A stretch of DNA of 64,000 nt from positions 1,069,501 through 1,133,500 of the forward strand of contig NZ_CP080649.1 of NCBI RefSeq assembly GCF_019603315.1. Direction: 5' to 3'. Position 1 is the first letter of the stretch; each line of letters opens with the position of its first letter. Position numbers and translations under genes: made by a program. This document shows, in pieces, positions 1 through 64,000 of this stretch. This DNA comes from Ruficoccus sp. ZRK36 (GTDB lineage: Bacteria > Verrucomicrobiota > Verrucomicrobiia > Opitutales > Cerasicoccaceae). The notes under the pieces are model-generated. The model saw only the letters and a list, made by a program, of their open reading frames with translations, had not been told where the DNA came from and made no database searches.

Positions 1-1
1 G

Positions 2-1051
2 TACACGGGGCTGGAGCACGAGGGGTATCAGGATAACAAGGGGGCGATCATCAGTCGTAACCCCTGGGAGTTGTCCTGGGATCACTTCGTGGGCATGGAA
101 GCGGTCGACTACCTGAATACCTATGGTGGGGATACGCCTTTTGCCATGATGGTCGGCTTTACGGGGCCGCATTGCCCCTATGACCCGAACGAAGAATTTG
201 TCTCGAACATCGACATCGACAAGATTCCTGACCCGGCTCCGAGTGTTCCGGGAGATTGCGATGAGGCTAAAAAGGCCAACCACGCGGGCTGTAAGGGAGG
301 CTGGAACGGTGTTGACCTGGATGGGTGGACGCTGGAGCAGAAGCGCCGCGTGCGCCAGCACTACGCCGGCCTCGTCCAGCAGATCGACTACGAGGTCGGA
401 GAGATCCTGAAGGCCCTCGAAGCCGCCGGACAGCTCGACAACACACTCATTATCTTTACCAGTGACCACGGCGACTATGTCGGTGACCACGACATGGCGG
501 GTAAGGGGACCTACTATGAAGGCAGCTGCCATATCCCGATGATCGTGCGCGATCCGGTCAGCCCCGAAGGGGTCGACTGCGACGATCTGGTGACCCTCAC
601 CGACGTGACGGCGACCATGCTCGCCTACGCAGGTGTAGAGCCGCCGGCCGAGTGGGAGAGTACTCCTCTGCCGAAGCTGCCCTACATGGGGCGTGGGCGT
701 CCGGATGTGCCGACCCGCAGCAGCGTGATCGGCGCTCTCTCCAATGCCCGCATGTATTTGTCCGGTGACTGGAAGTACTCCAAGTACGCGACCGGGGAGA
801 TGACGCTCTTCAACCTCGCTGAGGATCCTCAGGAGCAGCGTAACCGTGTCAACGACCCTGAATGCTTCAAGCTCGTGCTCGAGTGCGAGCAAGCCCTGTG
901 CCGTGCGGAGATCCCGATGACGCAGGATGGGCACCGCGATAAGGTGGTTGAGATGGGGGATCACCTCTGGCGGAGTGAGTCCTTTGGGCGCGAAGGCTAC
1001 GTCCGCACGTACCCCTATCCGTGGGATAAGTCGCATACCCCCTCCAATTAG
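2..1051 (+). CDS. Sulfatase family protein, C-terminal part (5' truncated by window edge)
   Basis: The frame is open from the left edge, so about 349 C-terminal residues are visible and the N-terminal formylglycine motif (C/S-x-P-x-R) lies outside. What is seen is the sulfatase core: FTGPHCPYDP, a long helix, then FTSDHGDYVGDHD (nucleotides about 455-495), whose Asp-His pair is the usual metal ligand set of the alkaline-phosphatase superfamily, followed by KGTYYEG. The C-terminal subdomain after it includes FNLAEDPQEQRN, typical of arylsulfatases. The family hydrolyses sulfate esters of polysaccharides or small molecules, normally in the periplasm or outside the cell. The exact substrate cannot be told without the N-terminus. 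No neighbour on the right is functionally linked. Confidence 0.93.
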   Translation, partial: YTGLEHEGYQDNKGAIISRNPWELSWDHFVGMEAVDYLNTYGGDTPFAMMVGFTGPHCPYDPNEEFVSNIDIDKIPDPAPSVPGDCDEAKKANHAGCKGGWNGVDLDGWTLEQKRRVRQHYAGLVQQIDYEVGEILKALEAAGQLDNTLIIFTSDHGDYVGDHDMAGKGTYYEGSCHIPMIVRDPVSPEGVDCDDLVTLTDVTATMLAYAGVEPPAEWESTPLPKLPYMGRGRPDVPTRSSVIGALSNARMYLSGDWKYSKYATGEMTLFNLAEDPQEQRNRVNDPECFKLVLECEQALCRAEIPMTQDGHRDKVVEMGDHLWRSESFGREGYVRTYPYPWDKSHTPSN

Positions 1052-1183
1052 TAAGTATAAGGCGGAGGCTTTGCCATTTATAGCCGGATAGTATTAATGT
1101 CTATCCGACTGCTCCTATGTGGCGCAGATGGCCGTGGCCGAGCGGAAATACATGCAGGTGGTTTGCGATAGTGGGATGGTGGG

Positions 1184-1210
1184 TTTTTACTAAACGAGTT
1201 TAGTAAAAAA
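1184..1210. promoter_or_regulatory. Perfect 12-bp inverted repeat, candidate operator
   Basis: TTTTTACTAAAC is followed after 2 bases (GA) by its exact inverse complement and one more A. It lies 94 bp upstream of the first PEP-CTERM gene and 133 bp after the sulfatase stop. The AT-rich symmetric core resembles operators of dimeric HTH repressors. It could equally serve as a bidirectional U-tract terminator, because both flanks are T/A runs. The rest of 1052-1304 shows no gene. Confidence 0.45.
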
Positions 1211-1304
1211 GCCCTTGTTGTGGTATAGTGTTAGGGTCTATTTTACATAGACTCCAACAACAGCTTTAGCTCCCCAAACTAAAGCCCATCAACAGGCACT
1301 ACTC

Positions 1305-2246
1305 ATGTTTCTACCCCTCTTCACTCGATATCTCCGCTCTCAGATCGGGCGGGTTGCACTTCTTTCACTTGGTAGTTTCGCTCTTGCAGCTACCAGTCAG
1401 GCTACCGTGCTAGCCTACGATACGTTTGATAGCTACACCTCCGGCAGTTCACTTTCTGGGCTCGATGGCGGCTACGGCTGGGAAAGCAGTTGGTCAACGA
1501 ATGTGACGACCGATGTCAGTAGCTCATCGAGCATCTCGTTTAACAATGGCAGTATTGTTCGTGGTGGTGGTAACTCTTTGGTTATTAGCTCACAGTCAAG
1601 CTCTTCCGCCATCACGCGTAGTATGGCGAGCGACAGTAGCACCTACACAGGCTCGACCTACTATACCAGCTTCATCTTCCAGGTTAATTACGGTACGGGT
1701 ACGAGTACAACCGTCACGAACGTCGGTTATCAGGAGGGAAGCTCTTTCTTTGGTGTAGGTGTAGATAATGGTACGACTTCATCGGTGACCAGCCTGCCCC
1801 AAGGCGGCATGAACGGGGCCAGAGCTTTTGCACGCGTTAATGCAAGCGGTGTAACCGATAATGTTGATCAAAATCAGATTAAATACAATAACACCTACTT
1901 TATGGTAGTTGAGCATGTCTGGAGTGGTACGACGAACTCCTACAGCTCAGTGAACGTTTATCTTTACGATGAGGCGAATACCATCAGTGGTCAGGTTGTG
2001 TCCTACGACGGTACTGCCAGCGAAACCAGCATCGAGCAGTTGGCCATGCGCGTTTTCTATATTGGTGGAGGTGACCGCAATGGTGAGGCCTACACGAATG
2101 ACGTCGATTTGATTTTCGATGATTTCCTTTTCGCCGACAGCTTTGAGAGCGCAACCGGGGCTATCCCTGAGCCGAGCACTTATGCGGCACTGGCTGGGCT
2201 GGCAGTCCTTGGCATTGCCGTCCTCCGCCGCAAGCGCCGCGGTTAA
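1305..2246 (+). CDS. PEP-CTERM sorting domain protein (paralogue 1)
   Basis: 313 residues. The N-terminal signal peptide (about residues 1-33, ending SQATVLA) is followed by a beta-rich, Ser/Thr/Asn/Gly-rich mature domain beginning AYDTFDSYTSGSSL. That domain looks like a concanavalin/LamG-type jelly roll and recurs in the next three genes. The C-terminus has a canonical PEP-CTERM signal: IPEPSTYA, a hydrophobic helix, then RRKRRG. In the family this tail is recognised by exosortase, which removes it and exports the protein to the exopolysaccharide matrix or cell surface. No exosortase gene lies in the window. The function of the mature domain is unknown. The coding sequence is more AT-rich than the housekeeping genes to the right. 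Confidence 0.93.
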   Translation: MFLPLFTRYLRSQIGRVALLSLGSFALAATSQATVLAYDTFDSYTSGSSLSGLDGGYGWESSWSTNVTTDVSSSSSISFNNGSIVRGGGNSLVISSQSSSSAITRSMASDSSTYTGSTYYTSFIFQVNYGTGTSTTVTNVGYQEGSSFFGVGVDNGTTSSVTSLPQGGMNGARAFARVNASGVTDNVDQNQIKYNNTYFMVVEHVWSGTTNSYSSVNVYLYDEANTISGQVVSYDGTASETSIEQLAMRVFYIGGGDRNGEAYTNDVDLIFDDFLFADSFESATGAIPEPSTYAALAGLAVLGIAVLRRKRRG

Positions 2247-2372
2247 GCGTGGAGTCGGCAAGTAGCCAAGTTCACACTATGCCGAGGGGCGTTATTTTCC
2301 GAGGAGGAGTATCCGTTTTTTATAAGTCCGTAAATCGCTTGTTAAGATGCCTTTAAATAGGGGCTTCGACTT

Positions 2373-2400
2373 GCAGTTTCCGACAGGTTTGATATACTAT
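2373..2400 (+). promoter_or_regulatory. Candidate sigma70-type promoter of PEP-CTERM paralogue 2
   Basis: TTGCAG at 2373-2378 and TATACT at 2395-2400 are separated by 16 bp, 84 bp before the ATG at 2484. It implies the paralogues are transcribed individually rather than as one operon. Read by eye only. Confidence 0.4.
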
Positions 2401-2483
2401 TATCATAGTTTGTTCTAGCAGCCACATCACCTATGCATTGTGTGGCTTAATATCTGTAATATTCTACCCCACCCCTATTCCCC

Positions 2484-3407
2484 ATGTTTTCCCCTCTTAA
2501 GTCATCCCTTTGGCGTACCCCTCTTACGAGAGCGGCGCTTTTAGCCCTTGGCAGTTTGTTCGTTGGAGCGACCAGCCAAGCTGCAGTCCTCGCCTACGAC
2601 ACTTTCGATAGCTACACGAGTGGTAGCACCCTTAGTGGGCTTAATGGGGGCTATGGTTGGAATGGCGCTTGGGCTTCCAGCGTGAGTACCGACGTCACCA
2701 GCTCCGAGAGCATCTCGTACAATTACAACGGCATCGTTCGTGGTGGCGGTAACTCTCTGGTGGTCAGCAGTCAGGCGAATGAAGCGGTTGCCAGAAGTCT
2801 GGCCGGCAACGCCTCTACCTACACGGGAGCCGACTATTATGTCAGCTTTATCTTTCAGGTTAACTACGGGACCGGGACCGGGCAGATTTCCAACAGCAGC
2901 TATTCCGAAGACAGCTCTTTCTTTTCCGTAGGTGCTGGCGAAACTGCTACGCAGGCTCCTAACCTTGCCTTGGGCGGGGTGATTGGGCCGAGGCCTGTTG
3001 CTCGTATCAACGGCACCGGCGCCTCGGGTTCGTCGGTTGCAGATTACAACACGACCTACTTCATGGTGATTGAGAACGTCTGGAGCGAAACGTACAGCGC
3101 CTACACCCAGACAAATGTTTACCTCTACGATCAGACCGGTGAGGTTGCCGGGCTTGCAGTCAGCACGACGAATACAGCTTCCACTCAGAACAGCATGGAA
3201 AAGCTGGCGATGCGGGTTTTCTACATCGGAGGTGGTACAAACGGGGGCGTGCCCTACACCAACGACGTGACGCTGACCTTTGACGATTTTCTCTTTGCCG
3301 ATAGTTTCGAGAGCGCAACGGGAGCCATCCCTGAGCCTGGCACCTATGCCGCACTGGCCGGGTTGGCTGTCCTCGGTGTCGCGCTCCTCCGTCGCAAGCG
3401 CTCATAG
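2484..3407 (+). CDS. PEP-CTERM sorting domain protein (paralogue 2)
   Basis: 307 residues. It has a signal peptide (to about residue 34, TSQAAVLA), then AYDTFDSYTSGSTLSGL and the same beta-rich body as the upstream gene, including IVRGGGNSLVVSSQ, the MRVFYIGGG motif and LTFDDFLFADSFESATGA. It ends in IPEPGTYAALAGLAVLGVAL plus RRKRS. Over most of its length it is closely similar to paralogue 1, so this is a recent tandem duplication. It is separated from paralogue 1 by 237 bp with its own promoter-like sequence. Predicted secreted and exosortase-processed; molecular role unknown. Confidence 0.93.
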   Translation: MFSPLKSSLWRTPLTRAALLALGSLFVGATSQAAVLAYDTFDSYTSGSTLSGLNGGYGWNGAWASSVSTDVTSSESISYNYNGIVRGGGNSLVVSSQANEAVARSLAGNASTYTGADYYVSFIFQVNYGTGTGQISNSSYSEDSSFFSVGAGETATQAPNLALGGVIGPRPVARINGTGASGSSVADYNTTYFMVIENVWSETYSAYTQTNVYLYDQTGEVAGLAVSTTNTASTQNSMEKLAMRVFYIGGGTNGGVPYTNDVTLTFDDFLFADSFESATGAIPEPGTYAALAGLAVLGVALLRRKRS

Positions 3408-3469
3408 TCTCCTCTAACGCTGTCGCGGATGCCTCATGGCTGACTGTTAATTAGTCAGTGCTTGGTGTT

Positions 3470-3498
3470 TTGTTTTTTATATCATTATGGGGTAGTAT
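3470..3498 (+). promoter_or_regulatory. Candidate promoter of PEP-CTERM paralogue 3
   Basis: TTGTTT (3470-3475), 17-bp spacer, TAGTAT (3493-3498), within the 239-bp gap between paralogues 2 and 3. AT-rich context; no other element seen in the gap. Confidence 0.3.
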
Positions 3499-3646
3499 TT
3501 AGATGCATCATATTTGCATCTGTCGAGATCTCATAAGGCTAAGCATGGCATTCTGATTGGGGATATTTTACTTGCGGCTACGGGGGCTTAGTAATAGGTT
3601 TATAACGTACCTTTCCCATACCCCAACTGACCAACATTCTACCCCC

Positions 3647-4561
3647 ATGCGATTCACCCAACTCCTTGCCCCCCTCCGACTTCCAGCGGCTCTGGTTACA
3701 TTAGGCCTACTCGCTCCAGCGATCAGTGCGCATGCGGCTGCGCTGGCGTGGGATACCTTCGAAGATTACACAGCCGGCAGCTCATTAAATACCCAGAACG
3801 GTGGTACCGGCTGGACGAGTGCCTGGGAAAGCTCAAACGCCACCCAGGTATCATCCACGAGCATCTCCTACAACAGCGGCGGTATTGTCCGCGGAGGTGG
3901 GAACTCGATGGTGATCAGCACATCGAGCACAGATGCGCTTGTTCGTGACACTTTCACCAGCGGTCAGACTGGTAGCGACTTTTACGTCAGCATGATTTTC
4001 CAGGTCAACAATCCTGAGATGGGTGACACAGACAAAGTGGGGGCTGGCTACACGGACAGTGGCTCATTCTTTGTCATGGGTGCTAATAACAGTTCGGACA
4101 CGGGGATTTCGGCACTGTCCCGGGGTGGCATGAATGGCAGCGAGATTAACTCGCGCGTCGCTGGCGATACAGCGAGTACCAGTAACAATACGATCTACTA
4201 TTCCACGACGTACTTTTTAGTCGTTAAATACGGCTGGGATGCCACTGCCAACGCCTACAGTACCGTAGAAACCTGGCTGAACCCCACGACATCCACAAGC
4301 AGCGGAACTTCTGTCCTGAACGAAGCCGGAGCGGGTGGTTCGAACAACATCGTCGGTATCAAATCACGCGTCTTCTACGTCGGGATGAGCGGTTCTGATC
4401 CGGTATACGACAACACCACGACGTTGGCTTTTGACGACATTGTCTTTGGCGACAGTTTTGCCAGCGTGACCGGAGCGATTCCTGAGCCGGCGACCTACGC
4501 GGTCTTTGCCGGGCTGGCCATACTGGGCATCGCAGTTTTGCGGCGCCGGTATCGCTCCTGA
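3647..4561 (+). CDS. PEP-CTERM sorting domain protein (paralogue 3)
   Basis: 304 residues from the ATG at 3647. An in-frame start at 3557 exists, but the signal peptide (MRFTQLLAPLRLPAALVTLG to about AHA, residue 30) starts at 3647. The mature part repeats the paralogue pattern: AALAWDTFEDYTAGSSL, IVRGGGNSMVIS, RVFYVGMSG, LAFDDIVFGDSFASVTGA. The C-terminal IPEPATYAVFAGLAILGIAV and RRRYRS form the exosortase signal. It is more diverged from paralogues 1 and 2 than they are from each other, and is closest to the broken copy that follows. Function beyond surface export is unknown. Confidence 0.92.
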   Translation: MRFTQLLAPLRLPAALVTLGLLAPAISAHAAALAWDTFEDYTAGSSLNTQNGGTGWTSAWESSNATQVSSTSISYNSGGIVRGGGNSMVISTSSTDALVRDTFTSGQTGSDFYVSMIFQVNNPEMGDTDKVGAGYTDSGSFFVMGANNSSDTGISALSRGGMNGSEINSRVAGDTASTSNNTIYYSTTYFLVVKYGWDATANAYSTVETWLNPTTSTSSGTSVLNEAGAGGSNNIVGIKSRVFYVGMSGSDPVYDNTTTLAFDDIVFGDSFASVTGAIPEPATYAVFAGLAILGIAVLRRRYRS

Positions 4562-4665
4562 GTGGCATGGCGGTTATCGTTACAAATTTTACCACGACGC
4601 GCACTGTTTGACCATTACGTAGATTCATCGTAGATTTAGGTTTCACCTCCTGTATTTTCCGCTCC

Positions 4666-5425
4666 ATGTTTCACTCAAGATTCGTTTCCCCCCTATGTTC
4701 CCTTTTGGCACTGGGCGACATCGGCTACCAACACTGTCGTCGATGCTGGTTTGAGTTTTAACGCCGGTGGTATCGTGCGTGGTGGAGGCAACGCGGTGAA
4801 CCTGACGTCCGCTAGCACCTATGCCATGGTGCGTGATGTTTTCGAGAGCCTCAATACCAGTGGAGCGGACTACTACCTGAGCATGGCTTTTCAGATCGTA
4901 AGTGAGTCGTCTACCGGCACGGTTGGTTCCGGGACCTCATACTTCGCCTGGGGCGCCGATGATGATGTGACTTACGTGCATAATCAGACCCTCGGCGGTA
5001 CTAATGCATCGAACGTTATTGCCCGTGTGGGGGACGCTAGTGAGTATCGGGCCTCCACAGCGGCCAACCTCAAGTATGGAACGACATATTTCCTGGTCGT
5101 CGAGTATGGTGGCTGGGATTCAGGCGTCAATGGCTACACCACTGCGACCTCCTGGGTCTATGCCGACGATGGCGAGGGAGGCACTACCATTGTCTCGGCC
5201 ACAAAGACCGTAGTGTCGGAGACGACGGGCTCGAAGGGCATTATCGGCCTGAACCTGCGCACGCATTTCATTACGGAAGATACCCACCTTTTGTTCGATG
5301 ATATTGTCTTCGGAGACAGCCTGGCCAGCGTGACCGGAGCCATTCCTGAGCCGGCGACCTACGCGGTCTTTGCCGGGCTGGCCATACTGGGCATCAGCAT
5401 TCTTCGCCGTAAGCGTCGCTCCTAG
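4666..5425 (+). pseudogene. PEP-CTERM protein paralogue 4, broken by deletion and frameshift
   Basis: An ATG at 4666 begins a signal-peptide-like stretch (MFHSRFVSPLCSLLALG, as in paralogue 3), but that frame stops at 4759-4761. Homology to the mature domain resumes in another frame around 4712 (WATSATNTVVDAGLSFNAGG) and stays open to 5425, ending IPEPATYAVFAGLAILGISI and RRKRRS. Compared with paralogue 3, about 40 residues (rest of signal peptide, AALAWDTFEDY region and following) are missing between the two pieces. The only start in the long frame is a TTG at 4751, which would give a protein without an export signal. Because the change is a loss of codons plus a shift, a simple sequencing error is unlikely. 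The C-terminal region is nearly identical to paralogue 3, so inactivation looks recent. Confidence 0.75.
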
Positions 5426-5458
5426 GAGAGCGTTTTTAGAAACGATTTTATGAAAAAG

Positions 5459-5487
5459 CCGCAGCCGAAACGTGCTGCGGTTTTTTT
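5459..5487 (+). terminator. Rho-independent terminator after the PEP-CTERM cluster
   Basis: CCGCAGC (5459-5465) pairs with GCTGCGG (5474-5480) and is followed by seven T (5481-5487). It lies 34 bp after the stop of the last PEP-CTERM copy and before the convergent minus-strand gene. Confidence 0.85.
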
Positions 5488-5531
5488 GTGCCTGTCGGAT
5501 GCCACCCCTCAAGGAGCTTTGTCCTGTGCAT

Positions 5532-5969
5532 TTAAGAGGGGCGGGGGAGAGGGCCGTCCCAGCTCTCGGTCTTCAGGCGGATGCCGCCCATCTCGCGCAT
5601 CTTCTCGGGGAGCATGAGGTAGACCCAGACCTGTCCGAGTGAATCACCGTCGAGGTCCCAGCATTCGACACTGCGGCGTTGGTACTCGTTTTCGGCTTCA
5701 GGGCGCCCCTCGACATAGCCTTCGAGTTCGTCGAAGCCTTGCAGGGCCGCTTCATCCTGCAGGGTAAGCAGGACGCCCTGTGCCCAGCCTTCACCCTCCA
5801 GTAGCCCGGGATAACCGGGGGAGAGGTCGTAGAGCAGGCCACGTACACGGGCGGGCTGATGGGCGGCGACTTTCCCCTCCGCATAGCGGCCCCAGTAAAA
5901 GCCGCCGGGCTTGAGCGTGCCATAGACGAATACGCGCAGACCAGCGGGATTACTTTGCTTTGGAGCCAT
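5532..5969 (-). CDS. Gamma-glutamylcyclotransferase-fold (AIG2/GGCT-like) protein
   Basis: 145 residues from the ATG at 5969, chosen because the family motif begins a few residues later; a start at 6005 would add 12 residues. The signature VYGTLKPGG (about residues 12-20) and GFDELEGYVEG (about 75-85, supplying the expected catalytic Glu) define the GGCT/AIG2 fold. Members cyclise gamma-glutamyl groups or gamma-glutamylamines in the cytosol; the substrate here is not determinable. The start overlaps the 3' end of the upstream secretin-like gene by 20 bp, so the two are probably translated together. Confidence 0.82.
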   Translation of the reverse strand: MAPKQSNPAGLRVFVYGTLKPGGFYWGRYAEGKVAAHQPARVRGLLYDLSPGYPGLLEGEGWAQGVLLTLQDEAALQGFDELEGYVEGRPEAENEYQRRSVECWDLDGDSLGQVWVYLMLPEKMREMGGIRLKTESWDGPLPRPS

Positions 5970-6888
5970 GCATGTCGCGGTTTTGCATTTGGCGGCCGGG
6001 GACAACGACCTCTGGATCGTCGTAGTTTTTCATCTGGCCGGGAGGTGCTGGCAGCAGGTTGGTGCCGGATTCGGTGGTGGCACTCAAAAAGATCATGACA
6101 CGCTGTCCGCCGGACTGGCGGGATTTTTCCAACGGGATGAGCGGGATGCCCTGCTTGCCGTTGCTGCCGCTGGTTGTGCTGGAGCCGCCGATGGCGACGG
6201 TGCCGCCATCGGGCACGGTGATGCGGGTTGCGGCGCCACGCACGATGATGTCGTCTTTGCCGCCGCTGCGGCTGACCACAGGCGTCAGCATCACGTCGAT
6301 ATCGCCGCTCTCCGGTTTTACGCGTGGGAGCACCTGGAGGAATTCGCCGACGGGTACACGGGCATAGATGGTCTCGGGGTTGCCCCATGCATCTTCCTGC
6401 TGCCCGAGTGTGACAAACTGGTCCGAGGAAACCTGAAGGTAGGCGGGGTCGCCGCTCATGGTTGTCGCCTCCATAAACTGCTCGATGCGGCCGCCCTGGC
6501 CGGAGTCGATCAACTCGAGGGCGGCATCAAATTCCGAGCGCGGAAGCACCGTCTGCCTGGAAATATCGAGGCCGAAGCGTTTCTCCATGGCGGTGTTGAT
6601 CTCGGCCACGTAGACGGTGAGTGAGACCTGCTTGAGGGCCTGATCCAGCTCGGCAAGCAATTGCCCGAGCTGTTCGAGCTGGGTGGAGGTGCCGTTGGCG
6701 ATGATCGTATTCGTGCGGGTATCAACGCTGGCGCTGCCGTCGGGGCTCACCATCTGCTCAGCCACAGAGAGCAGCTCCTGGGCGTCACGGTTCTCAAGCT
6801 TAAAGAGTTTTACTTCAGTCGTGCCTTGCGCGAATGCACAGACGGGCAGCATCCATAGGGCCAATAGAGTCAGGCAGAGGAATCGCAT
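5950..6888 (-). CDS. Mini-secretin-like (GspD N-domain and partial secretin) protein
   Basis: 312 residues with a signal peptide (MRFLCLTLLALWMLPVCAFA). Residues about 25-95 resemble the N1/N2 short domains of secretins (ENRDAQELLSVAEQMV, then NTIIANGTSTQLEQLGQLLAELD). The C-terminal part keeps the secretin strand motif TVPDGGTVAIGGSSTT and a PLIPLEKS turn, with IFLSATTE close to the end. At 312 residues it is about half of a full type II secretion secretin and lacks an obvious S-domain, so whether it forms a pore is doubtful. No other secretion genes are adjacent; the next gene is a GGCT-fold enzyme. Periplasmic or outer-membrane location is inferred. Confidence 0.75.
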   Translation of the reverse strand: MRFLCLTLLALWMLPVCAFAQGTTEVKLFKLENRDAQELLSVAEQMVSPDGSASVDTRTNTIIANGTSTQLEQLGQLLAELDQALKQVSLTVYVAEINTAMEKRFGLDISRQTVLPRSEFDAALELIDSGQGGRIEQFMEATTMSGDPAYLQVSSDQFVTLGQQEDAWGNPETIYARVPVGEFLQVLPRVKPESGDIDVMLTPVVSRSGGKDDIIVRGAATRITVPDGGTVAIGGSSTTSGSNGKQGIPLIPLEKSRQSGGQRVMIFLSATTESGTNLLPAPPGQMKNYDDPEVVVPGRQMQNRDMHGSKAK

Positions 6889-7016
6889 GAGGTAGATGTT
6901 AAATCGCTGGCCTGCAATTTCAAGTATTTGGCGCTTTCTCGTTCTTGAGCAGATGGGAATGTTTGGAAAATTTTAGGGTTTATTGTTCATGCAATACCTA
7001 TAAATATCATTAAAAG

Positions 7017-8048
7017 ATGAAACACCGCCTGTTTCTACTTGGTATTCGATGTTACTATTACAACATCAAGCTTTGCTTATGGGTGAGCCGACGTATCCAT
7101 AAGAAGAGCCTGAAGCGCTGGGCGTTTCTCTGTCTCTCGCCTTGGCTACTGCTGCGTTGGCTGGCTTTCGGTCTTTACGAGTGGGGAGTGGGGCGTGCCC
7201 TGGTGGAAAGGCAGAAGCGCCGTGAGGCGGGGATGGACTTTGAGCACGAGTTGTCGGTCGTCGCGATTGCCAAGAACGAGGGTTTGTATGTGCGTGAGTG
7301 GGTGGAGTACCACCGGCTGATCGGTGTCGGGCAGATTATCTTTTACGATAACGAAAGCACCGACGGGACGGCCGAGCTTTTACAGCCTTACATTCAGTCC
7401 GGGTTTGTGAAGTATCATACCATTGTAGGAAAAGCTCAGCAGCTGCCTGCCTACAACGATGCCGTGCGCCGGTACCGGGACACGACGCGCTTTATGGCCT
7501 TTATCGACCTGGACGAGTTCATGAAGACGAGGGTGGATTTTGAGCCGATCGGGGAGGTTGTCTCTCGATTGATAGAGGGCAGAAAGGGCGCGGTTGGCAT
7601 TGGGGTTAACTGGCATGTCTTCGGAGGGGGCTTTCACAAGACACGCCCTGATGGATTAGTGATCGAGAGTTATACGCGCTGCTCCGAGCGTCAGACTCAG
7701 ATGAATGCCCACATTAAGACGATTTGTAATCCGCGCTTTATCAAGGAGTACATCAGCCCGCACTTTCCGCTATATGTGCTGGGAGCCTCTGCGATCAGTC
7801 TCAGCGGTAAGCGAATCTATGCCTGGTTCGCCGATCCGCTTTGCGACCCGGTCATTCGCGTTAACCACTATTCGTGCAAGTCGGAGGAGGACTATCAGAT
7901 CAAGATGGCTCGCGGCATGGGCGACCGTATCGGCTCCTACGACATGACCTCGTACCGCGCGATGGATCTGAATGACTGTGAGGACATCTCGATGATGGTC
8001 TATGCCTGTGTCCTAAAGCAGCAGATCTCTAAGGTCATGGAGCTATAG
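7017..8048 (+). CDS. Glycosyltransferase family 92-like protein
   Basis: 343 residues. A basic and hydrophobic N-terminus (about residues 1-60, with a possible membrane-associated stretch CLSPWLLLRWLAFGLYEWGV) precedes a GT-A domain. This begins VVAIAKNEGLYVREWVEYH (about 82-100) and contains IFYDNESTDGT and FIDLDEFM, whose DLD triad is the expected metal/nucleotide-sugar site. The pattern fits GT92/DUF23 enzymes, which use UDP-galactose or similar donors; the acceptor is unknown. It is the first gene on the plus strand after a divergent 128-bp gap and is separated from miaB by 165 bp containing small palindromes. Probably involved in surface glycan synthesis. Confidence 0.85.
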   Translation: MKHRLFLLGIRCYYYNIKLCLWVSRRIHKKSLKRWAFLCLSPWLLLRWLAFGLYEWGVGRALVERQKRREAGMDFEHELSVVAIAKNEGLYVREWVEYHRLIGVGQIIFYDNESTDGTAELLQPYIQSGFVKYHTIVGKAQQLPAYNDAVRRYRDTTRFMAFIDLDEFMKTRVDFEPIGEVVSRLIEGRKGAVGIGVNWHVFGGGFHKTRPDGLVIESYTRCSERQTQMNAHIKTICNPRFIKEYISPHFPLYVLGASAISLSGKRIYAWFADPLCDPVIRVNHYSCKSEEDYQIKMARGMGDRIGSYDMTSYRAMDLNDCEDISMMVYACVLKQQISKVMEL

Positions 8049-8213
8049 CCGGACGCCCCCATCGGGGCTGGCAATCCTGGAATCTCCAGCGGCAGATGCC
8101 AGGGGCTGGAATCATCCGCCGGTATCGGCGATCGCGATGGTGATCGGTTTGCCTTGTGTGATCAGCACTTGAACTCATGGGCGTTTAAGCTTATCTACTA
8201 GCCCCTTTTCACC

Positions 8214-9593
8214 ATGAACCGCGTCCACATAAAGACCTACGGCTGCCAGATGAACGAGCGTGACTCGGAGGCGGTGGCTGCCATGTTGCGCACCCGCGGC
8301 TACAGCATCGTGGACGATGAGGCCGAGGCCGACGTCGTGCTGCTCAACACCTGCTCCGTGCGCGATCAGGCAGAGCAAAAGGCTATCGGCAAGGCCAGCC
8401 ACCTCAACCGCCGTAAAAAGCGCAACCCGAACTTTCTCGTCGGCGTCATGGGCTGCATGGCGCAAAACCGTGGCTCGGATCTGCTCGACCGCCTGCCGGA
8501 TCTCGACCTGCTGGTGGGCACCCAGAAGTTTCACGCCGTCCCGGACCACCTCGATAACCTGATCAGCAGTCTGCAGGGGCAGGGGCCGCGCCCCTCCACA
8601 CTCGTAGACCTGGAGGCCGAGGAGGGCTCGCAGAACACGATCCGCGATCATGCTCCCGGCGAGCGCCAGGTGTCGGCTTTTGTCAGCATCATGCAGGGTT
8701 GCAACATGAAGTGCAGCTACTGTATCGTCCCCAAGACCCGTGGCCCCGAGCGCGGGCGTCCGATAGACGACATCGTGGCCGAGATCGAGCAGCTGGCGGC
8801 CAACGGGACGAAAGAAGTGACCCTGCTGGGCCAGATCGTCAACCAGTACGGTATCCGCGAGTTCCCGTTTGTGGACGGCAAGAGCCCCTTTGTGCAGCTG
8901 CTGGAGCGCGTCAACGCCATCGAGGGCATCGAACGCATCCGCTTCACCAGCCCGCACCCTTCCGGCTTTAAGCAGGACCTGATTGACTGCTACGGACGGC
9001 TGGAAAAGCTCTGCGAGTACATCCACTTTCCACTGCAGAGTGGCTCGGATAAGCTGCTCAAGGCGATGCGTCGCCCCTACACGGTGGAGAAATTCCGGCG
9101 CATCCTCGACGCCATGCGCGCCCGCTGCCCGGACTTGTGGGTGTCTACAGACGTCATTGTCGGCTATCCCGGCGAGACGGAGGAGGACTTTGACATGACC
9201 TGCGAGGTCTTCGAGCAGATCGGCTTCGATATGGCTTTTATCTTCAAGTACAGCGTCCGCCCGGACACGACCGCCGAGGCCCTTGGCGATCCGATCCCGG
9301 CCGAGGTCAAGGATGCACGGAACAAGCTCCTCCTCGACAAGCTCCAGGCCCGCTCACTGGCCCGTAACCAGTCCTTGGTTGGGCAGACGCTGGAGGTGCT
9401 GGTCGAGGGGCCGGCCCGGCGCGGAGAGAATCGCTTCACCGGTCGCACCCGTGGCTACCGCAAGGTGGTTTTTGACGGTAACGAGCGCCTTGTCGGCCAG
9501 CTTGTGCCGGTGACGATCCGTGAGGCCACCGTCACAACGCTGGATGGGGAGCTCGTCCTGAGCGGGGTGGACGCCGATGTGGCTGCACTCTGA
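8214..9593 (+). CDS. miaB: tRNA-2-methylthio-N6-dimethylallyladenosine synthase MiaB
   Basis: 459 residues, standard length. The N-terminal UPF0004 domain carries the three auxiliary-cluster cysteines in YGCQMNERDSE, LNTCSVRDQAEQKA and GVMGCMAQ. The radical-SAM motif is GCNMKCSYCIVPKTRG (C-x3-C-x2-C, about residues 162-177), and a TRAM domain ends the protein. The enzyme adds the methylthio group to i6A37 of tRNAs reading UNN codons, using SAM and two 4Fe-4S clusters. ATG at 8214 is the natural start. A 7-bp hairpin follows the stop directly. Confidence 0.97.
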   Translation: MNRVHIKTYGCQMNERDSEAVAAMLRTRGYSIVDDEAEADVVLLNTCSVRDQAEQKAIGKASHLNRRKKRNPNFLVGVMGCMAQNRGSDLLDRLPDLDLLVGTQKFHAVPDHLDNLISSLQGQGPRPSTLVDLEAEEGSQNTIRDHAPGERQVSAFVSIMQGCNMKCSYCIVPKTRGPERGRPIDDIVAEIEQLAANGTKEVTLLGQIVNQYGIREFPFVDGKSPFVQLLERVNAIEGIERIRFTSPHPSGFKQDLIDCYGRLEKLCEYIHFPLQSGSDKLLKAMRRPYTVEKFRRILDAMRARCPDLWVSTDVIVGYPGETEEDFDMTCEVFEQIGFDMAFIFKYSVRPDTTAEALGDPIPAEVKDARNKLLLDKLQARSLARNQSLVGQTLEVLVEGPARRGENRFTGRTRGYRKVVFDGNERLVGQLVPVTIREATVTTLDGELVLSGVDADVAAL

Positions 9594-9615
9594 GGCGACT
9601 CTCTTGCTAGTCGCC
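9594..9615 (+). terminator. Hairpin directly after the miaB stop codon
   Basis: GGCGACT (9594-9600) pairs with AGTCGCC (9609-9615) across an 8-nt loop, starting at the first base after the TGA. No T-run follows, so if it terminates it is not a classical intrinsic terminator. The rest of the gap to 9779 holds no gene. Confidence 0.45.
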
Positions 9616-9779
9616 AGAGGGCTGTCATCTCTATGAGGAGGTGCACACCGATATTTAGAGGATTATTTCTCTGGGAGGGGTGTGTTTACGATATTTTTAC
9701 AAATTAAGCGGCCTGATGCTTGCTTTGCGGGGACTGTTCATCAACATGGCGCGAGGTGAGTAGAAAATGGACGAACTAC

Positions 9780-10775
9780 ATGGAATTTATCCGGCGTTGC
9801 GGAGGGGCTGTGACCTTCGAGCGTTTCATGCGTGAGGCGCTTTATCACCCGGATAGCGGCTACTACTCTCAGCACATTACGAATGTCGGGCGTGAGGGCG
9901 ATTTTTCCACAACCACGACGTTAAACTCCATCCTTGGGGACGCCGTGGCGGCCTGGCTGGTTGATCAACGGCACCGGCTCTTTGGGGATACGCCCTGCGC
10001 AGTGATTGAGCTTGGCCCCGGTAATGGCGCTCTACTGCGGCAGGTTCACCAGGCACTGGAGAAGGAAAAGCGTATCGAGGGCTTTAGTTTCTGTGCGGTG
10101 GAGACCTCTCCGGTGTTCCGGGCTGGACTGCGTCGCAGTTTCCAGGGGGCAGTTGAGGTCTGCGACACACTGGCTCAGGCGCTGGAGCTCTGCGATGGGC
10201 GTGCGCTCATCTACTCGAATGAGTTTGTGGATGCCTTTCCGGCTGTGCAGCTGGCGTGGCGCAAGGACGACTGGAGGGAAATTTACGTCGGGGTAGACGA
10301 TGGGGAGCCCCATGAGTGGAGCAAGCCGCTGCTGCGCGGGATCGACGCCGACGCTCCTACCCGTGTGCGCGAGGACCTGCGCATCTTTGTGCATCCGTCC
10401 TACCATGCCTGGCTGCGGCGCAGCCTGTCCCGGCTCAAGCTCGGGGCGGTACTGACGATCGACTATGGCAAAGCCTATCCCTCGACCGAGTGCCGCGCCT
10501 ACCGGCGTCACGAGCGTCTGGAGGGGATGGATATATTCGCGCATATGGGCGAGCAGGATGTGACCTGCGATGTCAACTTTACGGACCTGCGGCGTTGGGG
10601 CGAGCAACTGGGCCTTCGCACGCGCGGCATGGGCTCGCAAGCGGAGTTTTTGGAGAAGTGGGTGCCCGATTTGGCTGAGCGCGTGCAGGCCAGCCCGGCT
10701 GCGGCTTTTGTCGCGGACCCCTTCGGGGCTGGCGGGGCTTTTTACGTACTTGAGCAGGTACGCCCCCATGTTTGA
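9780..10775 (+). CDS. MidA/NDUFAF7-type SAM-dependent methyltransferase (COG1565)
   Basis: 331 residues from the ATG at 9780; in-frame GTG (9756) and TTG (9720) starts are possible, but the family N-terminus begins near VTFERFMREALYHPDSGYYS. SAM motif I is VIELGPGNGALLRQV (about residues 75-89), with the acidic residue of motif II in CAVETSPVFR and the family motif YSNEFVDAFPAVQ. Homologues dimethylate an arginine of respiratory complex I subunit NDUFS2 in mitochondria; bacterial targets are mostly unknown. It overlaps the longest frame of the next methyltransferase by 4 bp, but the real start of that gene is 65 bp downstream. Confidence 0.85.
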   Translation: MEFIRRCGGAVTFERFMREALYHPDSGYYSQHITNVGREGDFSTTTTLNSILGDAVAAWLVDQRHRLFGDTPCAVIELGPGNGALLRQVHQALEKEKRIEGFSFCAVETSPVFRAGLRRSFQGAVEVCDTLAQALELCDGRALIYSNEFVDAFPAVQLAWRKDDWREIYVGVDDGEPHEWSKPLLRGIDADAPTRVREDLRIFVHPSYHAWLRRSLSRLKLGAVLTIDYGKAYPSTECRAYRRHERLEGMDIFAHMGEQDVTCDVNFTDLRRWGEQLGLRTRGMGSQAEFLEKWVPDLAERVQASPAAAFVADPFGAGGAFYVLEQVRPHV

Positions 10776-10840
10776 GGCGGCAGGCTTGCATCGGCGGTAA
10801 ATGCGAGGCAGAATCCTACGGACTTGAACGCCGTTTAACC

Positions 10841-11419
10841 ATGTGGGACGAAGCTTACGACACCGACGAATACGTGTTCGGCACTGCGCCGAACGACTTC
10901 CTGGCTCAGCAATACAAGCAATTGCCGAAGGGGGACATCCTCTTCCTGGCCGGGCAGGGCTATCACGTGACGGCGGTGGATAACTCCACGGTCGGCCTGA
11001 AAAAAGCCGCTGCCCTCGCCAAGTCAAAAGGCGTCGAAGTAAACTACATCCACGCCGACCTCGCCGAGTATGACCTCGGCCGTACATGCTGGGACGGCAT
11101 CGTGGTGATCTTTTGTCACCTGCCGCCGGAGCTGCGGGCAAAGGTTTACCGGGGCATCGTGAATGCCCTCAAGCCCGGTGGCCTGCTCCTGCTGGAGTGC
11201 TACGGGCCGGGGCAGATGGCCTTTGGTACCGGGGGGCCGCGTGAGGAGTCGCTGCTCCTCAGCGCGGACATCGTTCGCCGCGAGCTGGTGGGGCTGGACT
11301 TTGAGCTTTTGGAGGAGAAACACCGTCCGGTCGTTGAGGGCAAGCGCCACAGTGGCCAGGCCTCCGTCGTCCAGGTCCTCGCCCGTCGGGCTACACCCGC
11401 TGGCAATGACGGGGCCTAG
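10841..11419 (+). CDS. TehB-like class I methyltransferase lacking SAM motif I
   Basis: 192 residues from ATG 10841 (MWDEAYDTDEYVFGTAPNDF, the usual N-terminus of this family). Relatives continue ...G-x-x-L-x-LGEGEGRNAVxLA-x-x-G-x-x-VTAVD. Here the sequence reads LPKGDILFLAGQGYHVTAVD, so about 11 residues containing the glycine-rich SAM-binding loop are absent in frame. Everything after it is intact: motif II (VDNS), DGIVVIFCHLPP, LKPGGLLLLECY and GTGGPREE. The protein is therefore probably unable to bind SAM normally although the frame is open. The last codons (RATPAGNDGA) lie in a copy of a dispersed palindromic repeat, another sign of decay. A wrong assembly is the alternative. Confidence 0.7.
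   Translation: MWDEAYDTDEYVFGTAPNDFLAQQYKQLPKGDILFLAGQGYHVTAVDNSTVGLKKAAALAKSKGVEVNYIHADLAEYDLGRTCWDGIVVIFCHLPPELRAKVYRGIVNALKPGGLLLLECYGPGQMAFGTGGPREESLLLSADIVRRELVGLDFELLEEKHRPVVEGKRHSGQASVVQVLARRATPAGNDGA
11394..11415 (+). repeat. Dispersed repeat fragment at the 3' end of the TehB-like gene
   Basis: CACCCGCTGGCAATGA followed by CGGGGC matches 51832-51853 downstream of dnaJ with one difference. It lies inside the last codons of the methyltransferase frame, so the repeat supplies the terminal amino acids and places the stop within GCCTAGGC. Confidence 0.65.
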
Positions 11420-11671
11420 GCTGGGTCCTGCTCTGGGGAAGAATCAGTTTGACGCTCCGGCGAGGCGGGTGTTCTTTTTTTTGCATCGATATGAATCACG
11501 CACGCACGCGCACCCTCGTTATTGTAGGAAGCTGGATTCGCCTTTGGGCGGATGGAGCTCTCCGGTGACGCCGTGTGCGCATCTGCCGGAGCGGCCTGAC
11601 GGATCAGGGCTTTCGCAGATGAACGTGAGACACCAGACCGCCGGGTCGCTTTTTCTAAAGCGAAGTCAGCC

Positions 11672-12565
11672 ATGAAACGACCCGAATCCCAAACATCTCC
11701 CATCGACGGACACCGTCGGGGTGTGCTCTTGATGGTCCTGTCCATCTTCCTCTTTGCGGCCAGCAGCCTTATCTTTAAGGCTGCCGGTGATATGCCGGGT
11801 GTGACGGGGTGGGTCATTTCTCTGGCGCGTGGCGCAGTTGGGCTGGGGATCGTGGTCGTGTTTTTCTGGCCGCGCGGGCAGTTTCAGCCCACCCACCTCT
11901 TTACGAATAAACTGCTCGTGCTTCGCGGCATTCTCGGTGGCGGAAACCTGACCCTCCTCTACATGACAATGCTCGAACTGGGGGCTGGGCGCGCGATCGT
12001 GCTCAACTGCATGTACCCGATTTTCGGGAGTATCCTGGCCGCGATTTTCCTGAAGGAGAAGCTGCGGGTGGTGCAGTTCTTCTGGATGGGGCTGGCGTTT
12101 TTCGGGCTCACTCTGATCACGGGCATCTGGGAGCAGGGGCTGGACATCAACGGCTACTATGCTCTCGGTGTGCTGGGGGCGTTCGTCGCTGGCTGTGTGA
12201 TCGTGGTCATCCGGCACCTCTCGCGCACGGAGCACACCGCCACGATTTTCTCTGCCCAGTGCTTTTACGCCGTGCTGGTCGCTATCGGGCCGGTCGCTGC
12301 GCACCCGCAGATCCCACCGCCCGCTGCGTTGGCCGTGCTGGTGCTGGGGGGAATCCTGGTCAGTGGAGGTCAGCTCTCCATGACGCGCGCGTACCTGTAT
12401 CTGCCGGTGGCGCAGGGATCGAGCATGCAGCTCTCTCTGCCGGTCGTAACGGCGCTCGGAGCGGTTGTTTTCCTCGGGGAGCAGTTCAGCCTGATCGAGG
12501 CGTTCGGTGCTGCCCTGATCATCGTCGGCTGCCTCCAGATGGTTCGCCTTAAACACCGGGGATGA
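11672..12565 (+). CDS. EamA/DMT family inner-membrane transporter
   Basis: 297 residues with about ten hydrophobic helices arranged as two EamA repeats (roughly 17-145 and 160-290). The first helix is GVLLMVLSIFLFAASSLIFK, and each repeat ends with the typical short-helix pattern (LGAGRAIVLNCMYPIF; VAQGSSMQLSLPVVTALGAV). The family exports or imports amino acids, nucleotides and other metabolites; the substrate is not predictable. ATG 11672 overlaps the stop of an 18-codon open frame starting at 11619, which may be chance. It is followed by queG after a short gap, but the two functions are not clearly linked. The upstream 252-bp gap has no recognisable riboswitch. Confidence 0.9.
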   Translation: MKRPESQTSPIDGHRRGVLLMVLSIFLFAASSLIFKAAGDMPGVTGWVISLARGAVGLGIVVVFFWPRGQFQPTHLFTNKLLVLRGILGGGNLTLLYMTMLELGAGRAIVLNCMYPIFGSILAAIFLKEKLRVVQFFWMGLAFFGLTLITGIWEQGLDINGYYALGVLGAFVAGCVIVVIRHLSRTEHTATIFSAQCFYAVLVAIGPVAAHPQIPPPAALAVLVLGGILVSGGQLSMTRAYLYLPVAQGSSMQLSLPVVTALGAVVFLGEQFSLIEAFGAALIIVGCLQMVRLKHRG

Positions 12566-12628
12566 TCCGTCCCGACCCACGCGGTGAATCTCCCGCCCTG
12601 CAAGCGAAAGCTGGCATTTGGTGCACTG

Positions 12629-13696
12629 ATGCCCGATATTAGCCGCATGCAGGAAACGGCCAAAGAGGGGCTGCAACGCCGTGCCAAGGCACTGGGGCTG
12701 GACGCATTGGGCGTCGCCCCGGTCGATCTGTCTTTGCGCCATGACTACTACCTGCGCTGGATCGCCGAGGGCCGCCATGGCGATATGGGCTGGATGGCGC
12801 GCGACAATATCCGCCGCATGAATCCCGAGCGCGTGCTCCCGGAGGCCCGCAGCATTATCTGCGCGGGCATTAACTACTGGCAGCCGGAGCCGTCTCGCCG
12901 TGGCCGCATCGCCAAGTACGCCCTCGGCGGCGACTACCACAAGGTCGTGCTCAAGAAACTGAAGCAGTTGTGCAGGTATCTGCGCGAGGAGCATGGCGGG
13001 GCGCAGCGCCCCTACGTCGATACCGGTCCGGTGCTGGAGAAGCCTGTCAGCATGCATGCGGGTCTCGGCTGGCAGGGGAAAAGCACCATCCTGCTCAACC
13101 CGGAGCACGGTACCTGGCTATTTCTGGGGATCATCTTTACCACGGTCGAGCTTGAGCCCGATGCGGCCGCGACTGAACGCTGCGGATCGTGCACGCGCTG
13201 TATCGATGCGTGCCCGACGCGCGCCATTAATGCCCCCTTCCAGCTCGATGCGCGCCGCTGTATTTCCTATCTCACCATCGAGCACAAGGGCTCCATCCCC
13301 GAGGAGTTCCGGACCGCTATCGGCGACCGCCTCTACGGCTGCGACGAGTGTCTCGATGTCTGCCCCTGGAACAAGTGGGCGCGCCTCACCCGCGAGGTGA
13401 AGTTCACGCCCCGGCCCTTTCCAGATCTGCGGGAGATGCTCCGGTGGGATCAGCACGACCTCGATACCGTGCTGGCGGGGACCGCCATGCGGCGCATCGG
13501 GCTCGTCCGCTGGAAGCGAAATGTCTGCGTCGTGCTGGGAAACATCGGCGAAGCTGCCGACCTGCCCGCGCTTACTCAAGCAGCGGCCGATCCCGATCCG
13601 ATTATCGCCGAGCACGCGCAGTGGGCGCTCAAGCGTGTGCGGGAGCGCCTCGATGTTTCTTCAGAGGCATCTATTCCGGATTCTCGTCGGGCATAG
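12629..13696 (+). CDS. queG: Epoxyqueuosine reductase QueG
   Basis: 355 residues from ATG 12629; GTG 12584 and ATG 12647 are alternatives and no strong ribosome-binding site decides. The N-terminal cobalamin-binding part includes LGLDALGVAP and GDMGWMARDN. The two 4Fe-4S motifs are CGSCTRCIDACPTRAI (about residues 187-202) and YGCDECLDVCPWNKWA (about 237-252), followed by a short HEAT-like C-terminus (GLVRWKRNVCVVLGNIG). The enzyme reduces epoxyqueuosine to queuosine in tRNA, the last step of the pathway, in the cytosol. miaB, another tRNA modification gene, is 3 kb upstream. Confidence 0.95.
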   Translation: MPDISRMQETAKEGLQRRAKALGLDALGVAPVDLSLRHDYYLRWIAEGRHGDMGWMARDNIRRMNPERVLPEARSIICAGINYWQPEPSRRGRIAKYALGGDYHKVVLKKLKQLCRYLREEHGGAQRPYVDTGPVLEKPVSMHAGLGWQGKSTILLNPEHGTWLFLGIIFTTVELEPDAAATERCGSCTRCIDACPTRAINAPFQLDARRCISYLTIEHKGSIPEEFRTAIGDRLYGCDECLDVCPWNKWARLTREVKFTPRPFPDLREMLRWDQHDLDTVLAGTAMRRIGLVRWKRNVCVVLGNIGEAADLPALTQAAADPDPIIAEHAQWALKRVRERLDVSSEASIPDSRRA

Positions 13697-13747
13697 TTGG
13701 TTGTATTGCGTTGCGTTGGGGCGGATGCTGAGATACCTTTTATCACG

Positions 13748-15607
13748 ATGAAGCCCCTTGATCTGCGTGAGTGGCCGAAGCTTGTCCGGCCTGGAAGCCG
13801 TGTTTTTATCGGCTCGACGGCAGCCTGTCCTCACGCCCTGGTAGAGTCGATGCTCGCCTGCCGGGAGCGGCTCAGAGATGTCGAGCTGGTGCACATTTTC
13901 GTGCTGGGTGGCTCACCCTGGGCGGATGAAAAGTATCGCGACACCTTTAAGGTGAATTGCTTTTTTCTCAGTACCGGCACGCGCGAGTCGGTAAACGCCG
14001 GCTGGAGCGATTACACGCCGAGCTTTTTGAGCGACGTGCCCGCGCTTTTCAAGGAAGCGATCCTGCCGCTGGATGTCGCCTTGATCCAGGTCTCGCCGCC
14101 GGATGAGATGGGCTTCTGTTCGCTGGGTGTGAGTGTGGATGTGGTGGCAGCCGCAGTGCAGAGCGCCCGGTGTGTCATCGCGCAGGTCAACCCGCGCATG
14201 CCGCGCACGCTCGGGGAGAGCTTTCTGCATGTCGACGAGATTGACTACTGTCTGGAGGCCGAGGCCGAGCTGCCCGAGTGGCATCCCTCGCCCGGCGCGG
14301 GGGAGGCAAGCATCATCGCCGACTATGTGGCGCAGCTGATTGAGGACGGTAGCACACTTCAGCTCGGCGTGGGCAATATCCCTGACCAGGTCTGCCGCGC
14401 CCTGAGCGGACACAAGCACCTCGGCGTGCATACCGAGATGTTCAGCGACGGGGTCATGCGCCTGATGCAGTCGGGGGTGATCGACAACAGCCGCAAGACC
14501 TACAACCGCGGACGGACGGTGTCGTCGTTCTGTATCGGTAGCCGCGAGCTGTACGACTTTGTTGATGGTAACCCGCATATCCATTTCCTGCCAACAGAGC
14601 TGACGAACAACATTACGAACATCGCCCGGAATACCCGCATGGTGGCAATCAATAGCGCCGTGGAGGTGGACTTAACCGGCCAGGTGGCGGCTGACTCGAT
14701 CCGTGGCCGCTTCTACAGTGGCATCGGCGGGATGGTAGACTTTATGCGTGGAGCTGCTCTGAGCGAGGGTGGGCTGCCGATCATTGCTCTGCCCTCGACC
14801 GCAGAGGATGGTATGACCTCGCGTATTGTGCCCCTGCTTAGCCCCGGCGCAGGGGTGGTTGGCAGTCGCGCCGACGTGCATTTTGTCATCACCGAGTATG
14901 GCATTGCCACGCTGCGTGGCCGGAGTATCCGCGAACGGGCGCTGGAGCTGATCCAGATTGCGCATCCGAAGTTTCGGGATGATCTGCTGCGCTTTGCGCG
15001 TGAGCAGTGCTACGTGCCGCCCTACCAAAAGCTCGTTCCGCGCCCGACGCGCGAAATCGGCGGAGTAGAATTTGAGCGGCTCAAGCTTGCTGACGAAGAG
15101 TACGTGCTGCGCCCCCTGCACCCCTCTGATGAGCGCAGGCTGCAGGAGTTCTTTTATTCGCACACGCCCGAGACTGTCCAGAAGCGCTATGGTTATAACA
15201 TCACCAGCATGACACGCGAACGCGCGCACGAGCTGGTAAGTGTGGACCAGGAAAAGGACCTGGCTTTGGGCATCTTTGCCGTCAAGGGGCCGCGCCAGCG
15301 TATCCACGCGGTGGGCCGCTACTATCTGGACCCGGATGGCGAATCGGCAGAGATCGCCTTTGTCGTGCGCGAGACCAAGCGCAGACTCGGGATGGGCGGA
15401 GTGCTGCTGCGGCGCATGATCGAGATTGCCACTAAGCGGGGCCTGAATCGGCTATGGGCATTTGTGACAAGGGGTAACGATCCCATGATTCGTTTATTCT
15501 ATAAGCACGGCGGCCACGGGGAAAAGGTCAATGACCAGGAAGAGCTACGCATAACCTTTAAGCTGAATGCTGATAAGAGCCCGTCTTTGGGTGAGGATCT
15601 TGAATAA
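13748..15607 (+). CDS. Acetyl-CoA hydrolase/transferase fused to a GNAT acetyltransferase domain
   Basis: 619 residues from ATG 13748; longer frames would start on the queG stop. Residues about 1-430 form an acetyl-CoA hydrolase/CoA-transferase module: GVGNIPDQVCRAL, HTEMFSDGVM and VEVDLTGQVAADSI with the glycine-rich SGIGGMVDFMRGA. Residues about 450-600 form a GNAT domain (LRPLHPSDERRLQEFFYSHT; EIAFVVRETKRRLGMGGVLL, the acetyl-CoA pyrophosphate loop). This two-domain architecture is known in other bacteria. The first module moves CoA between acyl groups and the second would acetylate an amine or protein lysine. A role in acetate or acyl-CoA handling with built-in acetylation control is inference. 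Confidence 0.9.
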   Translation: MKPLDLREWPKLVRPGSRVFIGSTAACPHALVESMLACRERLRDVELVHIFVLGGSPWADEKYRDTFKVNCFFLSTGTRESVNAGWSDYTPSFLSDVPALFKEAILPLDVALIQVSPPDEMGFCSLGVSVDVVAAAVQSARCVIAQVNPRMPRTLGESFLHVDEIDYCLEAEAELPEWHPSPGAGEASIIADYVAQLIEDGSTLQLGVGNIPDQVCRALSGHKHLGVHTEMFSDGVMRLMQSGVIDNSRKTYNRGRTVSSFCIGSRELYDFVDGNPHIHFLPTELTNNITNIARNTRMVAINSAVEVDLTGQVAADSIRGRFYSGIGGMVDFMRGAALSEGGLPIIALPSTAEDGMTSRIVPLLSPGAGVVGSRADVHFVITEYGIATLRGRSIRERALELIQIAHPKFRDDLLRFAREQCYVPPYQKLVPRPTREIGGVEFERLKLADEEYVLRPLHPSDERRLQEFFYSHTPETVQKRYGYNITSMTRERAHELVSVDQEKDLALGIFAVKGPRQRIHAVGRYYLDPDGESAEIAFVVRETKRRLGMGGVLLRRMIEIATKRGLNRLWAFVTRGNDPMIRLFYKHGGHGEKVNDQEELRITFKLNADKSPSLGEDLE

Positions 15608-15614
15608 ACAATCG

Positions 15615-15643
15615 CATAAAGGGACTAGGGTGAGTCCCTTATG
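15615..15643 (+). terminator. Hairpin after the CoA-transferase/GNAT gene
   Basis: CATAAAGGGACT and AGTCCCTTATG pair over 11 bp with one bulged A and a 6-nt loop, 8 bp after the stop. No T-run follows. Possible terminator or mRNA 3'-end stabiliser. Confidence 0.45.
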
Positions 15644-15786
15644 GGTGTTGTAGTGCTCTTATGATTATAGGCATGAGTAGTCTATAGGATATTCAAGAAA
15701 ATGTAATGTATAGCCTCGTTAAGGCTTGCCATAGTTACCGTCTGACCTAGCTATTGCATGTTTAAACACTACAAACAAGCGAGACT

Positions 15787-16173
15787 ATGAGTATTGATAA
15801 CGAGCTGAAGCGCATAGAGAAGGCTGAGCAAAACCTGGCCAAACAAAAGAAAAAGCTGATTGATCAGCAGAAAAAAGATAAGGCTGCCCAGGCTAAATTA
15901 GAAGCCCTGGTTAAGCAGAGCGGGTTCGCAACCCCGAAGGAGCTTGTTGAGGCGCTGATCGAAAAGTACAACCTGCGCCTGCATCGCCGCCGTACGACGA
16001 CCGGCTCCACGCCGACGGGTCGCCGCAAGCGCACCAAGATCACTCCCGAGCTTCGTGACGAGGTGAAGACTAAGCTTAAGAGCGAGTCGATGAATAAAGT
16101 CTCGAAGGATATGCAGATCAGCTACGCGGTTATCGCTAAGATCGCCAAGGGCGCTTACGATAAGATCAAGTAG
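15787..16173 (+). CDS. Small basic coiled-coil protein with possible C-terminal DNA-binding motif
   Basis: 128 residues. Residues 1-45 are a highly charged coiled coil (ELKRIEKAEQNLAKQKKKLI...), followed by a short helical part (PKELVEALIEKYNL) and an Arg/Thr-rich basic linker (RLHRRRTTTGSTPTGRRKR). The C-terminal 45 residues have a helix-turn-helix-like pattern (MNKVSKDMQISYAVIAKIAK). An oligomerising coiled coil, basic linker and small DNA-binding end is the layout of H-NS-like nucleoid proteins, but I see no sequence match to H-NS, so this is only an analogy. It stands alone with a 179-bp leader and a strong terminator, which suggests a well-expressed monocistronic gene. Confidence 0.72.
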   Translation: MSIDNELKRIEKAEQNLAKQKKKLIDQQKKDKAAQAKLEALVKQSGFATPKELVEALIEKYNLRLHRRRTTTGSTPTGRRKRTKITPELRDEVKTKLKSESMNKVSKDMQISYAVIAKIAKGAYDKIK

Positions 16174-16199
16174 ACTGAGAGTCCATTTTTCTTACCCAG

Positions 16200-16226
16200 C
16201 GCAGGCCTTGAGGCCTGCGTTTTTTT
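16200..16226 (+). terminator. Strong intrinsic terminator
   Basis: CGCAGGCCT (16200-16208), loop TG, AGGCCTGCG (16211-16219), then seven T. It ends the small coiled-coil gene transcript. Confidence 0.92.
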
Positions 16227-16280
16227 GTGCCTGTTCACCGCGGGCTGCGTTTTGACAAGGCGTTACAGGTGGCATAAGCT

Positions 16281-16991
16281 ATGCTTAAGCAAATTGTCAT
16301 GCGGCTCGTATTGCCCAGATGCAGGCAGCGCCTCACCCATGAGGATGAGAGCTTCCTGAGTGATACGCTCGCGGTTTCCACCGGAGCGCGTGAGGCGCTT
16401 GTTATGCTGCTCAAGGATTCGCAGATGCGCGATGTCCTGCTGGATGAGAAAGCCGTGCTCCACGCTCTGCTCGAGTCGACACGCCCCCTGCCGGTATCGC
16501 CCGATCTTTATTTCTATGTGCTCGTGCGCCACAGCCTGCGAAGTGGCGGGATCGACGATCGCGACCTGGCCGACTATCTGGCCTCGCTCCTGATCGCCTA
16601 TCTGCCGGAGCGGGGATCAGGGCGGACGCATGTGCCCTACATCGGGGACCGGATGAGTGATATCTCCGCAGCGACCGGGCCGGACCGGTTCTTTATGGTG
16701 GTCGAGTTGGCGGACCAGTTGCTTTTTCTAACCGGTGTCTTTCCGGCGCATGTCGAGCACCGTCGGCAGCGGCGAGGGGCTCCGTCTTTAGACTTCTATG
16801 AGCATGTCGGTCTGGCGCAGTACCGCACCGCCAGCAGCCATGCGCTCGCGCGCGAATTTTGCCTGGAGCCGATTTTTAACGCGCTCGGTGAGGCATTTCA
16901 CGAGGTGCGGGTCGGCCTGAACCGCCTTGGTGAGACATTGGCCTTTACGGGGGATGATGGTCAGATGCCCTCCGGCCCGCTGCTGAATTAA
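16281..16991 (+). CDS. Hypothetical protein, mostly helical
   Basis: 236 residues; I do not recognise a family. There is no signal peptide and no membrane segment. The sequence is predicted to be largely alpha-helical, with Leu/Ala-rich stretches such as SDTLAVSTGAREALVMLLKD and the motif VPYIGDRMSDIS. The C-terminal DFYEHVGLAQYRTASSHALA contains regularly spaced aromatic and acidic residues. Codon use is like the neighbouring housekeeping genes, which supports it as real. It lies between two unrelated transcription units, close to a minus-strand terminator downstream. Confidence 0.75.
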   Translation: MLKQIVMRLVLPRCRQRLTHEDESFLSDTLAVSTGAREALVMLLKDSQMRDVLLDEKAVLHALLESTRPLPVSPDLYFYVLVRHSLRSGGIDDRDLADYLASLLIAYLPERGSGRTHVPYIGDRMSDISAATGPDRFFMVVELADQLLFLTGVFPAHVEHRRQRRGAPSLDFYEHVGLAQYRTASSHALAREFCLEPIFNALGEAFHEVRVGLNRLGETLAFTGDDGQMPSGPLLN

Positions 16992-17017
16992 TGATCCCGA
17001 AGCGGCCTGCGTGTTGG

Positions 17018-17064
17018 ATAAAAAAGAACCGTAAGCAGCCCGTTTTGGTGCGGGCCGCTTACGG
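17018..17064 (-). terminator. Terminator of the uronate operon (minus strand)
   Basis: The two arms at 17029-17042 and 17051-17064 form a 13-bp stem with one mismatch and an 8-nt loop. Read on the minus strand they are followed by a T-rich run (17018-17028). It lies 37 bp beyond the SDR stop and ends the leftward operon. The plus-strand gene ends only 27 bp away on the other side. Confidence 0.8.
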
Positions 17065-17101
17065 CTCAAGCTGAGTATATGAACGAAAAGCGTTCTGCGG
17101 A

Positions 17102-17890
17102 TTACAGGCGCGGGAGCGTCAAGCCGCCGTCCACCATGATGACCTGACCGGTGGAGTAGGGGAAGTCTCCGCGTGCCAGCGAGCTGACGGCGCGGCCGAT
17201 GTCGTCCGGGAAGCCCCAGCGCGGAGTCACACACAGACCATCGGCGATGAGCTTGTCATACTTTTCTGTGACGCCAGCGGTCATGTCGGTCTTGATCACA
17301 CCGGGGCGCACTTCGTAGACCGGGATGCCGTACTCGCCGAGGCGCACCGCGAAGAGCTGAGTGGCCATGGAGAGGCCAGCCTTGGCGATGCAGTATTCGC
17401 CGCGGTTGACGGAGATGACGGTGGCCGAGATCGAGCTGACGTTGATGATCGCGCCCTGATAGGCGTCGTCGGCTTTTTTCTGCTCCACCATCCAGCGGGC
17501 GGCTGCCTGCGTGAGGAAGTACGCGCCCTTCAGGTTCGTGCCCACCACGTAGTCGAAGCTCTCTTCGGAGGCTTCGAGGATGTCGAGGCGCTCCTTGGGG
17601 GCGACGCCGGCGTTGTTGACCAGCACGTTGAGCTTGCCGAAGCTTTCGCGCACGACGGCGAGGATGCCTTCGCGGCTTTCCTTCGAGCCGATGTCACCGC
17701 GGGCGTAGGCCGTGCGTGCGCCGAGGTCCTGCAGGGCCTTCAGCGCATCGCCGACAGACTCCTCGGGGCGCATGCCGTTAATGACCAGGTCGAATCCGGC
17801 CTTGGCCAGTTGTTCGGCACAGCCGAAGCCGATGCCGCGGCTGCCGCCAGTGACGAGGGCGACGGGTTTGTTGACAGTGTTTTCGCTCAT
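17102..17890 (-). CDS. SDR family oxidoreductase (FabG-like, sugar-acid cluster)
   Basis: 262 residues, classical short-chain dehydrogenase. The NAD(P) loop is VTGGSRGIGFG (about residues 13-23), followed by VLVNNAGVAP. The catalytic set is Ser in INVSSIS plus YCIAK (Y-x3-K), and the end is STGQVIMVDGGLTL. It is annotated in many genomes as 3-ketoacyl-ACP reductase. Being last in an operon with a GH88-type hydrolase, a TIM-barrel isomerase and a Gfo/Idh dehydrogenase, it more likely reduces a keto sugar acid such as 4-deoxy-5-ketouronate to KDG. That specific assignment is inference from context. Confidence 0.88.
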   Translation of the reverse strand: MSENTVNKPVALVTGGSRGIGFGCAEQLAKAGFDLVINGMRPEESVGDALKALQDLGARTAYARGDIGSKESREGILAVVRESFGKLNVLVNNAGVAPKERLDILEASEESFDYVVGTNLKGAYFLTQAAARWMVEQKKADDAYQGAIINVSSISATVISVNRGEYCIAKAGLSMATQLFAVRLGEYGIPVYEVRPGVIKTDMTAGVTEKYDKLIADGLCVTPRWGFPDDIGRAVSSLARGDFPYSTGQVIMVDGGLTLPRL

Positions 17891-17924
17891 AGAAAATAAG
17901 GGCGGGCGCTGCCCGCGATTCGGA

Positions 17925-18821
17925 TTAGCTATCGGCGAGCTTGGCCACGGCCTGCATCAATGCGGGATCGGCCGGGTGTCCAAGCCAGAGCACCTTGCCC
18001 TCGGGCGAGATCAAGGCGACGTGCGGAATGGAAGTGATGTTGAGGAGGTCGGAAAGGGGGAAGGCTTCGGTCTCGAGGAGCCATTTGAGAGGCGTGCTGG
18101 AGATGTCGAGGTCCTTGGCGACTTTCTCGGCGCTGGCGGCGTCTTCGAGGTTTACCCCGGCGAAGACAATGCCCTTGGCGCTGTACTCGGCGGCGCGGGC
18201 TTTCAGCTCTGGCATGGCCTGCATGCACGGTCCGCACCAGCTGGCCCAGAAGTCGATGTAGACGGCCTTGTTGCCTTTGACCAGGTCGCCGAGGGTGGTT
18301 TCCCCTCCGGCGGCGATAGCAAGCGGCTTGTCCATCGGGATGGTTACATCCGCCATGACCTTATCCTGCCAGTAGGTGTTGACCCATTCGCCGGCGATGG
18401 CCTGGGCGACTTCAGGGACCTGGACGAAAGCCTGGCCGATGAGAGCCGAGGCGGCATCCATATCGCCCTTGTCCCAGCTTTTGCGGGCATCGCCCATCAG
18501 CACGATGGCGCGGGCGGCGCGGGCGTTTTCAGAGTTGGGGCCATCCGTTTTCTCGATCTCGGGGATGGCTTTCTTAACGTCGGCGATCTTCGCATCGGCC
18601 TGTTCGTTCATGCCGAACTGATAGTAGGCCATGGTCTCCAGAATGGTCAGCTCCATGTCGCTGGCTCCCTGAGCCTTCAGCTGCTGGAGCTGCTGCTGGA
18701 TGATCTCGACGCGGGGGTCCTGCTGCGGTGCGGCAGGTGCGGACTCCTGCGCGAAGGCAGGCTGGGCGATGAGACAGAGCGCAACGGCGGCGCCCGAGAG
18801 AATGCGGGTCAGTGATTTCAT
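17925..18821 (-). CDS. TlpA-like thioredoxin-fold protein with N-terminal extension
   Basis: 298 residues from ATG 18821; a much longer frame runs upstream but has no coding character, and the signal peptide (MKSLTRILSGAAVALCLIAQPAFA) starts here. Residues about 30-150 are Gln/Ala-rich and helical, with TPR-like spacing. Residues about 165-298 are a TlpA/AhpC-TSA thioredoxin domain with active site WASWCGPCMQ and the cis-Pro segment NITSIPHVALISPEGKVL. Such periplasmic proteins reduce disulfides, for instance in cytochrome c maturation or protection of exported proteins. Its location inside a sugar-catabolism operon is odd, and a direct role there is not evident. Confidence 0.88.
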   Translation of the reverse strand: MKSLTRILSGAAVALCLIAQPAFAQESAPAAPQQDPRVEIIQQQLQQLKAQGASDMELTILETMAYYQFGMNEQADAKIADVKKAIPEIEKTDGPNSENARAARAIVLMGDARKSWDKGDMDAASALIGQAFVQVPEVAQAIAGEWVNTYWQDKVMADVTIPMDKPLAIAAGGETTLGDLVKGNKAVYIDFWASWCGPCMQAMPELKARAAEYSAKGIVFAGVNLEDAASAEKVAKDLDISSTPLKWLLETEAFPLSDLLNITSIPHVALISPEGKVLWLGHPADPALMQAVAKLADS

Positions 18822-18934
18822 AGGGTTTATCCGGTGTGGGTGGAGGATGTTTGAGAGTACCTTGCCCGCGGTAGAGACCGCGGGCAAGGCTTCCCTCGAA
18901 ACAGATTCCGGTGGAACCGGATAATGACAAGGCT

Positions 18935-20086
18935 TTAGGCCTTCAGTTCCGGCAGGTCGATCCACTGGCGGGCATCGCTGCTCTTGATGCCGTACTCGGC
19001 CAGCTGCACGCCCTTGGCGCCTTCGAGGAGGGTCCAGCGGAAGGGCTCGTCGAGCACCACGTGGCGCAGGAACAGCTCCCATTGTACCTTGAAGGCGTTG
19101 TCGAAGTTCTCCTGCTCGGGCACCTTGCTCCAGCCGTCGAAGAAGTCGATGGGCTGCGCGATGTCCGGGTTCCAGATCGGCTTGGGGGTGTTCCCGTAGT
19201 GCTGGATCCACACGTCACGCAGGCCGACGATGGCGCTGCCCTTGGTGCCGTCCACCTGCATGGTGAGCAGGTCGTCGCGGCGCACGCGCACGTTCCAGGA
19301 GGAGTTGAAGTGGCAGACGACGCCGTTTTCCAGCTCGAAGGTCGAGTAGGCGCTGTCGTCAGCGGTGCACTTGTAGGGCTTACCCTGCTCGTCCACGCGC
19401 TCGGGGATGTGGGTCGAGGCGAGGCAGGAGACGCTCTTGACCGGGCCAAACAGGTTGTCGATCACATAGCGCCAGTGGCAGAGCATATCGACGACCATGC
19501 CGCCGCCGTCTTCCTTGCGGTAGTTCCAGGAGGGGCGCTGGGCCGGGATGGTGTGGCCCTCGAAGACCCAGTAGCCGAACTCACCGCGCACGCTGAGGAT
19601 GTCGCCAAAGAAACCATTTTCCTTCAGGCGCATGAACTTGAGCATGCCGGGCAGCCAGAGCTTGTCCTGAACGACGCCGTTTTTGACACCTGCGTCACGG
19701 CAGATCTTGTACAGCTCGTAAGCGTCCTCGGTCTTGATCGCGGTGGGCTTTTCGCAGTAGACGTGCTTGCCGGCTTCGGCAGCCTTCTTGACCGCGTCAA
19801 AGCGCTGGAGCGTGCCCTGCGAGTCAAAGTAGATGGAGAAGCGGTCGTCGTTCATCACGCTGTCAAGGTCAGTGGTGTACTCCTTGACGCTGCTGATCTC
19901 GGTCAGGTGCTTGAGCTTGTTCTCATTGCGGCCGACCAGGATCGGATCGGGCATGATGACTTCGTTCGGGCTGATCTTGACGCCGCCCTGCTTGATGATC
20001 GCGTCGATGGAGCGGAGCAGGTGCTGGTTGGTACCCATCCGGCCGGTGACGCCGTTCATGATGATTCCGACTTTGTGTGTCTTCAT
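18935..20086 (-). CDS. Gfo/Idh/MocA family oxidoreductase
   Basis: 383 residues. The Rossmann N-terminus is [17 protein letters not shown] (an unusual variant of GxGxxG) and the family signature is [18 protein letters not shown] with Glu-Lys-Pro (about residues 103-106). The C-terminal domain has [19 protein letters not shown], where the conserved Asp/His act in catalysis. It oxidises or reduces a cyclic sugar or sugar acid with NAD(P). In this operon a role in uronate or related hexose-acid interconversion is likely. The stop codon lies in the loop of a 5-bp hairpin (18929-18943). Confidence 0.92.
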
Positions 20087-20143
20087 TTCAGTTTTTCCGT
20101 TAACAGTTTTCAGTTTTAAGTTGTGGGGAAATGGAGCGCTCGC

Positions 20144-20977
20144 TCAGGAGTGCTTCAGGTAGGCTTCCTTGATCTGGTCGAGGAACTTGTTCTGGTCTTC
20201 ATTCCACCAGCGGTTGGAGAAGATTTCGACTTCGTTGTAACCGGTGTAGCCGGTGGCTTCGACCCATGAGCGGATCTCGCGGATGTTGATCACGCCCTCG
20301 CCCATCAGGCCGCGGTCGAGCAGGAAGTCCTCCGTGGGGCTGCGCCAGTCACAGATGTGGAAGGCGAAGAGCTTGTCCAGGGCGGCGCAGCGTTCGATCT
20401 CGGCCTTGAGCATGTCGTCCCACCACAGGTGGTAGACGTCCACGGCGACGCCGCAGTGGTCGTCGGCGATGGCTTCGCACATGTCGTTGGCCTGCTTCAT
20501 GGAGTTCACGGCGGAGCGCTCGGCGGCGTACATCGGGTGCAGCGGCTCGATAGCGAGCTTCACGCCCTTGTCGCGGGCGCGGGGCAGCACGGCGCGGATG
20601 CCGTCGGCGATCTGCTGGCGAGCCTCGGGCAGCGAGATGCCGGGGGCGGCGCCAACCACGAGCACGATCAGCGGGGCGCCGATAGCGGCGGCCTCGTCGA
20701 TGCACTTTTCATTGTCGGCGATAGCGGCAGCGCGCTCGGCCTCGGTCTTACCGGGGAAGAAGCCCCCACGGCAGTACGAGACGATGTCGAGGCCCTTGTC
20801 GCGGATCATCTTGCCGGCGTCCTCGTGCGTCATGTCCTTGACGGCGTCGCGCCACACGGTGATGCCGGGCACGCCCTCGCGGGCGAAAGCGTCGGTGGTT
20901 TCCTTGAGACTCCAGGGCTTGTGCGTGATGGTGTGGATGCACAGGCGGGAGAAGTCGGTCAGCTGGTTTGTATCCAT
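20144..20977 (-). CDS. Sugar phosphate isomerase/epimerase family TIM barrel
   Basis: 277 residues of the xylose-isomerase-like TIM-barrel family (AP endonuclease 2 fold). Metal-site acids appear at strand ends: LAIEPLHPMYA (Glu), GVAVDVYHLWWD (Asp-x-x-His), FAFHICDWRSPTED (His/Asp) and NEVEIFSNRWW (Glu). It is probably cytosolic and manganese-dependent, acting as a keto-sugar epimerase or isomerase. It is 32 bp downstream of the GH88-type gene and 57 bp upstream of the Gfo/Idh gene, a pair often found together in sugar-acid operons. The precise substrate is unknown. Confidence 0.9.
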   Translation of the reverse strand: MDTNQLTDFSRLCIHTITHKPWSLKETTDAFAREGVPGITVWRDAVKDMTHEDAGKMIRDKGLDIVSYCRGGFFPGKTEAERAAAIADNEKCIDEAAAIGAPLIVLVVGAAPGISLPEARQQIADGIRAVLPRARDKGVKLAIEPLHPMYAAERSAVNSMKQANDMCEAIADDHCGVAVDVYHLWWDDMLKAEIERCAALDKLFAFHICDWRSPTEDFLLDRGLMGEGVINIREIRSWVEATGYTGYNEVEIFSNRWWNEDQNKFLDQIKEAYLKHS

Positions 20978-21009
20978 GATTAAATACAGTTAAGCGGTGA
21001 TGGGACGAC

Positions 21010-22380
21010 TTAGTTGAAGAAGCGGTAGTAGGGCTCGTCCTTGAGCATGCGGGTGACGAGCAGGGCTGCCTCGCGCATGTGGTAGTCACCCCACATGGAG
21101 GCCTCGCCGCAGGCGATCTTCTGCCCGGCGGGGACGTGATCCCAGCCGTTGGGCTCGTGGTAGATGCTGTGCAGGGTGAGGCCCTGATGCTTCGGGTCAG
21201 TGGAGAGGTAAGGCTCGTCGAGCAGCGTCTTGAGCGTGGTCAGGCCAGCCTGCCAGTAGCGCTCGGCGTCGGCGGTCTCGCCCTTTTCTTTGAGGTACTT
21301 GCCGAGGCGGAAGAGCCCCTGCACACCGATGGCGGCCGCGGAGGAGTCGACCGGTTCCCAATCGTTGAAAGGATCGGCGGGACGCTCGGTGTAGTCGCCG
21401 AGCTGATACAGCTTCGGGGCGCCGGTGTCCCAGTACGGGATGCCGTCCGATGCGGTGTTCTTGATGAAGAAGTCGTTGGTGGCCTTGGCGGCCTTGAGGA
21501 GGAAGGCCTCGACCTCGGCGCGGCCACCGAGGGGCTCAAGCGCTTCGTCCGGCACGGAGGCGACGAACTCCAGCTGCTCGGGGAAGCCGATCATGGCCCA
21601 GGACAGGCCGCGCGTCCAGGTGGTGAACCCGGAGAAGCCCTGCTGGGAGTTCGGGCAGCGGAAGGCGCCGTCGTTGATGTTAAAGATAGCCTCGTGGGAG
21701 GTGCGGCCCCACTCGTCGTAGCTGTCGCGGCCTTCGCCGTAGAAGACGTTGTAGGCGGCAGTGGAGCGGGCGTGGTTGAGGGCGCGCTCCAGCAGGTTGA
21801 TGTCGGCGTCGTTGTCGGTCAGCAGGGTGTGGCCGAGCAGCCAGCTCATTTCGACGGCGCGGATGGTGCGCACGGTATCGACGAAGAGCGAGTGCGGCCC
21901 GTTGAAGGAGTAGAGGTAACCGCCCTTGTCGTTCGGGCTCCAGCGCATGGCCTGAACGGCACCGGAGGCCTTGAGGGCCATTTCGTAAAAGTTCATCTCC
22001 CAGTCGTCCTGAGCGATCTTACCTTCGCGCATCAGGCGGCGGAGGTTACCGTAGGTGGAGACGTTGTTAAAGCCGTGGTCGTGCACGCCCTTGTGGGTGA
22101 TGTGCGGGGCCATGACGGCGAGGGTCTGCTCGCGGCCATACTTGAGGAAGCTCTCTTCGCCGGTGGCGTCAAACTGCAGGATGGCCGAGCCAAACTGGAA
22201 ACCTTGGGTCCACTCCGTCCAGCCACGGGTGGTGTACTTGCCTTCGACGGTGAAGACGGGCGAGCCCTTGGAGGTGTCATATTCGGCCTCGATCAGCTTG
22301 ATCTTTTGACCGGAGATTTCCCAGAACTTGTCCAGGGCGGGCTTGAGGGATTCGAGGGTGAGGGAGGTATCGATTTTCAT
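21010..22380 (-). CDS. GH88-type unsaturated glucuronyl hydrolase-like protein
   Basis: 456 residues without a signal peptide, so cytosolic. The (alpha/alpha)6-barrel pattern of GH88/GH105 is seen: TRGWTEWTQGFQFGSAILQF, HDHGFNNVSTYGNL (catalytic-Asp region), FNINDGAFRCPNSQQGFS (second Asp region) and the family-typical TWTRGLSWAMIGFPEQLEFV. GH88 enzymes remove the 4,5-unsaturated uronic acid from oligosaccharides made by polysaccharide lyases, releasing 4-deoxy-5-ketouronate. At 456 residues it is somewhat longer than the usual 370-400. It is the promoter-proximal gene of the operon running to 17102. No lyase or transporter gene is in the window. Confidence 0.85.
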   Translation of the reverse strand: MKIDTSLTLESLKPALDKFWEISGQKIKLIEAEYDTSKGSPVFTVEGKYTTRGWTEWTQGFQFGSAILQFDATGEESFLKYGREQTLAVMAPHITHKGVHDHGFNNVSTYGNLRRLMREGKIAQDDWEMNFYEMALKASGAVQAMRWSPNDKGGYLYSFNGPHSLFVDTVRTIRAVEMSWLLGHTLLTDNDADINLLERALNHARSTAAYNVFYGEGRDSYDEWGRTSHEAIFNINDGAFRCPNSQQGFSGFTTWTRGLSWAMIGFPEQLEFVASVPDEALEPLGGRAEVEAFLLKAAKATNDFFIKNTASDGIPYWDTGAPKLYQLGDYTERPADPFNDWEPVDSSAAAIGVQGLFRLGKYLKEKGETADAERYWQAGLTTLKTLLDEPYLSTDPKHQGLTLHSIYHEPNGWDHVPAGQKIACGEASMWGDYHMREAALLVTRMLKDEPYYRFFN

Positions 22381-22414
22381 CGTTAGAAGCTAGTGGGTTA
22401 TTGTTTATTAAAGA

Positions 22415-22975
22415 TTAGAAGCGGTTTTCCTTACGCAGGTGGACGAGGACCAGCTCGGAATCCTCCAGCGCTTCGTAGGAGTGCTCCAGAATGGCGTCAA
22501 ACTGTAGGGCGCGTCCGGATTTGACGATGCGGGTCTCCGAGGGGAGGTTGATCTTGATCTTACCCTTGAGTACCCAGCAGGTCTCGAAGTCGTCGTGGTG
22601 CATCTCAGGGCGGGTGATACGGCTGCCTTTTACGGCGCGTCCGTAGAAGACTCTCGCCTTTCCGTAGTTGATGCGGCTAAATTTGAAACCGTCATGCTCA
22701 TACCCTTCGGCCTTCACCTCGTGCGCCATGCGCGCTTCGGCCAGCCCCAGCAGCTCGGCCGCGCTCATGCCGAATACCCGTGCGAGGCGGTAGAGGGTTT
22801 CCAGTTCGGCGCTGGACTGGTTGCGCTCCAGCTTGGAGATGCCGGCGACCGATACGCCCGAGCGCTCAGCCACCTGACCCAGCGTCAACGCCTCCCGCTT
22901 GCGCAGGGCGCGCAAGACCGAGAAGTCGTACAGCGGGGCAGATTCGCCCGCGGGGCTGGTGTGGGCGGTGGGCAT
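22415..22975 (-). CDS. XRE-family regulator with C-terminal cupin domain
   Basis: 186 residues. Residues about 20-75 are an XRE helix-turn-helix (ALTLGQVAERSGVSVAGISK, then LERNQSSAELETLYRLARVF), and residues about 105-180 are a cupin barrel (HHDDFETCWVLKGKIKINLP). Such proteins sense a small ligand, often a sugar acid or amino acid, in the cupin and control neighbouring catabolic genes. It sits between the leftward uronate operon and the divergent KDPG aldolase gene, the natural position for their regulator. A near-palindrome at 22983-22999 immediately before its start is a candidate binding site. Confidence 0.88.
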   Translation of the reverse strand: MPTAHTSPAGESAPLYDFSVLRALRKREALTLGQVAERSGVSVAGISKLERNQSSAELETLYRLARVFGMSAAELLGLAEARMAHEVKAEGYEHDGFKFSRINYGKARVFYGRAVKGSRITRPEMHHDDFETCWVLKGKIKINLPSETRIVKSGRALQFDAILEHSYEALEDSELVLVHLRKENRF

Positions 22976-22982
22976 AGTAAAA

Positions 22983-22999
22983 TTTTCGCTTGCGATAAA
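22983..22999. promoter_or_regulatory. Candidate operator of the XRE-cupin regulator
   Basis: TTTTCGC (22983-22989) and GCGATAA (22992-22998) form a dyad with one mismatch and a 2-bp spacer, in the 64-bp divergent region between the regulator and eda. A -35-like TTGCGA overlaps it for the rightward promoter. Autoregulation and control of eda are inferred. Confidence 0.35.
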
Positions 23000-23039
23000 A
23001 AATAGATAGTTTCATATTGTCAAAGAAAAATTCAAACCC

Positions 23040-23681
23040 ATGAGTGAACATCCTGCCGTAACCCTGCTCCAAGAAAAACGCCTGCTGCCCGTCGCCGTCC
23101 TCGAAGACGTCGAATCGGGCCTGAAAACCGCTGCCGCTCTGCGTGAAGGTGGCCTGAACATGATCGAGGTCACCCTGCGTAACCCTGCCGCCAAGGAGGT
23201 TATCGCCGCCATCATTAAGGAATTTCCGGACATGGTCGTGGGCGCCGGTACGGTGCTGGACCCAGCCATGGTGCAGCCGCTGGCTGACATGGGCGTGCAG
23301 TTCTTTGTCGCTCCGGGCCTGAATGAGCAGGTCGTGGAGGCCGCCCACAAGGCTGGCTGCCCGATCACGCCGGGGGTTGTCACCCCGAGCGAAGTTGACC
23401 GCGGCATCCGTCTGGGCTGCAAGGTTCTGAAGTTCTTCCCGGCTGAGCCTGCCGGTGGCGCCAAGATGCTCAAGGCATTGACCGCGGCCTTTGGCCATAC
23501 GGGCGTGAAGTTTATCCCTACCGGCGGTATCAACGCCGCCAAGGCCCCCGAGTACTGGGCGCTCAAGAGCGTGCTGGCCGTGGGTGGCTCGTGGTTTGTA
23601 GCCGGCGACCTGGTCAAGGCTGGCAAGTTCGACGAAATCGCCAGCATGACGAAGGAAGCGCTCGCGCTTGCAAAGGCTTAA
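23040..23681 (+). CDS. eda: 2-dehydro-3-deoxy-phosphogluconate (KDPG) aldolase
   Basis: 213 residues, normal length. The class I aldolase features are EVTLRNPAA (catalytic Glu region, about residue 43), VVGAGTVLDP, and the Schiff-base lysine in KVLKFFPAEPAGG (about residue 131), followed by VKFIPTGGIN (phosphate site). It splits KDPG to pyruvate and glyceraldehyde-3-phosphate, and often also 4-hydroxy-2-oxoglutarate. With the GH88-type hydrolase and oxidoreductases on the other strand it completes a uronate route; the KDG kinase would be elsewhere. It is monocistronic, ending in a strong terminator, and its stop lies in the 10-bp palindrome GGCTTAAGCC. Confidence 0.96.
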   Translation: MSEHPAVTLLQEKRLLPVAVLEDVESGLKTAAALREGGLNMIEVTLRNPAAKEVIAAIIKEFPDMVVGAGTVLDPAMVQPLADMGVQFFVAPGLNEQVVEAAHKAGCPITPGVVTPSEVDRGIRLGCKVLKFFPAEPAGGAKMLKALTAAFGHTGVKFIPTGGINAAKAPEYWALKSVLAVGGSWFVAGDLVKAGKFDEIASMTKEALALAKA

Positions 23682-23707
23682 GCCGTCAAATCCAATTTTT
23701 TACGAGA

Positions 23708-23737
23708 GCTTCCGGATGCGATCCGGAAGCTTTTTTT
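23708..23737 (+). terminator. Intrinsic terminator of eda
   Basis: GCTTCCGGAT (23708-23717), loop GCG, ATCCGGAAGC (23721-23730), then seven T. Confidence 0.93.
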
Positions 23738-23863
23738 GTATCCCTGGCCTTCGGGCTTGCGCTGTTTTAGGTGATGGAGGATAAAAATACATACGGTCGC
23801 CCGGCGCGTATCCGTTACGCCAAGGCGCCGTGAAGATCGCCAAAATCTCACCTGTTTTATCAC

Positions 23864-24940
23864 ATGCGTAGTGCCTTTAATTTTATCCTGGGGCTAGTGG
23901 CTCTGGCTGCAGCTATTGTCGGTGGCTGGTTCTTCTACCAGATGAAAACTGAGGAAGCCTCGAAGAAGGCTCCTGAGGTCTCTGAGGCGGAATCCGGCTC
24001 TGCGCCTTCGGTCAGGGCTTTTGGTAATGGCCAGATGCCATCCATATCCAGTGACGAGACCGAGGATAAGCCTGCGAGCGAAGTCGCATCTATCACTGAG
24101 CCCGAGCCTCCAGCAGCCACCGAGGAGGAGGAAGAATACGATGGACCCCGCTGCCGCATCACGTATCCGGACCTGGGGGAGTATTTGCAGGGTAAACCGG
24201 TTGTCATCAGAAGCCAGAGACTGGACGATGCTACGCGCAGACTGATGGAGCGGCAGGTGCTGCTCTTTAAGAGTGTCATGGGCCTCGAAGATGAGGATAA
24301 AAAAGCCGAGTTGAATCGGCGCTTTATCGAGCTTTGTGCTGCGATCCCGGAGCCCGATGGTCGCGGGGGCTACAAATACGATTTAGGGGAGGATACCCTC
24401 TACGCCATCCCTGTGCGTGAGCAGTCTGATGCGCGGATGGTGCGCGACTTTCGCCTCCCCCTGCAGAACGGAAGCCTCGACACGATCGACTATATCGTAG
24501 CGACGCTACAGTCCAGAAATGACAAGTGGCAGGAAATCCTCGTGAAAACGGCGCCTTCAGGCTCGGGCAGTACAAGTGACGCCCGTTATCTTCAGTACGG
24601 GGCGAATCGTGCGTTTTTGAGGCGTATGCCGGGATATATCGAGCACTGGGTATCGCTTCAGGAGGACCTTAAAGCTTTTAGGGAGGACAGACTGGAGACC
24701 AGCGCGGCCAGAGCGCAGTGGGCTGCGTTTGAGGCTGATGGGCTGCCCCAGCTCAATGCCTACATCGAGACCGATGTGAAAGGGACCTGGGAGCTGGATG
24801 ACAATGACATTATCGAAACAGGCCGGTGGGACCGTGACCGGACCTACCTCCAGCTCAATGTGGTCGGTCGGCTGATGTATTTCCCGCTTGATACAGGCTG
24901 GGACCCGGCGTTGGGCATTTCCATGCTTGATCCCGAGTAG
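23864..24940 (+). CDS. Hypothetical membrane-anchored protein
   Basis: 358 residues; family not recognised. One N-terminal membrane helix (about residues 4-24, FNFILGLVALAAAIVGGWFF) is followed by an acidic, Pro/Ser/Glu-rich linker (about 28-90, including TEEEEEYDGPRC) and a globular part with two cysteines (CRITYPDLG, RFIELCAAIPEPDG). The end contains a short all-beta pattern (GTWELDDNDIIETGRWDRDR, MYFPLDTGWDPALG) that resembles a small barrel. Probably anchored in the inner membrane with a periplasmic domain. It is monocistronic, facing a convergent DUF4126 gene. Confidence 0.75.
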   Translation: MRSAFNFILGLVALAAAIVGGWFFYQMKTEEASKKAPEVSEAESGSAPSVRAFGNGQMPSISSDETEDKPASEVASITEPEPPAATEEEEEYDGPRCRITYPDLGEYLQGKPVVIRSQRLDDATRRLMERQVLLFKSVMGLEDEDKKAELNRRFIELCAAIPEPDGRGGYKYDLGEDTLYAIPVREQSDARMVRDFRLPLQNGSLDTIDYIVATLQSRNDKWQEILVKTAPSGSGSTSDARYLQYGANRAFLRRMPGYIEHWVSLQEDLKAFREDRLETSAARAQWAAFEADGLPQLNAYIETDVKGTWELDDNDIIETGRWDRDRTYLQLNVVGRLMYFPLDTGWDPALGISMLDPE

Positions 24941-24967
24941 GGCTGCCTGTGCTGCAGAGCCGTTCCG

Positions 24968-25579
24968 CTAGGCAGCGAGTCCTCTTGGGCGTGGCGGATG
25001 CGTGCGACGGAAGCGCTTGATCAGCTTGATCCCGAGCCACAGCACGATGCACAAGACAACGATCCCGATGAGCACCGGGATGACGATGGCAAGGATGGCC
25101 GTGAGCAGTGAGCTGCCAGCCTCGACGGTCGAAACGACGGGGTTGCCGATGCCACCGGTCGTGGCGGTCGAGGTGCCCCGTGTGAGCACGGTGCCTGCCT
25201 GGACGACTCCGGCCGGGGCTCCGCCCATGATGGCCGCGAGCGTCCACTTCAGGCCGGGATTGAGGTCGGGCAGGACAGCCGCCGAGATGACGGTACCTGC
25301 GATAAGCGCGGCAGGGGTGGAGATGCTGTCGAGGGCGTTGTCCACCCACGGGATGTAGTAGGCCGCGACCTCCGCGATGGTGGCAGTAGTCAGACCGACC
25401 AGAGCCGGCCAGCTGGAAAGCCATTGAAAGCTCTCACCCAGCTCGATCGCACCACTACGCCCGGCGATGCTGAGAACCAGCATGGGGATAAACACGCGGA
25501 AGCCAGCCGCGGCGCTCAGGCCAATACCTGCGATGACGGCTATGATGCCTGTGAGGGTCCCTGGTTCAATTTCGTTCAT
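24968..25579 (-). CDS. DUF4126 family integral membrane protein
   Basis: 203 residues with five or six hydrophobic segments. The N-terminal GIIAVIAGIGLSAAAGFRVF matches the characteristic start of DUF4126 proteins, and PWVDNALDSISTPAALIAGT and a Gly-rich middle (MGGAPAGVVQAGTVLTRGTS) are also typical. The last segment (VLIGIVVLCIVLWLGIKLIK) is a clear membrane helix followed by a basic tail. Function of the family is unknown; location inner membrane. Monocistronic, convergent with the gene on its left. Confidence 0.88.
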   Translation of the reverse strand: MNEIEPGTLTGIIAVIAGIGLSAAAGFRVFIPMLVLSIAGRSGAIELGESFQWLSSWPALVGLTTATIAEVAAYYIPWVDNALDSISTPAALIAGTVISAAVLPDLNPGLKWTLAAIMGGAPAGVVQAGTVLTRGTSTATTGGIGNPVVSTVEAGSSLLTAILAIVIPVLIGIVVLCIVLWLGIKLIKRFRRTHPPRPRGLAA

Positions 25580-25738
25580 GGGCGTGCTGGGTTAGGCTTA
25601 TTTCGGACTAAAGGATAACAGAATTAAGCCCGATGCCAAGCTCAGGGCCGGATTTATCGGAGGGGTGATGTCGGCGGCAGATGTTTTGCGAATGCAATGG
25701 GCTTGCGCCAAGGGGGCGTATTTCATAGCGAATGGGGC

Positions 25739-26674
25739 ATGAGCAAACCTCAGGAGCACGCTGAGCACCTACTACGCCGCCTCAGCTGGGATGAGCTGGA
25801 CCCGGCATGGCTGCGCCGTTTGATCGAAATGGCCCGTGACGAGGACCTCGACGGGGCTGGGCTGCGCAAGCCTGCCAACCCGGCGGGTGACGCGACCACG
25901 GACCTGCTCGCTGGTGACAAGCCGGGGACGGTGGAGCTGATCGCCCGCGAGCCCATGCGCGTCTGCGGGCTGCGACTGGTTCCGATGATACTGGAGGCCT
26001 ACGGTAGCGGCTGCGATTGGAGCCCGATGGCTCGGGATGGTACGCCGCTGGATGAGGGGGCCCTGATCGGGCGGATATCCGGCCCTGTTGGCACGATCCT
26101 GCGGGCCGAGCGCGTGATGCTGAACTTCCTCCAGCGTCTCAGCGGTATCGCCACGACGACCGCACACTATGTCACTCTCTTGGGACAAAATGGTCCGCGT
26201 CTGCTCGACACCCGTAAGACCACACCGGGCTTTCGCATGCTCGAAAAGTACGCGGTGGCGGTGGGCGGTGGCTGGAACCATCGGCTGGGGCTCTTCGATC
26301 GCATCATGCTGAAGGATAATCACTTGGCGGCCAATGATTCCAGTGCCGGTGAGCGTCTCGCAGCGACCATTCGGCAGGCCAAGGAGACGCGCCCTGATCT
26401 CGCCGTCGAGGTCGAGGTCGACCATTTGGACCAGATCCCGCCGGTGCTGGAGGCTGGGGCCGACGTCATTCTGCTCGATAATTTCACCACGTCGGAGCTG
26501 AAGCAGGCCGTCAACCTGATCGGCGACAAGGCCTGGACGGAGGCAAGCGGAGGCATCAACGAAGCCAACGCCAAGTCCATCTCCTCGCTCGGGCTGGATT
26601 TTGCTTCCAGCGGGGCGGTCGTTCACCGCAGCCACTGGATGGATATCGGTCTGGATTGGAGCAGCCATGGGTGA
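25739..26674 (+). CDS. nadC: Nicotinate-nucleotide pyrophosphorylase (carboxylating)
   Basis: 311 residues from ATG 25739; an upstream in-frame ATG at 25697 adds residues not typical of the family. Motifs for quinolinate and PRPP binding are present: LLAGDKPGTVELIAREP, ERVMLNFLQRLSGIAT, RLLDTRKTTPGFRMLEKYAV, GGGWNHRLGLFDRIMLKDNH, EVEVDHLDQ and LLDNFTTSEL. It converts quinolinate plus PRPP to nicotinate mononucleotide in NAD synthesis. It overlaps birA by 8 bp and so is the first gene of a cofactor operon. Confidence 0.96.
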   Translation: MSKPQEHAEHLLRRLSWDELDPAWLRRLIEMARDEDLDGAGLRKPANPAGDATTDLLAGDKPGTVELIAREPMRVCGLRLVPMILEAYGSGCDWSPMARDGTPLDEGALIGRISGPVGTILRAERVMLNFLQRLSGIATTTAHYVTLLGQNGPRLLDTRKTTPGFRMLEKYAVAVGGGWNHRLGLFDRIMLKDNHLAANDSSAGERLAATIRQAKETRPDLAVEVEVDHLDQIPPVLEAGADVILLDNFTTSELKQAVNLIGDKAWTEASGGINEANAKSISSLGLDFASSGAVVHRSHWMDIGLDWSSHG

Positions 26675-27659
26675 GGTCTCCGATGCCGAGATACTGGCCG
26701 CCTTTCTGGCGGCTGACGGCGACTACGTGTCGGGATCATCCATCGCCGAGGATACTGGAGTCTCGCGGGCTGCGGTCTGGGGGCGTCTGGATCGGCTGCG
26801 GACCGAGGGCTTTTCTTTTGAGGCTGTCCGGAATAAAGGTTACCGACTGGAGACAATCCCAGAGGTTCTGCATCCTGCCTTGCTGGCTGCTCATCTTCTG
26901 CGGCTTGCCTGTCCGGCCAATCTGCACTTCCTGGCCGAGACGGATAGCACCAACTCCGAGGCCGAGCGCCTGCTGGCCCAGGGCGAGCATACGCCTTTTG
27001 TGGTTGTCGCGGGTAAGCAGACGGCTGGCCGTGGTCGGCGGGGGCGCGCCTGGTTCAGCGAAAATGCAGGCAACCTGACGCTCAGCCTGGCGCTGCGCCC
27101 ACAGTTGCCGCCCGCCCGGATGCAGACGTTCACGCTCTGGATGGGGCTCTCTACCTGTATGGCGGTCAATGACTTGTGTGGCGTGTCACTCAAGGTTAAG
27201 TGGCCGAACGACCTGCACTGGGACGGGAAAAAGGTGGCTGGTATGCTGACCGAGGCCCGCTCGGACTCGGAGATGCTGCGGGATCTCGTCTTTGGAATCG
27301 GGCTCAATATTAACAGTGTCACCGATCAGTTTCCTGAGGAGGTGCGTCCCTTGGCCAGTTCTCTGCGTGAGGCGGCGGGCAAGGTGTTTGATTTAAACGC
27401 GACGGCTGCAAAAATCATCGTCGCTCTGCAAAAGGCCTGCGACGACTTTCTGGAGGATCGCTACCGGGAGACGTTTCGTGAGGAATGGCCGAAATTCGAT
27501 GCCCTCGTCGGCCGCACCGTTACGGTTTCGCTGACGGATGGCGATATATCCGGCGAGTATCTGGGCATCGACGAGACCGGCACCTTGCGGCTGCGTCTGC
27601 CCGACGGTGTCGAGCAGCGTTTTGCGGCGGGGGATGTCACCTTGAGGAAACAAAAATGA
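26667..27659 (+). CDS. birA: Bifunctional biotin-protein ligase / biotin operon repressor BirA
   Basis: 330 residues from ATG 26667. Residues about 1-60 form a winged HTH (SGSSIAEDTGVSRAAVWGRL, then FSFEAVRNKGYRL). The catalytic domain has the biotinyl-AMP loop GRGRRGRAWFSENAGNLTLS, KWPNDLHWDGKKVAGMLTEA, and a C-terminal SH3-like domain. It attaches biotin to AccB, encoded 10 kb downstream. The HTH suggests it also represses biotin genes, none of which are in the window. Its stop overlaps the coaX start as ATGA. Confidence 0.95.
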   Translation: MGEVSDAEILAAFLAADGDYVSGSSIAEDTGVSRAAVWGRLDRLRTEGFSFEAVRNKGYRLETIPEVLHPALLAAHLLRLACPANLHFLAETDSTNSEAERLLAQGEHTPFVVVAGKQTAGRGRRGRAWFSENAGNLTLSLALRPQLPPARMQTFTLWMGLSTCMAVNDLCGVSLKVKWPNDLHWDGKKVAGMLTEARSDSEMLRDLVFGIGLNINSVTDQFPEEVRPLASSLREAAGKVFDLNATAAKIIVALQKACDDFLEDRYRETFREEWPKFDALVGRTVTVSLTDGDISGEYLGIDETGTLRLRLPDGVEQRFAAGDVTLRKQK

Positions 27660-28417
27660 AGGTTTTGTGCATTGATATCGGCAATACCCGGCTGCATCTG
27701 GGCAAAGTGGAGGGCAAGCGCGTGTCCGATACGGAGGATCTGCCCACCCGCGAGATCACCCGACACTTGCCTGAGCGCTTGAAGGCCGGTGGTTTTGATG
27801 GCGTGGCCTACTGCTCGGTCGTGCCCGCGGCTACCGCTGAGCTGGAGGCCTGTCTGAAGGCGGCGAATATCGCGCACGCAGTGCGGCTGGACCATGTGTG
27901 CTGCCCGGGGCTGACGATTTCCTACCCAAATCCGCCCGAGGTCGGTCCGGACCGCCTCGCTAATGGTATCGGCGCACAGGTCATTTGCGGTGCGCCAGCC
28001 ATCGTGATCGACACCGGAACGGCTACGACTTTCGACCTGGTAACGCAGGGTGGGGGGTACATCGGGGGCATTATCGCGCCCGGTCCGGCGATGATGACCA
28101 AGTACTTACACGAAAAAACCGCCCTTTTGCCCGAGTTGAGCCTGGAGGAGCTGAAGGACCCCGGCAGGATTGGCCGCTCGACCCGCGACGCGATGAAGCT
28201 GGGCTGCGTGGTCGGCTACGGGGGGATGATTCAGGCGCTGCTTGAGCGCTCACGGGAGGAATTTGCGGAGCGCGGCGAGGAGCCACCGACTATTCTTGCC
28301 ACGGGGGGCGGTACGGTTGTCTGGCACGGGCAGCTCACCGAAAAGATCGAGGTCGTCCCGTATTTGAGCCTGATTGGACTCGGTGAGGCCTATGTGCGGG
28401 CGACGAGCCAGCCGTAG
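27656..28417 (+). CDS. coaX: Type III pantothenate kinase
   Basis: 253 residues from ATG 27656 (ATGA overlap with birA). The ASKHA-fold phosphate motifs are CIDIGNTRLHLG at the N-terminus, GPDRLANGIGA (about residues 97-107) and VIDTGTATTFDLV (about 117-129), with GGIIAPGPAMM. It phosphorylates pantothenate in the first step of CoA synthesis and, unlike types I/II, is not inhibited by CoA. It is the third gene of an NAD-biotin-CoA operon and is followed by an intrinsic terminator. Confidence 0.96.
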   Translation: MKVLCIDIGNTRLHLGKVEGKRVSDTEDLPTREITRHLPERLKAGGFDGVAYCSVVPAATAELEACLKAANIAHAVRLDHVCCPGLTISYPNPPEVGPDRLANGIGAQVICGAPAIVIDTGTATTFDLVTQGGGYIGGIIAPGPAMMTKYLHEKTALLPELSLEELKDPGRIGRSTRDAMKLGCVVGYGGMIQALLERSREEFAERGEEPPTILATGGGTVVWHGQLTEKIEVVPYLSLIGLGEAYVRATSQP

Positions 28418-28445
28418 GCGTGCCCGTGCGAGATAGCGTGTGATC

Positions 28446-28470
28446 AGCCGAGGGTCATATTCGGCTTTTT
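28446..28470 (+). terminator. Intrinsic terminator after coaX
   Basis: AGCCGA (28446-28451) pairs with TCGGCT (28461-28466) over a 9-nt loop, followed by a short T-run. Confidence 0.65.
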
Positions 28471-28495
28471 CTGGGGTTGCCAGCGGGGGAGTTCA

Positions 28496-28538
28496 TGCCT
28501 CAAAGTGACGGAATAGGCCAAGTTGAGGCAGTGCCTCA
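28496..28538 (+). promoter_or_regulatory. Attenuator-like leader with three mutually complementary arms
   Basis: TGCCTCAA (28496-28503), TTGAGGCA (28523-28530) and TGCCTCA (28532-28538) lie just before the GTG at 28545. The middle arm can pair with either outer arm, giving mutually exclusive hairpins. The second hairpin would sit 6 bp from the start codon and could hide the ribosome-binding region. Confidence 0.4.
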
Positions 28539-28544
28539 GACTGG

Positions 28545-29606
<1,062 letters not shown>

Positions 29607-29616
29607 TCCTGCACCG

Positions 29617-30381
29617 ATGCGACACTTTCTGACTCTCTTTTCCCATGAGCTGCGCATGCTGTTGATTGCGCCGGCCACCTATGTGGCTTCGGTGCTGTTT
29701 CTGCTGCTGATGGGGTTGATCTATCTGCTCGTTCTCAACGAGGCGGGTGCCCGCGAGGCGGATCTGCCGCCCTCCGTGCTGTTCTTCCAGGTCTTCTGGA
29801 TTCCGGTCTTTTTTATGGTACCGCTGCTGACGATGCGCTCCATCGCCGAGGAGCGCCGCCTGGGTACCCTTGAGACGCTCATGACCACCCCAGCCACCGC
29901 GATACAGGTCGTGTTGAGCAAATTCCTGGGGGCGTACGTCTTTTATCTCATGCTGTGGGGGCTGACGATTTGCTTCCCCTTTATCGTGGCTTACGGACTG
30001 CCGGGGACGGCCGACCGGGCCGTGGTGCTGGAGCTGGCCCCGATGCTCGGCGGCTACCTCTTTGTCGCCCTCAGCGGTGCACTCTACATCGCGCTGGGGA
30101 TCTTTGCCAGTAGCCTGACCCGCAGCCAGCTTGTGGCGGGGATGCTGAGCTTCAGCATGCTTTTTATCATCATTATCAGCGGCCAGCTGCTCCTGCGCCT
30201 GCCGATTCAGGACTACTCCTGGATGACGTGGCTGGAGTCGCCGCTGGAGTATATCCGCACTTTTAAGCACCTGGAGGACTTTAGCCGCGGGGTGATCGAT
30301 TCCCGGCCCTTCGTCCTCTACCTCAGTAACGCCGCCCTTCTGCTGGGCATCACCACGCTCGTCGTCGAATCCAAGGCCTGA
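29617..30381 (+). CDS. ABC transporter permease (GldF-like)
   Basis: 254 residues from ATG 29617; longer frames overlap the ATPase gene and lack coding character. Six hydrophobic helices form the ABC-2 permease pattern: ATYVASVLFLLLMGLIYLL, FQVFWIPVFFMVPLLTMRSI, the coupling stretch EERRLGTLETLMTTPATAIQ, and later helices ending AALLLGITTLVVE. The EERRxGTLExLMTxP motif is diagnostic for GldF/NosY-type permeases. It forms an inner-membrane complex with the upstream ATPase; the substrate is unknown. The next gene starts 2 bp after its stop. Confidence 0.93.
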   Translation: MRHFLTLFSHELRMLLIAPATYVASVLFLLLMGLIYLLVLNEAGAREADLPPSVLFFQVFWIPVFFMVPLLTMRSIAEERRLGTLETLMTTPATAIQVVLSKFLGAYVFYLMLWGLTICFPFIVAYGLPGTADRAVVLELAPMLGGYLFVALSGALYIALGIFASSLTRSQLVAGMLSFSMLFIIIISGQLLLRLPIQDYSWMTWLESPLEYIRTFKHLEDFSRGVIDSRPFVLYLSNAALLLGITTLVVESKA

Positions 30382-30383
30382 TC

Positions 30384-31865
30384 ATGTCTCGAATGGAAGA
30401 GTTCAGCTACGCGCGCTGGGTCCTGCGGATCAACCGGCTGGTGCAGGTCATCCTGTTCATCTCGCTGGTAGCGGCCGTCAACTACATCGCCTCGCATAAC
30501 TTTGAGCGTGTGGACCTGACGCGTAATAACCGTTACTCGCTTTCGGCCGAGACACTGGCCTATCTGGAACAGATTCAGCAGCCGGTGCGCATCATCGTGA
30601 CGACGCCGCCGGAGTCTGCGCCGGAGGAGATGCGCTTTATCTTCCGCCAGGTCAGTCGCCTGCTGCGCGAGTACGAGCTGGAGAGCCGTACCAAGGGCGG
30701 CGAGTCGATGATCGACGTGGAGTACGTCAACGTCTACCGCCAAAGCGACAAAGCCGAGGAGCTGGTTAACAAGTTCGGGATCAGCCCCGATCAGGACAAC
30801 GTGATCGTCGTGGCCAGCGGTGATCGCTATAAGCAGATTTTGCCCCTCGATATGTGGAAGACCGATGAGGGTGGGGTGAGCGCGTTTCAGGGCGAGCAGG
30901 CCTTTACCTCGGCCATCCTCGATGTGACCAACCAGAACGCCAAGACCATCTACCATCTGTTGGGTCATGGCGAAATGCGGGCTGACGATGTGGACCCGCT
31001 GCGTGGCTTCTCGCGCGTCTCCTACTACCTGCGACAGCGTAACTTCAAGCAGGAGCCGCTCGACCTGATGGAGGTGCCCAAGGTCCCCGAGGATGCTGGT
31101 CTGGTCATCATTGCCGGCCCCCAGACGCAACTCCTTCCGCCGGAGCAGGAGAAGCTGCGCCGCTACCTGACCGAGGACAATGGCCGCATGCTGGTCCTGC
31201 TTGAGCCGGGTAATCCGCACGGGCTCGACGATCTTTTTTATGACTGGGGCATCATGTCCGACGACATGATTGTGCTGGAGGCTTCGAACGAGTTTATCGC
31301 CTCCGAGGGAGACTCGCTGGTGGGTAACTTCACCGAGCACCCCGTGACGAAGATCCTCCGCGATAACAAGCTCAAGGTGCTGGTCGGGCTGAGCCGCCCG
31401 GTGCGCCCGGATCTTGGCGCTCCCATTGATAACAGCCTTGAAATTACGCCGCTGATGGCCTCTTCGCCGAACAGCTGGGCTGAGCGCGACTACCTGCGCA
31501 AGCCGCTCCAATACAACGAAGAGACGGACCTGGCAGGGCCGATCCCGCTGGCCATGGTCTCGGAGCGCTCGGCGGGCAGCCGCTTCGGGCTGAACATCCC
31601 CGGGGGCAAGCTCGTGGTCTTCGGTAATGCCGGTATGTTCAGCAACAACCGCTTCCCCGCCGCCGCCAACGAAACCCTTTTCCATAATCTCATCCACTGG
31701 ATTCTCGATCAGGAGTCGCTCGTGAACATCGAGCCCCGCAAGCTGGAAAACTACAAGCTCAGCCTGAGCCGCCAGGACCTGATCGACACTGGGCTTCGTC
31801 TCTTGATACTACCCGGTGCCGTCGCTTTGCTCGGGGTCATGATCACCTTTATCCGCCGCCGCTAA
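30384..31865 (+). CDS. GldG-family ABC-transporter-associated protein
   Basis: 493 residues. An N-terminal membrane helix (LVQVILFISLVAAVNYIA) is followed by DLTRNNRYSLSAETLAYLEQ, typical of GldG, and a large periplasmic domain of the DUF4350/IFT52-like type (IYHLLGHGEMRADD; PEDAGLVIIAGPQTQLLPPE; GGKLVVFGNAGMFSNN). A C-terminal membrane helix (LLILPGAVALLGVMITFI) ends in basic residues. It is presumed to act with the two upstream ABC proteins at the inner membrane. It is separated by 13 bp from the DUF4340 gene. Confidence 0.92.
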   Translation: MSRMEEFSYARWVLRINRLVQVILFISLVAAVNYIASHNFERVDLTRNNRYSLSAETLAYLEQIQQPVRIIVTTPPESAPEEMRFIFRQVSRLLREYELESRTKGGESMIDVEYVNVYRQSDKAEELVNKFGISPDQDNVIVVASGDRYKQILPLDMWKTDEGGVSAFQGEQAFTSAILDVTNQNAKTIYHLLGHGEMRADDVDPLRGFSRVSYYLRQRNFKQEPLDLMEVPKVPEDAGLVIIAGPQTQLLPPEQEKLRRYLTEDNGRMLVLLEPGNPHGLDDLFYDWGIMSDDMIVLEASNEFIASEGDSLVGNFTEHPVTKILRDNKLKVLVGLSRPVRPDLGAPIDNSLEITPLMASSPNSWAERDYLRKPLQYNEETDLAGPIPLAMVSERSAGSRFGLNIPGGKLVVFGNAGMFSNNRFPAAANETLFHNLIHWILDQESLVNIEPRKLENYKLSLSRQDLIDTGLRLLILPGAVALLGVMITFIRRR

Positions 31866-31878
31866 ACCTTTAAACGCC

Positions 31879-33876
31879 ATGCGCCTCAAACTCACCATCG
31901 TTCTGGTCCTCCTCAACCTGGGGGCGTTTTATTGGATCTACGTTCTTGAGAAGCAGTCCGACCCGAAGGAGGCGTACCTGCACCAGACGGTTAACATCCT
32001 CTCCAACGCTTCAGGCGTGGACCAGATCCGCATCCAGGTAAAAACCGCCCAGCGGCAGGAGGAGCGCGTCATCGCTCGTACACGCACGGGCTGGGAGATT
32101 ACCAGCCCCTACGTCTGGCCGGCGAACGACAACGCGATCCAGCGCATTTTGACCCAGTTGCAATTCCTGGAGAAAGAGGTCTCGATCCCGCTGGATGAGA
32201 TCAAGCGCAGTGGGCAGACTCTGGCTGACTTCGGCCTGGAGGACCCCTCGATCGTCCTCAGCTACAAGATGGGAGAAAAGGAAGTCGAGCTGAAGATCGG
32301 CGCCCCCACCCAGCTGGGCAAGCGGGTCTATCTGCTGCCGCCAGGTGGCGATGCCGTGCTTGTCGTCAGCGACGAGCTGTTGAAGGCGATCACCATCGGA
32401 CTGGCTGAGCTGCGCAGCGATCGCGTCTTTGATATTCCGCTCTTTGAGGTCCGCTCACTCACGATTGAGCAGGGCGAGCAGCGTTACCGTTTTGAAGAGA
32501 GTGGGGATAAGTGGTGGCTGGAGTCGCCTATCCGTGTGCGTGCTGATAACGACAAGGTCGATGCGGCCCTCGGCCAGCTCACCGCCTTGCGTTCGGTGCA
32601 CATTGTGCGTGACTTGCCGAGCGGTGGTGAGGCCGCGCTCTTTGCCACGCCGTATATGCGCATCACGCTCGGGGGGAACAACCGCCGCCGCACGCTGCAG
32701 GTTGGCGCACCGGTGCCGAACGTCTTGGAGGGGGAAGCCCCGCAGCGCTACGCCCGCCTGGAGAACGACCCGGCCTCGGGGACGATTTTCACCGTGGAGC
32801 AAAAGCCGCTTGAGCGCCTGAGCGATCCGGCGGACCGCCTGCGCCAGCGCAAGTTCTTCGTCTTCAATCCGGCGGAGGTCAACGGCATCGAGATCACCGA
32901 GGACGGCAAAAGCCTGACCCTCCAGCGGCTTGAGAAGCGCCAGGCAGACGAGAAGGAAAGCTGGCAGATCTTCCGCAAGGAGGCCGGGGGCAAGATCGTC
33001 ACCCAGCCTGCGGACACCGAGGTCATCGGGCAACTGCTGCAATCCCTGCGTGTGCTGGAGGCCAAATCCTTTGCCTCCGACGCTCCCTCCGGCAAGGACC
33101 TGGAGCAGTGGGGGCTGGCCGGGCCGAAAACCCGCCGCGTCACCCTGCGTGGGGGCACGGAGCAGACGCTCCTGCTCGGCGTGGACAAGGACAGCGACGG
33201 GCTCTACGCCAAGCTCGCTGCCGAACCTTTCGTTTATAAGGTCGGGAGCCTGATCCTTCAGCAGATCAACTCTGATCCCTTGACCTACCGTAGCCGCGTG
33301 CTGGACCAGAGTATGGCCGGCGCTCGTGTCGTCGGGCTCACCTTGACCGATCTCAACGGGGACAAGGAACTGTTCTCAGGCAAGATCGACACGCAGAAAG
33401 AGACCTGGACGACGTACTGGTCCTCTCTGCCTGAAAGCGAACGCGAAGCCGCCCTTAATCTGGTCGACCAGCTGGAGAACTTCCGTGTCAGCGAGTACGA
33501 AGACAAACCCTTTAAAGGGTGGCCGGACTCGACCTGGCGCTATCGCCTGAGCGTCGATTACTTCCTGCCCGGCAGCCAGGAGGGGGCTACGACACAGCGC
33601 GTGTACGACTTCAGCCCCCGTGAGCGGGCGAACTACCAGCTCGGTGGCTCTTCTGCCAACGGTCTGGCCTTCGTGCTGACGCAGCCGATGATCGACGCTC
33701 TCTTCACGCTGACCTTTGTGCAGGATGCGCCCAAGCTGCCATCGACGCCCGAGGGTGTCGAAAAGGCTGAGCCTCTCCCGCTGCCTCAGCAATCAGCGCC
33801 GTCTACCCAGACGTCTTCCTCATCCGCAGACGCCGCTCCCAAGAAGCCTGCGTCCTCGGATGGTGCTTCGAATTAA
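31879..33876 (+). CDS. DUF4340 domain-containing protein
   Basis: 665 residues. The N-terminal helix (LTIVLVLLNLGAFYWIYVLE) anchors it in the inner membrane. Two or more DUF4340 repeats follow, each with the pattern W-x-I-T-x-P ... AD(N)xxI/V...L ... L-x-DFGL(E/A)-P, for instance ITSPYVWPANDNAIQRIL with LADFGLEDP, and WWLESPIRVRADNDKV. A later copy includes EQWGLAGPKTRRV. The end (about residues 615-665) is a Pro/Ser/Ala-rich low-complexity tail. DUF4340 proteins accompany GldFG transporters, so a periplasmic role in the same machine is likely, but no activity is known. Confidence 0.9.
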   Translation: MRLKLTIVLVLLNLGAFYWIYVLEKQSDPKEAYLHQTVNILSNASGVDQIRIQVKTAQRQEERVIARTRTGWEITSPYVWPANDNAIQRILTQLQFLEKEVSIPLDEIKRSGQTLADFGLEDPSIVLSYKMGEKEVELKIGAPTQLGKRVYLLPPGGDAVLVVSDELLKAITIGLAELRSDRVFDIPLFEVRSLTIEQGEQRYRFEESGDKWWLESPIRVRADNDKVDAALGQLTALRSVHIVRDLPSGGEAALFATPYMRITLGGNNRRRTLQVGAPVPNVLEGEAPQRYARLENDPASGTIFTVEQKPLERLSDPADRLRQRKFFVFNPAEVNGIEITEDGKSLTLQRLEKRQADEKESWQIFRKEAGGKIVTQPADTEVIGQLLQSLRVLEAKSFASDAPSGKDLEQWGLAGPKTRRVTLRGGTEQTLLLGVDKDSDGLYAKLAAEPFVYKVGSLILQQINSDPLTYRSRVLDQSMAGARVVGLTLTDLNGDKELFSGKIDTQKETWTTYWSSLPESEREAALNLVDQLENFRVSEYEDKPFKGWPDSTWRYRLSVDYFLPGSQEGATTQRVYDFSPRERANYQLGGSSANGLAFVLTQPMIDALFTLTFVQDAPKLPSTPEGVEKAEPLPLPQQSAPSTQTSSSSADAAPKKPASSDGASN

Positions 33877-33980
33877 GCCTCTCCCAACCGCCATGTCCTC
33901 TCTCCTGAGCTATTCCTCCAAAAGCCCTGGGATGGTTCCCGCATCCGGCTGCTGCTGAGCGTGCTCTCCCTATTTATCCT

Positions 33981-36809
33981 ATGAGCGCGCCTGGCCAGAA
34001 AACGGTACGTCCCTGGTGGAAACGTCTGCTGGGCTGGGTACACGTCCTGTTTAACCTGGGGCTGCTCGCGGCCCTGATCCTGCAGGGGGTGCTTTTATAT
34101 CTGCTGTGGGAGGACGGCGAGCTGCCGATCCCCGACTTTGCGGTGCAGAAGCTCGAGCGTGCCGTTGCCGAGCAGGGGCTGGAGATCGACATCGCGCGCA
34201 TGAAGTTCGACCTGCGGGGGATTCTCCTGCTGGAGGATATCAAGGTGAGCCTGCCCGGCTACCATGAGCCGGTGGCAGAGATCGACCTGATCATGGTAGA
34301 CTTTCCGCCCTGGGCATTGCTGGACCGCAAGCTCCTGCCGAATGAGGTCTGGCTCTCGCGCTGTAACCTGTATTGCCCGTCAGTGCTCTCTCCGACGGGG
34401 ACGCGTGAGCGGGTGGCTGAGGATATCTTTACCGAGGTGGCGATCCGCCACCAGCGTCTGGATCTGGACCGGCTCATCCTGAAAGTGGACGGCCTCGACA
34501 TTCGGGCCGAGGGTTCGCTGCCGGTTACGATGATTCAGAAATTGACCGAAGGCCCCGCCATGGACGAAAAGGAGCGGGAGCGTCTCATGGCCGAGGGATA
34601 CACAGCCTTTTGCCGCGCCTTGTTGGAGGCGCGCCCCTGGGTCGAGCGTTTCACCGATCCGCGTATCCAGCTCCAGCTTGGGGTGAGTGGTGAGCAGGCG
34701 TCGGTCATCGCCCAGTTCCAGGCCGAGTCGTTTAATCTCGGGCAGGGGGTCGAGGGCGAGCGCATCGTGGCCACGGCTCAGGCAGTGGGAGCAGGTGCCG
34801 ATTCTTTCCGGTTAAAAAAAGCACGAGCCCGTGTCCAGCAACTGCACTGGGAGGACAAGGTCAGTGCTCGCTTCGCGGCGGTCGAGGCCGTTATCCCGAA
34901 CAAGGGTATCCAGGCGCTGCCGACGGCCTGCCACTATGGCGCGGCCGGGGTGGAGGGGATGAATCTCTCCGCCGAGGTGGTTATCGGGCAGGTGAACTTC
35001 GCACAGATAAAAAAGCCCTCAGGTTGGATACACATCGACTCGGGGGCGAACTGGCTACTCGTCGAGGGGCGGGTCGATACCGAGCAGGAAACGGCGAACC
35101 TCTCAGTGGATGCCTGGTGGGACCCGCTGGACCTGCTCAAGATCAGCTTTCTGGAGGGAAAGTTTACCCATCCGCCGGATCTGGACTGCTCGGAGCGCCC
35201 GCGCTGGGGCGGGAGCGTGGTCCTGGACAAGGGCTACGAGTTTGACTCTGCCGAGGTTTATCTGGATTTCGGGAAAACCCGCTACGAGGCGCTGAATCTG
35301 CTGAGCGCTTTCGCAAAGGCGCGGATCACCCCGACACTGGTGTATGTGTCGCAGGCCGAGCTGACCACCGCACGCTACACAGTCAACGGCACCTATCGCG
35401 AGGAGCTGGACACGAAGCGCTACCGCTACCTGCTCAACGGTAATGTAGACCCGCTGGAGATTTCATTCCTCATCGATGCTGATTGGTGGGACCCGCTCTG
35501 GAAGGACTTCGATTTCCACGGCGTCATGCCGTACTCGAACATCGATATTCAGGGCACCTACGGTCAGGGCGACCTTGGCAAAACCTTCTTCGGGTATAAC
35601 GAGTTGCTGGACTTTTCCTATCAGGGGGTCGAGGTAAATGCCTTTACCGCCATGCTGTGGCGCGAGCAGGCCCGGATCATCCTCTACGATATGGATGGGC
35701 AGAGCAACAGTGGCGACTTCAACGCCGCCATCCAGTTCTCCTATACCCCGGATGGTGAGACCCGGACCTCACTGGGATTTGCTGCTGCGACAACTCTGCC
35801 CCTGAAGGAGGCTGCTTCGCTGGCCGGAGACGAGGCGCTCAGCTACGTGGAAGATTTCAAGCTGTCTGCTGCTCCACGCCTGCAGGTGAACGGCTTGACG
35901 GTCGATGGGGTAGGGGGCAAGGACGATGAGCTCTTTCTCAAGATCATCGCCGATATGGATGACAGAGTGGTGTATGAGGGCTTCATTTTTGATCACCTGG
36001 CGTTCCACGGGATGAAGCAGCCCGACGTGCTCCAGCTGCGTAAAATCGCCTTTGGGATGGCTGGGGGTGAAGGCACGGGCCAGGCCGACGTGAAGCTGGT
36101 CGATGGCGGAGAGGGTAATGAAATGGCCCTCGGGCTGTCACTGCGGGGGGCTTCCTACGCAGACCTGCTAACCTCGGTGCCCATGCTCTCCACCCACTCA
36201 GAGACGGTTAAAAACAGTAAAACGGCTCAGCCTCCAACGACATCCTCGGAGAAAAAGGCCATGGAGCTGGCGAAGATCGACTTCGACCTCAATGCGCAGG
36301 GCACGACCGGTGATGTGAAAACTTTCCGCGGGCATGGGCAGATCGGCATCAGTAATGCCTTGCTCGGGCAGTTCCATATCTTTGGAGGTCTCTCGCGGGC
36401 GATCCAGGCCATTGGCCTGAATCTCGGCACGGTTGATTTTACCAAGGGGACGGCACCTTTTGTCCTCGGCAAGGGCTACGCACACTTCCCGGGCTTGACC
36501 ATCTCTGGCCCGACGGCCCGCATCGACGCCAACGGCAACTTCAACCTCGATACCGGTGAGCTGGACTTTTACCTCTCGCTCTATCCGTTGGGGGGCGTCG
36601 ACATCCCCCTGATATCCACCATTTTCTCGGCCATCAACCCGCTTACGGACGTGGTGGAGGCGCAGTTGACCGGTACAGCGAGCGAGCCCAAGTGGGCGGT
36701 TGATTTCCGCCCGTTGGGGATCATTACTGGCCAGAAGCAAGTGGACAATCCTACCGGAGAAACTCTCCCCAACAAGGGCCAGAGCGGCCAGTACATCATG
36801 GACGACTGA
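33981..36809 (+). CDS. Large AsmA-like envelope protein
   Basis: 942 residues. An N-terminal membrane helix (LFNLGLLAALILQGVLLYLL) is followed by a long beta-rich periplasmic region with the AsmA N-terminal signature (KLERAVAEQGLEIDIARMKFDLRGILLLEDIKVSL split over about residues 53-90). A C-terminal AsmA-like segment (GPTARIDANGNFNLDTGEL, then PLTDVVEAQLTGTASEPKW) ends the protein. AsmA-like proteins form lipid-conducting beta-grooves between the membranes in the family. It follows the Gld-type operon by 104 bp and may be co-transcribed. The stop codon lies exactly in the loop of a 7-bp hairpin (36800-36816). Confidence 0.8.
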   Translation: MSAPGQKTVRPWWKRLLGWVHVLFNLGLLAALILQGVLLYLLWEDGELPIPDFAVQKLERAVAEQGLEIDIARMKFDLRGILLLEDIKVSLPGYHEPVAEIDLIMVDFPPWALLDRKLLPNEVWLSRCNLYCPSVLSPTGTRERVAEDIFTEVAIRHQRLDLDRLILKVDGLDIRAEGSLPVTMIQKLTEGPAMDEKERERLMAEGYTAFCRALLEARPWVERFTDPRIQLQLGVSGEQASVIAQFQAESFNLGQGVEGERIVATAQAVGAGADSFRLKKARARVQQLHWEDKVSARFAAVEAVIPNKGIQALPTACHYGAAGVEGMNLSAEVVIGQVNFAQIKKPSGWIHIDSGANWLLVEGRVDTEQETANLSVDAWWDPLDLLKISFLEGKFTHPPDLDCSERPRWGGSVVLDKGYEFDSAEVYLDFGKTRYEALNLLSAFAKARITPTLVYVSQAELTTARYTVNGTYREELDTKRYRYLLNGNVDPLEISFLIDADWWDPLWKDFDFHGVMPYSNIDIQGTYGQGDLGKTFFGYNELLDFSYQGVEVNAFTAMLWREQARIILYDMDGQSNSGDFNAAIQFSYTPDGETRTSLGFAAATTLPLKEAASLAGDEALSYVEDFKLSAAPRLQVNGLTVDGVGGKDDELFLKIIADMDDRVVYEGFIFDHLAFHGMKQPDVLQLRKIAFGMAGGEGTGQADVKLVDGGEGNEMALGLSLRGASYADLLTSVPMLSTHSETVKNSKTAQPPTTSSEKKAMELAKIDFDLNAQGTTGDVKTFRGHGQIGISNALLGQFHIFGGLSRAIQAIGLNLGTVDFTKGTAPFVLGKGYAHFPGLTISGPTARIDANGNFNLDTGELDFYLSLYPLGGVDIPLISTIFSAINPLTDVVEAQLTGTASEPKWAVDFRPLGIITGQKQVDNPTGETLPNKGQSGQYIMDD

Positions 36810-36816
36810 GTCGTCC
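36800..36816. other. 7-bp hairpin with the stop codon as its loop
   Basis: GGACGAC-TGA-GTCGTCC: the TGA of the AsmA-like gene is exactly the 3-nt loop. It also lies in the 15-bp convergent gap before the LamG-like gene. It is the clearest case of the stop-codon hairpin pattern described in the findings. Confidence 0.75.
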
Positions 36817-36824
36817 GCGCGGGC

Positions 36825-37607
36825 TTATTGCAGGCGGGAGAGCGCGTAGATTTCCGCAGGGCTGAGAGCCCGGTTATAAACGGCGAGCCCGGCAATGTGC
36901 CCGGTAAAGAAGTTTCCGATCTCTCCGCTGCGGTCTACGGCCCCGACGGTGAAGTCTGAGCCCTTGGGGCCGCCATCGTGCAGGCCACCGGAGAGGGAGT
37001 AGGGGTTGAGCCCGGCGCGGGCGTCGAGTTGCCCGTCGAGCCAGGCATACCCATTTTGGCCGTCGTAGCTCATGGCCACGACTGCCCACTCATCGCAGGA
37101 CACGGGCGTTGCGCCGACCGGCCCGTCGATGCAGTATTTAAAGCCCGGGGTGGGGCCGCCTACATTCGAGAGGTGCCCGCAGACCTGATGGTGCTGTTGC
37201 CAGACGCTGATATTGAGAAAAAGCCCGTATTGGCGGCCGCAATGGCTCTCGTTCCACTGCCCGGCGATGAATTCGCAGTTCCCGTGAGCGGTTTTTTGAC
37301 GCCGGACCCAGGCCACAAGGGTCAGGCGGCCTTCCGGGCCGTGGATATCGAGACTCGGGCAGGCAGCCCGAGCGCAGTTGAGCCAGTCGCCCTCGTCGAT
37401 GCGCAGGGCTTGACCACCCAGGGGGGCGCCGGGTACGGCCTCGACGGTTAATTCGCCGGTGCGTGACTCCAGGGCGTAGGGCTCGCCTTCTTCGGCTTTA
37501 AAGGTCGTGCCACTCTCTGTGAAGTTCCAGAATGTGATCAAACCGGGAAATGTCGCCGGGGTGGCGTCAAGGATCATGTCGGGGCAAACGTGCTCGGAGG
37601 AACTCAT
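36825..37607 (-). CDS. LamG-like jelly-roll domain protein
   Basis: 260 residues from ATG 37607; the frame could start 20 codons earlier. No signal peptide is seen. The whole protein is one concanavalin A-like/LamG domain: LITFWNFTESGTTF at the start, RLTLVAWVRRQ, YDGQNGYAWLDGQLDARAGL, then IAGLAVYNRALSPAEIYALS at the end, the classical LamG closing motif. These domains bind carbohydrates or act as enzyme accessory modules. The lack of an export signal is unusual for the family. It is monocistronic and convergent with the AsmA-like gene. Confidence 0.85.
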   Translation of the reverse strand: MSSSEHVCPDMILDATPATFPGLITFWNFTESGTTFKAEEGEPYALESRTGELTVEAVPGAPLGGQALRIDEGDWLNCARAACPSLDIHGPEGRLTLVAWVRRQKTAHGNCEFIAGQWNESHCGRQYGLFLNISVWQQHHQVCGHLSNVGGPTPGFKYCIDGPVGATPVSCDEWAVVAMSYDGQNGYAWLDGQLDARAGLNPYSLSGGLHDGGPKGSDFTVGAVDRSGEIGNFFTGHIAGLAVYNRALSPAEIYALSRLQ

Positions 37608-37671
37608 AGGTATTTCATAGTGGAAAATACGCCTCCGGGGAAAAGACCAAAAAGCTGTGACAAACAAAACA

Positions 37672-37701
37672 TTGCCCGCGGGCCGGAAATTCTCCTAATC
37701 T
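37672..37701 (+). promoter_or_regulatory. Candidate promoter of the accBC operon
   Basis: TTGCCC (37672-37677), 18-bp spacer, TAATCT (37696-37701), 75 bp before accB. By eye only. Confidence 0.3.
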
Positions 37702-37776
37702 TAACATTTAATCTATTCGGGCTGGCGTGCACCGGCCTTTCTGCTCACCTTTTCAGATCCAAAAAATTTAGCCGAC

Positions 37777-38235
37777 ATGGACCTTAAGGAAATCAAACAA
37801 GTCGTAGAGTTGATGAAGCGTTCGGACCTCACTGAGTTCGAAATCGAGGAAAAGGACCTCAAGCTGCGCATCTGCCGTGAGTCTCAAAAGCCTGTCGCGG
37901 TTGCCGCGGCACCTGTCATGGCGCCTGCCGCCCCGGCTCCTGCTGCCGCTCCCGCGGCTCCTGCCGCCCCGGCCAAGCCCGTCGAAGAGCCGGGCACCGA
38001 GTTCATCAAATCGCCCATGGTAGGCACCTTTTATCGTGCCCCCAGCCCGGACAGCCCGTCCTTCGTGGAGATCGGGGCCGTCGTCAAGGCCGACTCTGTC
38101 GTGTGTATCATCGAGGCCATGAAGGTCATGAACGAGATTCACGCTGAGGCCAAGGGCAAGATCCTGGAAGTGCTCGTGGAGAACGGCCAATCGGTCGAGT
38201 ACGGCCAGCCGCTTTTCAAGATCAAGGCTTCCTGA
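37777..38235 (+). CDS. accB: Acetyl-CoA carboxylase biotin carboxyl carrier protein
   Basis: 152 residues. An N-terminal helical part ([20 protein letters not shown]), an Ala/Pro-rich linker (about residues 45-75) and the biotinyl domain with the biotinylation motif [10 protein letters not shown] (lysine about residue 117). It carries CO2 between biotin carboxylase (next gene) and the carboxyltransferase, encoded elsewhere, in the first step of fatty acid synthesis. BirA, encoded at 26667, is its expected modifying enzyme. The stop lies in a 5-bp hairpin (38225-38239). Confidence 0.97.
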
Positions 38236-38298
38236 GCCTCCGCCCGCCCAACGTCATCCCGCGCCTCCGCGTGAACGCACGCGGCCACCCGAGCACCC

Positions 38299-39675
38299 AT
38301 GATCAAGAAAATCCTTATTGCCAACCGCGGCGAAATCGCCCTGCGCATCGTACGAGCCTGCCGTGAGCTTGGCGTCAAGACCCTGGCCGTCTACTCCGAG
38401 GCCGATGAGCAGTCCCTGCACGTACAGCTGGCCGACGAGGCCATCTGTATCGGTCCGGCCGCCTCCAGCGAGAGCTACCTGAAGGCTGACCGCATCATCA
38501 GTGCGGCCGAGATTGCCGATGTGGACGCGATTCACCCCGGCTTCGGCTTTCTCTCGGAAAACGCCGAGTTCGCCGAGCAGTGCGAGAGCTGCAACATCAA
38601 GTTTATCGGCCCGAACTCCTCTACCATCCGCTTGATGGGGGATAAGGCGATGGCCAAGTCCGTCGCCCTCAAGGCCAAGGCCCCGGTCATCCCCGGCAGC
38701 GACGGTCCCGTCGAGACCGAGACCGAAGCCCTCAAGCTGGCCAAGCAGATCGGCTTCCCGGTGATCATCAAGGCCGTCGCCGGTGGGGGTGGTAAGGGCA
38801 TGCGCCTGGCCCACAACGCCGTGGCCTTCGTCCGCGAGTTCCAGCTGGCCCGCGCTGAGGCCGAGAAAGCCTTCGGGAATGGCTCGGTCTACGTGGAGAA
38901 ATTTATCGAAAACCCGCGCCACATCGAGTTCCAGCTCCTGGGTGACGAGCACGGTAAGATCATCCACCTCGGTGAGCGTGACTGCTCGGTGCAGCGCCGC
39001 TACCAGAAGGTGGTTGAAGAGGCTCCGTCCCCCTTCGTGGATGAGAAGCTGCGCGCGAAAATGGGTAAGGCCGCTGTGGCCATCGCCGAAGAGTGCGGCT
39101 ATCAGAATGCCGGAACGGTGGAGTTCCTCGTCGATAAAAACGGTGACTTCTACTTTATCGAGATGAACACCCGCATCCAGGTCGAGCATGGTATCACCGA
39201 GGAGGTGACCGGCTACGATCTGGTCAAGCGTCAGATCGCGATCGCCGCTGGTGAAAAGCTCGACCTCGACCAGAAGGACGTGCGCTTCATCCGCCACGCC
39301 ATTGAGTGCCGTATCAATGCCGAGGATCCGGCCCGCAACTTTGCCCCGTGCCCCGGTAAGATCGACCTGTACTACCCGCCCGGTGGCCATGGCGTTCGTA
39401 TCGACTCGCACATTTATGGTGGCTATGTCGTGCCTCCCTACTACGACAGCATGATCTCCAAGGTCATCTCCTACGGGCAGACCCGTGAGATCGCCATCGA
39501 CCGCATGTACCGTGCCCTTAACGAGTACATCATCCGTGGCATCCGCACCTCGATTCCCTTCTGTGCCGCTATCATGAAGGACCCGGTCTTCCGCTCCGGT
39601 GAAGCCACCACGAAGTTTGTGGGCGACTTTATGGAGCGCACGCCGAAGGATCTCTTCGCGACGGCTGAGGACTGA
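38299..39675 (+). CDS. accC: Acetyl-CoA carboxylase biotin carboxylase subunit
   Basis: 458 residues, standard length. ATP-grasp enzyme: [20 protein letters not shown] at the N-terminus, [14 protein letters not shown], the glycine-rich loop [36 protein letters not shown] and [20 protein letters not shown]. It carboxylates biotin on AccB using ATP and bicarbonate. Relatives usually read QVEHPVTE; here it is QVEHGITE, a small deviation next to the active site. It is 63 bp downstream of accB. The stop is part of a stable hairpin (39667-39688). Confidence 0.97.
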
Positions 39676-39688
39676 TTCGTCAGTCTTC
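39667..39688 (+). terminator. Hairpin enclosing the accC stop codon
   Basis: Arms 39667-39675 and 39680-39688 pair over 9 bp (one G-T) with a TTCG tetraloop. The TGA (39673-39675) forms the top three pairs. A T-rich stretch begins about 9 bp later, so it may act as a terminator or 3'-end stabiliser between accC and the Asp23 gene. Confidence 0.5.
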
Positions 39689-39796
39689 GGGGCCGCGATT
39701 TTTGCTTTGCCGAGCCGCCTTTTTGCCTCAAGGCTTCTTCCAGCGCTTGCGCAGATGCACAATATCCTCTGATCTAACCTTAACCGAGAAACTCTT

Positions 39797-40264
39797 ATGC
39801 CAGCCAAGAAACCTTCCCAGCCCGCCGACGAATCGGATCCCAATAGCATCCCTACTCCGGTTGAAGCTACGGAAAGCTCCGATGAGATTCATATTAACAT
39901 CCCTGTGGTCGCCAATATCGTGAAGATGGCCGCGCTGCAGGTGGACGGTGTGTACTCCGTGGGCGGTACCTTCGCTGATGGCCTGTGGGAGACTCTCGGT
40001 GCCAAGAAGGGCGACCGCGGCGTCGAGGTAAAGGAAGACGAAGCGGAAAACTACCTGATCCAGATCCACGTGGAAATGCGCTTCGGGGTCAGCATCGCCA
40101 CGACCGCCAAGATCGTCCAGCAGACGATCCGCGAGCAGGTCGAAGCCATGACCAGCAAAGGCGTGGCCAAGGTCGAAGTCTTTATCGACGGCGTCCGCAT
40201 GGAGCAGCCCGAGTCGGCTAAGAAGAGCGCCGAGCAGTGGGAGCAGCAGCCCCACACCGACTAG
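39797..40264 (+). CDS. Asp23/Gls24 family envelope stress response protein
   Basis: 155 residues. A disordered start (about residues 1-30) is followed by the Asp23 domain: EIHINIPVVANIVKMAALQV, DGVYSVGG, YLIQIHVEMRFGVSIATTAK, and VEVFIDGVRM. In Firmicutes Asp23 binds the membrane through AmaP and helps cell-wall stress resistance. The AmaP-like gene is next, so the pair is conserved here in a Gram-negative context. It is 121 bp after accC and 83 bp before its partner. Confidence 0.92.
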   Translation: MPAKKPSQPADESDPNSIPTPVEATESSDEIHINIPVVANIVKMAALQVDGVYSVGGTFADGLWETLGAKKGDRGVEVKEDEAENYLIQIHVEMRFGVSIATTAKIVQQTIREQVEAMTSKGVAKVEVFIDGVRMEQPESAKKSAEQWEQQPHTD

Positions 40265-40347
40265 TTTTTGATCCCGTCGGCTTGCTTTCCGCAGGCCGGC
40301 GATCCCATTTTCTCCCGGCGAAAGCCACCATCAGGGACTGACAGCGT

Positions 40348-41103
40348 ATGAACGAGGAAAACAAGATTCTGAGTTTTTATCACACGCAGATTGAGCCGTA
40401 CCTGCAGGACCGCGTGCTCGTGATCTGCGTCGCCATTGTCCTGCTGTTTCTGCTGCTGGGTGTCGGTATGCTGCGCCGTCGCGGGCGTCCGATCCGGGTT
40501 TTCAAGACCACTTCCGGGCGTGTGCAGGTGACACGCGGGGCCATCCGTGATCTCGTTCTCGGTGCCTGCCGCCACGTCAACGCCGCTCATCGCCCCAAGG
40601 TCCACATCAAGGCTCGCCGTGGACGGCTCGCCATCCGCATCGATCTGCGCCTGAACGAAGACCAGCGTCTGAATGACGTTGCGGTCAAGCTCCAGACGCG
40701 CATCGAGGATGTCCTGCAGGACACGCTAAGCCTCGATCGGCGCAGCGTGCGTATCGACATCGGCCTGAAGGGGATTCGCCATAACAAGAAGACCACACCT
40801 CCCGAGGAGGAGGCACTTCCTGTGGCCGTCGCTCCTGTCCCCGATGTGGCTCCGGCACGGGCCGAGGAGGACTCTTTCGTCCCCGCCACGAGCCCGAGCG
40901 AGCCTGAGCTCGACAATGTCGCCGAGGACACGGAATCCGAGCCCAAGCCCAAGCGGAGCTTTTTCGGCTGGGGTAGCCGTAAATCCACGCCGTCCGATGA
41001 GGACGAGGTCGAGGATCCGGTCGATGCTACTGCCGACGACGACGATCCTTTCGCACCCGGGCATGTTTCCGAGTCGGACGAAGATCGCGAAAAGAAGGCC
41101 TGA
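40348..41103 (+). CDS. AmaP-like alkaline-shock membrane anchor protein
   Basis: 251 residues. One N-terminal membrane helix (about residues 28-46, LVICVAIVLLFLLLGVGML), a cytosolic Asp23-like domain (VQVTRGAIRDLVLGACRHVN; RIDLRLNEDQRLNDVAVKLQ; SVRIDIGLKGI) and a long acidic tail (about 160-251). AmaP anchors Asp23 at the inner membrane in Gram-positives. The acidic C-terminal extension is not part of the standard family and looks disordered. Followed 26 bp later by thiE, with which it may be co-transcribed. Confidence 0.82.
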   Translation: MNEENKILSFYHTQIEPYLQDRVLVICVAIVLLFLLLGVGMLRRRGRPIRVFKTTSGRVQVTRGAIRDLVLGACRHVNAAHRPKVHIKARRGRLAIRIDLRLNEDQRLNDVAVKLQTRIEDVLQDTLSLDRRSVRIDIGLKGIRHNKKTTPPEEEALPVAVAPVPDVAPARAEEDSFVPATSPSEPELDNVAEDTESEPKPKRSFFGWGSRKSTPSDEDEVEDPVDATADDDDPFAPGHVSESDEDREKKA

Positions 41104-41129
41104 GCGGGGTTCGCTCGGAGAGTTATCCC

Positions 41130-41768
41130 ATGGCGGCAGACCTGCAGTCGGCGTTGTTTTACGCTATTTTGGATACCGGCTATGTGCCGCGTGACTCACT
41201 GGTGGACAAGTGCCGGGCCTTGCTGGCCGGTGGGGCGGATATTATCCAGCTGCGCGCCAAGCACGAAAACACTTCGGAGCGTATCGAAATTTTAAATACG
41301 CTCGTCCCGCTTTTTGCCGACACGGAAGTGCCGCTGGTCGTGAACGACGATCTGGAGGCTGCGTTGGCTTTCCCGGGGCTGGGGCTGCACGTCGGGCAGG
41401 ATGACCTGCCGCCGGATGAAGCACGCGAGCGTCTCGGAGAGGGGCGTGTGCTCGGCCTCTCCACGCACTCACCGGATCAGGCTGCTGGCGCGATTGACCA
41501 TGCGGCGGTCCTCGACTACTTCGCCGTGGGTCCGGTCTTTGCCACCCCGACCAAGCCGGACTACACGCCCGTGGGCCTGAACCTTGTCAGCCATGTCGCC
41601 GGGCTGGATGCACCGCTACCGTGGTTCGCCATCGGGGGGATCAAGCTCCACAATGTAGCTCAGGTGCTCGCGGCTGGAGCGCGCCGAGTGGTTGCGGTTT
41701 CAGATGTGCTGTGCGCGGAGGATTCGGCAGCGGTCATCCGTGACTATAAGTCGGCGTGCAGTCGCTGA
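41130..41768 (+). CDS. thiE: Thiamine-phosphate synthase
   Basis: 212 residues, TIM barrel. Motifs: IIQLRAKHENTSERI (pyrimidine site), VVNDDLEAALAFPGLGLHVG, GQDDLPPDEARERLG, HAAVLDYFAVGPVFATPTKPDY (Mg/pyrophosphate site) and FAIGGIKLHNVAQVLAAGA. It joins HMP-pyrophosphate and thiazole phosphate to thiamine phosphate. No other thiamine gene and no TPP riboswitch is visible nearby. It lies last on the accBC-Asp23 strand, converging with the minus-strand operon. Confidence 0.95.
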   Translation: MAADLQSALFYAILDTGYVPRDSLVDKCRALLAGGADIIQLRAKHENTSERIEILNTLVPLFADTEVPLVVNDDLEAALAFPGLGLHVGQDDLPPDEARERLGEGRVLGLSTHSPDQAAGAIDHAAVLDYFAVGPVFATPTKPDYTPVGLNLVSHVAGLDAPLPWFAIGGIKLHNVAQVLAAGARRVVAVSDVLCAEDSAAVIRDYKSACSR

Positions 41769-41780
41769 TAACCGGTCTGG

Positions 41781-42146
41781 TCAAGGCTGCGTGTTTGTTG
41801 CCTTCAGGCGCCACTTGCCGGATGCCGGATCTTTCTCAAAATCGCGCTCTGCCGGTACTCCGGCAGCGGTGTAAAGGTCTCTGACTTCCAAACCCTTCAG
41901 GTACTCGACAAATCCTTTCAGGTCCTGTGAGCCGTAGAAATTCCCCAGCTTAAGGAGCAGCCCGCCGGGGCGTTGGGTGAGGACCGCAATGGCCTCGGCG
42001 GCGTTGAAGCCCTGCTGTATGGCTACGACCAGAAAATCAAACAGGACCTGCTGAGTGGCCTCCGGGTTATTGCACGTCTGAGCCGCAAGCGGGTAGAACT
42101 CCTTTAACAGCGTCTGGCTGACGGTGGCTCTCTCCTGCTCATCCAT
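41781..42146 (-). CDS. Small hypothetical protein
   Basis: 121 residues, family not recognised. No signal peptide or membrane helix. Predicted helical, for instance SQTLLKEFYPLAAQTCNNPE and VLFDFLVVAIQQGFNAAEAI, with a Lys/Arg-poor hydrophobic middle and an ordinary C-terminus. Codon usage matches the neighbours. It is the last gene of the leftward run ftsK to here, 23 bp after prmA, so probably co-transcribed with it. Confidence 0.72.
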   Translation of the reverse strand: MDEQERATVSQTLLKEFYPLAAQTCNNPEATQQVLFDFLVVAIQQGFNAAEAIAVLTQRPGGLLLKLGNFYGSQDLKGFVEYLKGLEVRDLYTAAGVPAERDFEKDPASGKWRLKATNTQP

Positions 42147-42169
42147 GGCAATATGGTTACAAGGTTATC

Positions 42170-43048
42170 TTACAAAAAGTAGCAGAGGTCGGCCCATTCG
42201 CCATCTACCCGCGTGTCCACGCGATAGCTGATGCCCGCCTCGGTCGCGACGGTGTTGAAATGCTCTTTCACCTCATCGAGCTCGCGGGCGAGGATGCCGC
42301 TGAGGGCGAGGGTACCGTTTGGCGCCATGGCAGCGAACAGCCCGGCGGCGTGAATCTTCAGGATGTCGGCCTGGATGTTGGCCATCATGAAGTCAGTCTG
42401 GCGGCCTTCGAGGCCGGACTCGATCCCAGCCTCGGCAAAGGCGACGGCCTCGGGGGAAATCTTGTTAAAGAGCGTGTTCTCGCGGCTGACGCGGATCGCC
42501 TCGGGGTCCTGGTCAAAGCCGTAGACATTCTTTGCACCGAGCAGGACGGCGGACAGGGCCAGGATGCCCGAGCCGCACCCGGCGTCGATGATGCGCTGGG
42601 AGGGGAAGGCGTCCCCGCGCTCCGCACGAAAGTCGAGCAGGCGGCGCGCCATCAGGCGGGTCGTTTCGTGGCTACCCGTCCCGAAGGCCATCCCGGCGTC
42701 CAGGTACAGGGCCACGTCCCCGTCGGGCAGGGGGTAGCTCTCACGTTCCCAGGCGGGCACCCAGTGCAGCGGGGGCTTGGCCCAGGGCTTTAGGAACTCC
42801 TTGTACGCTTCCTGCCACTCGCGGTCCTCGATCTGCTCGCGGGCGAACTCAGCGGGCAGCTCAGCGAAGGCTTCGCGCAGAGCGGCCAGCCCGGCGTCAG
42901 CCTCGGCCTCCGTTTCGTAAAAGCCTTTGAGGAAAAGGGGGCCGCCGGGAGCGGATTCGATGCCCCAGTCGAGGAGCCCTTCTTCGCAGAAGTAGGCTTC
43001 GAGGGCCTCAGCCAGTTCGGTGGGGACTTCGGTTTTGAGGATAAACAT
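42170..43048 (-). CDS. prmA: Ribosomal protein L11 methyltransferase
   Basis: 292 residues. An N-terminal substrate-recognition domain (VPTELAEALEAYFCEEGLLD...) precedes the catalytic domain with MAFGTGSHETTRLM (family signature) and SAM motif I IDAGCGSGILALSAVLLGA, followed by NVYGFDQDPEAIRVSREN and MMANIQADILKIHA. It methylates lysines and the N-terminus of L11. It is 18 bp downstream of purN on the minus strand. The linking of these genes appears to be simple co-transcription. Confidence 0.93.
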   Translation of the reverse strand: MFILKTEVPTELAEALEAYFCEEGLLDWGIESAPGGPLFLKGFYETEAEADAGLAALREAFAELPAEFAREQIEDREWQEAYKEFLKPWAKPPLHWVPAWERESYPLPDGDVALYLDAGMAFGTGSHETTRLMARRLLDFRAERGDAFPSQRIIDAGCGSGILALSAVLLGAKNVYGFDQDPEAIRVSRENTLFNKISPEAVAFAEAGIESGLEGRQTDFMMANIQADILKIHAAGLFAAMAPNGTLALSGILARELDEVKEHFNTVATEAGISYRVDTRVDGEWADLCYFL

Positions 43049-43066
43049 TGGGATGGGTGCGAAAAG

Positions 43067-43663
43067 TTACTGGAGGTTGCCGAGCATGAGCTCGTCGGAG
43101 AGGCGTCGGATGGTGGCGGGCAGGAGCTCGTGCTCTGCGGCGTGGACCTTTGCCTCGACGGCTTCCAGCGGCTCGCCTTTTTCGATCGGCACGCGTGTTT
43201 GGCCGAGTATTTCGCCAGCGTCGATCTCGGGGGTGACCCAGTGGACGGTGCAGCCGGTCTCGGCATCACCGGCCTCGATGGCGCGCTGGATGGAGTGCAG
43301 GCCGGGATACTTGGGCAGGAGGCTGGGGTGCAGGTTGATGATGCGCCCGTTAAAGGCCTCGATAAAGGGCGGCTTGATCACCCGCATGAAGCCGGCCAGC
43401 ACGATGAAGTCCGGCTGCAGGCGCTGGATGGTCTCGATCCAGTGGGCTTCGGCTTCGCCTTCGAGCTTGGTTTTGAACTTACCCGGATGCAGGTAAAAGG
43501 CGGGCACGTCAAAACGCGGGCCAAGCTTGAGCATGGGGGCCTCGGGCTTGTCGCAGAAGATACCCACGACCTGGGCCAGTCCGAGCTTGCCGTCGTCCTG
43601 TGCTTTGAGGATGGCCTCGGCATTACTGCCACGGCCGGAACCAAGTAATACGATGCGTACCAT
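43067..43663 (-). CDS. purN: Phosphoribosylglycinamide formyltransferase
   Basis: 198 residues from ATG 43663; longer upstream frames have no family similarity. Motifs: LLGSGRGSNAEAIL (phosphate loop), VLAGFMRVI, the formyl-transfer motif NLHPSLLPKYPGLHSIQRAI (Asn and His catalytic), and GCTVHWVTPEIDAGEILGQ with the essential Asp. It transfers a formyl group from 10-formyl-THF in purine synthesis. It follows the heptose adenylyltransferase gene by 13 bp. Confidence 0.96.
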   Translation of the reverse strand: MVRIVLLGSGRGSNAEAILKAQDDGKLGLAQVVGIFCDKPEAPMLKLGPRFDVPAFYLHPGKFKTKLEGEAEAHWIETIQRLQPDFIVLAGFMRVIKPPFIEAFNGRIINLHPSLLPKYPGLHSIQRAIEAGDAETGCTVHWVTPEIDAGEILGQTRVPIEKGEPLEAVEAKVHAAEHELLPATIRRLSDELMLGNLQ

Positions 43664-43676
43664 GTAAAGTTGGGGG

Positions 43677-44183
43677 TCAGAATGTGTCGGCGGCAGCGCG
43701 GATCTTCGCGATGAGCGAAGTGGTGCTGTAGCCTTCGAGAAAAGGCAGGAAGCGGATGTCGGTCCCGCAGGCTTCGAGCGCCGCGCGCTCCTCGGGGTTG
43801 AGGCTGCCGATGTCGTAGTCACCGGCCTTGACGTATACGTCTGGCTGCAGCACCTGAATCTCGTGAGTCAGCCGCGGCGTGTGAAAGATGACAAGCGCGT
43901 CGATAAAGGGCAGGTTCCCCATCAGGTAGGCGCGCTCTTGTTCGCTCTGCACGGGGCGGGTGGGGCCTTTCAGCGCCTGCACGCTCTTATCGCCGTTGAG
44001 GGCGACATAGAGCCGGTCACCCTGCTCGGCGGCTTTCTTCAGGAAAAACAGATGCCCGGTATGCAGCAGGTCGAAGCATCCGTTGGTGAGCACGACTTTT
44101 TCCCCGGCCTGGCGGGCGTCTTCACGCTGGCGGGCAGCGTCGTCGAGGCTGAGAAGCTTGGGGATGTCGAGTGCGGGCGGCAT
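43677..44183 (-). CDS. D-glycero-beta-D-manno-heptose 1-phosphate adenylyltransferase (RfaE2/HldE C-terminal type)
   Basis: 168 residues. The nucleotidyltransferase signature is VLTNGCFDLLHTGHLFFLKK (HxGH), with GPTRPVQSEQERAYLMGNLP and KAGDYDIGSLNPEE later. It makes ADP-heptose precursor for the LPS inner core; in this organism it is a free-standing protein, not fused to the kinase half. Presence supports a lipopolysaccharide-bearing outer membrane. Located between the rodZ-like gene and purN on the minus strand. Confidence 0.93.
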   Translation of the reverse strand: MPPALDIPKLLSLDDAARQREDARQAGEKVVLTNGCFDLLHTGHLFFLKKAAEQGDRLYVALNGDKSVQALKGPTRPVQSEQERAYLMGNLPFIDALVIFHTPRLTHEIQVLQPDVYVKAGDYDIGSLNPEERAALEACGTDIRFLPFLEGYSTTSLIAKIRAAADTF

Positions 44184-44259
44184 AAAGTCCGCATACTTCG
44201 CCCGCTATGGCTTGGGGTCAAGCTTTAGCCCGCTCCTCGGTACGACTAGGGCACTCCGC

Positions 44260-45156
44260 CTAGCGGCTCTGGGGAGGAGCGATCGGACCGTCCATGCCGT
44301 AGTAGGTCTGGCGCAGTCCGGTCTGGTTGGACTTGTAGCGCTGACCGTCGATCTCGACCGTGACGTTCTGGATCTCAGGGCTGACCACGCGGATGGTACC
44401 GGCGCGGCTCAGGGTCGTAGACTGACCGTCACTGAGGTTGCCCTTAAAGAGTTCCTGCAGGTCGCTTTCCTGGCGTACGAGTACGTAGGCATTACCGCCG
44501 GTGGCGGTGATGGTCACGTCGCCAGCTTCGGCAGGTGTGGTGGCGGGCTGGAGGGGGGTGGTCGTTGAACTCCCGCTGGAGACGGCGGAGGCCGGGGCGG
44601 TGTCGTCCTCAACCGCTGGATCACTCGGGCTGATGAGCATGTTGACGAGGACGGCCAGCAGGCCGACCAGTACAAACGTGCCTGCTACGATGAGGCCGAT
44701 TTTCCAGTAAAGGGATTTGTCCGTGTTCTGCTCGACCGGATCAGCCGGGCCGTCGTGGGCGCTGCTCGGGCGGTCCTTGAGGCGTGCGGTCTTGACCACT
44801 TTCGGGCTGTGCTCGCCAAAGGGCGGGGCGGAGTCCGTGCTGCCGAGAGTCTTTGTCTCTTCGGGCAGATCCATGCGGCCGAAGAACTCGCGGCTGTCGC
44901 GCTTGTTGGCCAGCTTGCTGGACCCGAGCAGGACGGCGTTGTAGTCCGTCATCAGCTTGTCGGTATCGAGCTTGAGGTAGTGGCCGTAAATTTTCAGGAA
45001 GCCGCGCTTATAAACATCGGGCAGATCGAAATCGAACTGGTTGTTCTCGAAGTTCATGAGGAAATCGCTGCGGATTTTCGTTCCTTCGGCAGCTTCGCGG
45101 ATGGAGATACCCTGCCGCTTGCGCGCTTCCTCTAATCTGTCTCCGATGTTTGGCAT
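44260..45156 (-). CDS. RodZ-like helix-turn-helix and DUF4115 membrane protein
   Basis: 298 residues. An N-terminal HTH_25 domain (GDRLEEARKRQGISIREAAE, then VYKRGFLKIYGHYLKLDTDK) is followed by a disordered linker, one membrane helix (about residues 153-177, LYWKIGLIVAGTFVLVGLLA) and a periplasmic beta-domain with VTITATGGNAYVLVRQESDL and TTLSRAGTIRVVSPEIQNV. RodZ proteins link MreB to the cell wall elongation machinery in the family. The order of domains and length fit. It follows ftsK, which helps division, after a palindrome-rich gap. Its stop TAG is the loop of a short CCGC/GCGG hairpin. Confidence 0.88.
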   Translation of the reverse strand: MPNIGDRLEEARKRQGISIREAAEGTKIRSDFLMNFENNQFDFDLPDVYKRGFLKIYGHYLKLDTDKLMTDYNAVLLGSSKLANKRDSREFFGRMDLPEETKTLGSTDSAPPFGEHSPKVVKTARLKDRPSSAHDGPADPVEQNTDKSLYWKIGLIVAGTFVLVGLLAVLVNMLISPSDPAVEDDTAPASAVSSGSSTTTPLQPATTPAEAGDVTITATGGNAYVLVRQESDLQELFKGNLSDGQSTTLSRAGTIRVVSPEIQNVTVEIDGQRYKSNQTGLRQTYYGMDGPIAPPQSR

Positions 45157-45210
45157 GTAAAATCCTGAGTCTGTGAGAATTCCCTAACGGATGGCAAGGC
45201 AGAAAGCAGG

Positions 45211-45270
45211 GTGCGTGACCACACTGAACAAACATGGGGCGAGGCACCATCGCTCACTGCGTTCGCTCCC
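45211..45270 (+). repeat. Dispersed palindromic repeat, copy between ftsK and the rodZ-like gene
   Basis: GTGCGTGACCACACTG (45211-45226) matches 49164-49179 at 15 of 16 positions. CGCTCACTGCGTTCGCT (45251-45267) matches 51864-51880 exactly and 49202-49218 with one change. The element covers part of the 242-bp gap before the rodZ-like gene. Confidence 0.65.
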
Positions 45271-45332
45271 TCAATTATTCTCCGATTGCGCAAGAGGAGT
45301 TCGCTTGAGTTGGCGCAACTACCGTTGCCCAG

Positions 45333-45398
45333 GCCGCCACTTCAGGCGGCGGCTTCAGTGATGTGTGAGCATCACGCGGGTCCAGGGCTATGCCCTGG
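45333..45398 (-). repeat. Three consecutive small hairpins abutting the ftsK stop
   Basis: GCCGCC/GGCGGC (45333-45350), GTGATG/CATCAC (45358-45375) and CCAGGGC-TAT-GCCCTGG (45382-45398) follow each other. The last ends at the base next to the ftsK stop codon (45399-45401). They form a REP-like structure that may end or protect the ftsK transcript. Confidence 0.6.
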
Positions 45399-48017
45399 TT
45401 ACAGGCTGTCCAGGTCGCGCATGATCTCGCGGGGGCTGGAGCCGTTCTCGGGGCCGACGATGCCCTCGTCTTCGAGGATCTCCATGATGCGGGCGGCGCG
45501 GTTGTAGCCGATCTTGAGGCGGCGCTGGAGCATCGAGGTGGAGGCGCGCTTGGTGGCTCGGAGCACGTCGATGGCAGCGGGTACGAGCTCGTCGTCCCAT
45601 TCTCCCTCGGCACCGCCGCCGCCTTCCTCGCCACCGGCTTCGATCTGCTGCTGCACCTCTTCGGCGAAGCTCGGGTCCCCATTCTTGTCGTTGAGGAAAT
45701 CTACAATGCCGTTGATCTCGTCGTCGGAGACGAAGGCACCCTGAGCACGGACGAGGTTCGAGGTGCCGGGAGGCACGAAGAGCATGTCGCCCTTACCGAT
45801 GAGGGCCTCGGCACCGCCCTGGTCGAGGATGGTGCGGCTGTCGACCTTGGAGGCGACCTTGAAGGAGACGCGGGTGGGCAAGTTGGCCTTGATCACGCCG
45901 GTGATGACGTTCACGGAGGGGCGCTGGGTGGCCAGGATGAGGTGGATGCCGGCGGCACGGGCGAGCTGGGCGAGGCGGGCAATCCCCGTCTCGATGTCCT
46001 GCGGGGCGACCATCATGAGGTCGGCCAGCTCGTCAATGATGCACACGATGTAGTGCATGCGCTTGTCGGGGATCTCGAACTCCACGTCGTCGTCGCGGGG
46101 GACTTCCAGGTTGGAAGCGGCTGCGCGCTCCTCCGGGCTCATGGCCGAAGACATTTCTGCCTCGCGGGCCTCGGCCTCGGCGCGTTCCTTTTTGTTCTTC
46201 GCGATCTTGGCGTTAAAGCCAGCGATATTGCGCACGCCTACCTTGGCGAAAATCTGGTAGCGCCGTTCCATTTCGCTGATCAGGTACTTGAGCGCGCCGG
46301 GCACCTTCTTGGGCTCGGTCACGACCGGGATCAGCATGTGCGGCAGCTTGTTGTAGACCTGCATTTCCACGACCTTCGGGTCCACCATGAGGAAGCGCAG
46401 GTCCTCGGGGGCGGCGTGGTAGAGCAGGGAGGCGATGACGGAGTTGATGCAGACCGTCTTACCCGAGCCGGTGGAACCGGCGATGAGCATGTGGGGCATG
46501 CGGGTCAGGTCTTCGACAATGGGCTTGCCGGTCACGTCCTTACCCAGGACGACCGGGATCTCGGCCTTGGACTCGGCCCATGCGCGGGACTCGACGATCT
46601 CGCGCATCGTTACGGGCAGGGGCTTGGGGTTGGGCACCTCGATGCCGACCGTGCCCTTACCGGGGACGGGGGCGAGGATGCGCACCGCCTCGGCCCGCAG
46701 GCCCAGGGCGAGGTTTTTGTCCAGGTTGAGAATCTTCTCTACGCGCACGCCGGGAGCGGGCACGATCTCGTAGCGGGTGATGACCGGCCCGGTCTGGACC
46801 TCGGCGGGCTCCACCTTGACGTTAAACTCGTCCAGAATGCGGGCGATGTCGCGGGCGCGCTCCTGATGCTCCTCGGGGGAGGCGTGGTTTTCGCCGGGCT
46901 GCACGGGCTCGTTGAGCAGCTCGATCGAGGGGAAGGTGTGGTTACCCTTTTTCTCAGGGCGGGTGATGCGGGCCTTTTCAGTGACCTCGCTGTCCAGAAT
47001 CTTGAGTGGATGCTGGGTGACGGAGAGGGGCTTGCGGGCCTGAGCCTTGTCTTCGGCCTCTTTCTTGCGGGTGAGGTTAAAGATGGCAGGGCCTTTCTTC
47101 GGGCCGGAGGCGGCAGCAGGCTCAGGAGCGGGGGGAGGTGGCTCTTCCACGGGCGCAGCTTCTTCCGGGGCGGTGCCGGGCGTGATGATGGCTTCATCTT
47201 CGCTGCGCAGGGAGGGCTTGCGCTCTTCCTTCTTGGGCGGCGGTGCCTTCTTGCTGGGGAAAACCCCCTTGATCGAACGCTCGGGCGGCGCCTGCTTGGC
47301 ACGGGCGGCTTTAAGTTCGGCCTGGCGCTCCTTGCGGGCTTTGCGCTTTTGCTCCAGGCGCTCCAGCGTTTGCTGCAGGTTGTCCGTAAACAGAAACAGC
47401 CCGCTCACGAGGAAAATCAGCAGGATGAGCAGGCTCGTGCCAAAGGAACCGGCGTACTTGATCGCCAGGTTATTGAAGACCAGACGGCCCATGAGCCCCC
47501 CGAGTCCGTTAAAGTAGTAGCGACGCTCCGGGGCACCCTGGCTGGTGGTAAGAATCTGCAGGCCGGTATCGGTCGATGCGGGAGCGTTCCAACTGAACTC
47601 CTCCGGGCGCGGCGTTTCGAAGACTTGCTCATCGACGAGGGTGGACAGACCGGTCAGCGAGATCAGGAAGAACACAGCCGAGATCGCCAGGCGCAGGCGG
47701 ACCCGGTGGGCCTGCCGGAAAAGCAGGAGATAGCTGATCCAGAACAGCAGCAGCGGGATCAGCCACGAGACGATCCCGAACAGCCAAAACGTCCGGTATG
47801 CCAGCTCGGCGCCAAGGGTGCCCGTGAGGTTCTGGTCCGAGTCCCCGCCGACATGCAGATGCGGCGACTGGCTCGGGTTAAAGTCCAGCAAGGCAACAAT
47901 ATAGATGATGCTGAGAGCCAGCACCACCAAGGCCCAGAAAGGCTTGGACTGGGGTTGGCGCGGGGCGAAAGATGTTTTCTCCTGCGTGGCGGCAGGTTTT
48001 TTCGAGAAGAGGCCCAT
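45399..48017 (-). CDS. ftsK: DNA translocase FtsK/SpoIIIE
   Basis: 872 residues from ATG 48017 (ATG 48032 and 48071 are alternatives). Four to five N-terminal membrane helices (LVVLALSIIYIVALLDF, LFGIVSWLIPLLLFWISYLL, LAISAVFFLISLTGLSTLVD, SLLILLIFLVSGLFLFTDNL) are followed by a Lys/Glu/Pro-rich linker and the motor. The motor has Walker A LIAGSTGSGKTVCINSV and Walker B YIVCIIDELADLMMVAP. The C-terminal gamma winged helix (STSMLQRRLKIGYNRAARIM) reads KOPS-like sequences. It pumps chromosome ends through the septum and activates XerCD. First gene of a leftward run. Confidence 0.96.
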   Translation of the reverse strand: MGLFSKKPAATQEKTSFAPRQPQSKPFWALVVLALSIIYIVALLDFNPSQSPHLHVGGDSDQNLTGTLGAELAYRTFWLFGIVSWLIPLLLFWISYLLLFRQAHRVRLRLAISAVFFLISLTGLSTLVDEQVFETPRPEEFSWNAPASTDTGLQILTTSQGAPERRYYFNGLGGLMGRLVFNNLAIKYAGSFGTSLLILLIFLVSGLFLFTDNLQQTLERLEQKRKARKERQAELKAARAKQAPPERSIKGVFPSKKAPPPKKEERKPSLRSEDEAIITPGTAPEEAAPVEEPPPPAPEPAAASGPKKGPAIFNLTRKKEAEDKAQARKPLSVTQHPLKILDSEVTEKARITRPEKKGNHTFPSIELLNEPVQPGENHASPEEHQERARDIARILDEFNVKVEPAEVQTGPVITRYEIVPAPGVRVEKILNLDKNLALGLRAEAVRILAPVPGKGTVGIEVPNPKPLPVTMREIVESRAWAESKAEIPVVLGKDVTGKPIVEDLTRMPHMLIAGSTGSGKTVCINSVIASLLYHAAPEDLRFLMVDPKVVEMQVYNKLPHMLIPVVTEPKKVPGALKYLISEMERRYQIFAKVGVRNIAGFNAKIAKNKKERAEAEAREAEMSSAMSPEERAAASNLEVPRDDDVEFEIPDKRMHYIVCIIDELADLMMVAPQDIETGIARLAQLARAAGIHLILATQRPSVNVITGVIKANLPTRVSFKVASKVDSRTILDQGGAEALIGKGDMLFVPPGTSNLVRAQGAFVSDDEINGIVDFLNDKNGDPSFAEEVQQQIEAGGEEGGGGAEGEWDDELVPAAIDVLRATKRASTSMLQRRLKIGYNRAARIMEILEDEGIVGPENGSSPREIMRDLDSL

Positions 48018-48214
48018 TTCCAAAAAGACCATCCTACCCGTGCTGCGTTCAAAAACAAGCCCGAACCCCAATACCGGTAGTTTTCATGACTGCATCAAGT
48101 GGTGTGCGGTAGGTAGGCAGGCCCCTTGACCCCAGCCGGGGCGGATTATACCCCCAATGACGATAGGATCACCCTGACATTGACCGCCGCTGCCGGGGAC
48201 TTTAGCGTTGGGTC

Positions 48215-49171
48215 ATGCGCTTTTACGCTTTCAAACCTATTTATCAGGAACGTGTCTGGGGCGGACGTGGTCTGGCAGACCAACTCGGGCGGGCTCTGCC
48301 CGGCGAGGCCCCTATCGGCGAGAGCTGGGAGATTGTGGATCGCCCCGAGGCCCAGTCTGTCGTGGCCGAAGGGCCGCAGGCAGGGCTGACCCTGCGTGAA
48401 CTGGTGGAAAAGCACGCCGACACCGTGATGGGGCCCGGCTACGATGCCTCGACCCCCTTTCCGATTCTGGTCAAGTGGCTGGACTGTCAGGACCGTCTGA
48501 GCCTGCAGGTTCACCCCCCGGCAGACATCGCTCCGAGCCTCGGCGGCGAGCCCAAGACCGAAAACTGGTACGTGGCCGAGGCCGAGCCGCACGCGGCCAT
48601 GCTCATCGGGCTGAAAAACGGCGTCACCCGCGAGGAATTTGAAACCGCCCTGCGCGAAAACCGGGCCGAGCCTCTCGTGCACCGTATCCCCGCCAAAAAG
48701 GGCGAGTCGATGTTTGTGCGCAGTGGCCGCCTGCACGCGCTGGACGCCGGTTGCCTGATCCTGGAGATCCAGCAAAACTCCGATACGACCTACCGCGTGT
48801 ACGACTGGGGGCGTGTCGGGCTCGACGGCCAGCCGCGCCAGCTCCACATCGAGGAGTCCCTCAAGTGTATCGAGTTCAACGACTACGAGCCGGACCTCCT
48901 GCGTCCGGTGGGCGACAAGCAAGTCATCGCCGAATCCGAGCTGTTTAACATCACCCGCTATACACTCCGCTCTGGCCAGAAGCTGGAGTTCCCCGCCGGG
49001 GAGCAGCCGCGTCTGATCGGTGTGGTCGACGGTGCGCTGCGCGACTGTGCGGACGAGACCACAATCGGTCGCAGTGCAAATGTTCTGCTTCCCTATGCGG
49101 AGAGCTTCACGCTGGAGGCCATTCACTCGCCGACCACCGTGCTGGTGACGGATGGTTTCGGGGGTGCGTGA
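48215..49171 (+). CDS. manA: Mannose-6-phosphate isomerase, class I
   Basis: 318 residues, a short class I enzyme. Cupin-type metal ligands: FPILVKWLDCQDRLSLQVHP (Gln/His), then PKTENWYVAEAEPHAAMLIG (Glu), VRSGRLHALDAGCLILEIQQ (His), and DTTYRVYDWGRVG (Arg). It interconverts mannose-6-P and fructose-6-P with zinc and can supply GDP-mannose for exopolysaccharide. The stop codon TGA starts the loop of a hairpin (49164-49177) that begins a copy of the dispersed repeat. Confidence 0.94.
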   Translation: MRFYAFKPIYQERVWGGRGLADQLGRALPGEAPIGESWEIVDRPEAQSVVAEGPQAGLTLRELVEKHADTVMGPGYDASTPFPILVKWLDCQDRLSLQVHPPADIAPSLGGEPKTENWYVAEAEPHAAMLIGLKNGVTREEFETALRENRAEPLVHRIPAKKGESMFVRSGRLHALDAGCLILEIQQNSDTTYRVYDWGRVGLDGQPRQLHIEESLKCIEFNDYEPDLLRPVGDKQVIAESELFNITRYTLRSGQKLEFPAGEQPRLIGVVDGALRDCADETTIGRSANVLLPYAESFTLEAIHSPTTVLVTDGFGGA

Positions 49172-49220
49172 CCGCACTGGCCATTGATGGGGTTTGCCCG
49201 TCGCTCACTGCGTTTGCTGC
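49164..49220 (+). repeat. Dispersed palindromic repeat overlapping the manA stop
   Basis: Starts with GTGCG-TGAC-CGCAC containing the stop codon (49169-49171), then a diverged copy of the unit found after dnaJ, including CGCTCACTGCGTTTGCT (49202-49218). Confidence 0.65.
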
Positions 49221-49256
49221 TTTGGTCACCATCATTGATAACAGCTTCTCTCACCG

Positions 49257-50057
49257 ATGCTAAAACTCCTCTTTAAACCCATTGGCTGTCTGGGCTCGGT
49301 GCTGGCGACACTGCTGGTGCTGGCGGTGATTGCGCTCATCGTACTGTTTTGGGTGGCCGAGGCGTGGACCCCGAAGTTCGTCTCTGAGTGGATGGAGCAG
49401 CATAGCGGCTTTGACGTGCAGATCGACGACGCCAACCTCGAGCTGCTTTCGCAGGAGATCGTCTTTGAGGACATCGTGGTGGGAAATCCCCCCGGTTTCC
49501 CGGAGGAGAGTTTCCTGCACATCCGTGGGCTCAGTGTGAAGCTGCCCCTGACTGCGGTGGCTGAGGGAGACTGGCGCGCGCGAGAGGTGGATATGGTGAT
49601 TGATTCGCTCACCGTGGTCATCCCCGAGCGTGGTCCCAGTAACCTGGCGGCCTTTATCGATGCGGTGGGATACGAGCCGACCATCAGTGATCAAGCCGCC
49701 GCCACGGCGCTTGCCGATGGCCCGCAGCTGGAGAGCTTCCGGCTCGCGATCCGCGAGGTTATTATCGAGAACCACTCCATCGGTCGCCCGGACATTGCCC
49801 GCTACAAGGTGGAGTACGTGGGCGAATTTACCGGTGTGAGCCTGAGTTCGGAGGTTTTCCCGGAGGTGCAGCAGGCGTTGCGGCAGAGTGGGTTGCCCGG
49901 TTTCGGGCCGGCCTTTTTCCGGGCGCTTTTTGCGACTTTTCCGGTTCAGTGTTTCGCGGATATCGAGCCGCGTACGCCCGAAATTATCCCCGATAAAATC
50001 GACACACTGATCCGTGAACACGGTGAAGATGCTAAAAAAGCCCTTGAATCTCTCTAA
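49257..50057 (+). CDS. Short AsmA-like membrane-anchored protein
   Basis: 266 residues. An N-terminal membrane helix (about residues 10-37, VLATLLVLAVIALIVLFWVA) is followed by an AsmA-type N-terminal domain: FDVQIDDANLELLSQEIVFE, DIVVGNPPGFPEESFLHIRG, VDMVIDSLTVVIPERGPSNL. Many relatives annotated as AsmA or DUF748 share this layout but are longer, so it is a short version and no C-terminal AsmA domain is seen. Located in the inner membrane with the rest periplasmic. It precedes grpE by 9 bp. The stop lies in a 5-bp hairpin (50047-50061). Confidence 0.75.
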   Translation: MLKLLFKPIGCLGSVLATLLVLAVIALIVLFWVAEAWTPKFVSEWMEQHSGFDVQIDDANLELLSQEIVFEDIVVGNPPGFPEESFLHIRGLSVKLPLTAVAEGDWRAREVDMVIDSLTVVIPERGPSNLAAFIDAVGYEPTISDQAAATALADGPQLESFRLAIREVIIENHSIGRPDIARYKVEYVGEFTGVSLSSEVFPEVQQALRQSGLPGFGPAFFRALFATFPVQCFADIEPRTPEIIPDKIDTLIREHGEDAKKALESL

Positions 50058-50066
50058 GATTGGGTA

Positions 50067-50687
50067 ATGGTTTCTCCCCTTACACAAATGTCTATGAAGG
50101 AGAAACCCGAAAGCAACGAACCGGAAGCGGCCACCGAGGCACAGGCCGCGCCTGCGCCGGAAGAAGCGGTCGCTCCTGAGGAGGCTTCCGCCGAAGCCGG
50201 CTCGGAGACGGCAAAGCTGCTCGCCGAGCTCGACAAAGCCCAGGCCCAGGCCAAGGACTACGAGGACCGCTACCTGCGCTCCATGGCCGATCTGGATAAT
50301 TTCCGCCGCCGCGCCGCCCGCGAAAAGGAAGAGTCGCGCCTGCTGGCCAACGCTGTCCTGATCGAGGAGTTGCTGCCCGCGCTTGATAATTTTCGTCTCG
50401 GCCTCGCTGCCGCCGGTAACCACCCGGAAGCCGCCGAGGTGGCTAAAGGCTTCGAAGTCGTCGCTGCCCAGCTGCGCCAGGTCCTCAACGGCCATGGCCT
50501 TGAGGTGATCGAACCCGCCCCCGGCGAGGACTTCGACCACAACCTGCACGAGGCTGTCTCGCAAAGCCCGAGCGACGAAATCGCCGACAACAAGGTGCTC
50601 ACCCTCGTCCGGGCGGGCTACCAGCTCAACCAGCGCCTGCTGCGCCCGGCTTCGGTCGTGGTCTCCAGCGGCCCCGCCGAAGGTTGA
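50067..50687 (+). CDS. grpE: Nucleotide exchange factor GrpE
   Basis: 206 residues. A disordered Glu/Ala-rich N-terminus (about 1-55), a long coiled coil (about 55-115) with DYEDRYLRSMADLDNFRRRA, and the beta-domain (GLEVIEPAPGEDFDHNLHEA, then VLTLVRAGYQLNQRLLRPAS). It releases ADP from DnaK. dnaJ follows 6 bp later; dnaK is not in the window. ATG 50067 is used, but ATGs at 50088 and 50094 are possible and no ribosome-binding site decides. Confidence 0.95.
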   Translation: MVSPLTQMSMKEKPESNEPEAATEAQAAPAPEEAVAPEEASAEAGSETAKLLAELDKAQAQAKDYEDRYLRSMADLDNFRRRAAREKEESRLLANAVLIEELLPALDNFRLGLAAAGNHPEAAEVAKGFEVVAAQLRQVLNGHGLEVIEPAPGEDFDHNLHEAVSQSPSDEIADNKVLTLVRAGYQLNQRLLRPASVVVSSGPAEG

Positions 50688-50693
50688 TCCAGG

Positions 50694-51824
50694 ATGGCGA
50701 ATAAAGATTACTACGAACTGCTCGGCGTGAGCCGGGAGGCTACCGAGCAGGAAATTAAAAAGGCCTACCGTAAGCTGGCCATGAAGTATCACCCGGACAA
50801 AAATCCGGGCGATGCCGAGGCCGAGGCCAAGTTTAAGGAGATCGGCCACGCCTACGAGGTCCTCAGCAACGAGGACAAGCGTGCCGCCTACGACCGCTAC
50901 GGGCATGCCGCCTTTGAGCAGGGCGGCGGGCGCAGCGCCGGGGGCGGTTTCCATGATCCCTTCGACATCTTCCGCGAGGTCTTCAACAGCGGCGGCGGTG
51001 GCGGAGGCGGTATCTTCGAGGAATTCTTCGGTGGCGGCAGTCGCGGCCCGCAGCGCGGGAACGACCTGCGCTACGATCTGGAGATTTCGCTGGAGGAAGC
51101 GGCTGAGGGCGTCGAAAAGACGATCAAGTATCGCCGTCAGGCCGCCTGTGATAAGTGCCACGGCTCCGGTGCCGAGCCCGGCAGCAGTGAAAAGACCTGC
51201 CCGACCTGTAACGGTCACGGCCAGGTCATCAGCTCGCGCGGTTTCTTTCAGGTGCGTCAGGCCTGCCCGACCTGCGGTGGGCGCGGCAAAGTCGTCGAAA
51301 AGCCCTGCTCGAAGTGCTCGGGCCACGGCGTCGTCGATGAGACGCATACGCTCAAGGTAAAGATCCCTGCCGGGGTCGATACCGGCTCACGCCTGCGCTC
51401 AGCAGGTAGTGGCGAGGCTGGCCCCTCCGGGGCACCCGCTGGCGACCTTTACGTGATCATCCACGTCAAGGAGCACGAGATTTTCGAGCGGCACGAGAGC
51501 GATCTTTACTGCCTGATCCCGATCAAGTTCACACTGGCCGCGCTCGGTGGCACCATCGAAGTGCCCACTCTCAAGGGTAAAGCCTCGCTGAAGGTTCCCG
51601 CCGGAACCCAGAGCGGTACGACCTTCCGCCTGCGCGGCAAGGGTATGCCCACGCTCCGCGGCGGACATCACGGTGACCAGCTTATCCAGGTCGAGATCGA
51701 GGTGCCGAAAAAGCTCAATGGTGAGCAGCGCGAGAAGCTGGAGGAGTTCGCCACCGCCTGCGGTGACGCCGACCAGCCCGTCAGCGAAAGCTTTTTCGAA
51801 AAAGCCAAGAAGTGGTTTGAGTAG
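50694..51824 (+). CDS. dnaJ: Chaperone protein DnaJ
   Basis: 376 residues. J-domain with HPD ([16 protein letters not shown]), a Gly/Phe-rich region (about 80-115), four zinc-finger CxxCxGxG-type motifs ([32 protein letters not shown]) and the C-terminal substrate domains ([20 protein letters not shown]). It delivers unfolded proteins to DnaK and stimulates ATP hydrolysis. Its TAG stop overlaps the first arm of a palindromic repeat. Confidence 0.97.
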
Positions 51825-51903
51825 CGGGTAGCACCCGCTGGCAATGATGGGGCTCTGCCCCATCGCTCACTGCGTTCGCTGCCCCAGCAGGGCGTAGCCC
51901 TGC
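51823..51903 (+). repeat. Dispersed palindromic repeat after dnaJ
   Basis: Three perfect stem-loops with 3-nt loops: AGCGGGT-AGC-ACCCGCT (51823-51839, beginning in the dnaJ stop), GATGGGGC-TCT-GCCCCATC (51846-51864) and GCAGGGC-GTA-GCCCTGC (51887-51903). The unit shares segments with 11394-11415, 45251-45267 and 49164-49220. Confidence 0.7.
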
Positions 51904-51970
51904 ACCCATGATCCTAACGAATGCTTGTCCAAATGGTGGCACCCAGTCTGGATGCTCTGCTAGGCGATCA

Positions 51971-52031
51971 CGATGCGCAGCATCGAAAGTGCAGGCTTCG
52001 TCTGCTGCGGGTCTGGGCTGCATAAGCCCAG
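51971..52031. repeat. Further small palindromes in the dnaJ/lipoate-ligase gap
   Basis: CGATGC-GCA-GCATCG (51971-51985) and CTGGGCT/AGCCCAG with a 5-nt loop (52013-52031) follow the repeat in the 212-bp gap between convergent genes. No gene is seen in this gap. Confidence 0.5.
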
Positions 52032-52036
52032 CGATA

Positions 52037-52729
52037 CTACAGTGAGCGCTTACGTGTCCAGGCGGCGGAGGCGAAGCGTGCGGTCTCGCGGGCGAGGCGT
52101 TGCTCGTCCCAGGCAGGCGCATCGACGGGCGTAGGCGTGGTGTCGAAAAGCGCGGCGAGGCCGGTCGTGAAATCCTTTTCGAACTGTATCCAGTCGATGG
52201 ATACAGGGAGGGCGCGGGTGATGCTGCCCTGCACGAGCAGGCCGTCGCGGGTACGCTTCTGGGCGGCCCCGGCGATTTTCTCGCCGCCGGGTAGGGTGAG
52301 ATCGTACTGCTCGGGCTGCTCGAAGCAGACCGCGTGCAGCCCGTCGGTGCTTTTGATCGCGTGCAGCTCGCTGGCGAGCCCCTGTTGGGCAAGGGCGGCG
52401 GCGATCTTCTCGTGGACGAGCCGGTAGAGCGCGGCGGGGCCGTCGCGGTAGCCGCGCGCGCCGGGCGGCACGACGAGCGCGTAGGTCCAGTCGTTGAGGT
52501 GGTCCACCAGCCCGCCACCGGTGGGGCGGCGTACGAGCTCGCAGGGTAGGGCAAGGATGCGCTCGTGGGTTTCGTTAAAGGTCTGCGACAGCCCAAAGCT
52601 CCACGCCGGGTCGCTCCACCCGTAGTGCCGGAAGCGCGGTGTATCCGAAACCGGATACGCCTCCAGCAGCATCAGGTCCGTAGCCATGTTGGCGGCGGCT
52701 GAAGCGGTATGTCTGGGTAGAATGTGCAT
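52037..52729 (-). CDS. Lipoate-protein ligase A family protein
   Basis: 230 residues, BPL/LPL fold. The family signature RRPTGGGLVDHLNDWTYALV (about residues 67-86) binds the acyl-adenylate, and KIAGAAQKRTRDGLLVQGSI (about 150-169) has the catalytic lysine expected in this family. Relatives attach lipoate or octanoate to E2/GcvH proteins. The protein lacks the accessory C-terminal domain of E. coli LplA, so it could be an octanoyltransferase of the LipM type instead; ligase versus transferase cannot be decided here. Monocistronic. Confidence 0.85.
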   Translation of the reverse strand: MHILPRHTASAAANMATDLMLLEAYPVSDTPRFRHYGWSDPAWSFGLSQTFNETHERILALPCELVRRPTGGGLVDHLNDWTYALVVPPGARGYRDGPAALYRLVHEKIAAALAQQGLASELHAIKSTDGLHAVCFEQPEQYDLTLPGGEKIAGAAQKRTRDGLLVQGSITRALPVSIDWIQFEKDFTTGLAALFDTTPTPVDAPAWDEQRLARETARFASAAWTRKRSL

Positions 52730-52827
52730 CCTTCAAGACAGGCTAGGTGATCGGGGGAGGATGGCAAGATTGTGAGCGGTGAAATCGGCTTGAATGCTTA
52801 ACTTATTCTGGATAGCTTTTGTTATAG

Positions 52828-53280
52828 ATGAAGGTTAACAAAGTCGTAGCAATCTCCGCAATTGTGGTCGTTGTCTTGCTGACGTTTGTTGCTCTGCCTA
52901 TGTGTGGGCATGTTTATCGCTCACCGAGTCGTGTTAATGCCAGCAATATCAGGCAAATGGGGTTTATGCTCTCTAACTACTGCGAAGCATCTGATGGACA
53001 GCACCTCTTGCCAGCCAGTGTTTTTGCCTTGCCTGAGTATGTGGAGGACAGGAAGGAGCTTTCATTTCGCGATGTCCATGATGGGGATGTGGTACGTGGT
53101 GACTGGATTATACTCGCGTCTAGCTACCCCGTTGATCCGGGGGAAGTTATGTTGGCTGCACCCGTTCCCTACTATTTTGAATCAAAAGCACCTCAGCGTT
53201 TGGTCTGTATGGGGGATTGCGTAGTCACCCGCATGCCGGAGGATGAGTTTCTGGCCATGATGAAAGCAAGGGGGCAATGA
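52828..53280 (+). CDS. Small membrane-anchored protein, pseudopilin-tail-like (copy A)
   Basis: 150 residues. An N-terminal hydrophobic segment (VVAISAIVVVVLLTFVALPM) is followed by VNASNIRQMGFMLSNYCEAS and LPASVFALPEYVEDRKELSF. This resembles the part of Verrucomicrobial prepilin-like proteins just after the hydrophobic helix (N-x-K/RQxGxxLxxYxxxxxGxLP), but the leader-peptidase motif GFTLIE is missing. It has a short paralogue immediately downstream (ATGA-type overlap). Function unknown; likely an inner-membrane protein with a small periplasmic domain. Confidence 0.7.
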   Translation: MKVNKVVAISAIVVVVLLTFVALPMCGHVYRSPSRVNASNIRQMGFMLSNYCEASDGQHLLPASVFALPEYVEDRKELSFRDVHDGDVVRGDWIILASSYPVDPGEVMLAAPVPYYFESKAPQRLVCMGDCVVTRMPEDEFLAMMKARGQ

Positions 53281-53282
53281 GC

Positions 53283-53768
53283 ATGAAGAAGCGAATTCGT
53301 ATCCCTATTGTTCTCGCACTGATCGTGGTAGTGCTAATCGGTCTATGCGCGCTCTTCATCGCGCTCGTTGGGTCATTTTCCCCTCCGGCGATCAATACGG
53401 CGAACAGTAGTTGTCTGCGGCAGCTGGGATTCCTTTTGGTGCAGTACCAGAAAGAGCATGGGCGGTTACCGGATAGCATGTATGGACTCCCTGAATACTC
53501 TCAGGACCCTAAATACTACCAGTTTCGAGTCTCCTATGATGTGCCCAAGAGAGGAGCCGACTGGATCATTGCTACCCGTGTGTGGCCTGAGGACAGTGAT
53601 GCGCAACGGATCATCGCAGCGGCACCGTTCCCGAGCGAATGGCATACAGGACAGATGATGCGACTGGTCCTGCGTGGGAGTGGCGCTACGGATTGGATCC
53701 CCGAAGACGAGTTTCTGTCGCAAATTGCCGTCCAGGCATGGAATGAGTTTTCTTCCACAGGTAAATGA
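53283..53768 (+). CDS. Small membrane-anchored protein, pseudopilin-tail-like (copy B)
   Basis: 161 residues from ATG 53283, preferred over ATG 53277 because the purine-rich AAGGGGG (53268-53274) has an 8-bp spacing to it. Same layout as copy A: hydrophobic segment IVLALIVVVLIGLCALFIAL, then NSSCLRQLGFLLVQYQKEHG, RLPDSMYGLPEYSQDPKYYQ, GADWIIATRV, and an end motif IPEDEFLSQ matching copy A's MPEDEFLAM. The two are tandem duplicates. The TGA stop is inside the loop of a hairpin (53755-53776). Confidence 0.7.
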   Translation: MKKRIRIPIVLALIVVVLIGLCALFIALVGSFSPPAINTANSSCLRQLGFLLVQYQKEHGRLPDSMYGLPEYSQDPKYYQFRVSYDVPKRGADWIIATRVWPEDSDAQRIIAAAPFPSEWHTGQMMRLVLRGSGATDWIPEDEFLSQIAVQAWNEFSSTGK

Positions 53769-53831
53769 ACCCGTGGCGGTCGCCCTCGGCCTCTTCTTCG
53801 CGCTCTTTGTGTCCTTTGCGGTTTCTCTATC

Positions 53832-54785
53832 CTAAAAATCCACGCCCTTCTTCAGGCGCACGGGGGCGGCGGAGCGGCCGCTGGTTTGCTCGTACCATTG
53901 GCGGGAGGCGGCGGGGACTTCCATCTCGTCGAGCTGGAACTCATAGGAAATCGGGACGGTCTTGAGCTTGCCCACGAGCGGAGCCAGCTCAAAGCGCAGG
54001 TCAGAGGCGCGGCGCTGGCCCTCGCAGGAGGCGGCCTGGATGAGGTCTTCGGGCAGCCCAAAGCGCTTCAGGATGCGCAGGCCCATATCGTGGCGGGTGA
54101 CGGTTTCGTTGCCGGCCCAGTGAAAGATGCCGTGCAGGTTGCGACGCTCGCACAGCTCGACGAGCAGCTCGCCGAGATTGGCGGCGGAGAGGGGCTGGCG
54201 GATCTCATCGGTGAAGAGGGTGGGGCGCTCGCCTGCGGCCCAGGCGTGGAAAAGCTTCTCGTGAACCGAGCGGGTACCGGAGGGGCTGTTTCCGGTGAGG
54301 ATGGGGATGCGCAGGACGGTGGCCTCGTCCACACCGTGTTCGAGCACTTCGCGCTCGGCCAGGAGCTTGAGCTGGCCGTAGAGGCCGATGGGGTTGGGCA
54401 GGTCCGTCGAGCGGTAGGGGGTGCCGCTCTGCCCGTCGAAGACCATGTCCGTAGACAGGTGGATGAGGCGGCAGCCCAGGTGGTGGGCGACCTGCGCGAG
54501 GCGACGGGGGAGGGCGACGTTGAGCTTCTCGGCGCGCTCGGGGTCGGCGTCGCAGTCAGCGGGGCTGGAGACGGCGGCGGCGTGGATGATCACGTCCGGA
54601 AAGAGCTCCAGCAATGGGCCGACGATGCTCTCGGGCTCGCTGAGGTCGAGCTGGTGCAGGTTGAGGCCTTTAGGGGTCGGCTTACGCGAGTGGTAAAAGG
54701 CGTGGACTTCGTGGTTGCGGGCCAGGGCGGCGAGGGCGGCATGGTGGCCGGCGAGGCCGGAGGCTCCTGTCAGGGCTATTTTCAT
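53832..54785 (-). CDS. RmlD-like NAD(P)-dependent sugar reductase
   Basis: 317 residues, extended SDR. Cofactor loop TGASGLAGHHA (about residues 6-16), STDMVFDGQSGTPYRSTDLP, then the catalytic YGQLK (Y-x3-K, about 138) and a PTLFTDEIRQPLSAANLGEL region. This is the pattern of dTDP-4-dehydrorhamnose reductase, which makes dTDP-rhamnose, but no rmlABC genes are next to it, so it may act on another nucleotide sugar. Monocistronic, facing hisC across an 86-bp divergent gap. Confidence 0.82.
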   Translation of the reverse strand: MKIALTGASGLAGHHAALAALARNHEVHAFYHSRKPTPKGLNLHQLDLSEPESIVGPLLELFPDVIIHAAAVSSPADCDADPERAEKLNVALPRRLAQVAHHLGCRLIHLSTDMVFDGQSGTPYRSTDLPNPIGLYGQLKLLAEREVLEHGVDEATVLRIPILTGNSPSGTRSVHEKLFHAWAAGERPTLFTDEIRQPLSAANLGELLVELCERRNLHGIFHWAGNETVTRHDMGLRILKRFGLPEDLIQAASCEGQRRASDLRFELAPLVGKLKTVPISYEFQLDEMEVPAASRQWYEQTSGRSAAPVRLKKGVDF

Positions 54786-54871
54786 CAGGTACGGAAGATG
54801 CTGATCGTGGCAGTCTGTGGTTTAGGATTGCAAGCAAAGGGGGATATGACAGCTTAAGGGGTCTTTTTCAA

Positions 54872-56005
54872 ATGAAATACCGGGATTTGGTCAGGCCGGG
54901 AGTACTCTCCCTGCCAGTTTATGAGCCGGGTCGACCGATTGAGGACGTGGCACGCGAATTCGGCCTCGACCCCAACGGCGTGCTTAAGCTCGCCTCTAAT
55001 GAAAACGCCATGGGCCCCTCGCCCAAGGCTGTCGAAGCCGCTGCGCAAGCCATGCGGCACGCTCACCTGTACCCGGATGGCAGCGCCATCGCGCTGCGTG
55101 AAAAGCTGGCCGAGGTACGCGGCCTCAAGCCGGAGCAGATCTTTGTCGGTACCGGTTCAAACGAAGTCATGGTGCTGCTGGCTCAGGCCTTTGCCGGGCC
55201 GGGCGACGAGATCATCTTCGGCGAGTACGCCTTTATCGTGTATAAGCTGGCGGCGTTGCTCTTTGGCGCGAAGCCGGTCTCCGTCCCGATGCCGGGCCTC
55301 GCGCACGACCTCGACGCGATGGCCGACGCGGTGACCGACCGCACCCGGATCATTTTCATGCCCTGCCCGAACAATCCGACGGGTACGGTAGTCGATCCGG
55401 ACGACCTCAAGTCCTTCATTCGGCAGCTCCCCGAGCACGTGATTTTCTGCTTCGACGAGGCCTATGCCGAGTATCTCGATGAGCCCGCTGATCTGCGTCC
55501 GCTCATCGACGAGGGCTACAAGGTCTTCTGCACGCGTACCTTCTCCAAAATTTACGGTCTGGCCTCGCTGCGCGTGGGCTACGGCTACGGCGATCCCGAG
55601 CTGATCAAGCTTCTGAATCAGGTCCGCCAGCCCTTTAACAGCACCGGAATTGGCCAGGCGGCCGCACTGGCGGCGCTCGATGACCACGCTTTTGTGACGC
55701 GTTCCCGTGAATCCAACCGCGCGGGCCTGAAGCAGCTGACCGAGGGCTTCAAGCGCCTCGGGCTGGACTGCCCGCCGAGTGAGGCGAACTTTGTGCTCAT
55801 GGCGGTCGCGGACTCACGGAAGGTTTTTGAACTGCTGGAGGCCCGTGGCATCATTGTCCGCCCGCTGCATGGTTACGGGTTGTCCGAGTATCTGCGGGTG
55901 ACGGTGGGCACTGAGGAGGAAAATACCAGGTTGCTGGGCGCGCTGGAGGAGCTTCTGGCCGGACCGGATGCCGCATCGCTGAAAGGAGAGTCGGAACGAC
56001 GGTGA
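54872..56005 (+). CDS. hisC: Histidinol-phosphate aminotransferase
   Basis: 377 residues, PLP aminotransferase class I/II. LASNENAMGPSPKAVEAAAQ at the N-terminus (substrate site), NPTGTVVDPDDL, FCFDEAYAEYLDEPADLRPL (Asp contacting PLP) and TFSKIYGLASLRVGYGYGDP with the Schiff-base lysine (about residue 227). It converts imidazole-acetol phosphate to histidinol phosphate and may also serve aromatic amino acids. The GTG of the next gene overlaps its stop (GTGA), so they are translationally coupled. Confidence 0.95.
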   Translation: MKYRDLVRPGVLSLPVYEPGRPIEDVAREFGLDPNGVLKLASNENAMGPSPKAVEAAAQAMRHAHLYPDGSAIALREKLAEVRGLKPEQIFVGTGSNEVMVLLAQAFAGPGDEIIFGEYAFIVYKLAALLFGAKPVSVPMPGLAHDLDAMADAVTDRTRIIFMPCPNNPTGTVVDPDDLKSFIRQLPEHVIFCFDEAYAEYLDEPADLRPLIDEGYKVFCTRTFSKIYGLASLRVGYGYGDPELIKLLNQVRQPFNSTGIGQAAALAALDDHAFVTRSRESNRAGLKQLTEGFKRLGLDCPPSEANFVLMAVADSRKVFELLEARGIIVRPLHGYGLSEYLRVTVGTEEENTRLLGALEELLAGPDAASLKGESERR

Positions 56006-57309
56006 ATTTGACCGCCATCGATTTTCTTCTCTACGGAGTCTTTCTCCTACTGCTGCTGTTTATCAACGCGATGCTGGTCGTCTGTGAGATCAGCATGGTC
56101 AAGGTGCGCTACAGCCTCCTCGATGACGAGGCGATGGATCGCCTGCGCCAGAGCCGCCGGGTGGCCCTGCTGCTGGATCGGGGTGGCCAGATCGCCCAGG
56201 TGCTGCGCTTTGGGGTGCTGCTGACGACAGTCGGGCTCGGTCTGGTGCTCGTGCCTACGATCTTCTTCCTGATCGGGCGTATCGAGTGGTTTTCAGAACA
56301 GCCGGGTAAGACCTTGCTGGTCTTGTTTACCTTTGTCCTGACGGTCTCGCTAACGAGCGTATTCGGTTTTCTGGTTCCGCGCGGGATTGCGCTGGCTTAT
56401 CCGCAGGCTTCGCTGCGCTTCTCCTCGTGGTTTATCCTGGGCTTTGTCACGCTGGTTTCGCCGTGGTCCCGCATCCTCCGCAAGGTTGCCGGGCTGGTCC
56501 TGCAGCCTTTCCAACTGAAGCTGAAGGAAGACTTTAACGTGCTCGACTACGAGGTGCAGATCCGTGCTCTCGGTGAGGAAGAGGTCTCCGTCAGCCCGCG
56601 TATCCGCAATCTGCTTCGCAACGCCCTGCGCATCCGGGACCTGGAAGTCTCGGACGTGCTCCTGCCGCGCAATCAGGTCAAGTACATGGATGTGAACCTC
56701 ACGGTGGAGGAAAACCTGGCCATGGCCCGCGAGAGCGGGCACACGCGTTTCCCATTGTGTGAGGAGGACCTCGACCACTGCATCGGCCTGATCCACATCA
56801 AGGACATCTTCCGCCGCAAGGGGCAGGTCGTGGACCTGTTGCGCATCCGCCGCCAGATTCTGAGTTTCGACGAGTCCGATCCGCTGGAAAACGCCATGGA
56901 AACGATGCTTCAGCAGAAGTTTCACATGGCCGTGGTGAGGGATGAGTTCGGCGGCACGCTTGGCCTGATCACCCTGGAGGGCATTTTGGAGGTGCTCGTC
57001 GGAGATATTCAGGACGAGTTCGACGTGGCGGAAACCGCCATGGTCCGTCCGGTGGGCGAAGAGGCCTTCCATGTCGACGGGCTCACGCCCCTGCACGATC
57101 TGGAGGAGGCGCTGGAGATCAACGTCGGCGATACCGAGGCGTCCACCTTTGGGGGCTGGATTACCGACGAGCTTGGCCGGATGCCGGATGCAGGCGAAAA
57201 CTTCGAAATCGAGACTCCGCCACTCGCGGTTACCATTCTCGAAGTGGACGAGAAACGCATCCTGTCGGCAACGGTTCGCCTGCGCTCCGACGAAGAGGCT
57301 GAGGATTAA
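56002..57309 (+). CDS. CorC/HlyC (CNNM) family protein with CBS domains
   Basis: 435 residues from GTG 56002. A DUF21 membrane domain with about four helices (FLLYGVFLLLLLFINAMLVV; FGVLLTTVGLGLVLVPTIFF) precedes a CBS pair (about residues 215-330: SDVLLPRNQVKYMDVNLTVE, HTRFPLCEEDLDHCIGLIHI, FHMAVVRDEFGGTLGLITLE) and a CorC_HlyC C-terminal domain. Members are Mg2+/Co2+ efflux-related. It forms a two-gene unit with hisC. The stop TAA is centred in the 10-bp palindrome GGATTAATCC (57303-57312). Confidence 0.93.
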   Translation: MNLTAIDFLLYGVFLLLLLFINAMLVVCEISMVKVRYSLLDDEAMDRLRQSRRVALLLDRGGQIAQVLRFGVLLTTVGLGLVLVPTIFFLIGRIEWFSEQPGKTLLVLFTFVLTVSLTSVFGFLVPRGIALAYPQASLRFSSWFILGFVTLVSPWSRILRKVAGLVLQPFQLKLKEDFNVLDYEVQIRALGEEEVSVSPRIRNLLRNALRIRDLEVSDVLLPRNQVKYMDVNLTVEENLAMARESGHTRFPLCEEDLDHCIGLIHIKDIFRRKGQVVDLLRIRRQILSFDESDPLENAMETMLQQKFHMAVVRDEFGGTLGLITLEGILEVLVGDIQDEFDVAETAMVRPVGEEAFHVDGLTPLHDLEEALEINVGDTEASTFGGWITDELGRMPDAGENFEIETPPLAVTILEVDEKRILSATVRLRSDEEAED

Positions 57310-57506
57310 TCCGCTGCTGATTCCCTGCGCCGCATGTTGTAGACGGGTACGATGGCCGTTGGCGGAGCAACCGCATATATCGGGCGATTGCCCAGTGTGC
57401 GGCTCAATATCCTTCCCGCTGATGCGGCACTATGAGCCATTCACCGTCTCCCTCTCGGAGGCGAGACAAGCGGGGCGCTATCCTGAAACGTGCTTTTTTG
57501 CCAAGC

Positions 57507-59153
57507 TCAGCTTGGGCGCTGCTTCTCAGGGTGGATAATGGTATCCAGCTCGATCAGTAGCGTCTCCCGGTCCTGCGTGTAGATGAAGCGGTCGCTACCG
57601 AGGCTGCGGTAGGCCTTCATGAGCAGATCCGCCGAGGGGCGGCGCATTTGCAGGAGTTTCTTGAGGTAGGTGCCGAGTTGGGCCGAGTTGCCCATGTCGA
57701 TCTCAAGTTCGATCAAGCGGGAAAGGGCAGCCTGATTGTCTGAATTAGCCTCGATCGCTTTCGTCAGGATTTTGCGGGCCTGTTCCTTGCCGCCCAGGTC
57801 GACAAAGCGGCGGGAAACGGCGATGAGGGTGTCTACACGGACACTGCTCTGCTTGAGGAACTGCTCAAGGTAGATGTCGCTGTAGTCCTTGTTGCCGATT
57901 CCATAGTAGGCGACGGCTCGGAGGCTGTTAAAGACGCCGAGATTACGCTCCATCCACTCGGGTTTTTCTTTGGCCAGCTCTTCGGTGAAGTTGATCGCAC
58001 CCTGATAATCAGAGCTGGTGATGTGGGCTTCGACCAGCAGCAGGGCAAACGGGGCGATGTTGAAATCGTTCTCCAGTGCGGCTTCGTAGATGCGCCGTGC
58101 CAGGTCCACCCGGCCGGAGTCGGTGGCATAATTTGCCAGGGCGATCAGAGCTTTTTCGTTATCTCCGAACTGATGCAGGATGGTTTCTGCCTCACGATCG
58201 GCGCGCTCCTGTTGATCGGTATTGTCGAGGCTGTAGAGCAGGTCGATGCGGGGGGTAACGCTGAGGGGGGAATTAATGTTTCTGAGGACGGCATAGCGGC
58301 GTGCTTTCGCGTGCTCGCCCATGTCGCGGTAGAAACGGCTCATCAAGGCATAAATCGGCTCATCGTTAGGATACTTGCCCAGGGATGATTCCAGCTTCGA
58401 AATGGCCGCCTGCTGCTGGCCACGGTCCCAGCTGATGTTGGCGGAGAGCAGAGTGCCCTCAAGGTCGTCGTCCAGGTCGTAGTCTCTCACATAGTCCTCG
58501 GCCTGGTCGAAATCGCCTCGGTAGTAGTGGGCCGTGGCAGCCGCCAGGGCCAGCAGGCGCTGGACTTCGGGGCCAGGATCTTTGCTGAGCAGGTTATCGG
58601 CGACATCCATCACCTCCTGGTCCTGCTGATAGCGCAGTAGCATCTGGATGTAGCGCTTTAGATATTCCTTGTCATTACCCGCGTAGGGGATGCCGCCACG
58701 CATGATGCTGATGGCGTCTTCCGGGGGACGCTTTGCCAGCAGGCTAAACTCCGAGAGCATTGAGCGGCCCTCCAGGTTCGTCGGGTTATGGACGACACCG
58801 GAGCGCAGGAAGAAATACGCTTTGCGGACATCGCTCTCCCGCAGATACTGTTTCGCCTGTTCGATTTCGTAGTCACCACGCTGCTTTTGGAAGCCCTCCA
58901 TATTCCAGGGGAGGGTGAGGACGTCGGTGTACGAGACCTCCTCGTAGCTTTTGCGCTCCTTGAAGTAGAAGTAGATGGCCGTGGCCCCTGCCAGGTAGCT
59001 CGCAATGACCAGTAGGGCGAGGGTCCCGAAGATGCGCCCCCACAGGAACCGGATGCGCCACTTTCCGCTGGGCCCTCTTTGTCGTACGGCGAATCCCAGC
59101 AAAATGGTTTTTCGGCTGCTTTTGGAATCGGATTTTGTGTTCTTACGGGCCAT
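57507..59153 (-). CDS. TPR-repeat membrane-anchored protein next to exopolysaccharide locus
   Basis: 548 residues. A basic start and one membrane helix (about residues 35-54, RIFGTLALLVIASYLAGATA) precede a long helical repeat region of TPR type to the end (for instance AQQYLR-type helices, YALMSRFYRDMGEHAKARRY, ALIALANYATDSGRVDLARR). It should face the periplasm. Divergently oriented from the OMP-Wza-Wzc operon across 302 bp, so a role in assembly or export of the same polysaccharide is plausible, as TPR proteins are common there, but unproven. The stop sits in the loop of a 6-bp hairpin (57501-57515). Confidence 0.85.
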   Translation of the reverse strand: MARKNTKSDSKSSRKTILLGFAVRQRGPSGKWRIRFLWGRIFGTLALLVIASYLAGATAIYFYFKERKSYEEVSYTDVLTLPWNMEGFQKQRGDYEIEQAKQYLRESDVRKAYFFLRSGVVHNPTNLEGRSMLSEFSLLAKRPPEDAISIMRGGIPYAGNDKEYLKRYIQMLLRYQQDQEVMDVADNLLSKDPGPEVQRLLALAAATAHYYRGDFDQAEDYVRDYDLDDDLEGTLLSANISWDRGQQQAAISKLESSLGKYPNDEPIYALMSRFYRDMGEHAKARRYAVLRNINSPLSVTPRIDLLYSLDNTDQQERADREAETILHQFGDNEKALIALANYATDSGRVDLARRIYEAALENDFNIAPFALLLVEAHITSSDYQGAINFTEELAKEKPEWMERNLGVFNSLRAVAYYGIGNKDYSDIYLEQFLKQSSVRVDTLIAVSRRFVDLGGKEQARKILTKAIEANSDNQAALSRLIELEIDMGNSAQLGTYLKKLLQMRRPSADLLMKAYRSLGSDRFIYTQDRETLLIELDTIIHPEKQRPS

Positions 59154-59455
59154 AGCGAGAATAGTAAAGGTATTGAAACTCGAATAGAGATGCAGTTGCT
59201 AGACAAGAGGACAGGTCATCTTTGGGAACGTTTCATGAAAATCAATGCGGTTTTTTGCCTGTAATGTGACGATTAGGGTTTTTTTGACTGGAGTTTGGGA
59301 GTAGAACGCTCTTGACTAGGCTAGTGGTGTGTGGCAAATCCGGGAATATTCTGACTCAATGCTTTAAATAAGAGTTAATCTTGCCTTGCCCATCAGTTTC
59401 TGCAAGTTGTCGGGCTCTGCGATTAATCAATCCTACCACCTGCTGCAAACCGTCT
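59154..59455. other. Divergent intergenic region of the exopolysaccharide locus
   Basis: 302 bp with no convincing gene between the divergent TPR and outer-membrane barrel genes. It is AT-rich with T-runs (around 59250 and 59279) and a -35-like TTGACT near 59312, but no clear -10 at the right distance. Promoters for both directions must lie here. Confidence 0.6.
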
Positions 59456-60652
59456 ATGAAAAAAACATCTCCTCTCTCCGCCCTGATCGGAGCCGCCGCA
59501 CTTCTTGCTGGTGGTACTGCTCAAGCGGCACCTCTCGTGACTGTCGCTGATACGGTCGATATTTTCTTTAATGGCATTGTCGCTGGCCGCTATCAGACGA
59601 ATGTCTTTAACTCTGCCACCGCAGAAGATGATTTTCTGTTTATCGTCGGCCCTGGTGTGGAGATGAATCTCGGACGCAATAGCCTGTTTAACGTCAACCT
59701 GCTGTTCCGCGAAGACTTTTACTTTTACAACCGCTTTGATAACCTGAACACGCAGCGGGCAAACCTTTACCTCGACGCCAGCTACGAGAATGGCCCGATT
59801 TCGGCTGAGACCGGCTTCTCCTATGTCCAGACCCAGCAGAACTCGCAGGGGACAAACATTGGTAACCCGGCTTTGAATTCTAACCTGGTTAAGCGCGACC
59901 TCTACAACGCCTTCATCGATGGCCAGTATGAGATCTCCACGAAGTACTGGATGTCTGGTGGCTTCACCTGGAGCCGCACCGATTACACCAATAATCAGAC
60001 CTTTGGTGGTGCTTATGCCAGCAACGACACTTACACCCTGCCCGTCGATCTGTTTTACAAGGTGACTCCCAAGTGGAGCCTTGGACCGGGCTTCCGTTAC
60101 CGCTACACCGATACCGAGCCGACCAATACCGAGCCTGGCCGTAACTATAACGACTACTTCCTCAACCTCGCCGTTACCGGTGAAGTCCTCCCCAAGCTGG
60201 ATGCGAATGTGAATATCGGTTATCAGATTCGTGACGGTGGTGGCGTGACCAGTGACGGTCGCTTTGCCATCTACTCGAATTTCACCTACAAGTTCTCCGA
60301 CAAGCTGAATCTGTTCTTCGATATCAACAAGGACTTCGGTGTCGGTGGTCAGGGTACTTCGACTGACAACATTGGCACGGGTGTGGGTGCCCAGTACCAG
60401 ATCAATACCTACCTCGCAGCGCAGGCAGACTTTGATTACTACAACACCCAGTACCAGACGAATCAGTCAACGACTGCTGGTGTTGCTGGCCGCGAAGATA
60501 ACACTTACACGGCCGGTGCTTCCATCACTTGGACCCCGGATCCGATCTTCAGCCTTTCGCTTGGTTACACCTACTTTAAGAATGACTCGAACAGACCCGG
60601 CCTCAGTTACGATAACAATATCGTGAATCTCCAGGCCTCTATCCGCTACTAA
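59456..60652 (+). CDS. Outer-membrane beta-barrel protein of the exopolysaccharide locus
   Basis: 398 residues from ATG 59456, where the signal peptide MKKTSPLSALIGAAALLAGG starts; the upstream in-frame ATG at 59381 lacks one. After the signal, alternating amphipathic strands rich in Tyr/Asn/Asp (FYFYNRFDNLNTQRANLYLD; NTYTAGASITWTPDPIFSLS) give a 12-18 strand barrel pattern. The last residue is Tyr (VNLQASIRY), the usual BAM recognition signal. It resembles OMPs found in PEP-CTERM/exosortase-linked exopolysaccharide clusters, but a secretin-like export pore versus structural role is undetermined. Its TAA is in a 6-bp hairpin loop. Confidence 0.88.
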   Translation: MKKTSPLSALIGAAALLAGGTAQAAPLVTVADTVDIFFNGIVAGRYQTNVFNSATAEDDFLFIVGPGVEMNLGRNSLFNVNLLFREDFYFYNRFDNLNTQRANLYLDASYENGPISAETGFSYVQTQQNSQGTNIGNPALNSNLVKRDLYNAFIDGQYEISTKYWMSGGFTWSRTDYTNNQTFGGAYASNDTYTLPVDLFYKVTPKWSLGPGFRYRYTDTEPTNTEPGRNYNDYFLNLAVTGEVLPKLDANVNIGYQIRDGGGVTSDGRFAIYSNFTYKFSDKLNLFFDINKDFGVGGQGTSTDNIGTGVGAQYQINTYLAAQADFDYYNTQYQTNQSTTAGVAGREDNTYTAGASITWTPDPIFSLSLGYTYFKNDSNRPGLSYDNNIVNLQASIRY

Positions 60653-60676
60653 CGGATAATTAGTCTGAACATTTTC

Positions 60677-60711
60677 ATTGCGGGAAGGTCCCATTGGTTC
60701 CTTCCCGCAAT
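60677..60711 (+). other. Strong 12-bp hairpin between the barrel gene and wza-like gene
   Basis: ATTGCGGGAAGG (60677-60688) and CCTTCCCGCAAT (60700-60711) pair perfectly over 12 bp with an 11-nt loop. No T-run follows and the next start is 24 bp away. It could stabilise the upstream mRNA or act as an attenuator between the two genes. Confidence 0.6.
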
Positions 60712-60735
60712 TGTCTAATAAACCCTATATCTACC

Positions 60736-61440
60736 ATGAGCCCTTTTTTGCGCATCTGTTTGCTGCTCTCCGCGATGTGCCTCTACTCGCCGACGTTATC
60801 GGCTCAGGACGGGGGCGCCGCATCTTCCGATGGCTCCCAGAGCTCGCCCCCTCCGTCAGCATCTCAGCCTGCTAACCCCTCTACCTCTCCTGTCAGCGGA
60901 CCACGTGCCCCGACAAGTACTGCCGGTGTTGTCGCCGGTAATTACATCCTCCAGCCGATGGATGTGATCCAGGTTGATGTTTTCCAGGAACCCATGCTGC
61001 AGGTGCAGTCCCGCCTGTCTGCCGACGGGACGGTTTCTCTGCCGTTGATCGGTGAAATGCCCATTGGCGGCATGACCGTTACCGATGCGCAGAATCTTGT
61101 TACTCAAGCATATAAGGGTGATTATCTGATTAATCCCCATGTGACCATTTTGGTACTTCAGTACACCGAGCGTTTTATTTACGTGCACGGGATGGTTAAC
61201 CGGCCCGGTCCGGTTCCGATTCCCCCTGAGCGAGAGCTGAGCCTGACGGAGGCGATCAATAGTGCTGGCGGTCTGACCCGCTTGGCACGTCGCGGTAACA
61301 TCAAGATCCGCCGCGTGAATCCGGATGGGCAAACGGAGGTCATCACAGTGGACTTTGGAGATATTCTTGAAAGCCCTGAAGTCTCTGACATTAAGCTCAA
61401 AGATGGTGACCATGTCATTGTCGATGAACGCATTATTTAA
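60736..61440 (+). CDS. Polysaccharide export protein, Wza-like
   Basis: 234 residues from ATG 60736; the signal peptide (MSPFLRICLLLSAMCLYSPT, ending LSA) starts here. A Poly_export domain (NYILQPMDVIQVDVFQEPML; DGTVSLPLIGEMPIGGMTVT) and an SLBB domain (ERFIYVHGMVNRPGPVPIPP; SLTEAINSAGGLTRLARRGN) are complete. No lipobox Cys is evident and the C-terminal amphipathic helix of Wza is absent, so pore formation would require the neighbouring barrel protein. It forms an operon with the Wzc-like kinase 25 bp downstream. Confidence 0.93.
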   Translation: MSPFLRICLLLSAMCLYSPTLSAQDGGAASSDGSQSSPPPSASQPANPSTSPVSGPRAPTSTAGVVAGNYILQPMDVIQVDVFQEPMLQVQSRLSADGTVSLPLIGEMPIGGMTVTDAQNLVTQAYKGDYLINPHVTILVLQYTERFIYVHGMVNRPGPVPIPPERELSLTEAINSAGGLTRLARRGNIKIRRVNPDGQTEVITVDFGDILESPEVSDIKLKDGDHVIVDERII

Positions 61441-61465
61441 TTAATACACGTAAAATTCCCGCAGC

Positions 61466-63817
61466 ATGAGCGACGAGAAATCTAAATCGGGTAGCGGCTA
61501 CGGTGGTTATGGTGGCTACGGACAATCCTATCCCGGCTACTCTAACTACGGCGGAGGCAACTACGGCGGCTATTATTACGGCTACGGATACAACTACGGC
61601 GGCGGCAATAACTATGGAGGGGGCCAGCAGGGTACTCCTCAGCGCAGCATCAAGGACTACCTGATGATCCTGCGGGAGCGTATCTGGCATTTCCTGGTTA
61701 CGTTCTTCATCGTTTTTGTTGGCACGCTGCTGTACACGCTCAGTACCACAGAAATTTTCTACTCGGAGTCCCGCATCCAGTTGCTGCGCGATGACCCCGA
61801 TATTCTCGGCAGCGGTGATATTGAGGAGAACCGTATTCTTACCAATGAGGACTTTATGACTCAGGTGGGGATCCTCGATACGATTGCCATGGCTGAGGCG
61901 GTGGCTTCCCGTATTAAGGAAGAGGACCGGGCGCGGATCATGGAGCCCTACCTCAATGAGGTACGCTTCTCTTCTCGCGAGCCTAGCCTGGTTGAGATCA
62001 TTTACAAAAATAAGAGAATCGACAGCATTCGCTCGACCATGCTTATCCGGATTGGATTTTTCCATCCGGAGCCTGATGTCGCCGCGATGATTGCGAACTA
62101 CTATGCGGATGAGTTCATCATGTATAGTGTGCGCCTGAATATCGACCTGTCGATGCGAGCGGTCGAAGACCTGCGCATGCGCGCTGACGAACAGCGCGCT
62201 GAAGTGGACGCCATTCGCGAGAAACTGGTTGAGTACCGTGAGAAATCGAATCGTACCTCACTGGAGCCGGATGAAAACATCGAGGCTCAGGAGATGTTCC
62301 AGCTCAACCAGCTTGTAACAGAAGCTAAGGCCCAGCTCGACACCCTTGAGAACCGCTGGCAGCTCGTTCAAGAGCATGTCGCCGAGGGGAAGCCGATGTG
62401 GAACCTGCCCTTTATCTCCAATCGCCCGCGTATCGCTGACCTGTTGAGCCAGCTCAGTATGCAGGAGGTCGAGCTGTCCTCCATGCGCAAGCGCTACGGC
62501 CCCAAGTGGCCCGATCTGGAGCAAGCGGTACGTGGCCATGAGCAGACCAAGCAGGAGCTGGATTCGGCCGTGCAGTCCGCTATTCAGGAGATCCGCGTCG
62601 AGTACGTAGAGGGCAAAAACTCTTACGAGCAGGCCGAAAAGCGTCTGGCTGAAAAAGAAGCCGACATTAAGGAGCTGCAGCGCCTCGCGGTTGGGTACCA
62701 ATCGCTGGAGCAAGACCTGGAGGTCAATGTTGGCGTGCTCTCTAACATCATCTTCCGCCTTGAGCAGGAGAAGAACAACATTTCACTGGTATTGCCCAGT
62801 GCCCGTATTATCGAAAAGGCATTGCCCTCTCCCTATCCGGCCAAGCCCAATGTAGTGATGAATCTGCTCGTCGGGGCTTTTGGCGGGGTCTTCCTCGGTT
62901 TGGGTATCGTCTTTGTCATCGCGTTCCTGGATGACCGTATCAAGTCCGCCTTCGATGTTGAGACTTCGGTCGGCTTGCCGCTGATCGGGATTGTCCCGCG
63001 TATCAAGCGTCTGAACTCGCTGGAAAAGGCGCGCGCTGTGGCCGCAAATGTGGACCGCCGCGTGACCGAGTCCTTCCGGGCTATCCACTCCGCTCTGAAG
63101 ATCAATGAAGCGAGCCGGAACGCCAAGGTCATCGTCTCAACCAGTACCTCACCCAGTGAGGGTAAGTCTTTCGTCACCACCAACCTGGCACTCACGTTTG
63201 CCATTCACGGTGAGAAGACCCTGATCGTTGACGGTGACTTGCGCATGCCGAATGTCGGCAAATCTCTTGAGATCGAGGAAGCCCACAAGGGGATCATCCA
63301 CTATTTCAACGAGGAAGTCTCCCTTAAGGAAGCCATCGTCGAGGAGCTCTATCCGAATCTCGACGTGCTCATGGCTGGCGGTAAGGCTAAAAACCCGACG
63401 CAGATCCTCAACAGCCCGCGCTATGAGGAGATGCTGCACGAGCTGCGCTCGCAGTACGACCGCATCATCATTGACTCGCCGCCTATCGGTGCTGTCAGTG
63501 ACGTGCTGACGATCCTCCCGCATGCGGACGGCATCATCTATGTCATCAAGTTTAATGCGGTGAAGCGCCGCACGGCCAAGGCCAACCTGCGCCGGATCAT
63601 CGAGTCGAATACACCGGTCTTTGGTGCGATTCTGAATCAGATCAGCGTCGCGGTAGCCAGCTACTACTACGCGAACTACTACGATAAGTCCTACCAGAGC
63701 TATTATCACACCGATGATGGCGAGGATGTCATGACCGAGACGAAGGAGCGCAAGACCAAGCCTCCCGTCGCTCCCGTCGGTGATCCCAATGACCCGACCC
63801 CTGGGGACAAGGCCTGA
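61466..63817 (+). CDS. Wzc-type polysaccharide co-polymerase / BY-kinase with Gly-Tyr-rich N-terminus
   Basis: 783 residues. Residues about 8-55 are a Gly/Tyr/Asn low-complexity segment that is not part of the usual family. A Wzz domain follows with two membrane helices (about 75-96, LVTFFIVFVGTLLYTL; about 463-485, LLVGAFGGVFLGLGIVFVIA) and a long periplasmic coiled coil between them. The C-terminal BY-kinase has Walker A STSPSEGKSFVTTNLAL, Walker A' LIVDGDLRMPN, Walker B IIIDSPPIGAVSD, and a Tyr cluster (SYYYANYYDKSYQSYY) for autophosphorylation. It controls polymer length and export with the Wza-like protein. Confidence 0.93.
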   Translation: MSDEKSKSGSGYGGYGGYGQSYPGYSNYGGGNYGGYYYGYGYNYGGGNNYGGGQQGTPQRSIKDYLMILRERIWHFLVTFFIVFVGTLLYTLSTTEIFYSESRIQLLRDDPDILGSGDIEENRILTNEDFMTQVGILDTIAMAEAVASRIKEEDRARIMEPYLNEVRFSSREPSLVEIIYKNKRIDSIRSTMLIRIGFFHPEPDVAAMIANYYADEFIMYSVRLNIDLSMRAVEDLRMRADEQRAEVDAIREKLVEYREKSNRTSLEPDENIEAQEMFQLNQLVTEAKAQLDTLENRWQLVQEHVAEGKPMWNLPFISNRPRIADLLSQLSMQEVELSSMRKRYGPKWPDLEQAVRGHEQTKQELDSAVQSAIQEIRVEYVEGKNSYEQAEKRLAEKEADIKELQRLAVGYQSLEQDLEVNVGVLSNIIFRLEQEKNNISLVLPSARIIEKALPSPYPAKPNVVMNLLVGAFGGVFLGLGIVFVIAFLDDRIKSAFDVETSVGLPLIGIVPRIKRLNSLEKARAVAANVDRRVTESFRAIHSALKINEASRNAKVIVSTSTSPSEGKSFVTTNLALTFAIHGEKTLIVDGDLRMPNVGKSLEIEEAHKGIIHYFNEEVSLKEAIVEELYPNLDVLMAGGKAKNPTQILNSPRYEEMLHELRSQYDRIIIDSPPIGAVSDVLTILPHADGIIYVIKFNAVKRRTAKANLRRIIESNTPVFGAILNQISVAVASYYYANYYDKSYQSYYHTDDGEDVMTETKERKTKPPVAPVGDPNDPTPGDKA

Positions 63818-63845
63818 TCAGACAGTAGTCTTTACCTTTTAACAG

Positions 63846-63874
63846 CGGCGAAGCTTCGGCTTCGCCGTTTTTTT
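63846..63874 (+). terminator. Intrinsic terminator after the Wzc-type gene
   Basis: CGGCGAAGC (63846-63854), loop TTCG, GCTTCGCCG (63859-63867), then seven T. It ends the barrel-Wza-Wzc transcript. Confidence 0.93.
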
Positions 63875-63922
63875 GTCGATGGAGGACAAAGCTTCTTTTG
63901 CCCCAAAGAGTTTCTGGGCGAT

Positions 63923-64000
63923 ATGATCGAAGCTTTCGTCCGCACACGGCCGTTGCTTTACAGGCGCGTGTTGGAGCGGTGGGGCCGGTCTTTATCGGGC
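63923..64000 (+). CDS. Possible start of a gene running off the right edge
   Basis: ATG 63923 opens 26 codons (MIEAFVRTRPLLYRRVLERW...) to the window end. There is no strong ribosome-binding site. The position just after a terminator suits the first gene of the next unit, but the piece is too short to identify. Confidence 0.25.
   Translation, partial: MIEAFVRTRPLLYRRVLERWGRSLSG

Follow-up and report, generated by a model that had tools for sequence, protein, structure and literature searches.

In a window of 64,000 nucleotides from Ruficoccus sp. ZRK36 (contig NZ_CP080649.1), we analyzed a small methyltransferase gene that lies between a MidA-type methyltransferase gene (Pfam PF02636) and an EamA/DMT transporter gene (Table 1). 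Its ATG sits 65 bp past the MidA-type gene on the same strand, and the frame, described as intact in a preliminary description of this DNA, is open throughout. The encoded protein has 192 residues and begins MWDEAYDTDEYVFG. A mechanical ORF list begins the same frame earlier, at TTG 10772; the start used by the family is the ATG at 10841. Between 9600 and 11720, promoter-like sites were absent and a single terminator-like site was seen, numbers below those in shuffles, and no Rfam model reached its gathering score on the window.

Table 1. Features of the methyltransferase locus (window coordinates)
Feature	Position	Strand	Remarks
MidA-type methyltransferase gene, upstream (start uncertain)	9780..10775	+	Pfam PF02636; conserved flank in congeners
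Slr1183-type class I SAM-dependent methyltransferase gene without motif I	10841..11419	+	192 codons plus TAG
Deletion junction, codons L34-F-L-A-G38	10940..10954	+	11 family residues (CLAEGEGRNAV-like) missing
D47 codon (motif II acid, retained)	10979..10981	+	D47 invariant across 11 aligned rows
Copy of dispersed REP-like hairpin repeat	11387..11416	+	Encodes the last 10 codons; usual stop of the family not found before it
EamA/DMT transporter gene, downstream	11672..12565	+	Pfam PF00892; conserved flank in congeners

Genomic setting

The MidA-type and EamA genes are neighbors in all three congeners (G001, G002, and G003), and the methyltransferase gene is missing between them. If the spacer is taken to start where the MidA match ends, G002 has 278 bp, G003 has about 350 bp (a figure that runs to the start codon chosen), and G001 has 1.75 kb of other sequence there. 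The spacer, 10776 to 11490 in the window, looks prone to insertion: it holds the methyltransferase gene here and other DNA in G001 (L161), and is short in G002 (L162) and G003 (L163). Methyltransferase homologues of G001 and G002 are found in other gene neighborhoods and belong to another clade, and G003 has no homologue at E up to 1e-5. That the window gene is an orthologue of the congeners' gene was unsupported, with the copies of G001, G002, G008, and G009 forming a clade of their own (100/99) that excludes it; the window gene has no settled place in this tree, whose bootstrap had not converged. Even the nearest rows are separated from it by a path of at least 1.25, and no close relative was found. 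The family is patchy, occurring in 12 of 54 relatives and in 19 of 384 genomes of the class (E up to 1e-20), with the own genome counted in both, and relatives are present in 43 plasmid records. Since the gene is missing at the congeners' sites, has homologues elsewhere, and belongs to a patchy family, these sequence comparisons indicate that it is an accessory insertion, probably acquired horizontally.

A separate observation concerns the EamA/DMT gene, which is preceded by a conserved leader (11491 to 11690) with an upstream ORF (uORF) at 11491 to 11568; its peptide is MNHARTRTLVIVGSWIRLWADGALR. The leader uORFs (loci L157-L160, L164-L174, and L217-L238) encode peptides of 22 to 31 aa that are basic toward the N terminus and have a Trp about halfway along or later. 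Hairpins are predicted after the uORF, and one of them includes the start codon, with a matching two-sided change in G002. Such a uORF is found in 24 of 37 upstream regions, versus 2 of 37 reverse complements and 55 of 740 shuffles, by criteria that were fixed after the data had been seen and that allowed non-ATG starts, in regions that are partly related. Rfam returned nothing at gathering score for the leader and, by E-value, one chance-level match (E 0.64); the titles of papers matching leader peptides with DMT or EamA held nothing relevant. This is a candidate ribosome-stalling or attenuation leader peptide, perhaps Trp sensing, and it may be of more interest than the methyltransferase deletion.

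The methyltransferase and its missing motif I

The preliminary description had called the protein TehB-like, a label that holds for the superfamily and is corrected here for the family. The nearest solved structure is that of Slr1183 from Synechocystis (PDB 2kw5, 3mer, and 2n47), which matches the family profile at E 1.2e-82 and aligns with window residues 1 to 183 at E 1.1e-47. The relation runs end to end from an MWDxRY-like start, here MWDEAY, and the motif II acid and the conserved remainder are kept: outside the gap described below, the window protein retains 48 of 51 family-conserved positions. TehB tellurite methyltransferases (PDB 2xva, 2i6g, 4dq0, and 3m70) have fold and superfamily in common with the window family, but their structures match the family profile only at E 1.6e-10 to 7.2e-10. 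Against three NCBIfam TehB models with equivalog cut-offs of 218 to 303 bits, three intact relatives score only 34.9 to 49.0 bits, and the window protein scores 11.0 to 20.6 bits. One intact relative, L068, passes the broader Pfam TehB model (36.3 bits against a cut-off of 20.4). Because of the far weaker TehB profile matches and the NCBIfam scores below cut-off, "TehB-like" fits at the superfamily level only; judged by sequence, the family is that of Slr1183-type small class I methyltransferases and not TehB proper. In the accessible part of the literature, Slr1183 as a methyltransferase receives only a passing naming in cyanobacterial transcriptome work.

Slr1183 has an 11-residue motif I segment that the window protein lacks. 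Here GDIL joins FLAGQG directly, without 11 residues of the SAM-binding glycine loop region. In an alignment with 10 relatives of the same order, this is the sole gap common against all 10, falling between L34 and F35 at the CLAEGEGRNAV segment; other gaps are small, 1 to 2 residues, and some relatives have them too. Since F-L-A aligns to either side of the deletion, its placement is uncertain by three codons. We then compared the protein with a set of 91 homologues, 11 from genomes and 80 from genome contigs, the latter being the best 80 of 217 confirmed relatives. L012 matches only in part and does not cover the loop; it was dropped, leaving 90. The glycine loop (GxGRN) is kept in all 90 of these near-full-length homologues (best 80 of 217 included) and is absent from the window protein; L122 and L139 miss a narrow motif pattern yet carry ASGQGRN and AAGEGRN. 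A search of the class added 13 homologues, all of which keep the full-length segment. Two of these 13, L177 and L186, have EGECRN as motif I, with cysteine replacing the last glycine. The gap is thus found in none of 103 near-full-length homologues (the 90, with the best 80 of 217, plus the 13), sets that may share species. Since the GxGRN loop is absent, we file the protein as a member of the family by descent, derived and probably inactivated, and not as an active enzyme.

The rest of the protein remains recognizable. The motif II acid D47 and also D73 are kept, and Pfam Methyltransf_25 and Methyltransf_11 both pass their cut-offs on the window protein, but only from profile position 14 onward; in the intact relative L068, the Methyltransf_25 match begins at position 1. 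The preliminary description had reported a loss of about 11 residues at the glycine-rich loop, with motif II and the remainder present, and had proposed alignment with relatives as a check. These comparisons bear it out, the rest of the family sequence aligning over the whole length. An intact motif elsewhere was not seen in the own genome: a search at E up to 10 returned this gene alone and no second copy in the assembly.

We also modeled the protein with AlphaFold2. The window model, built with 39 homologues, has a mean pLDDT of 88.5, with residues 36 to 39 below 50, and links strands 31-34 and 41-47 without helix A. The model of intact L068 (mean pLDDT, 95.6) has a helix at that place, residues 42 to 49, with pLDDT of 97 to 98. 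Slr1183 (3mer) ranks first among structures matching the window model (Z 22.2, 162 aligned, rmsd 1.4), and the L068 model matches it at Z 26.6 (169 aligned, rmsd 1.2). The fold of the window model is partly borrowed, because the alignment contained intact homologues; the model would therefore tell where the prediction is unsure and not whether the window protein folds.

The 3′ end of the gene also departs from the family. In most of the 10 relatives, the protein ends near the ARK position; the window frame, as the preliminary description had recognized, reads on into a dispersed repeat, stopping at TAG 11417-11419, and so has about 9 C-terminal residues more than Slr1183. The REP-like hairpin repeat reads CGGGTTGCACCCGCTGGCA... 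and occurs at 54 places in the genome at up to 2 mismatches, versus 2 for a backwards control. Among the best 30 of the 54 copies (fewest mismatches, the window's own included; L065, L067, and L189-L216), 15 begin 0 to 2 nt past the stop of a same-strand open frame of at least 80 codons, compared with 0.84% of 12,000 random positions. The stops at those 15 copies are TAG in 9 (GTAG in 4 and CTAG in 5), TAA in 4, and TGA in 2. Known REPs carry a GTAG tag, according to one paper (PMC3733652), and in some copies only, this tag may double as a stop codon. The methyltransferase gene is outside those 15, so its own stop has possibly been lost, a hint of decay and not proof of it. No Y1_Tnp match that would mark a RAYT transposase for the repeat was found in the genome.

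Origin and age of the deletion

The most likely mechanism is an in-frame 33-bp deletion by replication slippage. The two short direct repeats involved would be the Leu-Ala codons in strand 1 (CLA) and those in helix A (FLA), which lie 33 bp apart, and the slip would have taken out the glycine-rich loop, most of helix A, and one of the two repeat copies. The window gene has a single TTCCTGGCCG at 10943-10952 and exactly 33 bp less, as slippage between direct repeats should leave it; we infer that this TTCCTGGCCG is the remaining repeat copy. In the 90 homologues, we measured the longest exact word common to the stretch around the first Leu-Ala pair and a stretch at a fixed distance downstream. 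At a spacing of 33 bp, words of at least 5 nt are found in 32 of 90 homologues and words of at least 6 nt in 17 of 90, versus 0 to 7 and 0 to 4 of 90, respectively, at 17 other in-frame spacings from 21 to 72 bp; 58 of 90 have less than 5 nt in common at 33 bp (the best 80 of 217 are included in all these counts). Elsewhere in these genes, words of at least 6 nt at this spacing occur at 1.4% of positions. Slippage is a putative agent here, since the repeat is deduced from relatives with 37 to 57% protein identity to the window protein and not from the ancestral DNA of this allele. No direct repeats were found at the junction, as is expected after slippage, yet this does not prove it.

Deletions by slippage at short repeats, as in nascent bacterial pseudogenes, are clean losses between the repeats with one copy retained. 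Unlike slippage deletions in general, this one would use a repeat that comes from the protein's own Leu-Ala codons flanking the SAM loop. Since these codons themselves form the repeat, many family members would be preset for the same in-frame loss. Papers matching short direct repeats, replication slippage, and pseudogenes included, by title, none on bacteria.

The lesion is probably recent, because the remainder is conserved and codon usage is native. The codon usage score is 0.23, within the range of -0.08 to 0.40 across the 44 long frames of the window (a few of which are antisense and probably spurious). GC at third positions is 0.79, versus 0.69 to 0.83 in six neighbors. At conserved positions, 16 of 92 rows (the partial L012 among them, and the best 80 of 217 included) deviate more than the window protein. 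This evidence is not decisive, being compatible also with continued constraint or with an artefact. No accelerated evolution is claimed: the end branch of the window gene is 0.77 against a median of 0.25, but the intact L139 (0.79) and L122 (0.76) match it.

Fate of the gene

The glycine loop and helix A are standard SAM contacts in class I methyltransferases, and the SAM-loop segment is needed for methyltransferase function. With the loop gone, the window protein is predicted to be unable to bind SAM or to methylate, and it would lack function. The frame has neither a frameshift nor a premature stop; what has been lost, as computed by alignment with relatives, is a part needed for function. 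The preliminary description had left the choice between a dying gene and a non-catalytic role. We favor a dying gene because none of the 103 homologues compared shares the gap, the site is slippage prone, and the gene is accessory. It is thus likely that the in-frame deletion is genuine, probably recent, and inactivating, and that this accessory gene for an Slr1183-type methyltransferase is on its way to becoming a pseudogene. Against this, the open frame and the conserved remaining sites would also suit a retained function, and the model as a whole is confident and Slr1183-like, though its fold is lent by intact homologues.

The gap could instead be an artefact of assembly or sequencing, with the Leu-Ala repeat collapsed or skipped by PCR slippage, and the living gene intact. 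The short-repeat register would promote slippage during library preparation just as it would in the cell, and a conserved remainder is what an intact gene would have. However, the assembly has no second copy with which the gene might be confused, and with 3.76 Mb in 2 contigs and 98.6% completeness, it is not a poor one. We consider an artefact unlikely, though a serious alternative to a dying gene.

Could the protein have survived as a pseudo-methyltransferase with a non-catalytic role, such as that of a scaffold or binding partner? The open frame, the conserved positions, and the neighbor-like codon usage agree with this, as does the location just behind a MidA-type methyltransferase gene on the same strand. 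But the gap is unique among the homologues compared, the association with the MidA-type neighbor is missing in three congeners, the genome has no intact Slr1183-type paralogue to partner, and the model, with helix A lost, joins two strands through a segment of low confidence. Nothing points to such a role specifically, and we regard it as improbable. A more particular proposal, which is very doubtful, is that excision of the SAM loop gave this lineage its own pseudo-methyltransferase, a stable protein that binds and perhaps works on or together with the MidA-type methyltransferase encoded next to it. The accessible literature on pseudoenzymes, SAM-binding, and motif I gave no match, and among the matches listed for inactive bacterial methyltransferases, none was on topic by title. 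Finally, it is highly improbable that the shortened loop still binds SAM weakly and leaves the enzyme partly active, as the two retained acids and the predicted fold near that of Slr1183 might allow, since the glycine loop and helix A are gone and that fold is partly borrowed.

A dying gene of this kind would be an ordinary inactivation, of little wider importance by itself. It serves as a warning for annotation, in that an open frame passing Pfam cut-offs, two of them here, may be a dead enzyme. For the family, it would be a clean case in which two similar Leu-Ala codon pairs 33 bp apart let slippage delete a whole cofactor loop in frame.
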